Source: Pseudomonadota bacterium (GTDB taxonomy: Bacteria > Pseudomonadota > Gammaproteobacteria > Burkholderiales > Casimicrobiaceae). From it: a DNA stretch of 46,842 bases. A program made the position numbers and the translations under genes. The notes under the pieces are model-generated. The model saw only the letters and a list, made by a program, of their open reading frames with translations. It made no database searches and was not told the DNA's origin. Of this stretch, positions 1 through 46,842 are shown in pieces (position 1 is the first letter of the stretch; each line of letters starts with the position of its first letter). The stretch lies in contig JAFEDD010000022.1 in the NCBI GenBank assembly GCA_018241765.1, forward strand, positions 1 through 46,842. The letters are read 5' to 3'.

Positions 1-1058
1 AGGTGCAGCCGCTGCCGGCCATCGAAGGGCAGGCGGGCGCCTCCGTGCAATGGCAGGCTTCACTCGGAAGCAAGCAAGGCAGCGCGCTCATTCCAGCCGT
101 TTTCAATGGCCGCGTGTACGCCGCCCACCCCAGCGGCGCGCTCGTCGTGCTCGATGAGAAGACGGGCGCCGTTCAGGGACGCTGGCAGGCTCCCGCCGGC
201 AAGGGGGCGCTGTCGGGCGGCGTGGCTGCGGGCGGCGACCTCGTCGTCGTCGGCACCGACAAGGCCGAGCTGATCGCCTTTGACCCGAACGGCACGGTGC
301 GCTGGAGCGCACGCGCGAGCAGCGAACTGGTGTCGCCCGCCGCGATCTTCGACGATGCGGTACTGGTGCTCGGCGGCGACGGCGGCATCAGCGCCTTCGA
401 CCCGAAAACCGGCAACCGCAAGTGGGTGATTCAGCGCGCACTGCCTCCGCTCACGGTTCGTTCCAGCTCGATCCCGATCGCCGTGCGTGGCGCCGCTTTC
501 GTCGGGACCGCGCAGGGCAAGCTCTTGGCCATCGACCCGAGCAACGGGAACATCGGTTGGGAATCCACGGTGGCGGCGCCGAAAGGAACCTCGGAACTCG
601 AACGCCTGGTCGACGTGACGGGCCGGCCGGTGGTCGATGCCGAACGCGTCTGCGCTTCGGCCTATCAGGGGCGCGTCGCCTGTTTCGACCTGATTCGCGG
701 CACGCTGTTGTGGTCGCGCGACGTCAGCGCGCTGACCGGGCCGCAACTCGACGCCCGCCACGTCTACATCGTCGACGACAAGGGTATCGCCCAGGCGTTC
801 GACAAGAGCACCGGCGGCACCGTTTGGAAACGCGATGCGCTCGCCGGACGCCGCGCCACGGGCAGCGTGCTGATCGGCGGCTACTTCGCCATCCAGGACG
901 CCGATGGCGTGCTGCATTTGCTCGACACGGCGAGCGGCAAGATTGCGGGCCGGGCGCTGGGTGACGCGTTTGCGGCCAACGTCGAGCCGGTCGCCGCGGG
1001 CGACGGCGCGCTGATCCAGACCCGCAGCGGTCAGGTGGTTTCGGTGTCCGCGCGCTGA
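1..1058 (+). CDS. bamB: Outer membrane assembly lipoprotein BamB (5' partial)
   Basis: BamB is the beta-propeller lipoprotein of the BAM complex, which helps fold outer-membrane proteins at the periplasmic face of the outer membrane. The visible 351 residues are repeated WD/PQQ-like blades with recurring motifs such as FDPKTGNRKW, AIDPSNGNIGWES and AFDKSTGGTVWKR. The reading frame is open to the window edge, and family members are about 380 residues, so the signal peptide and lipobox (roughly 30 residues) lie outside the window. The GTG near base 3 is therefore not the true start. The gene is followed 42 bp later by der, the usual bamB-der order. Confidence 0.93.
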   Translation, partial: VQPLPAIEGQAGASVQWQASLGSKQGSALIPAVFNGRVYAAHPSGALVVLDEKTGAVQGRWQAPAGKGALSGGVAAGGDLVVVGTDKAELIAFDPNGTVRWSARASSELVSPAAIFDDAVLVLGGDGGISAFDPKTGNRKWVIQRALPPLTVRSSSIPIAVRGAAFVGTAQGKLLAIDPSNGNIGWESTVAAPKGTSELERLVDVTGRPVVDAERVCASAYQGRVACFDLIRGTLLWSRDVSALTGPQLDARHVYIVDDKGIAQAFDKSTGGTVWKRDALAGRRATGSVLIGGYFAIQDADGVLHLLDTASGKIAGRALGDAFAANVEPVAAGDGALIQTRSGQVVSVSAR

Positions 1059-1100
1059 CGGCGCGTCGACCCGTCCTGCCGTCCGCACGGTGCGCCAGTC

Positions 1101-2540
1101 ATGTTGCCGACCGTCGCCCTCGTCGGCCGTCCGAATGTCGGCAAGAGCACGCTGTTCAACCGGCTGACGCGCTCGCGCGCGGCGCTGGTTGCCGACTTCC
1201 CCGGCCTCACGCGCGACCGCCAGTACGGGCGCGGGCAGATCGGCGAGCATCGCTTCGTCGTCATCGATACCGGAGGCTTCGAGCCGGTCGCCAAGGACGG
1301 CATCCTCAAAGAGATGGCGCGGCAGACGCTGCAGGCACTCGACGAGGCCGACATCGTGGTGTTTCTGGTCGACGGGCGCAGCGGTGTCACGCCGCAGGAT
1401 GCGCGCATCGCCGACTTGCTGCGCCGTCGCGGCCGCCCGGTGTATCTCGCCGTCAACAAGGCGGAGGGCATGCAGGCGGCGCGTGTCACGGCCGAGTTTC
1501 ATGAACTGGGCATCGGCGAGCCCTACGCCATTTCCGCAGCCCACGGCGATCGCGTCGTCGCGCTGCTTGAAATGGCGCTCGACGAGTTGCCGCGCGACGG
1601 CGCCGAGGCCACGCCCGAACCCCAAGCCGGCGACACCACCGATCCGGGCGCGACCGCCGCCGACACGAAGACGCCGCCGGACGCACCCGAGGCGACCGCG
1701 AGCGCCGCGCCTGCGCGCCCGAAAATCGCCGTCGTCGGCCACCCGAACGTCGGCAAGAGCACGCTGGTCAACGCCCTGCTCGGCGAGGAACGCGTCATCG
1801 CGTTCGACCAACCCGGCACCACGCGAGACTCGATCTACCTCGACTTCACTTATCGTGGCCGCGACTACACGCTGATCGACACCGCTGGCGTGCGCAAGCG
1901 CGGCCGCGTGACCGAGGCGATCGAGAAATTCTCCGTGCTGAAGACCTTGCAGGCCATCGAGGACGCCAACGTCGTCCTTTTCATGGTGGACGCGACGCTC
2001 GGCGTCAGCGACCACGATGTGCAGCTCGCCTCGTTCATTCAGGATGCCGGTCGCGCCCTCGTCATCGGCGTCAACAAGTGGGATGCGGCCGACGCCGATG
2101 CCCGCCGCAAGGTTCGCGACGAATGCGAGCGCAAGCTGTACTTCGTCGATTACGCCGAAACGCTGACGGTGTCGGCGAAGTCGCGCCAGGGGCTCGACAA
2201 GCTGATGGCGGCCGCCGCCCGCGCGCAGCGCTCGGCGTTCGCCAAGCTCTCGACCCCCAAGCTCACGCGCGCGCTGCAAGACGCGGTCAGCAAACAGCAA
2301 CCGCCGCGCGCGGGCGTCGTGCGACCGAAGCTTCGCTACGCGCACCAGGGCGGAATGAATCCACCGGTCGTCGTGATCCACGGCAGCGCGCTCGATCGCA
2401 TCGGCGACACGTACCGGCGCTACCTCGAACGCTTTTTCAACAGCGCCTTCGAACTGCGCGGCACGCCGGTGCGGCTCGAACTGCGCTCGGGGCATAATCC
2501 TTACGCCGACGGTGCAAAGTCACGAACGCGGCCGCGCTGA
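1101..2540 (+). CDS. der: Ribosome assembly GTPase Der (EngA)
   Basis: Der is an essential tandem-GTPase that assists maturation of the 50S ribosomal subunit. Both G domains are visible: the first P-loop GRPNVGKS at residues 9-16 with DTGGFEP and NKAE, and the second GHPNVGKS from residue 213 with [10 protein letters not shown] and NKWD. A C-terminal KH-like domain ([20 protein letters not shown]) follows. The 479-residue length fits the family. The linker between the G domains (about residues 165-207) is long and rich in Ala, Pro and Thr, which is probably lineage-specific. The ATG sits 42 bp after bamB and co-transcription is likely. Confidence 0.97.
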
Positions 2541-2688
2541 ACGCCATCGCGTCGCGGCGGCGACTTGAACTTGCCGCCGGCGGCACCATCTCAATGCTTG
2601 CGTGCGCCAACCCGGTGCTCGCACCGAGGCCAGGCGCGACCCGCCTCGTCATTCGGACGCATCATTCCACCCTGACGGAGAACAAGAA

Positions 2689-2928
2689 GTGAGCAACAAA
2701 GGGCAATCCCTACAAGACCCGTTCCTGAACACGCTGCGCAAGGAGCATGTCCAGGTGTCCATCTATCTGGTCAACGGCATCAAGCTGCAAGGGCAGATCG
2801 AATCGTTCGATCAATACGTGGTACTGCTGAAGAACACCGTCACGCAGATGGTCTACAAGCACGCGATTTCGACCATCGTCCCGGCGCGCGCCGTCAGCAT
2901 TCCGCACGGAGACGAAAGCTCTGAGTAG
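2689..2928 (+). CDS. hfq: RNA chaperone Hfq
   Basis: Hfq is the hexameric Sm-like RNA chaperone that promotes pairing of small RNAs with mRNAs. The 79-residue product has the Sm1 segment ([18 protein letters not shown]) and the Sm2 YKHAIST motif. I chose the GTG at 2689 because the family begins at [13 protein letters not shown] and an SD-like GGAG lies a few bases upstream. The longer upstream frame to 2602 has no family match. It precedes hflX by 29 bp, the conserved hfq-hflX-hflK-hflC order. The 148 bp before it contain GC-rich self-complementary sequence, including GCCGCCGGCGGC, but no clear promoter that I can defend. Confidence 0.97.
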
Positions 2929-2957
2929 GTTCGACCGCCGCGCCACGGGAGGCGCCC

Positions 2958-4130
2958 ATGTTTGATCGTCACGCCGGCAATGACCGGGCCGCGCTGGTGC
3001 AGCTTGCGTTCGGCAAGAGCCATGTCGGCGACGACCTCGATGAACTGCGTTCGCTGGCCGACACCGCCGGCGCGCAGTGCGTCGGCGTGGTCACCGGGCA
3101 TCGCGACAAGCCCGACGCGGCGCTCTTCGCCGGGCGCGGCAAGGTCGGCGAGATTGCCGACGTCTGCGCCCAGCACGAAGCGCAACTCGTCATCTTCAAC
3201 CACGCGCTGTCGGGCGTGCAGGAGCGCAATCTCGAGCGCGAACTGTCCTGCCGCGTCATCGACCGTCGCACGCTGATCCTCGACATCTTCGCGCAGCGCG
3301 CGCGCAGCGCCGAAGGCAAGCTCGCAGTCGAACTCGCGCAACTCGAACATCTGTCGACGCGGCTCGTGCGCGGCTGGTCCCACCTCGAACGCCAGCGTGG
3401 TGGCATCGGCCTGCGCGGCCCCGGCGAAAAGCAGCTCGAACTGGATCGTCGGCTGATTGCGGGCAAGATCCGCGCGCTGCGGGAGCGGCTGGAGCGCGTC
3501 GAGCGCCAGCGTCGCACGCAGCGACGCCAGCGCGAGCGCTCGCAGACGCGCTCGATTGCCATCGTCGGCTATACCAACGCCGGCAAGAGCACGCTGTTCA
3601 ACCGCCTGACGGCAGCCGGCACCTACGCGGCCGACCAATTGTTCGCCACCCTCGACACCACCGTGCGCCGCCTGTTCGTCGCCGATGCGCAGCCGCTGGT
3701 GGTTTCCGATACCGTCGGCTTCATCCGCTCGCTGCCCCACGAATTGGTGGCGGCGTTCAAGGCAACGCTGCTGGAAGCGGTCGAGGCCGATCTGCTGCTG
3801 CACGTCGTCGACGGCGCCAGCGATCAGCGCGAGGCGCAGATCGAAGCGGTGAACGACGTGTTGGCCGAGATCGGTGCCGGGCAAATTCCGCAGCTGATCG
3901 TGGTCAACAAGTGCGACCTGCTCGGCCTTGGCCACGACGCCGGACGCATCGAGCTCGATCCACTCGGCCTGCCGGCGCGCGTGTTCGTCTCGGCGCGCAC
4001 TGGCGAGGGTATCGACGCGCTGCGGCGCGCCTTGCAAGCCCACTTTCCGCGCCAACATGGCGTACAGGCGTGGGCGAGCGACGAGCACGACCCTGCACCA
4101 TCTTCCCAACCGACCCCGAAAGCCGCGTAG
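2958..4130 (+). CDS. hflX: Ribosome-associated GTPase HflX
   Basis: HflX is a ribosome-binding GTPase that splits or rescues stalled ribosomes under stress. The N-terminal HflX domain (LFAGRGKVGEI, QAELVIFNHALSGVQERNLE-like region) leads through the charged linker RGPGEKQLE into a G domain with P-loop GYTNAGKS from residue 204, DTVGFIRSLP and NKCD. The length of 390 residues is normal for betaproteobacteria. The start ATG has a GGGAGGC ribosome binding site just upstream. It is followed by hflK after 15 bp, so hfq, hflX, hflK and hflC probably share transcripts. Confidence 0.96.
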   Translation: MFDRHAGNDRAALVQLAFGKSHVGDDLDELRSLADTAGAQCVGVVTGHRDKPDAALFAGRGKVGEIADVCAQHEAQLVIFNHALSGVQERNLERELSCRVIDRRTLILDIFAQRARSAEGKLAVELAQLEHLSTRLVRGWSHLERQRGGIGLRGPGEKQLELDRRLIAGKIRALRERLERVERQRRTQRRQRERSQTRSIAIVGYTNAGKSTLFNRLTAAGTYAADQLFATLDTTVRRLFVADAQPLVVSDTVGFIRSLPHELVAAFKATLLEAVEADLLLHVVDGASDQREAQIEAVNDVLAEIGAGQIPQLIVVNKCDLLGLGHDAGRIELDPLGLPARVFVSARTGEGIDALRRALQAHFPRQHGVQAWASDEHDPAPSSQPTPKAA

Positions 4131-4145
4131 CGACGCGACCCAGTC

Positions 4146-5567
4146 ATGACCGCAATCCCACGTCCCGCCCCCCGAACGCGCTGGCAACGACTGCTCGACC
4201 GCATCAAGCTGTCGCTGAACGATCCGCAGTGGGGGCGCAAGCCTGGCAGCGCAGATGCCGGCAACGAAGGCGACTCGCGCGGCGAGCCCCGCTCGGGCAA
4301 CGAGCCACCGCCAACGCCGCCGCCGCCGCCGCCGTCGGGTGGTGGGCGCGGCAACAAGCCCGAAGGGCCGCCCGACCTCGACGAACTGATGAAAAAAGTG
4401 AACGACCGTGTCGGCGAAATCTTCGGCCGCAAGGGTGGTGGCAAACGTGGAGGCGGCAGCGGCAATGGCGGCGCGGGTTTCCCGCCGGTGAGTCCGCGCT
4501 TCGCGCTCGGCACGCTGATCGTGCTGGTGATGATCGGCGTGCTGCTGTGGCTGGCCACCGGCTTCTACATCGTCGACGAAGGCAAGCGTGGCATCGTGCA
4601 GCGCTTCGGGCAGTACGTCGACACGACCGGCCCCGGCCCGCGTTGGCACATGCCGTGGCCCATCGAATCACGCACCATCATCAACCTGAACCAGGTGCGT
4701 TCGGTCGAAATCGGTTTTCGCGGCAACAGCAAGACACGTGACGCCCGTCAATCGCAGATGCTGACCGAGGATCTGAACATCATCGACATCGCCTTCGCCG
4801 TGCAATACACGCTGTCCGACGCCAAGGCCTATCTCTTCAACAACCGCAAGCCGGACGATGCCGTCGTGCAAACCGCCGAGACGGCGATGCGCGAAGTCGT
4901 CGGCAAGCGCAAGATGGATTTCCTGCTCAATCAGGGGCGCGAGGAATTCGCCGGCGCGACCCAGAAGCTGATGCAGCAACTGCTCGATCGCTACGGCGCC
5001 GGCATCACCATCAGCAAGCTGAACCTGCAGGCCGTCGCCGCACCGGAGCCCGTCATCGATGCGTTCCAGGACGTCGTGAAGGCGCAGCAGGACCGCGACC
5101 GCCAAGTCAATGAGGGTCAGGCCTATGCCAACCGTGTGGTGCCGGAAGCGCGCGGTCGCGCCTCGCGGCTGACGGAGGAGGCCGCCGGTTACGAACAGAG
5201 CGTGGTGGCGCGGGCGCAAGGCGACGCCGCACGCTTCAACGCGGTGGTCAGCGAATACCAGAAGGCGCCGGCCGTCACCCGCGAGCGGCTCTACCTCGAC
5301 ATGATGCAGTCGGTGCTGGGCAGCACGAGCAAGGTGCTGGTGGACCAGAAGCAGGGGCAAAGCCTGCTCTATCTGCCGCTCGACAAATTGATGGAGGGCA
5401 CGCGCGCTGCCGCGGGCAGCAGCGGCGTGCTGGCGACGCCATCGGCTGGCGACGGTGCACGCGCCGCCGCGACGCCACCCGCCGATGCCGCCACGGCGGC
5501 CGAGCCACCCGCCGCGCGCAGCAGCAGCCGCGACAGCACACGCGGCGGCCGCGAATCCCGCAACTGA
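4146..5567 (+). CDS. hflK: FtsH modulator HflK (SPFH/prohibitin family)
   Basis: HflK forms, with HflC, the large membrane cage around the FtsH protease and modulates degradation of membrane proteins. The 473-residue product starts with a Gly/Pro-rich cytoplasmic segment, including a run of prolines near residues 55-63. One transmembrane helix follows at about residues 117-140 (LGTLIVLVMIGVLLWLATGF), then the SPFH domain (VDEGKRGIVQRFG, PWPIESR). The C-terminal tail is low-complexity and rich in Ala, Ser and Arg. HflC follows 15 bp downstream. The Gly-rich N-terminus is typical of HflK. Confidence 0.95.
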   Translation: MTAIPRPAPRTRWQRLLDRIKLSLNDPQWGRKPGSADAGNEGDSRGEPRSGNEPPPTPPPPPPSGGGRGNKPEGPPDLDELMKKVNDRVGEIFGRKGGGKRGGGSGNGGAGFPPVSPRFALGTLIVLVMIGVLLWLATGFYIVDEGKRGIVQRFGQYVDTTGPGPRWHMPWPIESRTIINLNQVRSVEIGFRGNSKTRDARQSQMLTEDLNIIDIAFAVQYTLSDAKAYLFNNRKPDDAVVQTAETAMREVVGKRKMDFLLNQGREEFAGATQKLMQQLLDRYGAGITISKLNLQAVAAPEPVIDAFQDVVKAQQDRDRQVNEGQAYANRVVPEARGRASRLTEEAAGYEQSVVARAQGDAARFNAVVSEYQKAPAVTRERLYLDMMQSVLGSTSKVLVDQKQGQSLLYLPLDKLMEGTRAAAGSSGVLATPSAGDGARAAATPPADAATAAEPPAARSSSRDSTRGGRESRN

Positions 5568-5582
5568 CCGGAAGGCGCCACC

Positions 5583-6455
5583 ATGAACAAGATCGCTCCC
5601 ATCGTCACAGCCTTTCTGGTTGCCCTCTTCCTGCTTTCACAATCGGTGTTCACCGTCGACGAACGCGAGTTCGCGATGGTGCGCCAACTGGGCGAAGTGG
5701 TCGCCATCAAGGATGCCCCTGGCCTCAACTTCAAGCTGCCGTTCATCCAGACGGTCACCAAGTTCAGCAAGCAGATCCTGACGCTCGACAGCCCCGAGGC
5801 CGAGCGCTTCAACACCAAGGAGAACCAGCCCGTGCAGGTCGACTCCTACGTCAAATGGCAGGTGGCCGATCCGCGCGAATTCTACCGCACCGTGAGCGGC
5901 GACGAAAAGCAGGCCGAGCGCCGCATCGGGCAGACCGTCACCTCGCTCTTGCGCGAGGAATTCGGCCGTCGACTGTTGCAGGAAGTGATCTCGGGTGACC
6001 GCGAGAAAATCATGTCGAACGTACGGCAGGCCGCCGAGAACGACGCGAGGAAGATCGGCGTCAGCATCGTCGACGTTCGCCTGAAGCGCATCGATTTCGA
6101 CGACTCGGTGTCGACCCGTGTATTCGACCGCATGCGCTCCGAGCGGCAGCGCGTGGCCGCCGAACTGCGCTCGAACGGCGGCGCCGAGAGCGAACGCATC
6201 AAGGCGGACGCCGAACGCCAGGCGCAGGTCATTCTCGCCGAGGCCTACAAAAAGGCGCAGGAGTCCCAAGGCGCGGGCGACGCGAAGGCGGCCGCCATCT
6301 ACAGCGCGGCCTACGGCAAGGATGCCGACTTCTACGCGTTCTACCGCAGCCTGGAGGCGTACAAGGCCAGCTTCAAGAACAAGAGCGACGTCATGGTGCT
6401 CGACCCGAGCGCCGACTTCTTCCGCTTCTTCAAGCAGGGCGCCAAGAGCAAGTAG
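5583..6455 (+). CDS. hflC: FtsH modulator HflC (SPFH/prohibitin family)
   Basis: HflC is the obligate partner of HflK in the periplasm-facing regulatory complex of FtsH. The 290 residues start with a single signal-anchor helix (about residues 5-20, APIVTAFLVALFLLSQSVFT) and continue with the SPFH domain (VDEREFAMVRQLGEVV, GLNFKLPFIQTV). A coiled region with RSERQRVAAELRSNGGAE and a conserved C-terminus follow. An AAGGCGCC ribosome binding site precedes the ATG. It is the last member of the hfq-hflX-hflK-hflC run. Confidence 0.96.
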   Translation: MNKIAPIVTAFLVALFLLSQSVFTVDEREFAMVRQLGEVVAIKDAPGLNFKLPFIQTVTKFSKQILTLDSPEAERFNTKENQPVQVDSYVKWQVADPREFYRTVSGDEKQAERRIGQTVTSLLREEFGRRLLQEVISGDREKIMSNVRQAAENDARKIGVSIVDVRLKRIDFDDSVSTRVFDRMRSERQRVAAELRSNGGAESERIKADAERQAQVILAEAYKKAQESQGAGDAKAAAIYSAAYGKDADFYAFYRSLEAYKASFKNKSDVMVLDPSADFFRFFKQGAKSK

Positions 6456-6476
6456 CGCCATCGCGCACCGCCGGCT

Positions 6477-6668
6477 GTGGATCTGTTCGCCGCCCTTTGC
6501 CTGGTGCTCGTGATCGAGGGGCTGCTGCCCTTCCTGTCACCCCGCAACTGGCGAGAGACGATGCTGCGCCTTGCACGCTTCAGCGACGGACAACTGCGCA
6601 CCGTCGGCCTGATCGCCATCGTGCTCGGTCTGCTCGGCTACTGGCTCGCGGTCGCGCTCGGTAGCTGA
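6477..6668 (+). CDS. DUF2065 small membrane protein
   Basis: This 63-residue protein has two hydrophobic helices: residues 3-20 (LFAALCLVLVIEGLLPFL) and 43-60 (VGLIAIVLGLLGYWLAVA). A short loop with SPRNWRETM joins them, the pattern of the DUF2065/YjeT family that commonly follows hflC. The start is GTG. Its function is not established. In many relatives hisZ and purA come next, but here the block ends in a palindromic repeat and convergent zapE. Confidence 0.85.
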   Translation: MDLFAALCLVLVIEGLLPFLSPRNWRETMLRLARFSDGQLRTVGLIAIVLGLLGYWLAVALGS

Positions 6669-6698
6669 AACGGCGAAGCCCGCACGCGCCTCCGGCGC

Positions 6699-6821
6699 CA
6701 ACAGCTTTTCGCGCAAATGACGTCCACAACGGGCTTGCAGCGTTGTTTCGTCGAATGTCGATATTGCACGATTTTCGGCGCCAAGCCCGTTATGGATGCG
6801 GCTTGCAGCGAAAAGCTGTTG
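6699..6821. repeat. Palindromic intergenic repeat, copy 1
   Basis: This 123-bp imperfect palindrome lies between the convergent ends of the DUF2065 gene and zapE. Its outer 14 bp are a perfect inverted repeat (CAACAGCTTTTCGC at 6699-6712, complement at 6808-6821). Inside, both arms carry CCA(C/T)AACGGGCTTG. Two further copies occur at 21140-21259 and 38892-39014, all in the same orientation, sharing AACGGGCTT, GTCGA.TTTTCGG and GCAAGCCCGT or GCCAAGCCCGT. The size, terminal inverted repeats and intergenic placement suggest a non-autonomous, REPIN- or MITE-like element. No coding potential is seen, and any target duplication is unclear. Confidence 0.8.
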
Positions 6822-6829
6822 CCAAGGAA

Positions 6830-7951
6830 TTAACGTACCAGCGAAGGCACGTGCGCTTCGCTCATGTATTCCGCGCTCTGCATTTCGGTGAGGCGCGACG
6901 TGGTGCGCGCGAATTCCGTGAGCACCCGGCGCGTGTCGCTGTCACCGCCCGCCGCGTCGGCATCGACGCGGGCGATGTCGGCCAGCGGTGCGGCAGCGCT
7001 CAGGATCAATTTCACGCGCTGGTCGTAGAGCACATCGATCAACAACGTGAACCGGCGGATCACGCTGCCGCTCCGGCTCGCCAGCAGCGGCACGTTGGAG
7101 ACGATCAGCGTGTGGTAGGCGTGCGCCAGTTCGAGGTAATCGTTCTGTGAACGCGGCGTTTCACACAGTGCCGCGAAGTCGAACCAGATGATGCCCTCGG
7201 CGCGGCGACGAATGGGAATGTCTCGCCCGTAGAGCGTGATCGTGCGATCGGGGAACGGCCGCGACGTCGCGAGCCGTGCGAAGGTCGCCGCAAGCTTCTG
7301 ATCGGTGGCAGGACCGAGCGGCGAGTGGTAGACGTGGTCCTGCTCCAGCGTCCGCCGACGGTAATCGACGCCGCTGTCGACTTCGAGCACGTCCATGCGC
7401 TCCTCGATCAGTGCGATGGTCGGCAGGAAGTTCTGCCGTTGCAACCCCTCGGGATAGAGCTGCGCCGGTGCGTAGTTCGACGTCATCACGAACACGATGC
7501 CACGATCGAAGCAGTTGGCGAGCAGCCGCCCGAGAATCATCGCGTCGGCAATGTCGCTGACGTGAAACTCATCGAAGCAGATCAGGCGGTAGCGCCGCGC
7601 CAGCCCCTCGGCGACGACGACCAGGGGATCGGCCTCGTGCTTGAGCTCACGCAGTTCCTCGTGCACATTGCGCATGAACGCATGGAAGTGGATGCGCACC
7701 TTGCGCCGGATGCGCAGGCCGCTGTAGAACGCATCCATCAGGAAGCTCTTGCCGCGTCCGACGCCGCCGTGGAAATAGACGCCACGCGGCACTTCCGGCG
7801 GCGAAAAGATGCGGCCGAACAAGGACGCGCGCTTTTGCCGGAACGCGTTCAATTCATCGTTGAGGCGCGACAGCCGCTGCGCCGCACGCTGTTGCGCGGC
7901 GTCGAGCGTGATGCCGCGTTCGGCACAGAGTTTGTCGAGGGCTTGCAGCAT
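6830..7951 (-). CDS. zapE: Cell division ATPase ZapE (AFG1 family)
   Basis: ZapE is an AFG1-like P-loop ATPase associated with the Z ring during division. The protein carries Walker A GGVGRGKS (residues 62-69 from the chosen start) with FLMDAF, Walker B ICFDEFHVSDIADAM and the sensor-like MTSNY. The family-typical ERMDVLEVDSGVDYRRR also follows. The ATG at 7951 gives 373 residues and aligns with the usual N-terminus; an ATG at 7969 adds six residues and has a slightly better SD (GGGACG). It lies 46 bp downstream of lpdA on the same strand and may be read through from the TCA block. Confidence 0.93.
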   Translation of the reverse strand: MLQALDKLCAERGITLDAAQQRAAQRLSRLNDELNAFRQKRASLFGRIFSPPEVPRGVYFHGGVGRGKSFLMDAFYSGLRIRRKVRIHFHAFMRNVHEELRELKHEADPLVVVAEGLARRYRLICFDEFHVSDIADAMILGRLLANCFDRGIVFVMTSNYAPAQLYPEGLQRQNFLPTIALIEERMDVLEVDSGVDYRRRTLEQDHVYHSPLGPATDQKLAATFARLATSRPFPDRTITLYGRDIPIRRRAEGIIWFDFAALCETPRSQNDYLELAHAYHTLIVSNVPLLASRSGSVIRRFTLLIDVLYDQRVKLILSAAAPLADIARVDADAAGGDSDTRRVLTEFARTTSRLTEMQSAEYMSEAHVPSLVR

Positions 7952-7997
7952 CGAAGCTGATCGTCGCATTCGTCCCGGCTGACAGCGGGAAACGACG

Positions 7998-9425
7998 TCA
8001 GAAATTCAGCGTTCGCTTGTCCACCGCCAGCGCGGCCTCCTTCGTCGCCTCGGACAGCGTCGGATGCGCGTGGCAAATGCGCGCAATGTCCTCGCTGGAC
8101 GCACCGAACTCCATCGCCATCACGCCTTCGGCGATCAGTTCGGAGGCCATCGGCCCGATCACGTGCATGCCGAGCACGCGATCGGTCTTCGCATCGGCGA
8201 GAATCTTCACGAAACCCTCGGTATTGCCCAAGGCACGCGCCCGCCCGTTGGCGAGAAACGGAAAGCTGCCCGCCTTGTATGCGACACCCGCCGCCTTCAA
8301 TTGCTGCTCGGTCTGGCCGACCCAGGCAATCTCCGGCGAGGTGTAGATCACCCACGGAATGCAGTTGAAATCGACGTGCGGGTGCTGCCCGGCCATGCGC
8401 TCGGCCACCGCGACGCCCTCTTCCTCCGCTTTGTGCGCGAGCATCGGGCCGCGCACCACGTCGCCCACCGCCCACACGTTCGCCGCACTCGTCCTGCAAT
8501 CGTCATCGACCACGATGAAACCGCGTGGATCGAGCTTCACGCCCGCCGCCTCCGCATTCAGACCGGTGGTGTTCGGCACGCGGCCGATGGAGACGATCAG
8601 CTTGTCGAAGGTGGCGCTCTCCGCCTTGCCATCGGCCGTCGTGAACGCCACCGTGACCGCGTTCTTTCCCGTCTTGACGGCACCGACCTTGACGCCGAGA
8701 TGAATGGCGAGCCCCTGCTTCTTGAAGAGCTTGGCCGCCTCCTTCGCCACCTGCTCATCCACGGCGCCGAGGAAGTTCGGCAACCCTTCGAGCACCGTCA
8801 CCTCTGCGCCCAGGCGACGCCACACCGAGCCCATCTCGAGCCCGATCACGCCGGCACCGATGACGCCGAGCGTCTTCGGCGTCTCGCCGATGGCGAGCGC
8901 GCCCTCGTTCGACAACACCAGTTTTTCGTCGAAAGCCACGCCGGGCAGCGCGCGCGCGTTCGACCCCGTGGCGATGATGACGTGCTTCGCGGCCACCGTG
9001 GCCGTCGTCGGGCCACTGATGGCGATTTCATGGACGCCATCCTTCGCCGCGCCAGCGAACGCACCGCGACCATGGAAGAACGTGACCTTGTTCTTCTTGA
9101 AGAGGTAGAGGATGCCGTCGTTGTTCTGCTTCACCACGGCGTCCTTGCGGGCGATCATCTTCGCCACGTCCATCGATGCTCCCTTGACGGTGATGCCGTG
9201 ATCGCCGAAGTGGTGCAAGGCATGGTCATAGTGCTCGGAGGACTGCAACAACGCCTTCGACGGAATGCAGCCCACGTTGGTGCAGGTGCCACCCGGCGCC
9301 GGGCCACCCTTGGCGTTTTTCCACTCGTCGATGCAGGCCGTCCTGAAGCCGAGTTGTGCAGCACGAATCGCCGCCACATAGCCCCCGGGGCCGCCACCAA
9401 TCACCACTACGTCAAATTGATCCAT
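7998..9425 (-). CDS. lpdA: Dihydrolipoyl dehydrogenase, E3 of 2-oxoglutarate dehydrogenase
   Basis: E3 reoxidises the dihydrolipoyl arm of the 2-oxoglutarate dehydrogenase complex, passing electrons through FAD and a disulfide to NAD+. The N-terminal FAD site is [11 protein letters not shown] (residues 9-19) and the redox pair is Cys48/Cys53 in [13 protein letters not shown]. The NAD-binding site is [13 protein letters not shown], and the C-terminal active-site HAHPTLSE is present. I start at ATG 9425 (475 residues) because the family starts near [10 protein letters not shown]; an ATG at 9437 adds four residues. Its place after odhA and odhB ties it to that complex rather than to pyruvate dehydrogenase. 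Confidence 0.96.
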
Positions 9426-9484
9426 GTTCTTTTCCATTCACCGAGCACGGTGCGTCACGCGTCATTTGCAGAACGGGCGACGGC

Positions 9485-10720
9485 TTAGAGATCCAGCAGC
9501 ATCCGCGCCGGATCCTCGAGCGCTTCTTTCATCGCCACCAGCGAAAGCACGGCTTCGCGGCCGTCGATGATGCGATGGTCGTAACTCAGCGCGAGGTAGT
9601 TCATCGGGCGAATGACGATCTGGCCGTTTTCCACGACGGCGCGGTCTTTCGTGGCGTGGACGCCGAGGATCGCGCTTTGCGGCGGGTTGATGATCGGCGT
9701 CGAGAGCATCGAGCCGAAGGTGCCGCCATTGGAGATCGTGAACGTGCCGCCGGTCAGCTCTTCGATGCCGAGCTTGCCTTCACCGGCGCGCTTGCCGAAG
9801 TCGGCGATCTGCTTTTCGACTTCCGCGATCGACAGTTGGTCGCAATCGCGCAGGATCGGCACGACGAGGCCGCGTGGTGAGCCGACGGCTATGCCGATAT
9901 CGTAGTAGCCGTGATAGACGATGTCGTTGCCGTCGACCGAGGCGTTGACGATCGGATATTTTTTCAGCGCATGCACGGCCGCCTTGACGAAGAAGCTCAT
10001 GAATCCGAGCTTCACGCCGTGCGCCTTCTCGAAGCGGTCCTTGTAGAGGTTGCGCAGGTCGATCACCGGTTTCATGTTGACCTCGTTGAACGTGGTCAGG
10101 ATGGCAGCGGTGGATTGCGACTGCACCAGCCGCTCGGCGACGCGCGCACGCAGGCGAGTCATCGCCACGCGCTGCTCGGGCCGGTTGCCGAGCGGCACAT
10201 TGGCGGCAGACGCGGGCGTGACCGCACTCGCCGCGACCGGTGCCGCTGCGGGCGTGCCAGCGGCCTTTGCCTCGACCGCCGCGATCACGTCACCCTTGGT
10301 GATGCGATCGCCACGGCCGGTACCCTGCACACTCGCGGGGTCGATGCCGGTGTCGGCGAGCATCTTCTTCGCGGCCGGCAGCGCGCCGGGCGCCGCTTGT
10401 GGCGCGGGTGCTGCCGCGACCGGTGCGACCGGTTGCGCCGGCGCCGCGGCCGCTGGCGCGCCGCTGGCGGCGGCCGCCTTCGCTTCGGTGTCGATGACGC
10501 CAAGCACGACGCCCGAGGTCACCGTGGTGCCGGCCGAAACCTTGATTTCGACCAGCACGCCGTCGCTCTGCGCGGGCGTTTCGAGCACCACCTTGTCGGT
10601 CTCGATGTCACACAGGTTCTGGTCACGTTTGACGGCGTCGCCCGGCTTCGCGTGCCACGCGGCGAGTGTTCCTTCGGGTGTGCCTTCGGCGAGTTGCGGG
10701 ACTTTGACTTCAATCAGCAT
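9485..10720 (-). CDS. odhB: Dihydrolipoyllysine succinyltransferase, E2 of 2-oxoglutarate dehydrogenase
   Basis: This is the E2 core that transfers the succinyl group to CoA. There is one N-terminal lipoyl domain with the acceptor Lys43 in ETDKVVLE. An Ala/Pro linker, a peripheral subunit-binding domain ([20 protein letters not shown]) and a catalytic domain ending with [11 protein letters not shown] follow. The start ATG at 10720 gives 411 residues beginning [13 protein letters not shown], the family N-terminus. The frame remains open for 25 more codons, but these run through an inverted-repeat region and are not homologous. It lies between odhA and lpdA. Confidence 0.97.
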
Positions 10721-10737
10721 GGCGGATCTCTTGCAGG

Positions 10738-10792
10738 GTGGGCACCGCGTGCCCACGGGTTCGGTTCGTTGGGGATGGGCACACGGTACCCA
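10738..10792. repeat. REP-like hairpin pair between odhA and odhB
   Basis: Two short palindromes sit in tandem in the 143-bp gap. The first is perfect: GTGGGCAC, CGC loop, GTGCCCAC (10738-10756). The second, at 10776-10792, is a decayed version of the same unit (TGGGCAC, ACG, GTACCCA, one mismatch). A pair of related hairpins about 20 bp apart resembles a REP doublet. The position inside an operon could affect mRNA stability between the E1 and E2 genes, which is inference. Confidence 0.6.
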
Positions 10793-10863
10793 CACTACGG
10801 GTCTTGGCTCTGGACTTCAACTGTCGCAAAGCGCGTTCGTCCTTGGTCATTGGTCCGGACGAT

Positions 10864-13701
10864 TCAAAGATGGGTCAGCATCTGCCCGGTTCCGAGCTTT
10901 GCGCTGAATGCGCTCTCGACCAGTTCCTTTTGCTGTTCCGTGTGCTTGGACAGGTAACCGACCGCCGGAGAGGCGCTGACCTCGCGCCCTGCGTAGAGCA
11001 GCACCTGCTCGGGCTTGACGTCGGCCCGGAAGTACGCCATCAATCGATACCACGCGCCCTGATTCTGCGGCTCTTCCTGACACCAGACGACCTCGTGCGC
11101 GTTCGGGAACTTCTTGAGTTGCGCCTTGAAGTCGTCGTGCGGGAACGGATACTGCTGTTCGAGCCGGATGATGGCCACGTCCTTGATGTCGCGCTCGCGG
11201 CGATACGCGGCCAGTTCGTAGTAGACCTTGCCCGAGCAGACGATGACGCGCCGCACGTTCTTGGCGACGATCTTGTCGACCTCGCCGATCACCGATTGGA
11301 AGGTGCCGCTCGCGAGTTCCTCGAGCGTGCTGACCGCTTCCTTGTGGCGAAGCAGCGACTTCGGCGACATGACGATCAGCGGTCGCCGCCAGTCGCGATG
11401 CATCTGCCGACGCAGCATGTGATAGCACTGCGCGGGCGTCGAGGGCACGACGACCTGCATGTTGTGCTCGGCGCACAGTTGCAGGAAGCGCTCGGGCCGC
11501 GCCGAGGAGTGCTCCGGGCCCTGCCCCTCGTACCCATGCGGCAAGAGCAGCGTGAGGCCGCAGACGCGCCCCCATTTCACTTCGCCCGAGCTGATGAACT
11601 GGTCGATGACGACCTGCGCGCCGTTCGCGAAGTCGCCGAACTGCGCTTCCCAGATCACGAGCTGATTCGGCTCGGAGGTGGAGTAGCCGTACTCGAATCC
11701 GAGCACCGCCTCTTCCGACAGGATGGAGTCGATGACGGTGAATTCGCCCTGCTTGGGTGCGATGTGCTGCAACGGAATGTGAATGCCGCTGTCCCACTTT
11801 TCGCGGTTCTGGTCATGAAAGACGGCATGCCGGTGCGAGAACGTGCCACGACCGCAATCTTCGCCGGACAGGCGCACGCCGATGCCTTCGTTGACCAGCG
11901 TGGCGTACGCGAGGTTCTCGGCCATGCCCCAGTCGATCGGGTGCTTGCCTTCACCCATCGCGCGGCGATCGGCAACGATTTTCTCGACGCGCGAATGCAG
12001 CACGAAGCCCTCGGGCATCGTGGTGAGCTTGCGCGCCAGTTCCTTCAGAGTCTTCAGCGGCACGGTGGTGTCGGCGGCGTCGCTCCACGCCCGATCGACG
12101 AAGCGCGCCCAATCCTGCTGAAACGGGGCGACATAGTTGGACAGCACCGTCTTGTTGGTGTGCTGACCGCGATCGAGGGCATCGCGGAACGCCGTGCTCA
12201 AACGATCGCCCTCGCCAGCGGGCACAACCCCATCGCGTTCGAGACGGTCCGCATAGAGCTTGCGCGTGCCGGGGTGCTGATGAATCTTCTTGTACATCAA
12301 CGGCTGCGTCATCATCGGCTCATCCTGTTCGTTGTGGCCGAGGCGACGGAAGCAAACCAGGTCGATGAATACGTCCTTGTGGAAGATCATGCGGTAGTCG
12401 AGCGCGAGTTCGGTCACCAGCAAGCAGGTTTCCGGATCATCGGCATTGACGTGGAAGATCGGGCATTCGGCCATCTTGGCGATGTCGGTGCAATAGAGCG
12501 TCGAGCGGTAGTCGCGCGGGTCGCTCGTGGTGAAACCGATCTGGTTGTTGATGACCACGTGCACGGTACCGCCGGTGCCGTAGTGGCGCGTCTGCGACAG
12601 CGCGAGCGTCTCCTGCACCACGCCCTGGCCGGCGACGGCAGCGTCGCCGTGCAGCAGGATGCCCAGCACCTGGCGGCCTGATTTGTCGCCCCGGCGGTTC
12701 TGGCGGGCACGCACCGAGCCGGTGACGACGGGGTTGACGATCTCGAGGTGCGAGGGGTTGAACGCGAGCGTGATGTGCATCGGGCCGCCCGGCGTCGTGA
12801 TGTCGCTGGAAAAGCCCTTGTGATATTTGACGTCGCCCGCCGACAGATGCGTGTCGTACTTGCCCTCGAACTCGTCGAACAGATCCTTGGGCATTTTGCC
12901 GAACGTGTTGACCAGCACACCGAGCCGCCCGCGGTGCGCCATGCCGATCACCGCCTCCTGCACGCCGGCGGCGCCGGCCTTTTGGAGCAGATGGTCGAGC
13001 AGCGGAATCAAGGTGTCGCCGCCTTCGCCCGAGAACCGCTTCTGCCCCATGTACTTCGTATGCAGGTAGCGCTCCAGCCCTTCCGCCGCGGTGAGCCGTT
13101 CGAGGATGTGGCGCTTCTCGTCGTTGTTCCAGGCGGGTTTCAGGCGCGTCGTCTCGATGCGCTGACGCAGCCATTCACGCTCGTCCTCGTTGGTAAGGTA
13201 CATGTACTCGACCGCCACCGTGCGGCAGTAGGTTTCGCGAAGCGCGGCGATGATGTCCTTGAGTTTGCCGCGCGGCTGGCCGCTGATGAGCAACAGGCCG
13301 GTGGCGAACTCCGTCTCCATGTCGCTGTCGGCAAGGCCGTAGTGCTTGGGGTCGAGCTCCTTGATCGCCGGTACGTCCTGCCGCTTCAAGGGGTCGATGT
13401 CGGCAATGCGCCCACCGACCGAGCGATAGGCGTGGATGAGCTTCATGACACCGAGCTGCTTGTCCATCAGCGTCGCGTCGATGCTCGCGGTCGCCGCCTT
13501 GCGCGTCTTCGCCATCGCGGCGAAGGCGTCGATGACGGGCTGATGGGCAACGTCCTGCGCACCCTCGCGCAGGCTATCGAAGTATTCGCGCCACTTCGGT
13601 GCAACCGAGGTCGGATCGGCGAGGTACTGGTCGTACTGCTCCTCGATGTAGGGCATGTTGCCGCCGAAAATCGTCGACGTATCCTGGAATTGCTTCATCA
13701 T
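10864..13701 (-). CDS. odhA: 2-oxoglutarate dehydrogenase E1 component
   Basis: E1 is the thiamine-diphosphate enzyme that decarboxylates 2-oxoglutarate and succinylates the E2 lipoyl arm. The 945-residue length is normal. Visible signatures are the N-terminal E2-binding segment (GGNMPYIEEQYDQYL), IGMAHRGRLGVL, HGDAAVAGQGVVQE, the thiamine/Mg region NNQIGFTTSDPRD, RLGHNEQDEP and the C-terminal LLPHGYEGQGPEHSSAR. An SD-like GGAGAAG precedes the ATG; initiation could also use the second ATG, at 13698. It lies downstream of gltA in the same direction. Confidence 0.97.
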   Translation of the reverse strand: MMKQFQDTSTIFGGNMPYIEEQYDQYLADPTSVAPKWREYFDSLREGAQDVAHQPVIDAFAAMAKTRKAATASIDATLMDKQLGVMKLIHAYRSVGGRIADIDPLKRQDVPAIKELDPKHYGLADSDMETEFATGLLLISGQPRGKLKDIIAALRETYCRTVAVEYMYLTNEDEREWLRQRIETTRLKPAWNNDEKRHILERLTAAEGLERYLHTKYMGQKRFSGEGGDTLIPLLDHLLQKAGAAGVQEAVIGMAHRGRLGVLVNTFGKMPKDLFDEFEGKYDTHLSAGDVKYHKGFSSDITTPGGPMHITLAFNPSHLEIVNPVVTGSVRARQNRRGDKSGRQVLGILLHGDAAVAGQGVVQETLALSQTRHYGTGGTVHVVINNQIGFTTSDPRDYRSTLYCTDIAKMAECPIFHVNADDPETCLLVTELALDYRMIFHKDVFIDLVCFRRLGHNEQDEPMMTQPLMYKKIHQHPGTRKLYADRLERDGVVPAGEGDRLSTAFRDALDRGQHTNKTVLSNYVAPFQQDWARFVDRAWSDAADTTVPLKTLKELARKLTTMPEGFVLHSRVEKIVADRRAMGEGKHPIDWGMAENLAYATLVNEGIGVRLSGEDCGRGTFSHRHAVFHDQNREKWDSGIHIPLQHIAPKQGEFTVIDSILSEEAVLGFEYGYSTSEPNQLVIWEAQFGDFANGAQVVIDQFISSGEVKWGRVCGLTLLLPHGYEGQGPEHSSARPERFLQLCAEHNMQVVVPSTPAQCYHMLRRQMHRDWRRPLIVMSPKSLLRHKEAVSTLEELASGTFQSVIGEVDKIVAKNVRRVIVCSGKVYYELAAYRRERDIKDVAIIRLEQQYPFPHDDFKAQLKKFPNAHEVVWCQEEPQNQGAWYRLMAYFRADVKPEQVLLYAGREVSASPAVGYLSKHTEQQKELVESAFSAKLGTGQMLTHL

Positions 13702-13860
13702 TTGCGCTTCTCCTCGGGGGCGGTGCGGCGCGGGCGGCAGGTAGGTGCGCCGGCAGTCCCGCTCGCCGCGCCGCTCGTGTCACGGGCAGGGTATCGATGT
13801 GCTGTGCGGCAGGACCCTTCGTCGCTTGCTCGGACGGGTCGCACCGCAGCGCTTGGGTCC

Positions 13861-15168
13861 TTATCGTTGATGCAGCGGCACCACGTCGCGCGCATTGGAA
13901 CCGGTGAAGAGCTGGCGCGGCCGTCCGATTTTCTGGTCGGGGTCAGCGAGCATTTCGTTCAGTTGCGCAATCCAGCCGACGGTGCGTGCCAGCGCGAAGA
14001 TCGCGGTGAACAGCGACGTCGGAATGCCGAGCGCGCGCTGCACGATGCCGGAATAGAAATCGACGTTCGGGTAGAGTTTGCGGGAGACGAAATACTCGTC
14101 GGAGAGCGCGATGCGCTCGAGCTCCATCGCGAGTTTGAACAGCGGATCGTTCTGCAGACCCAGCTCGCCAAGCACTTCGTAGCAGGTCTCGCGCATCAGC
14201 TTGGCGCGCGGGTCGTAGTTCTTGTAGACGCGGTGGCCGAAACCCATCAGCCGAACGTGTGAGTTCTTGTCCTTCACGGCCGCGATGAACTCGCCGATCT
14301 TCTCGACGCCGCCACTCTTCTGGATGTCGAGCAGCATCGACAGCGCGGCCTCGTTGGCGCCTCCGTGAGCGGGCCCCCAAAGACACGCAACGCCCGCCGC
14401 AATGGCGGCATAGGGGTTGGTGCCCGACGAGCCGCACAGACGGACCGTCGAGGTCGATGCGTTCTGTTCGTGATCGGCGTGCAGGATGAAGATGCGATCG
14501 AGCGCGCGAACCAGCACGTCGTTGACGACGTACTCTTCGCACGGCGTGGCGAACATCATGCGCATGAAGTTCGCGGTATACGAGAGATCGTTCTTCGGGT
14601 AGATCGTCGGCTGACCGGCCGAATACTTGTAGGCCATCGCCACCAGCGTCGGCATCTTGGCGATCAGGCGGATCGCCGCAATGTGGCGGTGTTCGGCGTT
14701 GTTGATGTCGAGCGTGTCGTGGTAGAAGGCCGAGAGCGCACCGACCATGCCGGTGAGAATCGCCATGGGGTGCGCGTCACGCCGGAAGCCGCGCAGGAAG
14801 AAGTGCATCTGCTCGTGCACCATCGTGTGATGGATCACGTTGGCGACGAAGGCATCCTTCTGCGTGGCATTCGGCAGTTCGCCGTTCAGCAGCAGATAAC
14901 AGGTTTCGAGGTAATCGCAGTTGGTGGCAATCTGGTCGATCGGATAGCCGCGATAGCGCAACTCCCCCTTGTCGCCGTCGATGTACGTGATCGCGGAGCG
15001 ACAGGCGGCCGTGGACATGAAACCGGGGTCGTAGGTGAACTTGCCGGTCTTGCCGTAGAGTGTCTTGATGTCGATGACATCCGGCCCGACGCTGCCCTTG
15101 AGGACGGGAAATTCAACGCTCGGCGAACCATCGCTGAATGACAAGGTGGCGGTCGAGGAGGTGGTCAT
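13861..15168 (-). CDS. gltA: Type II citrate synthase
   Basis: Citrate synthase condenses acetyl-CoA with oxaloacetate. The 435-residue product is the long, hexameric type II form, with an N-terminal beta domain ([20 protein letters not shown]). The catalytic regions [28 protein letters not shown] and [14 protein letters not shown] are present. This separates it from the shorter methylcitrate synthase at 23264-24430. It sits 54 bp after sdhE and 159 bp before odhA. Confidence 0.97.
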
Positions 15169-15222
15169 GTCGGGCTCCGATGAGGTCGATGTGGTGGGTG
15201 TTGAGAGAGGAAAAACTTCAGT

Positions 15223-15477
15223 TCAGGGCGTGACACGCGCCTCGCGCAACGTGCGCACCATCGCGTCGCAGTGCGCGGGGTAGTCGTCGGACCGACCGGC
15301 GATGATGTTCCAGAGATCATGGTCGGCAAGATCGATCAGGGTCAGCAGTTGCGCGTGTTCGTCGTCATTGAAATGGGCGCCGCGCCGCTCCAGCACGCGA
15401 CCGAGGATGATGTCGTTCTCGAGCAGCCCGCGCCGGCAGCGCCAGCGCAGCTTCGACAATTGGGCATCGGTCAACAT
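15223..15477 (-). CDS. sdhE: FAD assembly factor SdhE
   Basis: SdhE is a small factor that promotes covalent attachment of FAD to the SdhA flavoprotein. The 84-residue helical product contains the signature RRGLLENDIILGRVLE (the RGxxE motif) near the N-terminus. A C-terminal D-H-D-L-W-N-I-I region typical of the family follows. It is encoded 39 bp after sdhB in the same direction, which agrees with a role in succinate dehydrogenase maturation. Confidence 0.94.
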   Translation of the reverse strand: MLTDAQLSKLRWRCRRGLLENDIILGRVLERRGAHFNDDEHAQLLTLIDLADHDLWNIIAGRSDDYPAHCDAMVRTLREARVTP

Positions 15478-15516
15478 GCTGCTGCACAGGCTCGCGGTCG
15501 TTGGCGCTCGATCCGC

Positions 15517-16224
15517 TCAACCCTTGCGGGTGGCGATCATGTCCTTCAGCTTGACGATCGCGCGCGCGGGGTTCAGCCCCTTCGGGCAGACATCCGTGCA
15601 GTTCATGATCGTGTGGCAGCGGAACAGGCGGTAGGGGTCTTCCAGATTGTCGAGCCGCTCGTCTCGCGCCTGATCGCGGGTATCGGCGACGAAGCGATAG
15701 GCGGCCAGCAGCCCCGCCGGCCCGACGAATTTGTCGGGGTTCCACCAAAAGCTCGGGCATGCGGTGGAGCAGCAGGCACACAGAATGCACTCGTAGAGAC
15801 CGTTGAGCACCTCGCGGTCTTCCTGCGACTGCAAGCGCTCCTTCGCCGGCGGCGGCGTGTCGTTCACGACGTAGGGCTTGATCGAGTGGTACTGCTTGAA
15901 GAACTGGCTCATGTCGACGATCAGGTCGCGCACGACCGGCAGCCCCGGCAGCGGACGCAACGTGATCTTTTGCGGCAGCGTGCGCATGTTGGTCAGGCAC
16001 GCCAGCCCATTCTTGCCATTGATGTTCATCGCGTCCGAGCCGCAAACGCCTTCACGGCAGGAGCGGCGGTAGGCGATCGAGTCATCGAGCTTCTTCAGCT
16101 TCATCAGCGCGTCGAGCAGCATGCGTTCCGTCCCCTCGAGCTCGATCTCGAAGGTCTGCATGTAGGGCTTGGCGTCGCGGTCCGGGTCGTAGCGGTAGAT
16201 TTCAAAAATGCGCTTGTCGGCCAT
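15517..16224 (-). CDS. sdhB: Succinate dehydrogenase iron-sulfur subunit
   Basis: SdhB carries electrons from the flavoprotein to quinone through three Fe-S clusters. The [2Fe-2S] ligands are in SCREGVCGSD (Cys56, Cys61, Asp64) and LACLT (Cys76). The Asp at the third ligand position is also found in the E. coli protein. The [4Fe-4S] site is CILCACCSTACP and the [3Fe-4S] site lies in CHTIMNCTDVCPKGLNP. The length of 235 residues is standard. It lies between sdhA (15-bp gap) and sdhE. Confidence 0.97.
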   Translation of the reverse strand: MADKRIFEIYRYDPDRDAKPYMQTFEIELEGTERMLLDALMKLKKLDDSIAYRRSCREGVCGSDAMNINGKNGLACLTNMRTLPQKITLRPLPGLPVVRDLIVDMSQFFKQYHSIKPYVVNDTPPPAKERLQSQEDREVLNGLYECILCACCSTACPSFWWNPDKFVGPAGLLAAYRFVADTRDQARDERLDNLEDPYRLFRCHTIMNCTDVCPKGLNPARAIVKLKDMIATRKG

Positions 16225-16239
16225 GATCGGTCCTGCTCG

Positions 16240-18024
16240 TTAGAACGTCCGCTTGACGGGCGGGATGGAGTCGACGGTCAGAGGCTTCATCTGCACCGGC
16301 TTGTATTCGAGGCGATTGCCCTCGCTGAACCAAAGCGTGTGCCGCAACCAGTCGCGGTCGTTGCGTCCGAGCGGATGCTCGGGCGTGTCGCCGTAGTCAT
16401 CGACGGTGTGCGCGCCGCGGCTCTCATGACGGGCCGCAGCCGAAGTCATGGTCGCCTTCGCGGCCTCCATCAGATTGGCCACTTCGAGCGCTTCGACGCG
16501 GGCGGTGTTGAACACCTTGGATTTGTCCTTCAATGAGAGATGCTCGGCGCGCTCGGCGATCGCGAGCACCTTGACCAGCCCCTCATCCATGCTCTTTTGC
16601 GTGCGGAACACGCCGGCATGCGTCTGCATCGTGCGCCGCAAATCATTGGCCACGTCCTGCGGATATTCGCCGCCGCTCGCCGAATCAAGCTTGGCGATGC
16701 GCGCCAGCGAATAGTCGCCTGCGTCGGCAGGCAGCGGCTTGTGCGCCTTGCTGGAGAGCGCCGTGGCGATCAGGTGGTCGCCCGCCGCACGACCAAAAAC
16801 CAGCAGGTCGAGCAGCGAGTTGGTGCCAAGCCGATTGGCGCCATGCACCGACACGCAGGAGCATTCGCCAATGGCGTAGAAGCCGTTGACCACGGTGGAC
16901 GGGTTGCCGTTCTTTGGGACCACGACCTGGCCATGGATGTTGGTCGGAATGCCGCCCATCTGGTAATGGATGGTCGGCACGACCGGGATCGGCTCGCGGA
17001 TGACGTCGACGTTCGCGAAGTTGATGCCGATCTCGTGCACCGAGGGCAGCCGCTTCATGATCGTCTCGGCGCCCAGGTGCGTCAGATCGAGTTCGATGTA
17101 ATCGCGGTTCGGTCCGCAGCCGCGCCCTTCCTTGATCTCCTGATCCATGCAGCGGGAGACGAAGTCGCGCGGCGCGAGGTCCTTCAGGTGCGGGGCGTAA
17201 CGCTCCATGAAGCGCTCGCCATCCTTGTTGCGCAGGATGGCGCCTTCGCCACGGCAACCCTCGGTCAGCAACACGCCGGCGTTGTGCACGCCGGTCGGGT
17301 GGAACTGCCAGAACTCCATGTCTTCGAGCGGAACGCCGGCGCGCGCCGCCATGCCGAGACCGTCGCCGGTGTTGATGTAGGCGTTGGTCGATGCGGCGAA
17401 GATGCGCCCGGCGCCACCCGTCGCGAAGAGCACGCATTTCGCGTGAAAGATCGACACCTCACCGGTTTCCATTTCGAGCGCGGTGATGCCGACGACGTCG
17501 CCCTCGGCGTCGCGGATGAGATCGAGCGCCATCCACTCGACGAAGAACTGCGTGTTGCTGCGCACGTTTTGCTGGTAGAGCGTGTGCAGCATCGCGTGGC
17601 CGGTGCGGTCGGCCGCGGCGCAGGCACGCGGCACGGGCTTTTCGCCGTACTTTGCGCTGTGGCCACCGAACGGGCGCTGGTAGATCGTGCCGTCCGGATT
17701 GCGATCGAACGGCATGCCCATGTGCTCGAGCTCATAGACGACCTTGGGTGCCTCGCGGCACATGAATTCGATGGCGTCCTGGTCGCCGAGCCAGTCGCCG
17801 CCCTTCACCGTGTCGTAGAAGTGATAGTGCCAGTTATCCTCTTCCATGTTGCCGAGCGAGGCGCCGATGCCCCCCTGTGCGGCAACGGTGTGAGAGCGCG
17901 TCGGAAACACCTTGGAGAGCACGGCGACGTGCAACCCGGCACGCGCGAGTTGCAGTGCGCAGCGCATGCCGGCACCGCCGGCACCGACCACCACGGCATC
18001 GTATTTTTGAATCGTCAGAGCCAT
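16240..18024 (-). CDS. sdhA: Succinate dehydrogenase flavoprotein subunit
   Basis: SdhA oxidises succinate to fumarate using covalently bound FAD. The nucleotide-binding site VVVGAGGAGMRCAL (from residue 11) and the flavinylated His45 in RSHTVAAQGG are visible. The substrate site HPTGVHNAGVLLTEGCRGEG and the later NRLGTNSLLDLLVFGR are also present. The 594-residue length is normal. It follows sdhD by 12 bp in the sdhCDAB order. Confidence 0.98.
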   Translation of the reverse strand: MALTIQKYDAVVVGAGGAGMRCALQLARAGLHVAVLSKVFPTRSHTVAAQGGIGASLGNMEEDNWHYHFYDTVKGGDWLGDQDAIEFMCREAPKVVYELEHMGMPFDRNPDGTIYQRPFGGHSAKYGEKPVPRACAAADRTGHAMLHTLYQQNVRSNTQFFVEWMALDLIRDAEGDVVGITALEMETGEVSIFHAKCVLFATGGAGRIFAASTNAYINTGDGLGMAARAGVPLEDMEFWQFHPTGVHNAGVLLTEGCRGEGAILRNKDGERFMERYAPHLKDLAPRDFVSRCMDQEIKEGRGCGPNRDYIELDLTHLGAETIMKRLPSVHEIGINFANVDVIREPIPVVPTIHYQMGGIPTNIHGQVVVPKNGNPSTVVNGFYAIGECSCVSVHGANRLGTNSLLDLLVFGRAAGDHLIATALSSKAHKPLPADAGDYSLARIAKLDSASGGEYPQDVANDLRRTMQTHAGVFRTQKSMDEGLVKVLAIAERAEHLSLKDKSKVFNTARVEALEVANLMEAAKATMTSAAARHESRGAHTVDDYGDTPEHPLGRNDRDWLRHTLWFSEGNRLEYKPVQMKPLTVDSIPPVKRTF

Positions 18025-18036
18025 CGTGGGGAACCC

Positions 18037-18384
18037 CTATTTGCTGACCGGGTTGAGCCCGAACAGGATGTAGACGGCCCACAGCACGGTGGCCGCCGCC
18101 GCGAGCCAGCTGTAGGCGTTGAGCACCGCGAGCAGCGCGCGGTTCTTCACATAATCGGGCCACACGTGCAACGCCCCGATCAGGCCGTGGTAGGCGATGG
18201 CAATGAGAGCGAGCAGCGTGGCCAGCTTGAAGCCGCCGTGCGCGAACAGTGCCTGCCACTGCGCCGCATTCGGTGCCCCGCTCACCAGCAACAGTGCGAG
18301 CACCAGCAGCACGTAGGCGGCGATGATCACCGCGCTGATGCGCTGCAACCACCATTCATGGATGTAGTTCGAATTCGTGGCCAT
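18037..18384 (-). CDS. sdhD: Succinate dehydrogenase membrane anchor subunit SdhD
   Basis: SdhD is the hydrophobic anchor that helps bind haem b and ubiquinone. The 115-residue product has three transmembrane helices: about residues 16-35, 47-68 and 88-108. The chosen ATG (MATNSNYIHEWWLQR) overlaps the sdhC stop by one base (TGATG), so translation is coupled. The WWLQRISA motif near the first helix is typical of the family. An upstream ATG five codons earlier lies inside sdhC and is less likely. Confidence 0.93.
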   Translation of the reverse strand: MATNSNYIHEWWLQRISAVIIAAYVLLVLALLLVSGAPNAAQWQALFAHGGFKLATLLALIAIAYHGLIGALHVWPDYVKNRALLAVLNAYSWLAAAATVLWAVYILFGLNPVSK

Positions 18385-18806
18385 CACCAGAGTCTCCACA
18401 CGACGAGAAGCGTCAGCACGATGCTCACGCCGAACACGGCAAACGCGGATGCGCGCGATGCGGGCAGCGTCATCCAGATGTCGGCCTCCTGGATGACGTG
18501 ACGCACGCCGGCTAGCAGATGGAAGATGAGCGCGAAGAGCAGCGCGATCAGCACCAGCTTGCCGACCGGATTGCCCCAGATCATCGTGCGAAATGCCTCG
18601 AACCCGGCCTCCGAGCGCAGACTCATCTGCAAGAGCGCCAGCAGGAACAGCAGCGCGACGAACATCGCAATGCCGCTCAGGCGATGGCTGATCGAGGTCA
18701 GACCGGGGATCGGCAGGCGATAGCGCGCGAGATCTCCGAGCCCCAGGTTGCGAAACTCGGGGCGCGGACGCGCCTTCGGCAGGATGGCAGATTCAGGCTT
18801 GGCCAT
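18384..18806 (-). CDS. sdhC: Succinate dehydrogenase cytochrome b556 subunit SdhC
   Basis: SdhC is the other membrane subunit of complex II, contributing to the haem and quinone sites. The 140 residues show the signature RPEFRNLGL and the SISHRLSGIAMF helix start near the N-terminus. The conserved HLLAGVRHVIQE in the later part carries the haem-ligand His region. Three membrane helices are visible. I chose the ATG at 18806 because GGAG lies eight bases upstream; the open frame extends 14 codons further without a family match. It is the first structural gene of the sdh block, 109 bp after gntR. Confidence 0.94.
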   Translation of the reverse strand: MAKPESAILPKARPRPEFRNLGLGDLARYRLPIPGLTSISHRLSGIAMFVALLFLLALLQMSLRSEAGFEAFRTMIWGNPVGKLVLIALLFALIFHLLAGVRHVIQEADIWMTLPASRASAFAVFGVSIVLTLLVVWRLW

Positions 18807-18915
18807 GCAGTGCTCTCCATGAAGGATGAATCGAAGTTGAGGCGGCAAGGTGCGCCACGATCGCGGCGCATTGTGCCGTTGCTGGCTGACCGGGAGCTTG
18901 CATCGCGCGACCCCC

Positions 18916-19701
18916 TCAGCTCAGGGTGTTGGCGTAATGGTGGCTGCGCGTCGTGCACAGCCCGCGCCGAAATTCCACCGGACGATCGCCATAGGTATAG
19001 GCAATGCGCTCGACGCACAGCAGCGGCGAGCCGATGCCGACCCGCAGCGCCTCGGCGGTGACCGGGTCGGCCGCGACCGCGCGCAGTTGTTCCTCGGCGC
19101 GCAGCATGCGCACGCCGAATTCGGTCTCGAAGAAGCCGTACATCGAGCCCTCGTAGACATCGAAGCGCTCCTTGGTGAACCCCTTGAAGAGATTCGCCGG
19201 CAGCGTGATGTCGTCGAGCACGGTCGGCTCGCCACCGTAGCGCAGCAGTCGGCGCAGCAGCAGCACGCCGTCGCCGGGCTTGAGGTCGATCGCGCGAGCG
19301 ATGTCGGCGCTGGCCCGCCCGCGACGCACGTCGAGCAGCTCGCTGGCGGGGTATTCGTCCTGACCGTCGTTGCGGCGAACGCGCAGAAAGCGAAAGATCG
19401 AGGAGGCGGCTTCGGTATGGGTGGCGACGAAGGTGCCCTTGCCCTGACGGCGCACGACGAGGTTTTCTCCGGCCAGCTCATCGATCGCCTTGCGCACCGT
19501 GCCCTGGCTCACGCCGAACTGCGCCGCCAACTCGTGCTCGCTCGGGATGGATTCGCCGGGCCGCCACTCGCCCGATTCGAGCCGCTGCGTCAGCAACGCC
19601 TTGATCTGCTGGTACAGCGGTTGAAACGACGGCACTTCGGAAGACACGGCCGCCGTGTTGCCTCCTGCGACGCCTGCCGGTTGCGTGACGAACTCACCCA
19701 T
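18916..19701 (-). CDS. GntR-family transcriptional regulator (UTRA domain)
   Basis: The 261-residue protein has a GntR winged helix-turn-helix at about residues 28-95 (PLYQQIKALL, IPSEHELAAQFGVSQGTVRK, GKGTFVATH). A UTRA effector-binding domain of the HutC type follows. It lies upstream of and in the same direction as sdhCDAB, and divergent from mdh. A perfect palindrome stands in the shared intergenic region, so control of mdh, itself and perhaps the sdh operon is likely. The effector is unknown. The regulatory assignment is inferred from position. Confidence 0.88.
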   Translation of the reverse strand: MGEFVTQPAGVAGGNTAAVSSEVPSFQPLYQQIKALLTQRLESGEWRPGESIPSEHELAAQFGVSQGTVRKAIDELAGENLVVRRQGKGTFVATHTEAASSIFRFLRVRRNDGQDEYPASELLDVRRGRASADIARAIDLKPGDGVLLLRRLLRYGGEPTVLDDITLPANLFKGFTKERFDVYEGSMYGFFETEFGVRMLRAEEQLRAVAADPVTAEALRVGIGSPLLCVERIAYTYGDRPVEFRRGLCTTRSHHYANTLS

Positions 19702-19752
19702 GGGGGCGCATTTTGGCGCAAATCCCGACCCTTCGCAATCTATGGTCTTCTA

Positions 19753-19764
19753 TCTTATATAAGA
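19753..19764. promoter_or_regulatory. Candidate GntR operator palindrome
   Basis: TCTTATATAAGA is a perfect 12-bp palindrome between gntR and mdh. It lies 11 bp upstream of the mdh -35 hexamer and is followed by a repeat of ATAAGACATAAGAC. It is conspicuously AT-rich in GC-rich surroundings and has the form of a GntR-family site. Binding is inferred. Confidence 0.6.
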
Positions 19765-19775
19765 CATAAGACATC

Positions 19776-19804
19776 TTGACGCCGCCGACAGAGTCGTGAA
19801 TAAT
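19776..19804 (+). promoter_or_regulatory. Sigma-70-type promoter of mdh
   Basis: TTGACG (19776-19781) and AATAAT (19799-19804) are separated by 17 bp, a strong match to a sigma-70 promoter. The predicted start would leave an mdh leader of roughly 180 nt. I see no recognisable riboswitch in the leader. The palindrome at 19753-19764 lies just upstream, placed to influence this promoter and a divergent one for gntR. Confidence 0.6.
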
Positions 19805-19994
19805 TGTTTGAAACCGATACGCCGCAGGGCGCAGCCGCCGCACGCCGGGTCGAGTCCATGCGGGGCGTCAAGGCGGTGTCAGGCGCGTTGCGCGAAAATC
19901 ATGGGTTCAGTCGCTTCGTTGCCCTTGCCGCAGCCACCTGACGCGGTTCGGCAAGCCAACCCAAGCCATGCCCACCCAGAACAAAGGAAACCTC

Positions 19995-20978
19995 ATGAAA
20001 GCCCCTGTTCGTGTCGCCGTCACCGGAGCCGCCGGTCAGATCGGATATGCCCTGCTGTTTCGCATCGCTTCCGGCGAAATGCTCGGCAAGGATCAGCCCG
20101 TCATCCTGCAACTGCTGGAAGTCCCGGTGGAGGGGCCGCAGAAGGCGCTCAAGGGCGTCATGATGGAACTCGACGATTGCGCCTTCCCGCTGCTCGCCGG
20201 CATGGAAGCGCACGGCGACCCCATGACCGCATTCAAGGACACCGACTACGCGCTGCTCGTCGGCGCCCGTCCGCGCGGCCCCGGCATGGAGCGCGCCGAT
20301 CTGCTGCAAGCCAACGCCGCCATCTTCACCGCTCAGGGCAAGGCGCTGAACGCCGTCGCCAGCCGCAACGTGAAAGTGCTGGTGGTGGGCAACCCGGCCA
20401 ACACCAACGCCTACATCGCCCAGAAATCGGCACCCGATCTGCCGGCGAAGAACTTCACCTCGATGCTCCGGCTCGATCACAACCGCGCGCTGTCGCAACT
20501 GGCCGCGAAGACCGGCACCAAGGTCGCCGACATCAAGAAACTCGTCGTCTGGGGCAACCACTCGCCCACGATGTATCCGGACATCCGCTTTGCGACGGCC
20601 AACGGCGTCGCCCTCGCCGGCAAGGTCGACCAAGCATGGAACAACGATGTGTTCATCCCGACCGTCGGCAAGCGTGGCGCGGCCATCATCGAAGCGCGCG
20701 GCGTCTCGTCCGCCGCCTCGGCAGCCAACGCGGCGATCGACCATATGCGCGACTGGGCGCTCGGCACCCACGGTGAATGGGTGACGATGGGCATCGCCTC
20801 CGACGGCAGCTACGGCATCCCGGAAGGCATCCAGTACGGCGTTGCGGTCACCTGCGCCAACGGCGAATACACCCGCGTGACCGGCCTCGAGATCGACGCC
20901 GCCAGCCGCGCCCGCATGGACAAGACGCTGAAGGAGCTGACCGACGAGCGCGACGCCATCGCGCATCTGCTCGGCTGA
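19995..20978 (+). CDS. mdh: Malate dehydrogenase
   Basis: Malate dehydrogenase interconverts malate and oxaloacetate with NAD+. The 327-residue protein belongs to the dimeric, cytosolic-like MDH class of betaproteobacteria. The NAD site is [14 protein letters not shown] (from residue 9), GNPANTNA lies at 132-139, and the catalytic His189 is in [13 protein letters not shown]. The ATG at 19995 has an AAAGGAAA ribosome binding site; an earlier in-frame ATG nine codons upstream lacks one. It is transcribed away from the sdh/odh block. Confidence 0.97.
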
Positions 20979-21009
20979 CGTGCCGACGACGCGCGCTGCT
21001 CCGGCAGCG

Positions 21010-21071
21010 CCGTTGTGCAAGCCCACGGTCGCGCGCGGTGCGCCCGACGGCTTCGTGGGCTTGCACAACGG
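21010..21071. repeat. Long perfect inverted repeat after mdh
   Basis: CCGTTGTGCAAGCCCACG (21010-21027) is matched exactly by its complement at 21054-21071, an 18-bp stem with a 26-nt loop, beginning 31 bp after the mdh stop. No T-run follows, so it is not a classical terminator. It could act as an mRNA-stabilising hairpin or be a decayed palindromic repeat. No clear kinship to the ~120-bp repeat was found. Confidence 0.65.
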
Positions 21072-21110
21072 AAGGACGAACGCCCCGCGGTCGCGCCCAC
21101 CACAGGCCAC

Positions 21111-21130
21111 GCCCGACGCACGCGTCGGGC
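21111..21130. repeat. Short perfect inverted repeat
   Basis: GCCCGACG, a 4-nt loop, then CGTCGGGC. It stands between the 18-bp inverted repeat and copy 2 of the palindromic repeat, so the whole mdh-prpB gap is built of self-complementary units. AAAA follows on the plus strand, which does not make a terminator in that direction. Confidence 0.45.
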
Positions 21131-21139
21131 AAAAGACAG

Positions 21140-21259
21140 CAACGGCTTTTTCGTGAAATGCCCACCCACAACGGGCTTGGAGCGAAGAAACCGCGAAAGT
21201 CGATTTTCGGTATTTCTCGTCGCCAAGCCCGTATCCAGCGGGCATTGAAGGAAAAGCTG
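21140..21259. repeat. Palindromic intergenic repeat, copy 2
   Basis: This second copy of the ~120-bp palindromic repeat ends exactly at the prpB start codon. Shared blocks with the other copies are CCACAACGGGCTTGG, GTCGATTTTCGG and GCCAAGCCCGT. The right terminal repeat reads GAAGGAAAAGCTG and runs straight into ATG, so its GAAGGA serves as the prpB ribosome binding site. Its left end is CAACGGCTTTTTCG. Compared with copy 1, the right arm is partly altered (GTATCCAGCGGGC). Confidence 0.78.
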
Positions 21260-22144
21260 ATGTCACTTCCCTCCCCCGGCGCCGCCTTCCGCGCGGCCCT
21301 ACAAGCCGAATCCCCCCTGCAGGTGGTGGGCGCGACGACCGCTCACCACGCGCTGCTCGCGCAGCGCGCGGGCTACCGTGCCGTCTACCTCTCGGGCGGC
21401 GGCGTCGCCGCGGGCTCGCTCGGCCTGCCTGACCTCGGCATCAACACGCTCGACGATGTGCTCACCGACGTGCGCCGCATCACCGACGTTTGCACGCTGC
21501 CGCTGATGGTGGACATCGACACCGGCTTCGGCCCCAGTGCGTTCAACATCGCGCGAACGGTGAAATCGCTGATCAAATTTGGCGCCGCCGCCTGCCACAT
21601 CGAGGATCAGGTCGGCGCCAAGCGCTGCGGCCATCGTCCCGGCAAGGAGATCGTCACCACCGAGGAAATGGTGGACCGCGTGAAGGCCGCCGCCGACGCC
21701 AAAACCGATCCGGCGTTCTTCCTGATCGCCCGCACCGACGCCATTCAGGCCCAAGGCGTGGACGCCGCCATCGAGCGCGCCGTGAAATGCGTCGAAGCCG
21801 GCGCCGACGGCATCTTCGCCGAGGCCGCCCATGATCTGGCGACCTATCGTCGGTTCGTCGACGCCGTGAAGGTGCCGGTGCTCGCCAACATCACCGAGTT
21901 CGGCGCCACCCCGCTCTTCACCGTCGAAGAACTGCGCTCGGCCGGCTGCGCCATCGTGCTCTACCCGCTCTCGGCCTTCCGCGCCGCCAACAAGGCCGCC
22001 GAAAACGTCTATCAGGCCATCCGCCGCGACGGCCACCAGAAGAACGTCGTCGACACCATGCAAACCCGCGTCGAACTCTACGACCGCATCAACTACCACG
22101 CATTCGAAAACCACCTCGACGCCTTGTTTGCGGCGAAGAAGTAG
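21260..22144 (+). CDS. prpB: 2-methylisocitrate lyase
   Basis: PrpB cleaves 2-methylisocitrate to pyruvate and succinate, the last step of the methylcitrate cycle for propionate. The 294-residue protein is an isocitrate-lyase-family TIM barrel with the catalytic Cys123 in [26 protein letters not shown] near residue 45 and MVDIDTGFG near residue 83 are also typical. I start at the ATG at 21260, which directly abuts the palindromic repeat; upstream frame extensions are non-homologous. acnD, prpC and prpF lie downstream on the same strand. Confidence 0.97.
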
Positions 22145-22460
22145 CCCAGCATGTAAAACACCACGATGCGATTCGCCAACGTTATCCACCACCGACATCA
22201 CTCGCACGAAGGCTGGAATCGAGACCGTTCACGTTGCCGATGGAATCAACAAAAGGTGACGCTTCGCGTGAACACAGCATGCTGGATGCCCGCCTACACG
22301 TGGGTGACGTTTTTTTGTGTGGGCGACCGCTGCCCATCGAGCGTTTCGACAAGACCCCACGCTAGACAGCCATCATCTGGCGGGAGCTGAGCACCCACCC
22401 TGCGTTGTTACGAACTCATCAATTGCGCTATTTGAAAGTAAAACAGTATCGGAGCGTACC
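22145..22460. other. Gene-free 316-bp stretch before the J-domain gene
   Basis: No coding region is supported here. The first part is of mixed composition. A seven-T run at 22310-22316 follows a region with only weak pairing, a poor terminator candidate for prpB. The last 60 bp are AT-rich and could hold the promoter of the next gene, but no good -35/-10 pair is evident. A GGAG ribosome binding site ends the stretch, six bases before the ATG at 22461. This looks like the left flank of an inserted segment. Confidence 0.5.
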
Positions 22461-23192
22461 ATGGATCCATTTGAAGTATTGGGTGTGTCACAAAACGCCT
22501 CACCCGAGGTGATTCGTGCTGCGTACAAGGCCTTAGCCAAGGAATTTCACCCAGACCGCGCCACCGGTAACAATGGAAAAATGGCAGAGCTCAATGCGGC
22601 GTACGAAATCCTTAGCAACGAGGAAAAGAGGGCGCACTACCTAAACGACAATCAAAATCAACCCAAGACGTCTCACCATAATCCAGCAAGTGAGATGCAG
22701 CGGACAATCTACCAATCCCGCGAATGGCAAATTGCCGCAATGGCATTCCCTAAAATTGCAGAATTATATCTACAACTTGAACGCATTCATCCCATTCTTG
22801 CGGAACGCTTCGCAAAGAATCTGCTAGCAGCGAAGAAATTTGAACTGCTGGAACACCAAGCAGAGAAAGCACGTCGTGACTTTTTGAGAGAGAACTTTGG
22901 TCATGATTGGCGCCTGCAGGAGATTGGCAAATATTTGTTGACCAATCGATTACTCGATGACGCCAATCGCCTGAAAGAAATGTTGGCTGTGCTAAGTGAC
23001 TCTCCGAATAATCGCGACGCAATTTTGAAGTCTTTTGAGCCTCACACATCCGCAGCACAAGCAAGCGTCAATGGATATCTTCAAAGTCGTTGGTCGGATA
23101 CACCGCCGACACCATCCCCTCGATCTCACCTCGCATTTGTTTGGCTTGCTATTGCGCTTCTTTTAATCTTGCTAGCCAGTCGCATAAGCTAA
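22461..23192 (+). CDS. J-domain protein with C-terminal membrane anchor
   Basis: The 243-residue protein begins with a J domain ([20 protein letters not shown]) containing the HPD motif at residues 30-32 in EFHPDRA, which in known J proteins stimulates Hsp70 ATPase. There are no Gly/Phe or zinc-finger regions of classical DnaJ. The middle is an uncharacterised helical region, and the last ~20 residues ([17 protein letters not shown]) form a tail membrane helix. The gene is clearly AT-richer, with codons such as TTA, ATA and AAT, than prpB and prpC on either side, which suggests transfer. The client or function is unknown; a link to the methylcitrate enzymes is not supported beyond position. 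Confidence 0.75.
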
Positions 23193-23263
23193 ATGACAAA
23201 GTTCTCAGCAGGATAGAAGAACCACCGCGCACATTTCGATGCGCACCTTACATGGAAAGAAAC

Positions 23264-24430
23264 ATGCCCGACACCCTTAGCTCTCCCGCCAGCCATGCCT
23301 TCAAACCCAAAAAATCCGTCGCCCTGAGCGGCACCGCAGCGGGCAACACCGCGCTGTGTACGGTCGGCCGCACGGGCAACGACCTGCACTATCGCGGCTA
23401 TGACATCCTGGATGTCGCCGATGCCTGCGAATTCGAGGAGATTGCCCACCTGCTGGTTCACGGCAAGCTGCCGACGGTGGCCGAACTCGCGGGCTACAAG
23501 GCGAAACTGAAATCGCTGCGTGGCGTGCCTGCAGCGGTGCGTGCGGCGCTGGAGCAACTGCCGCCGTCGTCGCACCCGATGGACGTGATGCGCACGGCGG
23601 TCTCGGTGCTCGGCTGCGTGTCGCCCGAGAAGGACGACCACAATCATCCGGGCGCCAAGGACATCGCCGACAAGCTGATGGCCTCGCTCGGTCCGGCCAT
23701 GTTGTACTGGTATCACTGGAGCCACAACGGCAAGCGCATCGAGATCGATTCCGACGAGGATTCCATCGGTGGCCATTTCCTGCACCTGCTGCACGGCACG
23801 CGCCCGCCGCCAAGCTGGGTCAAGGCGATGCACACCTCGCTGATCCTCTACGCCGAGCATGAGTTCAACGCCTCCACCTTCACCTGTCGCGTGATCGCTG
23901 GCACCGGATCGGACATGTACAGCGCCATCGCCGGCGGCATCGGCGCCTTGCGCGGCCCGAAGCACGGCGGCGCCAACGAAGTGGCCTTTGAAGTGCAAAA
24001 GCGCTACGACACGCCCGACGAGGCGGAGGCGGACATCAAGGCCCGCGTCGAAGCCAAGCAGGTGGTCATCGGCTTCGGCCACCCGGTCTACACCGTGAGC
24101 GACCCGCGCAACAAGGTGATCAAGGAAGTCGCGCGCAGTCTGTCGAAGGAGCGCCACGACATGAAAATGTTCAACATCGCCGAGCGCCTGGAAACCGTCA
24201 TGTGGGACATCAAGAAAATGTTCCCGAATCTCGACTGGTTCAGCGCCGTGAGCTATCACATGATGGGCGTGCCGACCGCGATGTTCACGCCGCTCTTCGT
24301 GATCGCCCGCACCAGCGGCTGGAGCGCCCACGTCATCGAGCAGCGCATCGACGGCAAGATCATCCGGCCGAGCGCCAACTACACCGGGCCGGAAGACTTG
24401 ACGTTTGTAAAATTACAACAACGCACCTGA
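23264..24430 (+). CDS. prpC: 2-methylcitrate synthase
   Basis: PrpC condenses propionyl-CoA with oxaloacetate to 2-methylcitrate. The 388-residue protein is the short citrate-synthase form and lacks the N-terminal beta domain of GltA. Active-site segments are [27 protein letters not shown] and [14 protein letters not shown]. The ATG at 23264 has GGAAAG upstream; another in-frame ATG at 23252 is possible. It is separated from prpB by the J-domain gene, an unusual insertion, and followed by a small unknown gene and acnD. Confidence 0.95.
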
Positions 24431-24509
24431 GCAAAGGGTATGCCCACCCCCGTATCTGCCGATGCCGGCGTAGACTTTCGGAATTCTCCGTGTCGCGTCG
24501 AGCCGTACC

Positions 24510-25058
24510 ATGCAGCCAGGGGACCGAATACAGAAGAGCGCCAACGGACGTGCCGCCCTCGCCGGGCGCAGTCAGGAGTTGACGCCCGCGTTACGCACAC
24601 TGTTGCTGGTGATCTACGGCGACAAGACGGCAGCCGAGTTCAGCGAAGTGGCGTCGCGGCTTCCGGCCGGACGCGAAGGGCTGCAAAAGCTCTTCGATCT
24701 CGGTCTGATCGAAGTGGTGCCGACGCTGGCAACGCTGAGCGGCCGCGCGACGCCGGCCGCCGCCCCGGCCGCCGACGCCCAAGCGTTGCAAGCGCCGCTG
24801 GCCGAAGTCACACCGACCGTCGCCACCCATTCGATCGACGAAGCGGCGCTGCAACGCCTGCTGTACCCCGAATTCGTGCGAGCCGTCGCCGATCTCGGAT
24901 TGCGCGGTCTGATGTTGCAGATGAAGGTCGAGCGCGCGATGTCGGCCGAAGACCTGCTCGCGCTGCGCGGACAGGTCGAAGCCGCACTCGGCAAGGCGAA
25001 GGGCGAGGAAGTGCGCGCCGAATTCGCCAGACGCATCGATTTCCTGATCGATCAATAG
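24510..25058 (+). CDS. Hypothetical protein between prpC and acnD
   Basis: I do not recognise this 182-residue protein. It is helical, with an N-terminal segment (SQELTPALRTLLLVIYGDKT ... LQKLFDLGLIEV) that resembles a small winged-helix or wing-like module. An Ala/Pro linker at about residues 75-100 precedes a helical C-terminal half (FVRAVADLGLRGLMLQMKVE) with charged repeats. No signal peptide or membrane helix is visible. No strong ribosome binding site precedes the ATG. GC-rich codon use like its neighbours supports it as a real gene. A DNA-binding or accessory role is possible but unproven. Confidence 0.6.
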   Translation: MQPGDRIQKSANGRAALAGRSQELTPALRTLLLVIYGDKTAAEFSEVASRLPAGREGLQKLFDLGLIEVVPTLATLSGRATPAAAPAADAQALQAPLAEVTPTVATHSIDEAALQRLLYPEFVRAVADLGLRGLMLQMKVERAMSAEDLLALRGQVEAALGKAKGEEVRAEFARRIDFLIDQ

Positions 25059-25190
25059 TCGCACGCGGCCCGTTCGCGTGCGGTGCTGCGCGCCGCGCCG
25101 GGCACACATCGTCGCTTTCATTTCCAACCCGCGACGCCGCAGCGTCGCGCGTCGGCGTCTTTCCCTCTTTCGTTGCAAGGCGAACACCGC

Positions 25191-27791
25191 ATGAACGCTC
25201 GTGACCGCAAACCCCTGCCCGGCACCGCACTCGACTACTTCGACGCGGCCGCTGCCGTCGAACGCCTGCATCCCGGTGCCTGGGCCACACTGCCCTACAC
25301 CGCGCGTGTGCACGCCGAAAACATCGTGCGCAAGGCCGACCCGGCGCGCATCGATGACTATCTGCGCCAGATCGTCGAGCGCAAGCGCGACCTCGATTTC
25401 CCCTGGTTTCCGGCACGCGTGGTCTGCCACGACATCCTCGGGCAGACAGCACTGGTCGACCTCGCCGGCCTGCGCGACGCGATCGCCGAACAAGGTGGCG
25501 ACCCCGCGAAGATCAACCCGGTGGTGCCGGTGCAACTGATCGTCGACCACTCGCTCGCCGTCGAGTATGCCGGCTTCGACCGTGAGGCGTTCGCCAAGAA
25601 CCGCGCCGTCGAGGAGCGCCGCAACGAGGATCGTTTCCACTTCATCGAGTGGACGAAGCGCGCGTTTCGCAATGTCGATGTGATTCCGGCCGGCAACGGC
25701 ATCATGCACCAGATCAACCTCGAACGCATGAGCCCCGTGATCGGCGTCGACGATGGCGTGGCCTACCCCGACACCTGCGTCGGCACCGACAGCCACACGC
25801 CGCACGTCGACGCCCTCGGCGTCATCGCCATCGGCGTCGGCGGGCTCGAAGCCGAGAACGTCATGCTCGGCCGCGCCTCCTGGATGCGTCTGCCCGACAT
25901 CGTCGCCGTTGAACTTGCTGGGAAGCCGCAGCCTGGCATCACGGCCACCGACGTCGTGCTCGCACTGACCGAGTTCCTGCGCCAGCAGAAAGTGGTCGGG
26001 GCCTATCTGGAGTTTCGCGGCGAAGGGGCCGCCTCGCTCACGGTCGGTGACCGCGCGACGATCTCCAACATGGCACCCGAATACGGCGCCACGGCAGCCA
26101 TGTTCTTCATCGACGACAAGACGCTCGACTATCTGCGCCTGACCGGCCGCAGCGACGAGCAGGTCGCACGGGTCGAAACCTACGCGAAGACCGCCGGCCT
26201 GTGGGCGGCAACGCTCGCCAACGCCACCTATGAGCGGACGCTGCATTTCGACCTGTCGAGCGTCGTGCGCAACCTCGCCGGCCCGTCGAATCCGCACAAG
26301 CGCCTGCCCACCAGCGCGCTCGGCGAGCGCGGCATCGCGGCGCCGTGGCAGATGCCGAGCGCGGCCGAAGGCACGATGCCCGATGGCGCCGTCATCATCG
26401 CCGCCATCACCAGTTGCACCAACACCTCGAACCCGCGCAATGTCATTGCGGCCGCCCTGCTCGCGCGCAACGCGAACGCCCGCGGGCTCACACGCAAGCC
26501 GTGGGTCAAGACCTCGCTGGCGCCGGGATCGAAGGCGGTCGAGCTCTACCTGAAGGAAGCGAAGCTGCTGCCGGAACTCGAAACGCTCGGTTTCGGCATC
26601 GTCGGTTTCGCCTGTACCACCTGCAACGGCATGAGTGGCGCACTCGACCCCGCCATTCAGCGCGAAATCGTGGCCCGCGACCTCTACGTGACGGCCGTGC
26701 TCTCCGGCAACCGCAATTTCGACGGCCGCATCCACCCCTACGCGAAGCAGGCCTTCCTCGCCTCACCTCCCCTGGTCATCGCCTACGCCATCGCCGGCAC
26801 CGTCCGCTTCGACATCGAAAAGGACGCGCTCGGCATCGACCGCGACGGCAAGCCCGTGACGCTGAAAGACCTGTGGCCCAGCGACGCGGAGATCGACGCC
26901 GTCATCGCGCGCTCGGTGAAACCGGAGCAGTTCCGCGCCGTCTATGACCCGATGTTCGCGAATCACCCGGCGCGCGGCGGGTTGGTCAAGCCGCTCTACG
27001 ACTGGCGGCCACAATCGACCTACATCCGTCGTCCGCCGTACTGGGAAGGCGCCCTCGCTGGCGAACGCACGCTGCGCGGTCTGCGCCCGCTCGCCGTGCT
27101 GCCCGACAACATCACGACGGACCACCTGTCGCCGTCGAACGCGATCCTCGCCGACTCTGCCGCCGGCGAATACCTCGCCAAGATGGGCCTGCCGGAAGAA
27201 GACTTCAACAGCTACGCGACGCATCGCGGCGACCATCTCACGGCGCAGCGCGCCACCTTCGCCAACCCGAAGCTCATCAACGAAATGGCCGTGGTCGATG
27301 GCAAGGTGAAACAAGGCTCGCTGGCGCGCGTCGAACCGGACGGCAAGGTCATGCGCATGTGGGAGGCCATCGAAACCTACATGGATCGGCGGCAACCGCT
27401 CATCATCATCGCCGGTGCCGACTACGGCCAGGGCAGTTCGCGCGACTGGGCCGCCAAGGGCGTGCGCCTCGCGGGCGTGGAGGCCATCGTGGCCGAAGGC
27501 TTCGAGCGCATCCATCGCACCAATCTGATCGGCATGGGCGTCCTGCCGCTCGAATTCAAGCCCGGCACCACGCGAAGCACGCTCGGCATCGACGGCACCG
27601 AGACCTTCGACGTGATCGGCAAGCGCACACCAGGCGCCACGCTGACACTCGTCATCCACCGCAAAAATGGGGAACGAGTGGAAGTCCCGGTCACCTGCCG
27701 CCTCGACACGGCGGAAGAAATTTCCGTGTACGACGCGGGTGGCGTGTTGCAACGTTTCGCGAAGGATTTTCTCGAGAAATCGGCGACCTGA
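25191..27791 (+). CDS. acnD: Fe-S 2-methylcitrate dehydratase AcnD
   Basis: AcnD dehydrates 2-methylcitrate and works with PrpF in organisms that lack PrpD. The 866-residue aconitase-family protein has the Fe-S cysteines in ITSCTNTSNPRN and FACTTCNGMSG. It also carries RNEDRFHFIEW, CVGTDSHTPHVDALG and the C-terminal-domain GADYGQGSSRDWAAKG. I call AcnD rather than housekeeping aconitase A because prpF follows directly and because of the AcnD-like N-terminus RKPLPGTALDYFDAA. The ATG at 25191 is preceded by AAGG. An 8-bp inverted repeat (25060-25067/25075-25082) lies between it and the upstream gene. Confidence 0.94.
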   Translation: MNARDRKPLPGTALDYFDAAAAVERLHPGAWATLPYTARVHAENIVRKADPARIDDYLRQIVERKRDLDFPWFPARVVCHDILGQTALVDLAGLRDAIAEQGGDPAKINPVVPVQLIVDHSLAVEYAGFDREAFAKNRAVEERRNEDRFHFIEWTKRAFRNVDVIPAGNGIMHQINLERMSPVIGVDDGVAYPDTCVGTDSHTPHVDALGVIAIGVGGLEAENVMLGRASWMRLPDIVAVELAGKPQPGITATDVVLALTEFLRQQKVVGAYLEFRGEGAASLTVGDRATISNMAPEYGATAAMFFIDDKTLDYLRLTGRSDEQVARVETYAKTAGLWAATLANATYERTLHFDLSSVVRNLAGPSNPHKRLPTSALGERGIAAPWQMPSAAEGTMPDGAVIIAAITSCTNTSNPRNVIAAALLARNANARGLTRKPWVKTSLAPGSKAVELYLKEAKLLPELETLGFGIVGFACTTCNGMSGALDPAIQREIVARDLYVTAVLSGNRNFDGRIHPYAKQAFLASPPLVIAYAIAGTVRFDIEKDALGIDRDGKPVTLKDLWPSDAEIDAVIARSVKPEQFRAVYDPMFANHPARGGLVKPLYDWRPQSTYIRRPPYWEGALAGERTLRGLRPLAVLPDNITTDHLSPSNAILADSAAGEYLAKMGLPEEDFNSYATHRGDHLTAQRATFANPKLINEMAVVDGKVKQGSLARVEPDGKVMRMWEAIETYMDRRQPLIIIAGADYGQGSSRDWAAKGVRLAGVEAIVAEGFERIHRTNLIGMGVLPLEFKPGTTRSTLGIDGTETFDVIGKRTPGATLTLVIHRKNGERVEVPVTCRLDTAEEISVYDAGGVLQRFAKDFLEKSAT

Positions 27792-27806
27792 CGACCCGTG
27801 GCGCAG

Positions 27807-27877
27807 CCCGGCGGCTCGCAGCCGGGGAAACGGCACGCCACCTTGCATGGCACACACCCCGGCCGCGAGCAGCCGGG
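27807..27877. repeat. REP-like hairpin pair between acnD and prpF
   Basis: Two hairpins, each CCCGGC, an 8-nt loop, GCCGGG, stand at 27807-27826 and 27858-27877. The loops contain GCTCGC and GCGAGC, which are reverse complements, so the units face each other as in a REP doublet (REPIN). They fill the 106-bp gap between two operon genes. Confidence 0.6.
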
Positions 27878-27897
27878 CCACATGAGAGCGAATAGCG

Positions 27898-29109
27898 ATG
27901 TCCATCCACCCGGCCCAAATCGAAATTCCCGCCACCTACCTGCGGGGCGGAACCTCCAAGGGCGTGTTCTTCAAGCTCTCCGATCTGCCGCCGGCCGCGC
28001 AGCAGCCGGGCGCCGTGCGCGATGCGATCCTCTTGCGCGTGATCGGCTCACCCGACCCCTACGGCAAACAGATCGATGGCATGGGCGGCGCGACGTCGAG
28101 CACCTCGAAAACCGTCATCGTGAGCCGCAGCACGCGGCCCGATCATGATGTCGATTACCTGTTCGGCCAGGTCGCCATCGATCGCCCCTTCGTCGACTGG
28201 TCGGGCAATTGCGGCAACCTCTCGGCGGCCGTCGGGCCCTTCGCCATCCGCAACGGGCTGGTCGATGCCGCACGCATTCCCGCCAATGGCCGCTGCACAG
28301 TGCGCATCTGGCAGTGCAACATCGGCAAGACGATCATCGCGCACGTTCCGATCACCAACGGCGCCGTCCAGGAGACGGGAGACTTCGAACTCGATGGCGT
28401 GACGTTCCCTGCCGCCGAAATCGAACTGGAGTTTCTCGATCCGGCCGATGAAGGCGAAGGCGACGCCGGCGGCGCGATGTTCCCGACCGGCAACCTGGTC
28501 GATGATCTCGTCGTGCCCGGCGTCGGCACCTTGAAGGCCACGCTGATCAATGCCGGCATCCCGACCGTGTTCGTCAATGCGGGTGACATCGGTTACACCG
28601 GCACCGAGTTGCAGGAGGCCATCAACGGCGATGCGCGCGCGCTCGCGATGTTCGAAACCATCCGCGCCCACGGCGCTCTGCACATGGGGTTGATCCGCTC
28701 GCTCGATGAGGCGGCAACGCGACAGCACACGCCGAAAGTCGCCTTCGTCGCGCCGGCTGCGACCTACACCGCGTCGAGCGGCAAAGTCGTCAAGGCCGAG
28801 AGCATCGACCTTTGCGTGCGCGCGCTGTCGATGGGCAAGCTGCACCACGCGATGATGGGCACGGCTGCCGTCGCCATCGGGACGGCGGCGGCCATTGCGG
28901 GGACACTGGTGAATCTTGCCGCCACGACTGGCGCCGCGGCGACGAGCAAGGCGGCGGTGCGCTTCGGGCATCCGTCGGGCACGCTGCGGGTCGGTGCGGA
29001 GGCGGCCCTGGTCGACGGTACCTGGGTAGTCCGGAAGGCCGTGATGAGCCGCAGCGCCCGGGTGCTGATGGAAGGTCGGGTGTTTCTGCCGCCGCCAGCC
29101 GATCGATGA
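27898..29109 (+). CDS. prpF: 2-methylaconitate cis-trans isomerase PrpF
   Basis: PrpF isomerises the methylaconitate released by AcnD so that the methylcitrate cycle can proceed. The 403-residue protein has the family start TYLRGGTSKGVFF, with the lysine in the active-site region, then GNCGNLSAAVGPFA and the C-terminal RFGHPSGTLRVGAE. It follows acnD by 106 bp. Its presence supports the AcnD/PrpF route rather than PrpD. Confidence 0.95.
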   Translation: MSIHPAQIEIPATYLRGGTSKGVFFKLSDLPPAAQQPGAVRDAILLRVIGSPDPYGKQIDGMGGATSSTSKTVIVSRSTRPDHDVDYLFGQVAIDRPFVDWSGNCGNLSAAVGPFAIRNGLVDAARIPANGRCTVRIWQCNIGKTIIAHVPITNGAVQETGDFELDGVTFPAAEIELEFLDPADEGEGDAGGAMFPTGNLVDDLVVPGVGTLKATLINAGIPTVFVNAGDIGYTGTELQEAINGDARALAMFETIRAHGALHMGLIRSLDEAATRQHTPKVAFVAPAATYTASSGKVVKAESIDLCVRALSMGKLHHAMMGTAAVAIGTAAAIAGTLVNLAATTGAAATSKAAVRFGHPSGTLRVGAEAALVDGTWVVRKAVMSRSARVLMEGRVFLPPPADR

Positions 29110-29157
29110 CGGCATGCCTGCCGCGCGTCGAGCGCGCCGCAGGCGCCATGCTGAGGT

Positions 29158-29577
29158 TCAGCGCTTCAGGTTGTCGCGAATTTCGCGCAGCAACAGCACG
29201 TCCTCGGGCGTTGCCGGCGGCGCCGGCGCGGGCTCCGCTGCTTTCAGGCGGTTCATCGCCTTCACCATCAGAAAGATGATCCACGCGAGGATGACGAAGT
29301 TCAGCAGCACGGTCAGAAAGTTGCCGTAGGCGAGCGTCGCGATGCCCGCCTTCTTGAGCTCGGCGAGGGTGGTCAGTTTGTTCGGGTTGTCGCCGAGCAC
29401 GATGAACAGGTTCGAAAAATCGAGACCACCGAACACTTTGCCGACGACCGGCATGATCAGGTCGCCCACGATCGAATCGACGATCTTGCCGAAGGCGCCG
29501 CCAATGATGACGCCGACGGCGAGATCCATCACATTGCCCTTCAGCGCGAAGGTCTTGAATTCTTCCATCATCGACAT
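29158..29577 (-). CDS. mscL: Large-conductance mechanosensitive channel MscL
   Basis: MscL is the pentameric channel that opens under high membrane tension to release solutes during osmotic downshock. The 139-residue product has the family N-terminus [21 protein letters not shown] first transmembrane helix ([20 protein letters not shown]) and a second near residues 85-107 ([20 protein letters not shown]) follow, then a C-terminal helix with Ala/Pro linker. Its 3' end faces prpF, 48 bp away. Confidence 0.96.
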
Positions 29578-29622
29578 GCCAATCTCCTGTAATCCTTGGT
29601 GGAAATCCGTGAGGGAAGTCTC

Positions 29623-30099
<477 letters not shown>

Positions 30100-30507
30100 C
30101 TAGCCTGACGCGGCGCTGTCATCGAGCACGGCGGTCACCTCGATCTCGACCTTGGCGCGCACCTCGACCAAGCGGGACACCTCGACGCAGGTCATGGTCG
30201 GAAAGTTGCGCCCCATCACCTCGCGATAGACCGCGCCGAGTTCCTTCTGGCGGCTGAGGTATTCGTCGCGGTCGACGATGTACCAGGTCATGCGCACCAT
30301 GTGCTCCGGGCCAGCCTGCGCCTCACGCAGTACCGCCACGACGTTGCGCAGCGCCTGCGCGGTCTGCGCAATGAAATCGTCGCTCTCGAACTGCTGCTGG
30401 CCGTTCCAACCGATCTGGCCGCCAACGAAGATGAGGGTGCCGCGAGCGGCGATGCCGTTGGCGTAGCCGCGGGGCGGCACCCAGTCGGGCGGATGCAGCG
30501 TCTTCAT
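30100..30507 (-). CDS. RidA-family enamine/imine deaminase
   Basis: RidA proteins hydrolyse reactive enamine or imine intermediates, releasing ammonia. The 135-residue product has GTLIFVGGQIGWNG, ALRNVVAVLREAQAG, MVRMTWYIVD and a family C-terminal MTCVEVSRLVEVRAKVEIE. It is the last gene of the aryl-CoA operon; its start overlaps the ligase stop by four bases (ATGA). In a 2-aminobenzoyl-CoA route it would fit removal of the amino group from the reduced ring product. That role is inferred from context. A GGAGAG/CTCTCC hairpin overlaps its stop codon and could be a weak terminator. Confidence 0.88.
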   Translation of the reverse strand: MKTLHPPDWVPPRGYANGIAARGTLIFVGGQIGWNGQQQFESDDFIAQTAQALRNVVAVLREAQAGPEHMVRMTWYIVDRDEYLSRQKELGAVYREVMGRNFPTMTCVEVSRLVEVRAKVEIEVTAVLDDSAASG

Positions 30508-32135
30508 GTCGTCTCCTTGCGCGGGGCCTGAGTGGCGGTGTGCTCCGCCTCGCGCAGGCGATGACGCTGGAGTTTGCCGGTCTCGGTGCGCGGCAAACCC
30601 GTCACGAACTCCACCTCGCGCGGATATTTGTATGGCGCAAGACGCGCCTTGACGAATTCCTGCATCTGCACGCGCAACGCCTGCGTGTCCTGCCATCCCT
30701 CGCGCAACACGACGAGTGCCTTCACCACCATGCCGCGCTCGTCGTCCGCTCGGCCGATCACGGCACACTCGGCCACCGCGTCGTGCTGAGAAAGACAGTC
30801 TTCCACTTCCGGGCCGGCGACGTTGTAGCCCGCCGTGATGATCATGTCGTCATCGCGCGCCTGATAGAAAAAGTAGCCGTCGGCGTCCATGATGAAGGCA
30901 TCGCCCGGATAGTTCCATCCGTCGACCACGTAGTTCCGTTGACGCGGGTCGTCGAGGTAGCGGCAACCGGTCGGGCCGATCACGGCGAGTCGACCGACGA
31001 CGCCGGGCGGCGCGTCGCGACCATCGGCGTCGACCACTCGGGCGTGATAGCCCGGCACGACGCGCCCGATGGCGCCGCGCCGAACCTCCTCGGGAGCGCT
31101 CGAAATGAAGATGTGGAACATTTCGGTAGCGCCGATGCCGTCGAGCAGTTCGATGCCCGTCGTTTGCTTCCAGAGCTGGCGTGTCGCGTCGGGCAATGCC
31201 TCGCCCGCGCTGACGCAAAGGCGCAGCGTCGGCATGGCGCCGGCGCCAGCACAGCCTGCCATGCGGCGGTAGAACGTGGGCGCGGTGTAGCAGATCGTCG
31301 CGCCGACTCGCGCAATGGTCGCGATCATCGTCTCCGGCGTATACGGACCGTCACCGAAATGGATGCTGGCGCCGGCGACCATCGGAAACAGCAACAAACC
31401 ACCCAATCCGAACGTGAAGGCCAGCGGTGGCGAGCCGACGACGATGTCATCGGCGCTTGCGCGCAGCACGCTCAGCGGCCATGCGCGACACGCGGCAAGC
31501 ACGTCACGATGGGTATGCAGCACCGCCTTCGGCGTGCCGGTGGTGCCGCTGGTGAACGCCATCAGCGCCACGTCGTCGCCATCGGTCGCCGCCGCGGCGA
31601 GTCCGCCAGCGCTACGGGCCACCTGCGCGCGAAAATCATCAAAGCCGACGAGGGTTCGCAGCGCGGTGGCATTGCGCTGCGCGGCGGAGAGTTCGTCCAT
31701 CAACGCATCGGCGCAGAGGGCAAACTGGATGCAGCCCTTGTCGATGATCGCGGTCAGTTCACGCGCACGCAAGAGCGGCATCGTGGCGACCGCAATGAGT
31801 CCGGCGCGCACGCAGGCGAGCCACGCGATCGCCATGTCTAAGCCGTTGCCGCCACGCAACAGCACGCGGTTTCCGCTGACCAACCCGTAATCTTCAATGA
31901 GTACACGCGCCGAACGCTGCACGCGATCGAGCACCTCGCGGTAGGTCAGCGTGCCGCGTTCGTCGCGCAAAAAAACGCGATCACCGTTGCCTCGCGCGAC
32001 CTGACCGTCGAGCAACTCGGCGACGACGTTGATCTGCGCCGGCAGCACGAGCTCCGGACGGTCGTAGCAAAGACGCGGCAGGTCGCCGGTCTGAGGCAGA
32101 CGTTCATGGACGAAGCGATCGCTCTGTGTACTCAT
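30504..32135 (-). CDS. Aryl-CoA ligase (2-aminobenzoate/benzoate-CoA ligase type)
   Basis: The 543-residue protein is an ANL-family AMP-forming ligase. Visible motifs are the P-loop-like LMAFTSGTTGTPKAVLHTH, GATEMFHIF, the hinge region YFFYQARDDDMIITAGYNVAG and the C-terminal catalytic lysine in RTETGKLQRHRL. The N-terminal LPRLCYDRPELVLPAQINV and HIFISS after GATEM resemble benzoate- and 2-aminobenzoate-CoA ligases. Its operon partners point to 2-aminobenzoate activation, but the substrate is not fixed by sequence alone. It starts six bases after the acyl-CoA dehydrogenase stop. Confidence 0.88.
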   Translation of the reverse strand: MSTQSDRFVHERLPQTGDLPRLCYDRPELVLPAQINVVAELLDGQVARGNGDRVFLRDERGTLTYREVLDRVQRSARVLIEDYGLVSGNRVLLRGGNGLDMAIAWLACVRAGLIAVATMPLLRARELTAIIDKGCIQFALCADALMDELSAAQRNATALRTLVGFDDFRAQVARSAGGLAAAATDGDDVALMAFTSGTTGTPKAVLHTHRDVLAACRAWPLSVLRASADDIVVGSPPLAFTFGLGGLLLFPMVAGASIHFGDGPYTPETMIATIARVGATICYTAPTFYRRMAGCAGAGAMPTLRLCVSAGEALPDATRQLWKQTTGIELLDGIGATEMFHIFISSAPEEVRRGAIGRVVPGYHARVVDADGRDAPPGVVGRLAVIGPTGCRYLDDPRQRNYVVDGWNYPGDAFIMDADGYFFYQARDDDMIITAGYNVAGPEVEDCLSQHDAVAECAVIGRADDERGMVVKALVVLREGWQDTQALRVQMQEFVKARLAPYKYPREVEFVTGLPRTETGKLQRHRLREAEHTATQAPRKETT

Positions 32136-32141
32136 CTTGCT

Positions 32142-33344
32142 TCACTCTCCTGCATCGGCACGGGGCACGGCCGTCGCCAGCGCATGGCGACCGATGATCA
32201 ACTGTTGCACTTCGGTGGCCCCTTCATAGATGCGAAGGGCACGTATGTCGCGGTAGAGCGCTTCGACGCGACTGCCGACCATGACGCCCAAACCACCGTG
32301 CATTTGAAGCGCGGCGTCGATGACGTGCTGCGCGTTCTCGGTCGCCACCATCTTCGCCATTGCGGGCTCGCTGCTGATGCGAACGTCGGCGTTGCGGCGC
32401 ACGGCATCGTCGCGCATCCATGCGGCGCGATAGGTGAGCAAGGCGCCGGCATCGATGTCGGCCGCCATTTGGCCGACTTTGGCCTGCGTCAGTTGAAAAT
32501 CGGCCAGATGCCCACCGAACATGCGCCGCGAGCGCGCGTGCTGCACCGATTCCGCCAGCGCGCGACGAGCGAACCCGAGCGCGGCGCCCGCCACGGACGC
32601 GCGAAAAATGTCGAGGGTCTGCATGGCGAGCTTGAAGCCGGCGCCCTGGCTGCCGAGCAGCGCATGCGCGGGCACGAGACATTCGCGCAGCGTCAGCGTG
32701 GCAAGCGGGTGCGGCGACATCACGGCGAGGGCATGCCGATCATCGAGCCCCGGCGTGCCGGCATCGACGATGAACGCACTGATGCCGCGCGAGCCCGCAT
32801 CGACCTCCGTCTTCGCGAACAGGCAGTAGAAATCGGCGATGCCGCCGTTGCTGATCCAGGTCTTCTCACCGTGCAGCCGCCAGCCGTCGGCGGTGCGTTC
32901 GGCGCGCGTAGCCAACGCGGCGACATCGGAGCCGGCACCCGGCTCCGACAGCGCGAACGCAGCAATCGTGTCACCGCGCGCCACCGCCGGCAAATAGCGC
33001 TGCCGCTGGGCCTCGCTACCCGCGAGCGTGATGGCGCCACTACCGAGCCCCTGCATGGCAAACGCAAAGTCCGCGAGAGGAGAATGGAACGCGAGCGTCT
33101 CGCGCAGCACGACGAGAGAGCGCGAATCGAGCGCGGGCAACGCGCCGCCAAACGCCGCCGGCACGCAGTAGCGCAACCACCCTCCGTCGCCGAGTGCACG
33201 CACCCACTGCCGACACGCGGCGCGGTCATCGGATTCGTCGATGGTGGTCACCGCCTTCTCGGCCCACGCGGCGACGTCGCGACCGAGGCTTCGATGCGCG
33301 GCGTCGAAAAACGGCAGCTCGAGGTGCTTGCGATCGGGGGTCAT
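32142..33344 (-). CDS. Acyl-CoA dehydrogenase
   Basis: This 400-residue flavoprotein dehydrogenates an acyl-CoA thioester at the alpha-beta position. Family segments are [52 protein letters not shown] and the catalytic-base region [18 protein letters not shown]. The ATG at 33344 overlaps the stop of the upstream hydratase gene by one base (TGATG). In the operon it would act on the alicyclic or ring-opened CoA product after reduction. The exact substrate is unknown. Confidence 0.9.
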
Positions 33345-34198
33345 CAGTTGCCCTCGAAGCGGGGTTTGCGCTTGTCGGCAAAGGCGCGGTAGGCGCGACG
33401 GAAGTCCTGCGTCTGCATGCAGATCGCCTGCGCCTGCGCCTCGGCCTCGATGGCCTGCTCGATCGTCATCGCCCACTCCTGATTCAGCATCGTCTTCGTG
33501 ATGCCGTGCGCGAACGTCGGCCCGGCAGCGAGCGATGCCGCAAGCGCATGCGCCGCAGCGTCGAGTTCGGTCGCGGCATGCAAGGCACTGAAGAAACCCC
33601 AGTCGCGTCCCTCCTCGGCCGTCATGGCCCGACCGCTGAACAGCAGCTCCGATGCACGCCCTTGCCCGATCATTCGCGGCAGCAGCGCGCAGGCGCCCAT
33701 GTCGGCGCCCGCGAGTCCGACACGGGTAAACAGAAACGCCGTCTTTGCGGCGGGCGTTGCAAGGCGGAAATCGCTGGCGAGCGCGATCATCGCGCCAGCG
33801 CCGGCACAGATGCCATCGACGGCCGCGATGACGGGCTGCGGACAGTTCCGAATGGCGCGGACCAGATCGCCCGTCATGCGGGTGAAGGCGAGCAGTTCCG
33901 GCATCGCCATCGTGGTCAACGGGGCGATGATTTCGTGCACGTCGCCGCCGGAGCAGAAATTTCCGCCCTCGCCGCGGATGACCACGGCCTTGACGTCGGT
34001 GGCGTAGACCAGACGGCGGAAGAGATCACGCAGCTCGGCGTAGGAGTCGAAGGTGAGCGGGTTCTTGCGATCGGGGCGATCGAGTGCGATCTCCGCGACC
34101 ACACGATCGGCCTCTCCCGTGGCCGTGAAGCGGAAGTGCCTTGCGCGGTAGCTCGCGAGCGCTGCGTACCCCGCGGCCATCGGATTGTCGGATTGCAT
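33344..34198 (-). CDS. Enoyl-CoA hydratase/isomerase family protein
   Basis: The 284-residue crotonase-fold protein has the oxyanion-hole segments [13 protein letters not shown] and [20 protein letters not shown]. The substrate region [21 protein letters not shown] lacks the usual second acidic residue pattern of fatty-acid enoyl-CoA hydratases, so it may hydrate or cleave a cyclic CoA thioester. Its ATG overlaps the MarR stop by one base. It lies directly upstream of the acyl-CoA dehydrogenase, and a role in ring opening or beta-oxidation of the reduced aryl-CoA is inferred. Confidence 0.88.
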
Positions 34199-34674
34199 CA
34201 CGCCCCCTCCGGTTCGCTCTGCTTGACGTGTTGTTTCACCTTGCCCAGGAGCTTGTAGAGCGTTTCGACTTCGCGCGCGCTGAGGCCGCCCAGCGCCTGC
34301 ACGATCCACTGCTCGTGCTCGAGCGCCATGGTGGCGAACACCTTGCGTCCGGCTGGCGTCAGCCGTATCAGCAGCGCCCGGCGGTCGCCCTCGACCGGAA
34401 CGCGCTGCACCAAGCCTTCGGCTTCCAGTTGGTCCGTGATGCCGGTGACGTTGCCGCCGGTGACCATCATGCGCTTGGACAGCACGGTCATCTTCATGCC
34501 CTCGGGCACGCGCTCGAGTTGCGCCATCAGATCGAAGCGCGGCAGCGTCGTCGCGAAGCGCTCGCGGAGACGACTGCGGATACGCTGCTCGATGAGTTGC
34601 GTGCAGGTGAGCATGCGCAGCCAAAGCCGCAGTTCATCACCATGATCGGCGTGCAGCCGAGCCTCCATGTCCAT
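34198..34674 (-). CDS. MarR-family regulator of the aryl-CoA operon
   Basis: The 158-residue protein has a MarR winged helix ([20 protein letters not shown], then [17 protein letters not shown]). It lies inside the aryl-CoA operon, third from the promoter, with a one-base overlap on both sides (TGATG). MarR repressors in aromatic pathways usually bind CoA thioesters. An inverted repeat overlaps the operon promoter at 37865-37890, so autoregulated repression by this protein is the simplest reading. Binding and ligand are inferred. Confidence 0.9.
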
Positions 34675-35483
34675 CAGATCTCTCCTCCCGAAACAGAAAT
34701 AGCGTGTCCATTGATGGCCTCGGCGCCCGCGCACACGAGGGAGCGCACGACGTGCGCGACCTGCTCGGGCGTCACCAGCGTGCCTTGCGGGTTGCTGCTG
34801 GCGAGCGCAGCGCGCGCGCCGGCCTCGTCGCGGCCGGTCTTGGCGCGGATGTTCGCGACCGCGGCGGCCACGATGTCGGTCTCGGTGTAGCCGGGGCACA
34901 CGGCGTTGACGGTGACGCGGCGCCTCGCCCACTCCTGCGCGAGGGCGCGGGTGAGGCCGAGCACGCCGTGTTTGGCCGCGCAGTACGCGCTGACGTAGGG
35001 GTAGCCCTTCAGCGCCGCCGTGCTCGCGATGTTCACGACATGGCGCCAGTGCGCGCCACCCTCGCCGTCGTCCGCAAGCTCCTGCGCGAACGCCTGCGTG
35101 CACAGCCAGACGCCTTTCAGGTTGATGTCGAGCAACTGCTGGAACTGCGCGAGCGAGGTCTTTGCGAACGGCGTGCTCGCGGCGACCCCTGCGTTGTTGA
35201 CAAGCACGTCGATGCTGCCGAATGCGGCGCGCGCGGCGGCGAACGCGGCGGCGACCGAGGCTTCATCGCTGACATCGATGGTGCACGCGAACACCCGTGC
35301 GCCGTCGGCCTCGAGCTCGCTCGCCGCCTGGGCGAGCCGCTCGCGGTCACGTGCCATGATGCTCACGGTGGCGCCGTCAGTCGCCAGCGCCCGAGCGATC
35401 GCAAGGCCGATGCCACGCGAGCCGCCGGTGATCACGGCATGGCGATCGGCCAGCGGGCGATGGCGTGCGTTGCCTTCGTTCAC
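34674..35483 (-). CDS. SDR-family NAD(P)-dependent dehydrogenase
   Basis: This 269-residue short-chain dehydrogenase has the nucleotide motif [15 protein letters not shown] and the structural NNAG. The catalytic Ser is in [11 protein letters not shown] and Tyr/Lys in [11 protein letters not shown]. It starts at a GTG that overlaps the upstream monooxygenase stop by four bases (GTGA). In the operon it would oxidise a 3-hydroxyacyl-CoA or hydroxy-ring intermediate, consistent with the hydratase and acyl-CoA dehydrogenase next to it. The substrate is not determined. Confidence 0.9.
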
Positions 35484-37822
35484 TGTTCGAGTTGCCTGGC
35501 AGCCACTTCGGCGGCCGACAAGCCCTGCAACTGTGCCGCGAGCGCGCGCTCGCGGGCGAGGTTGCGGTAGAGCTGATCGCGGCCGCGCCAGTATGGCTTG
35601 GGCCACGTCACGTCGGTACTGCCGAGCTTCGCTGCTTCGTGCAGCGTCCACGCCGGATCGGCGAGGTGAGCGCGCGCCACGGCGACGAGATCGGCGCGAC
35701 CGGCGGCGATGATGCTGTTGGCCTGGTCGCCATCGGTGATCGCACCCACGGCGATGGTGCGGATGCCGACTTCGTTGCGGATGCGGTCGGCGAAGGGCGT
35801 CTGGTACATGCGTCCATACACGGGTTGCGCGTCGCGTGTGGTCTGGCCCGTGGAGACGTCGATGAAATCGGCGCCGGCTTCCTTGAAGAGCCGTGCGATG
35901 ACGATGGCGTCGTCGCCGGTGTTGCCGCCCGGCGCCCAGTCGTGCGCCGAGATGCGAACGCTCATCGGGCGCGCTTCGGGCCACACGGCGCGCATCGCGC
36001 GGAACACATCGAGCGGAAAGCGACACCGGTTTTCGATGGAGCCGCCGTAGGCGTCATCGCGCCGATTGGTCAGCGGACACAGGAACGCCGAGAGCAGGTA
36101 GCCGTGTGCGCAATGCAGTTCGAGCCAGTCGAAACCGGCACGCGCGGCGCGCTCGGTCGCGGCAACGAAGTCGGCCTGCACGCGCGCCATCGCCGCAGCG
36201 TCCATGGCCTGCGGCACCTGATTCGCCTCACTCCAGGCGATGGCGCTGGCACCGCTCACCGGCCAGTTGCCTTCGGCGAGCGGCGCGTCGGGCTCCTCCC
36301 AGCCCAGCTGCGTCGAGCCCTTCGGCCCGCTGTGCCCGATCTGGATGCCGATCTTCGCCGCACTCGAGGTGTGCACGAAATGCACGATGCGCGCCCAGGC
36401 CTCGGCCTGCGCGTCGTTCCAGAGCCCCGGACAGCCGGGCGTGATGCGCCCCTCCGGCGACGGGCTCGTCATCTCGGCGAAGATGAGTCCGGCACCACCC
36501 AACGCCCGCGCCCCCAGATGCACCAGGTGGAAGTCCTGCGGCACGCCGTCGACGGCGCTGTACATCGCCATCGGCGAGACGACGATGCGGTTGCCCAGCG
36601 TGAGTCCGCGCACCGTGATCGGCATCAGCATCGGAAGTCGCGAGCCGCCATCGCCATTGAGCCAGCGCTCGTAGCCGCCGAGCCATGAGGCGTCGCGAAG
36701 ACGCAGGTTTTCGTGACTGATGCGTTGCGAGCGCGTCAGCAGCGAGTAGGCGAACTGCTCGATCTGCATGCCGCTGTAGCGCTCGACGTTCTCGAACCAC
36801 TCCATCGAGTTGCGCGCCGCGTTCTGGATCTTCAGCACTTCGACGCCGCGCACGGCTTCGTAGTCGGCGAGCGTCGCGCGCAGATCGTTCCAGCCGTGAC
36901 GGGCAAAGGAGCGCGCGAGCTCGATCGCGTCCTCGAACGCGAGCTTGGTGCCTGACCCGATCGAAAAATGCGCCGTGTGCGAGGCATCGCCCATGAGCAC
37001 GACCGGCACGTCGCCGTTCCAGTGCACCCAGGAGCGGCAGATGACACGGGGAAAACGGATCCAGATGGCCGAACCGCGAAGGTGCGAGGCGTTGCTGATC
37101 AAGGCATGGCCATCGAGGTGGCGGGCGAACAACCGCTCGCAGAAGGCGATCGCTTCGGCCTGCTCCATGCGGTCGAGTCCGTGCGCGCGCCACACCTCCT
37201 CGGGCGTCTCGACGATGAAGGTGGAGGTGTCGGCGTCGTAGCGATAGGCGTGCGCCTGAAACCAGCCGTGTTCGGTCTGCTCGAAGGCGAAAGTGAAGGC
37301 GTCGAACACTCGTTTCGTGCCGAGCCAGACGAAGCGACAGCGACGGGTGTCGATGTCGGGGCGATAGGACGCCTCGTAGCGGTTGCGTATGCGGCTGTTG
37401 AGACCGTCCGCGGCGATGACGAGATCGGCGCCGAAGTCCGTCGCCGCAGTCTGGTCATCCGTGACGTCGGTTTCGAAGACGAGTTCGACGCCGAGCGCCT
37501 GACAGCGCGCCTGCAAAATGTTCAGCAGCCGCTTGCGTCCGATGCCACAGAAGCCGTGCCCCGTGCTGCGCACCGTGCGGCCCTTGAAATGGACGTCGAT
37601 GTCGTCCCAGTGATTGAAGGCGTCGCCAATCTCGCGCGCCGTCACCGGGTCGGCCTCACGCAGGTTGCCGAGTGTCTGATCGGAGAACACGACGCCCCAG
37701 CCGAAGGTGTCGTAGGGTCGGTTGCGCTCGACGACGCGAACGACATGCTTCGGGTCGGCCAGCTTCATCAAGAGCGCGAAATACAGGCCCGCAGGGCCGC
37801 CACCGATGCACAGGATGCGCAC
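35480..37822 (-). CDS. Bifunctional aryl-CoA FAD monooxygenase / OYE-type reductase
   Basis: The 780-residue protein fuses two flavoenzymes. Residues 1-390 are a class A FAD monooxygenase with [12 protein letters not shown] (from residue 7) and [20 protein letters not shown] near residue 275. From about residue 397 it is an old-yellow-enzyme-type FMN reductase ([42 protein letters not shown]). This architecture is that of 2-aminobenzoyl-CoA monooxygenase/reductase and of salicylyl-CoA 5-hydroxylase-like proteins. I start at GTG 37822, with GGAGG six bases upstream. It is the first gene of the operon and defines its route; the ligase and RidA favour 2-aminobenzoate, with salicylate the main alternative. 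Confidence 0.92.
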
Positions 37823-37864
37823 GCCATACCTCCAGTTCGAGGGCACGGAGAATAGAACAGTTTC

Positions 37865-37896
37865 GCGATTATTTAGGTTTCAATAATCGCAGTCAA
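37865..37896 (-). promoter_or_regulatory. Promoter with overlapping operator of the aryl-CoA operon
   Basis: On the minus strand TTGACT (37891-37896) and AATAAT (37868-37873) are separated by 17 bp. A perfect 9-bp inverted repeat, GCGATTATT and AATAATCGC with an 8-bp spacer (37865-37890), covers the spacer and the -10 box. A repressor bound there would block polymerase. The MarR gene in the operon is the obvious candidate. It lies 43 bp upstream of the first gene. Confidence 0.72.
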
Positions 37897-37961
37897 CTGA
37901 CAATTTCGGCGCCGACGCCGAACGTGGCGCCCCCGGCAGCCGTTGCTCGAGATGGCCGCGT

Positions 37962-38891
37962 TCAGCGCAGTTCGGCCAGCGCAGCGTCGAAGCTCGCGCG
38001 GTCGGCGAGGCTCATCGCGACGACGTTCGGCACGATGCGCTTGACCATGCCGGTCAGCGCTTTGCCGGGGCCGCATTCGACGATGTGCGTGACGCCTTCG
38101 GCCGCCATCCGCTCGATGGTTTCGATCCAGCGCACGGGTTTGAAGAGCTGCTCGGCGAGCACCGCACGCAGCGTCGCGGCGTCGGTCGTCGCCTCCACCG
38201 TGGCGTTGTGCAGCACCGGAATGCGCGGCGTGACGAAACTCGCGGCGTTCAGCGGCCCGGCCAGCGCTTCGGCCGCCGGACGCATCAATTCGCAGTGACT
38301 CGGCGCGCTCATCGGCAACATCAGCGCGCGCTTCGCTCCGGCCTCCTTGGCCAGCGCCATCGCGCGCTCGACGGCGCCCTTGTGGCCACCGATGACGATC
38401 TGTCCCGGCGCGTTCAGGTTGCAGCAGGTCACGACCTCGCCCTCGCTCGCTCGCTCGCACACGGCGGCGAGCGCCGCAGCCTCGATGCCGAGCACGGCGG
38501 CCATCGCGCCCACGCCGACCGGCACGGCTTCCTGCATCGCCCGCGCACGGGCGTCGACCAGCCGCATCGCCGCCGGAAAATCGAGCGCTTCGGCGGCGAC
38601 CAGCGCGGCGTATTCCCCGAGGCTGTGGCCGGCGACCACGGCGGGCCGCGCGCCGCCTGCGGCACACCAGGCGTTCCAGACCACCACGTCACCGGCGAGC
38701 ATGGCGGGCTGGGTGTTGGTGGTCTGGTTCAGCTCCTCGGCGGGGCCGTCGGCCATGAGCTTCGACAACGGCCGACCAAGCGCCGCGTCGGCCGCCGCCA
38801 GCGTGTCGTCAATCGCCGCCAGCCCGGCATACGGCGCCATCATGGCGACCGATTGCGACCCTTGCCCCGGAAATACAAACGCAATTTTCAT
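37962..38891 (-). CDS. fabD: Malonyl-CoA:ACP transacylase
   Basis: FabD loads malonyl groups onto acyl carrier protein for fatty acid synthesis. The 309-residue product has the N-terminal FVFPGQGSQ, the nucleophile Ser90 in GHSLGEYAALVA, the later PSHCELM and the C-terminal VECGPGKALTGM. I start at the ATG at 38891, whose SD (GGAAGGA) lies inside palindromic repeat copy 3; an ATG six codons upstream lies within the repeat and is less likely. It is the 3' gene of the yceD-rpmF-plsX-fabH-fabD group. fabG and acpP, the usual next genes, are absent here. Confidence 0.96.
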   Translation of the reverse strand: MKIAFVFPGQGSQSVAMMAPYAGLAAIDDTLAAADAALGRPLSKLMADGPAEELNQTTNTQPAMLAGDVVVWNAWCAAGGARPAVVAGHSLGEYAALVAAEALDFPAAMRLVDARARAMQEAVPVGVGAMAAVLGIEAAALAAVCERASEGEVVTCCNLNAPGQIVIGGHKGAVERAMALAKEAGAKRALMLPMSAPSHCELMRPAAEALAGPLNAASFVTPRIPVLHNATVEATTDAATLRAVLAEQLFKPVRWIETIERMAAEGVTHIVECGPGKALTGMVKRIVPNVVAMSLADRASFDAALAELR

Positions 38892-39014
38892 AACAGCTTT
38901 TCCTTCCATGGCGCATCCATAACGGGCTTCGACGACGAAATGGCCTGAAGTCGACTTTTCGGCATTTTTCGTTGCAAGCCCGTTGTGGATGCGGTATTGC
39001 GCAAAAAGTTGTTG
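38892..39014. repeat. Palindromic intergenic repeat, copy 3
   Basis: This third copy of the ~120-bp palindromic repeat fills most of the gap between fabD and fabH. Both arms carry GCATCCA(T/C)AACGGGCTT, and the centre has AAGTCGACTTTTCGG. Its left end on the minus strand reads GGAAGGAAAAGCTGTT directly before the fabD ATG, so the terminal repeat provides the fabD ribosome binding site, as copy 2 does for prpB. The other end (AAAAGTTGTTG) lies 40 bp after fabH. Confidence 0.8.
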
Positions 39015-39054
39015 ACCATCTGGCGGGCGATACGCGTTCCGTCGAGGCGCACGC

Positions 39055-40011
39055 TCACCACCGGATCAGCGCGCTGCCCCACGTGAAGCCGCCGCCAACG
39101 CCAACCGTCTGCACCACGTGGCCGGGCCGGATGCGGCCGTCGCGCACGGCGGTGTCGAGCGCCAGCGGAATCGACGCCGCCGACGTATTGCCCTGTCCGG
39201 CCACGGTGACGATGGTCTTCTCGGCCGGCACTCCGAGCCGCCGGCCGGTGGCATCGATGATGCGCACATTCGCCTGATGCGGCACCAGCCAGTCGATGTC
39301 GGCGGCGGTCAGCTTGGCCATCGCCAACGTCTCTTCGCACACCTCGGCCATGACCTGCACCGCCATCTTGAAGACGGCGGGCCCATCCATGTGCACGTGC
39401 GGGTCCCCCTCGATGACTCCGTGGCGCACCTGCCCCGGCACATTCAGGATGGCGCGGCGGCTGCCGTCGGCATGCAGGCGCGTGGCGAGGATGCCCGGCG
39501 TCTGCGACGGACTCACGAGCACGGCACCGGCGCCATCACCGAAGAGCACGCAGGTCGTGCGATCCTGCCAGTTGAGGATGCGCGAGTAGATCTCCGCCCC
39601 GATCACCAGCGCGTGGCGGTATTGACCGCTCGCCACCATGCGATCGACCACCGAGAGCGCATAGACGAAGCCCGAGCACACGGCCTGCAGATCGAACGCC
39701 GCCGCGTGGCGCGCGCCCAGTTTGTCCTGCACGATGCAGGCCGTGCTCGGAAAGATCATGTCCGGCGTCGTCGTCGCCACGACGATCAGATCGACCTCGG
39801 CGGCGGCAACGCCGGCGGCGGCCAGCGCCTCGCGCGCGGCGGCGACGGCCAGGTCGCTCGTCTGCTCATCGGCCGCAGCGATGCGCCGCGCGCGGATACC
39901 CGAACGCGTGCGAATCCACTCGTCGGACGTATCGACCGTCTGCGCGAGCTCGTCGTTGGTCAGGATTTTGGCGGGCAGGTAGCTGCCAGTGGCGATGATC
40001 TTGCTGAACAC
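39055..40011 (-). CDS. fabH: Beta-ketoacyl-ACP synthase III
   Basis: FabH condenses acetyl-CoA with malonyl-ACP to start fatty acid synthesis. The 318-residue protein shows the catalytic triad: Cys112 in [12 protein letters not shown], His245 in [11 protein letters not shown] and Asn275 in [10 protein letters not shown]. The family N-terminus [16 protein letters not shown] is present. It lies 106 bp after plsX on the same strand, the usual order, and is separated from fabD by a palindromic repeat. Confidence 0.97.
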
Positions 40012-40117
40012 GGGGATCCCGATCGGGGGCGGAGGCCGGGCGGCGACCGCATGGCAGCAAATTTAACCAGCATTCGCGCCGACACGGAAACACGCGCCAA
40101 CGCGGACGCAACGAGCG

Positions 40118-41194
40118 CTAACTGTCGGCAACCGCCGCCACGGCCGAAACCGAGGCCACGCCATTCATGGCCATCACGCGCTCACCGAGATCGGCAATCA
40201 GGTCGTGACGGATTTCTTCGCAGGCGCGCTCGATCGCCTTGGCGAATGCCATCTCATTGGCGCCACCGTGGCTCTTGACGACGACGCCGCGCAGACCGAG
40301 CAGCGTGGCGCCATTGTGTTGCGACGGATCGACGCGATCCTTGAAGCGGCGCAGCACCGGCATCGCCGCCATCGCCGCAAGCTTCGTCAGCCACGAGCGC
40401 GAGAACTCCTCGCGCAGAATCTGCGCCATCAGCTTGGCGATCCCCTCGGCCGCCTTCAGCGCGACGTTGCCGACGAATCCGTCGCAGACGACGACATCGG
40501 CCACACCGCGAAACACGTCGGTGCCCTCGACGTTGCCGATGAAATTGAGGTCCGTCGTGCGAATCAGCTCCGCCGCCTCCTTGACGATGTCGTTGCCCTT
40601 GATCTCTTCCTCGCCGATGTTGAGGAGCCCCACCTTCGGGCGCGCCTCTCCCGTCAGCGCCGAGAACAGCGCCGCGCCCATCAGCGCGAACTGACGCAGA
40701 TGTTCGGGCGTGCAATCGACGTTGGCGCCCAGATCGAGCATCAGCACGCCACCGTCGCGGCGACCATCATGCGTGGGCAGCAGCGAGGCGATGGCCGGGC
40801 GATCGATGCCGGGCAACGTCTTCAGCACGAAGCGCGCGGTCGCCATCAGCGCGCCGGTGTTGCCCGCGCTGACGCAAGCCGCCGCGCGGCCGTCCTTCAC
40901 TGCGTTCAGGGCGAGGCGAAGGCTGGAATGCTTCTTGTTCTTGAGCGCCAGCGCGGGCGACTCGTCCATCGCCACCACTTCGGTCGCTTCGATGGTCGTG
41001 ACGCGCGCCATCAGCGCCGGGCCGATGCTCTTGCCGGCGAGCGCCAGCGACGGGCCGATGCCGACCAAGAGCAGCTCGGCATCGGGAAAGCGGGCGAGAA
41101 ATCGGGCGGCGGCGGGCAGCGTGACTGCCGCGCCATGATCACCGCCGTCGACGTCGATCGCGATGCGCAGGGGCTGCGCCACCGTGGCCATCAA
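40118..41194 (-). CDS. plsX: Phosphate acyltransferase PlsX
   Basis: PlsX makes acyl-phosphate from acyl-ACP for phospholipid synthesis. The 358-residue product has [12 protein letters not shown] near the N-terminus. The conserved [37 protein letters not shown] and [12 protein letters not shown] segments follow. Usual family members have MGGD where this has VDGGD. Start could be the ATG at 41194 or the next codon. It follows rpmF by 15 bp. Confidence 0.97.
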
Positions 41195-41209
41195 CGTCCG
41201 GAACAGCCG

Positions 41210-41392
41210 TTATTCGTCGGCTTTGGTCTCGACGACTTTCTTGCCGCGATAGAAGCCATTGGGGCTGATGTGGTGGCGGCGATGGACCTCGCCGGTCACC
41301 GGTTCGACGGCCAGATGCGGCGCCGTCAGAAAGTCGTGCGCACGGTGCATGCCGCGCTTCGACGGCGATTTCTTGTTTTGTTGAACGGCCAT
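41210..41392 (-). CDS. rpmF: Ribosomal protein L32
   Basis: The 60-residue L32 of the large ribosomal subunit starts [20 protein letters not shown], a family hallmark, and ends with [16 protein letters not shown]. It lacks the zinc-binding cysteines of some L32 paralogues, as is usual in proteobacteria. It is placed between yceD and plsX, a conserved arrangement. Confidence 0.97.
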
Positions 41393-41444
41393 GATGGGCT
41401 CCTCTGTTCTCTCGATTCAAAACACTCGCAGCGCCACGCGGGCT

Positions 41445-41942
41445 CTACGAAAACTCATGGCGTCGCGGCTCATCACTCGCCGCACACACCGGGCATCTCG
41501 CCACATAGGGCAGCGAGAGCAGCAATTCATCTTCCACCAGTTCCAGCGCCGACACCTGCTCCGTACCTTCGATGCTCTCGGCCGACGCGTCACCCGCCTC
41601 GTCCCAGCGGGCAAGCTCGGCGCGATCGGCGGCGACCCACACCGTGCTCGAACTGTCGATCGCCTGATCGAAGGGTGCGGAACACGACTGGCAGACCAAC
41701 CCGACCGTCGCCTCCACACTCACGACGAACGCAGGACGCTCTCCCACACCCGCGTTGGCCGAGCGCACCGCGCCGAGCAACTGGCGCGGAGAAACCGAGT
41801 CGTTCGCCGTGCGGCCGAGCCACGCCGGATCCACTCGCCCGCCGATGGCATATCCTTGCCGAGCAAACGCGGATGCCGCTTGGCGAAACTTCCAATCGGC
41901 TTCGTGCGCCATGCCGCCATCCGTTTCTGCCGAACCCGCCAT
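41445..41942 (-). CDS. yceD: YceD/DUF177 protein (23S rRNA accumulation factor family)
   Basis: YceD proteins are linked to 23S rRNA accumulation and are usually encoded just before rpmF, as here. The protein has paired cysteine motifs CQSCSAPF and CPVCAA that could bind metal, and the acidic EDELLLSLPYVARCP segment. The start is uncertain. I use ATG 41942 (165 residues); the frame stays open to a TTG at 42002, and another ATG lies at 41912. A TATAAT at 42018-42023 on the minus strand could be its -10 box. Confidence 0.85.
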   Translation of the reverse strand: MAGSAETDGGMAHEADWKFRQAASAFARQGYAIGGRVDPAWLGRTANDSVSPRQLLGAVRSANAGVGERPAFVVSVEATVGLVCQSCSAPFDQAIDSSSTVWVAADRAELARWDEAGDASAESIEGTEQVSALELVEDELLLSLPYVARCPVCAASDEPRRHEFS

Positions 41943-42087
41943 GAAACGCCCGAACTCCTGAAGCGCCCCGACGCCATGGCGCCGCGCCACGGCTCCGGCC
42001 AAATCAACGAAAGCCTGCCATTATAGTCTTTTCCGCCTGCCTCGATACCATCCGAGGCGCAGCGCAGCGCCCCAACCACCCACACCC

Positions 42088-42675
42088 ATGACCTCGCGCC
42101 CACCCCTGATCCTCGCCTCCACCTCGCGCTATCGGCGCGAACTCATGCAACGGCTGGGTCTGCCGTTCAGCGTCGAGCGCCCGGAGGTCGAAGAGCAGCA
42201 GCACGCCGGCGAAACGCCGCGGGCCAACTGCCGTCGCCTCGCGCTCGACAAGGCCCGCGACGTCGCGCGCCAGCATCATGAAGCCATCGTCATCGGCTCC
42301 GATCAGGTACTCGATCTCGACGGCGTTGCCCTCTCCAAACCCGGAGACTTCGCTACCGCGCTCGACCAACTGCAACGCTGCCAGGGGCGCACACTGCACT
42401 GCCACACGGCGCTCGCCGTCCTCGCGCCGGGTGAGCCCGAGCGCGTCGATGTCGTCGACACCGAAATCATCTACCGCGACCTGAGCGTGGCCGAACTCAC
42501 CGCCTATCTCGAACGCGAGCAGCCGTTCGACGCGGCGGGCGCGGTCAAGGTCGAAACGGCGGGCATCACGTTGCTGCATGCGGTGCGCAGTGATGACCCG
42601 ACCGCCATCATCGGCCTGCCGCTGATCCGCCTCACCGATTTCCTGCGCGAACTCGGCCTCTTCCGCGTCGCATGA
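42088..42675 (+). CDS. Maf/YceF-family nucleoside triphosphate pyrophosphatase
   Basis: Maf proteins hydrolyse non-canonical or methylated nucleotides; the YceF subgroup prefers 7-methyl-GTP. The 195-residue protein has LASTSRYRRELM at the N-terminus, the catalytic IGSDQVLDLDG region and the AVKVETAGITLL segment. An adjacent rpmF/yceD locus is typical of the YceF type. It overlaps the start of the next gene by four bases (ATGA). It is transcribed divergently from yceD. Confidence 0.9.
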   Translation: MTSRPPLILASTSRYRRELMQRLGLPFSVERPEVEEQQHAGETPRANCRRLALDKARDVARQHHEAIVIGSDQVLDLDGVALSKPGDFATALDQLQRCQGRTLHCHTALAVLAPGEPERVDVVDTEIIYRDLSVAELTAYLEREQPFDAAGAVKVETAGITLLHAVRSDDPTAIIGLPLIRLTDFLRELGLFRVA

Positions 42676-43394
42676 AATCGGGCACGCTCTACCTCGTTCC
42701 GAACCTCCTGGGCGTCGCCGCCCCCTCGGACGTCCTGCCCGAGCGCACCATCGCGATCGCACGGCGGCTCCAGCACTTCGTCGTCGAAACGCCGAAGGTT
42801 GCCCGCGGGTTTCTGAAAACCCTCGCGCCCGAGCGCACCATCGCCGACATCGCCATCATCGCAAGCGAACCCGCCGCACCCGCCCTCGCGCAGTGCAGAG
42901 CTTGGTTGCACGAAGGGCACGACGTCGGCGTGCTCTCCGATGCCGGTTGCCCCGGCATGGCCGACCCCGGCGCTCGGTTCGTCACCCTCGCGCACGGTCT
43001 CGGCACCCCGGTCGTGCCCCTGGTCGGTCCCTCCTCCGTGCTGCTCGGGTTGATGGCCAGCGGATTCGACGGGCAGCACTTCACGTTCCATGGCTACCTG
43101 CCCAGCAAACCGGCGCAGCGAGACGAAGCGCTGCGCCAACTCGAGCGACAAGTTCGGCACCACGGCGCCACCCAAATCTTCATCGAAACCCCCTATCGCA
43201 ACGGCGCGCTGCTCGACGCGCTGGCGAAAACGCTGGATGGCGACACCATGCTCTGCGTCGCCCAGAATCTGACCAGCGACGACGAACGGATCCTCTGCCT
43301 GCCTGCCGGACAATGGACATCCGCCGCGCGGCAACGCTTTCAGGGCAAGGCGCCAACGATCTTTCTCATCGGTCGCGCGCAACGCGGCGACTGA
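42672..43394 (+). CDS. RsmI-like SAM-dependent methyltransferase
   Basis: The 240-residue protein belongs to the tetrapyrrole-methylase superfamily that includes the 16S rRNA 2'-O-methyltransferase RsmI. The SAM-binding-type loop is SDAGCPGMADPGARFV, and TLYLVPNLLG begins the protein. It is shorter than true RsmI (about 280 residues) and is likely the RsmI-like paralogue often found beside maf. The exact target is unknown. Its ATG overlaps the maf stop. Confidence 0.85.
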   Translation: MKSGTLYLVPNLLGVAAPSDVLPERTIAIARRLQHFVVETPKVARGFLKTLAPERTIADIAIIASEPAAPALAQCRAWLHEGHDVGVLSDAGCPGMADPGARFVTLAHGLGTPVVPLVGPSSVLLGLMASGFDGQHFTFHGYLPSKPAQRDEALRQLERQVRHHGATQIFIETPYRNGALLDALAKTLDGDTMLCVAQNLTSDDERILCLPAGQWTSAARQRFQGKAPTIFLIGRAQRGD

Positions 43395-43469
43395 CACGCG
43401 CAGCCAACCCCTTCGCGCCCCGCTCGCGGGAGCCGCCACGCACGCGCCCGATAGAATCGCTCGCACCCT

Positions 43470-43515
43470 GCCCGAGTGGTGAAACAGGTAGACACAGCGG
43501 ACTTAAAATCTGTTT
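43470..43515 (+). pseudogene. Truncated tRNA-Leu(UAA), 5' half only
   Basis: The segment reads as the 5' half of a tRNA-Leu gene: acceptor GCCCGAG, a D-arm with GTGAAACAGGTAGACAC, and an anticodon stem-loop with CTTAAAA (UAA). The 3' side of the anticodon stem (TCTGTT) still pairs through G-U wobbles, but no variable arm, T-arm or acceptor 3' strand follows. A TAGAAT -10-like box lies at 43452-43457. The D-arm and anticodon stem differ from the downstream intact gene, so it is not a recent exact copy. It probably records a past integration or deletion event. Confidence 0.75.
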
Positions 43516-43671
43516 TGTCAAGTCTTCTCTGCTTGCGCCAACGAGTCACAAGGTCAATAGTGACAACGGTTTGCGAGCATTCAAGATGCAGCTTCATAGC
43601 TTGGCTTGGCGGTTAGGGGCCAACTAGGCGCCAGTAGATGGAAGTAGGTGTTCCTGCGCATTGCGCACTAC

Positions 43672-43983
43672 GCCCGAGTGGTGAAATCGGTAGACACAAG
43701 GGACTTGAACAATTTGAGCCTTCGGGGGGAAACGCCTGAAGTGAAGCCCGTCAAAATCGGCGAAAGCCCTGGATGCTTCGGCATCCGAGCCAACGCCGAG
43801 CCAAGCCCAAGCTACAGTTTGGGAAGGTGTAGAGAGCAGACGGCGGGCACCTACGGCCGCAAGGCTATGGTGAAGGCGTGCTCCAGACCACGAACAGCGC
43901 GTGTGCGCTGGCGGCGAAAGTCGAAGTGGTAAGAAAATCCCTCGCCGAAAGGCGTGCCGGTTCGATTCCGGCCTCGGGCACCA
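43672..43983 (+). tRNA. tRNA-Leu(UAA) interrupted by a group I intron
   Basis: The 5' exon (43672-43706) has acceptor GCCCGAG, the D-arm and the anticodon stem up to CTT. The 3' exon (43934-43983) starts AAAATCCCT and continues with a long variable arm (CGCC GAAA GGCG), T-arm GCCGG TTCGATT CCGGC, acceptor CTCGGGC, discriminator A and an encoded CCA. Joining the exons gives an 85-nt class II tRNA with a 7-nt loop CTTAAAA, anticodon UAA. The insertion lies between U34 and A35, the site used by the cyanobacterial and plastid tRNA-Leu(UAA) intron. A terminator follows immediately. Confidence 0.93.
43707..43933 (+). ncRNA. Group I intron (tRNA type, probably subgroup IC3)
   Basis: The 227-nt intron follows a 5' exon ending in U and itself ends in G, as group I introns require. 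P1 pairs exon CUU with intron GAG, giving the U-G splice-site pair. Visible helices are P2 (CUUCGGG/CCUGAAG), P4 (CGGCG/CGCCG), P5 (GGAUGC-UUCG-GCAUCC), P6 (CCCAA/UUGGG), P8 (CACC..GGCC-GCAA-GGCU..GGUG) and P9 (CAGCGC-GUGU-GCGCUG). Core segments CGCCGAGCCAAGC and GUGUAGAGAGCAGACGG match the Q and R regions of the cyanobacterial tRNA-Leu intron. There is no homing endonuclease gene. Self-splicing is expected but not shown. Confidence 0.9.
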
Positions 43984-43990
43984 ATCCAGA

Positions 43991-44020
43991 GCCGCCCCCG
44001 TTTACGCAGGGGCGGCTTTT
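43991..44020 (+). terminator. Rho-independent terminator after tRNA-Leu
   Basis: GCCGCCCC (43991-43998) pairs perfectly with GGGGCGGC (44009-44016) around a 10-nt loop, followed by TTTT. It starts seven bases after the CCA of the tRNA and should end its transcript. The DUF2274 reading frame on the other strand ends inside the loop, so the hairpin lies at the element junction. Confidence 0.82.
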
Positions 44021-44244
44021 CCGTTCTTGGGTTGTGTGCGCTTGAATCCCCGATCGCCAGCCATGAAGGCTTCCAACATGTGCGGAATCAGCGTCAAGGC
44101 ATCTACTGCCTCGCCGTATGCCTGCGCGTGCAGCGCGGCGTAGCGGTCGAGGTCGGCTTTCAGGCTGGCCGGGCAGGCAAAGGTCAGCTTGACGCTTTCG
44201 GTCTTGGGCAGCGGCCCGAGCCGCAGCTTCTTGGTCGTGTTCAT
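44002..44244 (-). CDS. DUF2274 protein of the conjugative element
   Basis: This 80-residue protein has the family core KLRLGPLPKTESVKLTFACP ... LDRYAALHAQAYGEAVDA ... LIPHMLEAFMAGDRGF, characteristic of the small gene next to trbI in trb-type integrative elements. Its function is unknown; a ribbon-helix-helix-like or accessory role is sometimes guessed. The start overlaps the trbI stop by four bases (ATGA). Its last residues are encoded in the terminator hairpin beside the tRNA, so its C-terminus may be specific to this integration. Confidence 0.82.
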   Translation of the reverse strand: MNTTKKLRLGPLPKTESVKLTFACPASLKADLDRYAALHAQAYGEAVDALTLIPHMLEAFMAGDRGFKRTQPKNGKAAPA

Positions 44245-45506
44245 CGCATCGCCCCCCTGTTGAAGAACAGCGGTTGGTACGGCCGCAACACCAAGTCACG
44301 GTTGACGATGATCCGCACCGACAACCCCGGCCGTTCGGTCAGCGTCGGTTGGATGTTCATGTTGCGCCGGGTCATCTCCTGGCCCACCTGATTGATGCTG
44401 TCCTGCGCGCTGTCGCGCCCGGCGATCACGATGCGGTTGCCATCCTGCCGGTTCTCCGGCGCGGCCAGCTCGGCGCCCACGCCCAGCAGGGTCGTCAGCG
44501 CCGCACCCGCGAAGACGCGATCCCAATGCCAATCGACACCATCCTCCAGCCCGGCATAGCCGGCCGGATCGGTGCCCGCGAGGTTGTCGAGCTTCAGCGA
44601 TGACGTGTCCGGCAGGATGACGCGGTTCCACACCACCTGCACGCGGCTCTGCCCATAGCTCACCTGGCTGTTGTACTTGCCCAGGATGCGCGATCCCTGC
44701 GGGATCAGCAGGAACTTGCCCGTGGCCGTGTCATAGACCGGTTCCGTCACTGTGGCGATCACGTCGCCCGGCAAGTCCGACTTGATGCCCGTCACCAGTG
44801 CCCCGGCGATCACCGTTCCGGCCATGACCTGGTACGGCGAGGACGGCATTTGCAGATTGCCGGAATTACGGGTTTCCGTAGAACCGCCTTTCAGGAACGC
44901 CTCTTTCTGGTCTTGCCGGTTCTGCACGGCGGTCGGGTCGGCGGGCTGGGCCGCCGTCGAGGCCGGGCCAGCGGCCAGCGGGTCGAAGCCCGCCAAGCCT
45001 GATGCCGAGCCAGTCGCAGCGACTTGCGCCGTGCCTGGCGCTGCGCCCTTGCCGGGAGTGCCCGAGCGGAAGAACACCGAAGAAGCTGCGGCTGCTTCGG
45101 CCTCCTTGCGCTGTGCATCCTCCGGGTCGTGGCCCGGTGGCGCATACGTCGGCGCCATCGGTTGCTGCGACTTCACGATGGCTGGGCCAAGGTCGCCCGG
45201 CAGCGGCGGCCCCAGCTCCGGCACCTTCGGCAGCTTGGAGTAATCCGACGGCAGGCCGTCCAGCCCTTCGGACTTCGACACGCGATCCACGTTGTACAGC
45301 TCGGTCTGCTCGCCCGCACCGCGTCGATGCGGCTGCAACGACCAGATCGTGGCCCCGAGCACGGCGACCGACAGGCCGCCGGTGAGCATGGCCAAGGTGC
45401 GCCGGTTCAGGCGCGTGACCGGGCGCGGCTGGGCGCGCAGCGCCACCGCCTCGGGCGCGACCTTGCCCGTTTGCGGCGCAAGGTCAGGGGAATCGTCCTG
45501 GCTCAT
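44241..45506 (-). CDS. trbI: Conjugal transfer protein TrbI (VirB10 family)
   Basis: TrbI is the VirB10-like protein that spans the inner membrane and reaches the outer-membrane pore of the conjugative type IV secretion system. The 421-residue product has a short cytoplasmic start and one membrane helix at about residues 37-56 (LAMLTGGLSVAVLGATIWSL). A long Pro/Ala-rich periplasmic linker and the C-terminal VirB10 domain (MAGTVIAGALVTGIKSDLPG, LLIPQGSRILGKYNSQVSYG) follow. It lies two bases after trbG on the same strand. Confidence 0.95.
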   Translation of the reverse strand: MSQDDSPDLAPQTGKVAPEAVALRAQPRPVTRLNRRTLAMLTGGLSVAVLGATIWSLQPHRRGAGEQTELYNVDRVSKSEGLDGLPSDYSKLPKVPELGPPLPGDLGPAIVKSQQPMAPTYAPPGHDPEDAQRKEAEAAAASSVFFRSGTPGKGAAPGTAQVAATGSASGLAGFDPLAAGPASTAAQPADPTAVQNRQDQKEAFLKGGSTETRNSGNLQMPSSPYQVMAGTVIAGALVTGIKSDLPGDVIATVTEPVYDTATGKFLLIPQGSRILGKYNSQVSYGQSRVQVVWNRVILPDTSSLKLDNLAGTDPAGYAGLEDGVDWHWDRVFAGAALTTLLGVGAELAAPENRQDGNRIVIAGRDSAQDSINQVGQEMTRRNMNIQPTLTERPGLSVRIIVNRDLVLRPYQPLFFNRGAMR

Positions 45507-45508
45507 GG

Positions 45509-46513
45509 TCAGTTCCTCCGCGTGCCACCCGAGACACCGTCTGTGCGCTCAATGCGCACCACGTCGCCCTTGTCGCCGCCCAGGCGCAATTCGGCCGCGC
45601 CGAACAGCCGATCCACGATGTAGTACGGCGAGCGGAAACGGTAGTTCACCAGTTGTCCGTCACCCTGCGCGCCGATGACAAACAGCGGCGGCAGCTCGCC
45701 TTGTGCGATGCCGGCGGGGAACTGGATGTAGACCTTCTCGCCATCGTCGAAGGCGCGCAGCGGCTTCCACGGCGGATTGCTGCCGCTGACCGCGTAGCGG
45801 AAACGGATCTTCTCCAGCGACAGGCCGCTATCGACCGGCGCGGCGGCGCTGGCCGCCTGCGACTGGCGCTGCAGGGCCAGCATCTTGTCCTTCGGGTACT
45901 CCCAGGACACCGATGCCATCCATGTCTTCTCGGTCGAAGTCAGTTCCAGCAGGTACGTCCTGCGGCTGGTGGTGATGACCAGATTGGTCTTCAGGCCCGA
46001 GCGGATCGGCTTGACCATCACGTTGACGCGCAGCGCATCGCCGCTGCCGCTCGATGTATCACCCACGATCCAGCGCACGGTATCGCCCGCCGCCACCGTC
46101 ACCAGTTCCTCGCCTGGCTGGAGCGCGATCACGGTCACGCGGCCCACGGCCGCGTAGACCTGGTACAGCGCGCCATCGGTGAAGGGCCAGACCTGAATCG
46201 CGTTGACATAGCCCTCGCGCGTAGGCGCAATGCGCGCTTCGGCATTGGCGCGCGAAACGCGCACGGTTTCATCGGCAGGTTCTGCGGCGGGCTTGGCATC
46301 CGGCACAGGCTTCATCTGCGCCGGCATCGGCAGCACCTGCGATACGGCTACTACCTCCACGGGCACAGGCGGCTCCGGCAGCGGCTGGGCCTGCACCGGC
46401 TCATCGAGCGAAATGGTCGGCGGCGGCTTGCCCTGCGTGGCGCAGCCAGAGAACAGCACCGTCGAAGCTAACAGCGCCACCGGCAAGGCAGATTTACAGA
46501 AAAGATCATTCAT
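45509..46513 (-). CDS. trbG: Conjugal transfer protein TrbG (VirB9 family)
   Basis: TrbG is the VirB9-like component of the outer-membrane core of the transfer apparatus. The 334-residue product starts with a lipoprotein signal peptide ending in LFSGC (Cys24). A Pro-rich stretch and the VirB9 domain (VYAAVGRVTVIALQPGEELV, GDTVRWIVGDTSSGSG, TYLLELTSTEKTWMASVSW) follow, with the C-terminal FVIGAQGDGQLVNYRF. Its start overlaps the stop of trbF by four bases (ATGA). Confidence 0.94.
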   Translation of the reverse strand: MNDLFCKSALPVALLASTVLFSGCATQGKPPPTISLDEPVQAQPLPEPPVPVEVVAVSQVLPMPAQMKPVPDAKPAAEPADETVRVSRANAEARIAPTREGYVNAIQVWPFTDGALYQVYAAVGRVTVIALQPGEELVTVAAGDTVRWIVGDTSSGSGDALRVNVMVKPIRSGLKTNLVITTSRRTYLLELTSTEKTWMASVSWEYPKDKMLALQRQSQAASAAAPVDSGLSLEKIRFRYAVSGSNPPWKPLRAFDDGEKVYIQFPAGIAQGELPPLFVIGAQGDGQLVNYRFRSPYYIVDRLFGAAELRLGGDKGDVVRIERTDGVSGGTRRN

Positions 46514-46842
46514 GGTTTTGCTCCTTCATTCGCTTCCAGTTCGCGGCTCCACGACAGGCCGTTGACGTAGATGCCCAGAGGGTTCTTGCGCAGGCGCTGC
46601 TCGGTGCGCGGGGCTTGCAGCACCGTGGAAATCACTGCGTTCCAGCGTTCAGTGCGATCCAGCACGCCATTGACGAAGCGCGTCTCCGTCCAGCGCACGT
46701 TGAAAGACGTGTCGCTGGCGCGGGTTACGCTGGTGATCTGCACCGTCACCGACTCCTTGCCGATGCGCGCGAACGGATCGGTCACGCGGGCGTACTCGTT
46801 GAGCACCACGGCGCCCTTGTCGGTCGTGTAGTCGTAGGCATC
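46510..46842 (-). CDS. trbF: Conjugal transfer protein TrbF (VirB8 family), 5' partial
   Basis: TrbF is the VirB8-like inner-membrane assembly factor of the mating-pair apparatus. Only the C-terminal 110 residues are in the window. The visible part has VLNEYARVTDPFARIGKESV, WTETRFVNGVLDRTERWNAV and NPLGIYVNGLSWSREL, a family C-terminus. The frame is open to the window end, so the GTG at 46809 is not the true start. It precedes trbG in the standard trbF-trbG-trbI order. Confidence 0.9.
   Translation of the reverse strand, partial: DAYDYTTDKGAVVLNEYARVTDPFARIGKESVTVQITSVTRASDTSFNVRWTETRFVNGVLDRTERWNAVISTVLQAPRTEQRLRKNPLGIYVNGLSWSRELEANEGAKP

What the first reader, a model, noticed from the sequence alone, without database searches (positions are those of the whole stretch)
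43672..43983. Group I intron splitting the anticodon of tRNA-Leu(UAA) in a betaproteobacterial chromosome
Seen: two exons that join into a complete class II tRNA-Leu(UAA), and a 227-nt insertion between U34 and A35 ending in G, with P1, P2, P4, P5, P6, P8 and P9 pairings and Q/R-like core segments. Known: introns at this exact site are the classical cyanobacterial/plastid tRNA-Leu(UAA) introns; proteobacterial group I tRNA introns are sporadic (for example tRNA-Ile of Azoarcus, tRNA-Arg of Agrobacterium). Inferred: lateral movement or old vertical retention. Its place at an ICE junction suggests the element may help carry it.
Basis: partly seen in the sequence, partly recalled or inferred. Interest (0 to 1): 0.78.

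Follow-up and report, generated by a model that had tools for sequence, protein, structure and literature searches.

The report
Intron-hidden spare tRNA on mobile element
A piece of DNA that jumps between bacteria breaks an essential tRNA gene where it lands but brings its own spare copy, and a self-splicing intron in that spare appears to hide it from the element's own DNA-cutting enzyme.

Summary
In detail: 43672-43983 is a complete tRNA-Leu(UAA) gene with a 227-nt group I intron (43707-43933) between U34 and A35. But it is not the host's gene. The host's intronless tRNA-Leu(UAA) lies broken beside it: 5' half at 43470-43510, 3' half on contig C35 next to a tyrosine integrase. The breaker is an ICE of the ICEKKS102Tn4677/ICEbphKF708 type, whose published 9-bp att, GATTTTAAG, is the reverse complement of the shared core CTTAAAATC. 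Islands usually restore the split tRNA with a fragment; this one carries a whole replacement. Of 39 genomes with an integrase >=80% identical, 31 hold the intron tRNA; in 8 that end was not found. Related ICEs in tRNA-Leu(CAA) carry a replacement tRNA-Leu(CAA): with an intron in betaproteobacteria, intronless but with C32 changed to U in alphaproteobacteria. In 41 of 41 replacement genes examined the core is absent from the DNA. Best reading: the intron (or U32) hides the spare tRNA from the ICE's own integrase. That role is inferred; splicing and integrase avoidance are untested.

The parts
43470..43510 (+). 5' half of the host's native, intronless tRNA-Leu(UAA), cut in the anticodon loop by the ICE (attL side)
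   Evidence: Sequence. Joined to the 3' half on contig C35 it is called tRNA-Leu(taa) by ARAGORN (record j2) and is of the same type as the tRNA-Leu(UAA) of six same-genus genomes (G002, G006, G007, G009, G011, G015).
43502..43510 (+). 9-bp recombination core CTTAAAATC (reverse complement GATTTTAAG)
   Evidence: Only copy in the window; the other is at L062 7944 on the minus strand. Same as the published att of ICEKKS102Tn4677 and ICEbphKF708.
43511..43671 (+). 161-bp spacer, ICE DNA between the core and the replacement tRNA; begins TGTTTTGTCAAGTC
   Evidence: Spacer of 155-162 bp between core and intron tRNA in 27 of 30 trb-end loci by pattern; half plus spacer 88.7% identical in L081. No sigma-70-like promoter found by scan.
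43672..43706 (+). 5' exon of the ICE's replacement tRNA-Leu(UAA), ends with U34
   Evidence: ARAGORN
43707..43933 (+). 227-nt group I intron between U34 and A35, ends with G
   Evidence: RF00028 E 2e-7; covariation
43934..43983 (+). 3' exon of the replacement tRNA with encoded CCA
   Evidence: ARAGORN
43998..44015 (+). terminator-like hairpin with T-rich tail after the tRNA
   Evidence: one found, shuffles give mean 1.0, so weak
44002..44244 (-). DUF2274 protein, last gene at the trb end of the ICE
   Evidence: PF10038, E 8e-25
44241..45506 (-). TrbI
   Evidence: PF03743, E 6e-60
45509..46513 (-). TrbG (CagX/VirB9-like)
   Evidence: PF03524, E 7e-68; the name TrbG is recalled from the usual gene order
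46510..46842 (-). TrbF (VirB8-like), runs off the window
   Evidence: PF04335, E 7e-29; the name TrbF is recalled from the usual gene order

Best explanation
The intron-bearing tRNA-Leu(UAA) is part of an integrative and conjugative element (ICE) of the ICEKKS102Tn4677/ICEbphKF708 type. Its tyrosine integrase recombines at the 9-bp core CTTAAAATC in the anticodon loop of the host's tRNA-Leu(UAA) gene, splits it and does not restore it. Instead the ICE brings a complete replacement tRNA-Leu(UAA). A whole replacement, unlike a restoring fragment, needs no match to the host's stems, so the ICE can use very different tRNA-Leu genes. But a whole intronless tRNA-Leu would itself contain the core and be a target for the ICE's own integrase. 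The group I intron sits inside the core (CTT|AAAATC), so the DNA lacks the site while the spliced RNA is a normal tRNA. Shown: anatomy, split host gene, recurrence, matching anticodon identity, absence of the core in every replacement gene examined. Inferred: the intron splices, the replacement is functional and often the only tRNA-Leu(UAA), and the intron is kept because it hides the site.
For: Host halves: the C14 half and the C35 half overlap in CTTAAAATC and join to a genus-type tRNA-Leu(UAA). C14 and C35 are separate contigs, but in Castellaniella defragrans, Variovorax sp. Root473, Cupriavidus basilensis KF708 and Pseudomonas jinjuensis both cores lie on one contig, 44.8, 51.6, 61.8 and 66.0 kb apart; KF708 equals the published 61.8 kb. 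Recurrence: 31 of 39 genomes with integrase >=80% identical hold the intron tRNA. Of 30 of these loci read, 26 have core, broken tRNA half and 155-162 bp spacer by pattern, 1 is at a non-tRNA site, 3 show the layout by eye with N or a changed core; the 31st shows it by eye. Joined halves: acceptor stem 7/7 paired in 27 of 28 (control across genomes 230 of 756), exception the non-tRNA site. Identity match: ICEs split tRNA-Leu(CAA) in Variovorax Root473 and Polaromonas and carry an intron tRNA-Leu(CAA). Second solution: 6 of 6 alphaproteobacterial modules in tRNA-Leu(CAA) carry an intronless replacement with C32 changed to U. 41 of 41 replacement genes (35 intron, 6 U32) lack the intact core; all 35 spliced RNAs would contain it. 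Two intron lineages: the alphaproteobacterial UAA ICE groups with alphaproteobacterial introns (99/97), the others with betaproteobacterial ones (100/98). Control: genomes with ICE integrases of the sister clade, which use the TTTTTCAT site, have any RF00028 match in 4 of 33.
Against: No splicing, integrase or viability experiment was possible. The UAA modules share ancestry, so 31 is not 31 independent events (two are assemblies of one strain); independent cases are about three (beta intron, alpha UAA intron, alpha CAA U32). The integrase tolerates some core change: Pseudomonas Q2-TVG4-2 has CTTGAAATC, and three ends (L261, L262, L305) read CTTAAAACC, which weakens the claim that U32 alone blocks it. 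G032, of the window's family, has an ICE remnant whose tRNA-Leu is intronless with an ICE-like 3' flank, so a restoring form may exist or have existed. G295 has a CAA-type integrase beside a decayed half and an intact tRNA-Leu(CAA) elsewhere. Group I introns in tRNA-Leu(UAA) also occur with no ICE gene of this kind in the stretch read (G044, G057, G043). In the CAA introns the base before the 5' splice site is C, not U, which is unusual. The control used RF00028 while the ICE set was found by BLAST, so the two rates are not strictly alike. The intron tree program warned of long-branch joins that involve the alphaproteobacterial rows. The window's bin holds an intact tRNA-Leu(UAA) on 4.2-kb contig C42, which I take as contamination.
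Confidence: 0.72

Rival explanations
1. Passenger intron. The ICE needs a whole replacement tRNA, and the ancestor happened to capture a tRNA-Leu gene that already carried a group I intron. The intron has no role and persists because introns are rarely lost.
For: Chromosomal tRNA-Leu(UAA) introns exist in the order with no ICE gene of this kind nearby, some nested among ICE introns. The UAA modules are one clade.
Against: Two separate intron lineages on ICEs, the intron also in the CAA replacement tRNA, and the U32 change in the intronless replacements point to selection against an intact core. No replacement gene with an intact core was seen in 41.
Confidence: 0.23
2. Host gene with an intron. 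The chromosome's own tRNA-Leu(UAA) carries the intron and the ICE merely inserted next to its 3' end.
For: The ICE genes start right after the tRNA, as expected for insertion at a tRNA 3' end.
Against: A broken genus-type intronless tRNA-Leu lies upstream and its other half next to the integrase. The intron is 96% and 93% identical in genomes of two other families with the same ICE layout, and the exons are nearly identical across unrelated hosts.
Confidence: 0.02
3. The intron is a control element: its splicing or GTP dependence couples tRNA supply or ICE excision to cell state.
For: None beyond the possibility; group I splicing needs a guanosine cofactor (established knowledge).
Against: The alphaproteobacterial CAA modules do without an intron.
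Confidence: 0.03

Closest known systems
ICEKKS102Tn4677 and ICEbphKF708 (Tn4371 family ICEs)
   Same: Same 9-bp att (GATTTTAAG = reverse complement of CTTAAAATC), trb-type transfer genes, tyrosine integrase; main target tRNA-Leu, other sites in some hosts (passages and one section each of PMC9960961 and PMC6563109, passages of PMC11448139). KF708 is among my 31, at 61.8 kb.
   Different: The text I saw names no intron and no replacement tRNA: 'intron' has 0 hits in PMC11448139 and PMC9960961. PMC9960961 places the site at the 3' end of tRNA-Leu genes; here it is the anticodon loop. Cargo was not compared.
Genomic islands in tRNA genes as defined by Islander (PMC4383910, passages)
   Same: Tyrosine integrase, tRNA gene as attB; anticodon-loop crossover is a known subsite.
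   Different: Those restore the split gene with a tRNA fragment in attP. Here a complete second tRNA replaces it.
tRNA-Leu(UAA) group I introns of cyanobacteria/plastids and of Pseudomonas isolate D0715 (recalled, Vepritskiy et al. 2002; paper not held)
   Same: Same insertion point U34|A35. D0715 is recalled as 231 nt with CCUACG...UAUGG in P8; ICE introns L256 (Pseudomonas sp. 2FG) and L260 (P. guguanensis) are 231 nt with that motif.
   Different: Not reported as part of an ICE, as far as I recall. I could not compare sequences.
Archaeal tRNA introns as shields against integrases (Randau and Soell, as cited in passages of PMC3293823)
   Same: Idea that an intron in the attachment site prevents recombination.
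   Different: There a host-side idea for archaeal introns; here a mobile element shields its own tRNA with a ribozyme.

Membership tests
Group I intron (RF00028) | Match to the covariance model | tested here: inconclusive
   Full-length, E 2e-7, but 35.8 bits against a gathering score of 50
Group I intron (RF00028) | Core helices with compensatory changes, P7 among them | tested here: met
   32 of 61 consensus pairs with two-sided changes in 26 introns; four matched P7 strand combinations plus a G-U variant
Group I intron (RF00028) | U before the 5' splice site and G at the 3' end | tested here: met
   Window: exon ends ACTT, intron ends TAAG. In CAA relatives the exon ends in C.
Group I intron (RF00028) | Self-splicing with guanosine | not testable with these tools
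   Needs RNA work
ICE of the ICEKKS102Tn4677 type (Tn4371 family) | 9-bp att GATTTTAAG at both ends | tested here: met
   One core at each end, window 43502 and L062 7944; the ends are on two contigs
ICE of the ICEKKS102Tn4677 type (Tn4371 family) | Tyrosine integrase at one end, trb transfer genes at the other | tested here: met
   PF00589 E 5e-18 on C35; TrbI, CagX and VirB8 families in the window, TrbL beyond it
ICE of the ICEKKS102Tn4677 type (Tn4371 family) | Excision and conjugative transfer | not testable with these tools
   In print for ICEKKS102Tn4677 (PMC11448139 passages), not for this one
tRNA-restoring island (Islander definition) | attP fragment restores the split tRNA | tested here: not met
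   The 5' half at 43470-43510 runs into spacer. The Rfam tRNA model gives only a sub-threshold match across it, 43470-43539, 20.7 bits against 29, E 0.13, and ARAGORN calls no tRNA there.

The most novel reading that the evidence does not exclude
A self-splicing intron serves as DNA camouflage: a mobile element breaks an essential tRNA gene, brings a replacement, and keeps the replacement invisible to its own integrase because the recombination core exists only in the spliced RNA. Alphaproteobacterial relatives solve the same problem with a one-base change. Scattered tRNA-Leu introns in proteobacteria would then be living parts or leftovers of such elements.
Probability: 0.62. Interest if true: 0.92.

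Novelty: new variant of a known kind. Interest (0 to 1): 0.85.

Why it matters
It would give group I introns, usually seen as neutral parasites, a selected job at the DNA level. It would explain how one integrase type can use tRNA-Leu genes with unrelated stems in alpha-, beta- and gammaproteobacteria, and help to explain why tRNA-Leu introns are scattered in proteobacteria. It makes the old idea that tRNA introns block integrases testable in a laboratory ICE with a known att, ICEKKS102Tn4677/ICEbphKF708.

Tried and rejected
Host-gene reading: rejected by the broken native gene. Chance tRNA-like half at 43470: rejected, two exact matches to a 15-mer where 0.06 are expected with up to 2 mismatches, and a matching 3' half elsewhere. 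Intact tRNA-Leu(UAA) on C42 as a second host copy: 78 of 87 aligned positions shared with a Sphingobium tRNA, 69 of 95 with a same-genus one, so taken as contamination (bin contamination 3.96%); GC does not settle it (0.662 against 0.653). Intact tRNA-Leu(UAA) in G452: cut at a contig end and of another type than the half at that ICE; linkage unknown. Phages as carriers: only 3 records with partial matches, two of them one phage. RNAalifold in a script gave nothing and then crashed; replaced. G463's RF00028 match looked like an ICE end but lies on a contig of another length and is UAA, not CAA. Papers: the searches, judged from their listings plus passages of six papers (PMC3293823, PMC4383910, PMC6563109, PMC9960961, PMC3984707, PMC11448139), showed none that ties a group I intron to this ICE family; (Tn4371 + group I intron) and one search returned zero. 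The library lacks most subscription journals, so this is no proof of absence.

Full report
1. What is there. ARAGORN with introns allowed finds tRNA-Leu(taa) at 43672-43983 with a 227-nt intron (on L071, which holds the same stretch); without that option it finds no tRNA in the window. RF00028 matches 43697-43886 over its full length with E 2e-7, but 35.8 bits is under the family's 50-bit cut-off, so a default Rfam scan is silent. The intron lies between U34 and A35, the exon ends in U, the intron ends in G. In 26 related introns 32 of 61 consensus pairs change on both sides. P7, checked by pattern on 51 introns, shows four different matched strand pairs, one G-U variant, and 4 introns with one strand not found.

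2. A second, broken tRNA-Leu. 161 bp upstream, at 43470-43510, lies the 5' half of another tRNA-Leu(UAA), without intron, that stops being tRNA right after CTTAAAATC. BLAST of the region against eight fetched stretches found the matching 3' half on contig C35 of the same genome, minus strand, about 59890-59951. Joined, the halves are called tRNA-Leu(taa) (record j2; record j was cut short and gave nothing; an earlier join was off by one base). The joined gene has the long variable arm seen in six same-genus genomes (G002, G006, G007, G009, G011, G015). The intron tRNA's exons are of another type. So the chromosome's own gene is the broken one.

3. The breaker. Next to the C35 half sits a 400-aa tyrosine integrase (PF00589). 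Next to the intron tRNA in the window are DUF2274, TrbI, CagX-family and VirB8-family genes, and TrbL further on. This is the layout of a Tn4371-family ICE (recalled). CTTAAAATC is the reverse complement of GATTTTAAG, the published att of ICEKKS102Tn4677 and ICEbphKF708 (passages of PMC6563109, PMC9960961 and PMC11448139). PMC11448139 calls ICEKKS102Tn4677 the only Tn4371-family ICE with confirmed transfer (passage); its main target is a tRNA-Leu gene, with other sites in some hosts (PMC9960961, section 5).

4. Recurrence. A search of 399 genomes of the order for the intron found matches in 38, of several tRNA kinds; only two candidates per genome were scored, so this is a lower bound. Three of those genomes showed the layout at once: broken half, spacer, intron tRNA, DUF2274, TrbI (G376, G378, G224; ARAGORN names the G224 gene differently and no integrase was found there). 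In G376 and G378 the integrase (90-92% identical) lies on the same contig and its outer side runs into the matching native 3' half. A scan of 84,980 species' genomes with the integrase kept 80 of 277 relatives. I classed their att by script and eye. Of the 39 with integrase >=80% identical (L153-L191), one is cut at the contig end, 36 of the other 38 run into a tRNA-Leu(UAA) 3' half and two (Sphingobium phenoxybenzoativorans, Pseudomonas Q2-TVG4-2) into other DNA. The named hosts are beta-, gamma- and alphaproteobacteria, plus one bin named Bifidobacterium. 31 of the 39 genomes hold the complete intron tRNA at 87-95% identity (G447 and G458 are two assemblies of one strain, and G438 and G448 are G378 and G376 again). 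In the other 8 RF00028 found nothing; six are metagenome bins, one sits at a secondary site, one is cut at the contig end. I saw no intronless replacement linked to an ICE there, but the far end was not recovered.

5. Layout in detail. Of 30 of these 31 loci read, 27 have the core and a 155-162-bp spacer by pattern; one of these (Sphingobium) is at a non-tRNA site; L255 (N's) and L261, L262 (core CTTAAAACC) show the layout by eye. The 31st, L305, shows it by eye too. Joining the left half of each with the right half of the same genome gave a 7/7 acceptor stem in 27 of 28 cases, the exception being the non-tRNA site; across different genomes 230 of 756 pairs reached 7/7. Host genes with acceptor stems as unlike as GCCCGGA, GCGGCCG, GCGTCCA and GGCCGCT were used. 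The exons of the replacement tRNA are nearly the same in the window and these 31. DUF2274 was not detected in 8 of the 30 loci, so the tRNA travels with the att and integrase rather than with that gene. Core-to-core lengths on single contigs: KF708 61.8 kb (published 61.8), Castellaniella 44.8, Variovorax 51.6, P. jinjuensis 66.0.

6. Is the replacement the only copy? A pattern for the tRNA-Leu(UAA) 5' half hit 28 of 41 genomes. In 25 of them a hit is the broken half at the ICE; in 23 of these it is the only hit. The exceptions are G441, whose second hit is no tRNA by ARAGORN, and the window's own bin (C42). The other three are G452 (a tRNA cut at a contig end, linkage unknown) and the two genomes whose ICE sits elsewhere, Sphingobium and Pseudomonas Q2-TVG4-2, where the native gene is intact. 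The pattern misses 13 genomes, so this is support, not proof, that the intron tRNA must splice for UUA codons to be read.

7. Two natural tests of camouflage. First, ICEs of a sister integrase group split tRNA-Leu(CAA). In Variovorax Root473 (G376:C1) and Polaromonas (G462) the module carries an intron tRNA-Leu(CAA) beyond the broken CAA half. The replacement follows the identity of the broken gene and keeps the intron. Second, five alphaproteobacterial genomes with CAA-type integrases, plus a sixth module in G468, carry an intronless replacement tRNA-Leu(CAA) behind a 143-157-bp spacer; its loop reads GATTCAAAATC where the broken native gene reads GACTCAAAA. One of the six (L312) is cut by the contig end after the loop. 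These modules were not linked to the integrase by contig. G468 also has a UAA-type module with an intron of the alphaproteobacterial lineage. In all, 35 of 35 intron replacement genes and 6 of 6 U32 genes lack the intact core in DNA, while the 35 spliced RNAs would contain it (the 35 are L233-L262, L305, the window, L302, L303 and L131; the G224 gene was not counted). A CAA-type case that does not fit is G295: decayed half beside the integrase, native tRNA-Leu(CAA) intact on another contig.

8. Trees and control. Integrases that use tRNA-Leu form one side of 48 rows, those that use TTTTTCAT another of 35 (100/100 both). In 33 genomes of the second kind RF00028 matches in 4: one called tRNA-Gln by ARAGORN and three tRNA-Leu(UAA) introns, for which I neither showed nor excluded ICE linkage. 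The ICE set was found by BLAST, so the two rates are not strictly comparable. Introns: the alpha UAA module groups with alphaproteobacterial introns (99/97), the other ICE introns with betaproteobacterial ones (100/98); the program warned of long branches there. Some introns without ICE genes in the stretch read (G253, G341) nest among ICE introns and may be leftovers.

9. Reading. Shown: an ICE-borne, intron-split replacement tRNA beside the host gene that the ICE broke, recurring widely. Inferred: it splices, replaces the lost tRNA, and the intron is kept because it removes the integrase core from the ICE's own tRNA. The main rival is a passenger intron; the U32 form and the two intron lineages speak against it, the shared ancestry of most modules and the integrase's tolerance of some core changes call for caution.

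Noticed in passing
L112 (E. coli plasmid CP042640), L302 5729-6020: 1293 of 72,556 plasmid records (Escherichia 493, Klebsiella 365, Salmonella 117, Acinetobacter 79) match the alphaproteobacterial ICE's intron-bearing tRNA-Leu(UAA), 1261 over at least 80% of it, mostly in the 90-95% identity band. In the one record read it lies between an IS6-family transposase and aac(3)-IId.
   Followed up: partly
L062 9459-12438 (G000:C35): ICE cargo at the int end: RelE-family protein, helix-turn-helix protein, HerA-like helicase and SIR2-like protein; the last two resemble a defence pair (recalled).
   Followed up: partly
G000:C66:2165-3346 (L133): The same genome has a second related integrase (64%) at a TTTTTCAT-type site.
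   Followed up: no
L110, L111 (Cupriavidus megaplasmids): Spacer, 5' exon and a truncated intron, no 3' exon seen: a relic of the same att module.
   Followed up: partly
L131, L303, L304, L092, L095: tRNA-Leu(CAA) introns with C instead of U before the 5' splice site.
   Followed up: no
L113 (Bradyrhizobium sp. ISRA443 plasmid): Intron tRNA-Leu(UAA) close to trbI on a conjugative plasmid; no broken half seen by eye in the roughly 390 bp upstream.
   Followed up: partly
G000:C42 (L072): 4.2-kb contig with an intact, Sphingobium-like tRNA-Leu(UAA); probably bin contamination.
   Followed up: partly
L063 4788-6175 (G032): ICE remnant with an intronless tRNA-Leu(UAA), ICE-like 3' flank, RelE 88.5% and an integrase fragment; possibly a tRNA-restoring form.
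   Followed up: partly
L062 5943-6209: Tae4-like T6SS amidase effector fragment in the host flank beyond the attR side (just over the cut-off).
   Followed up: no
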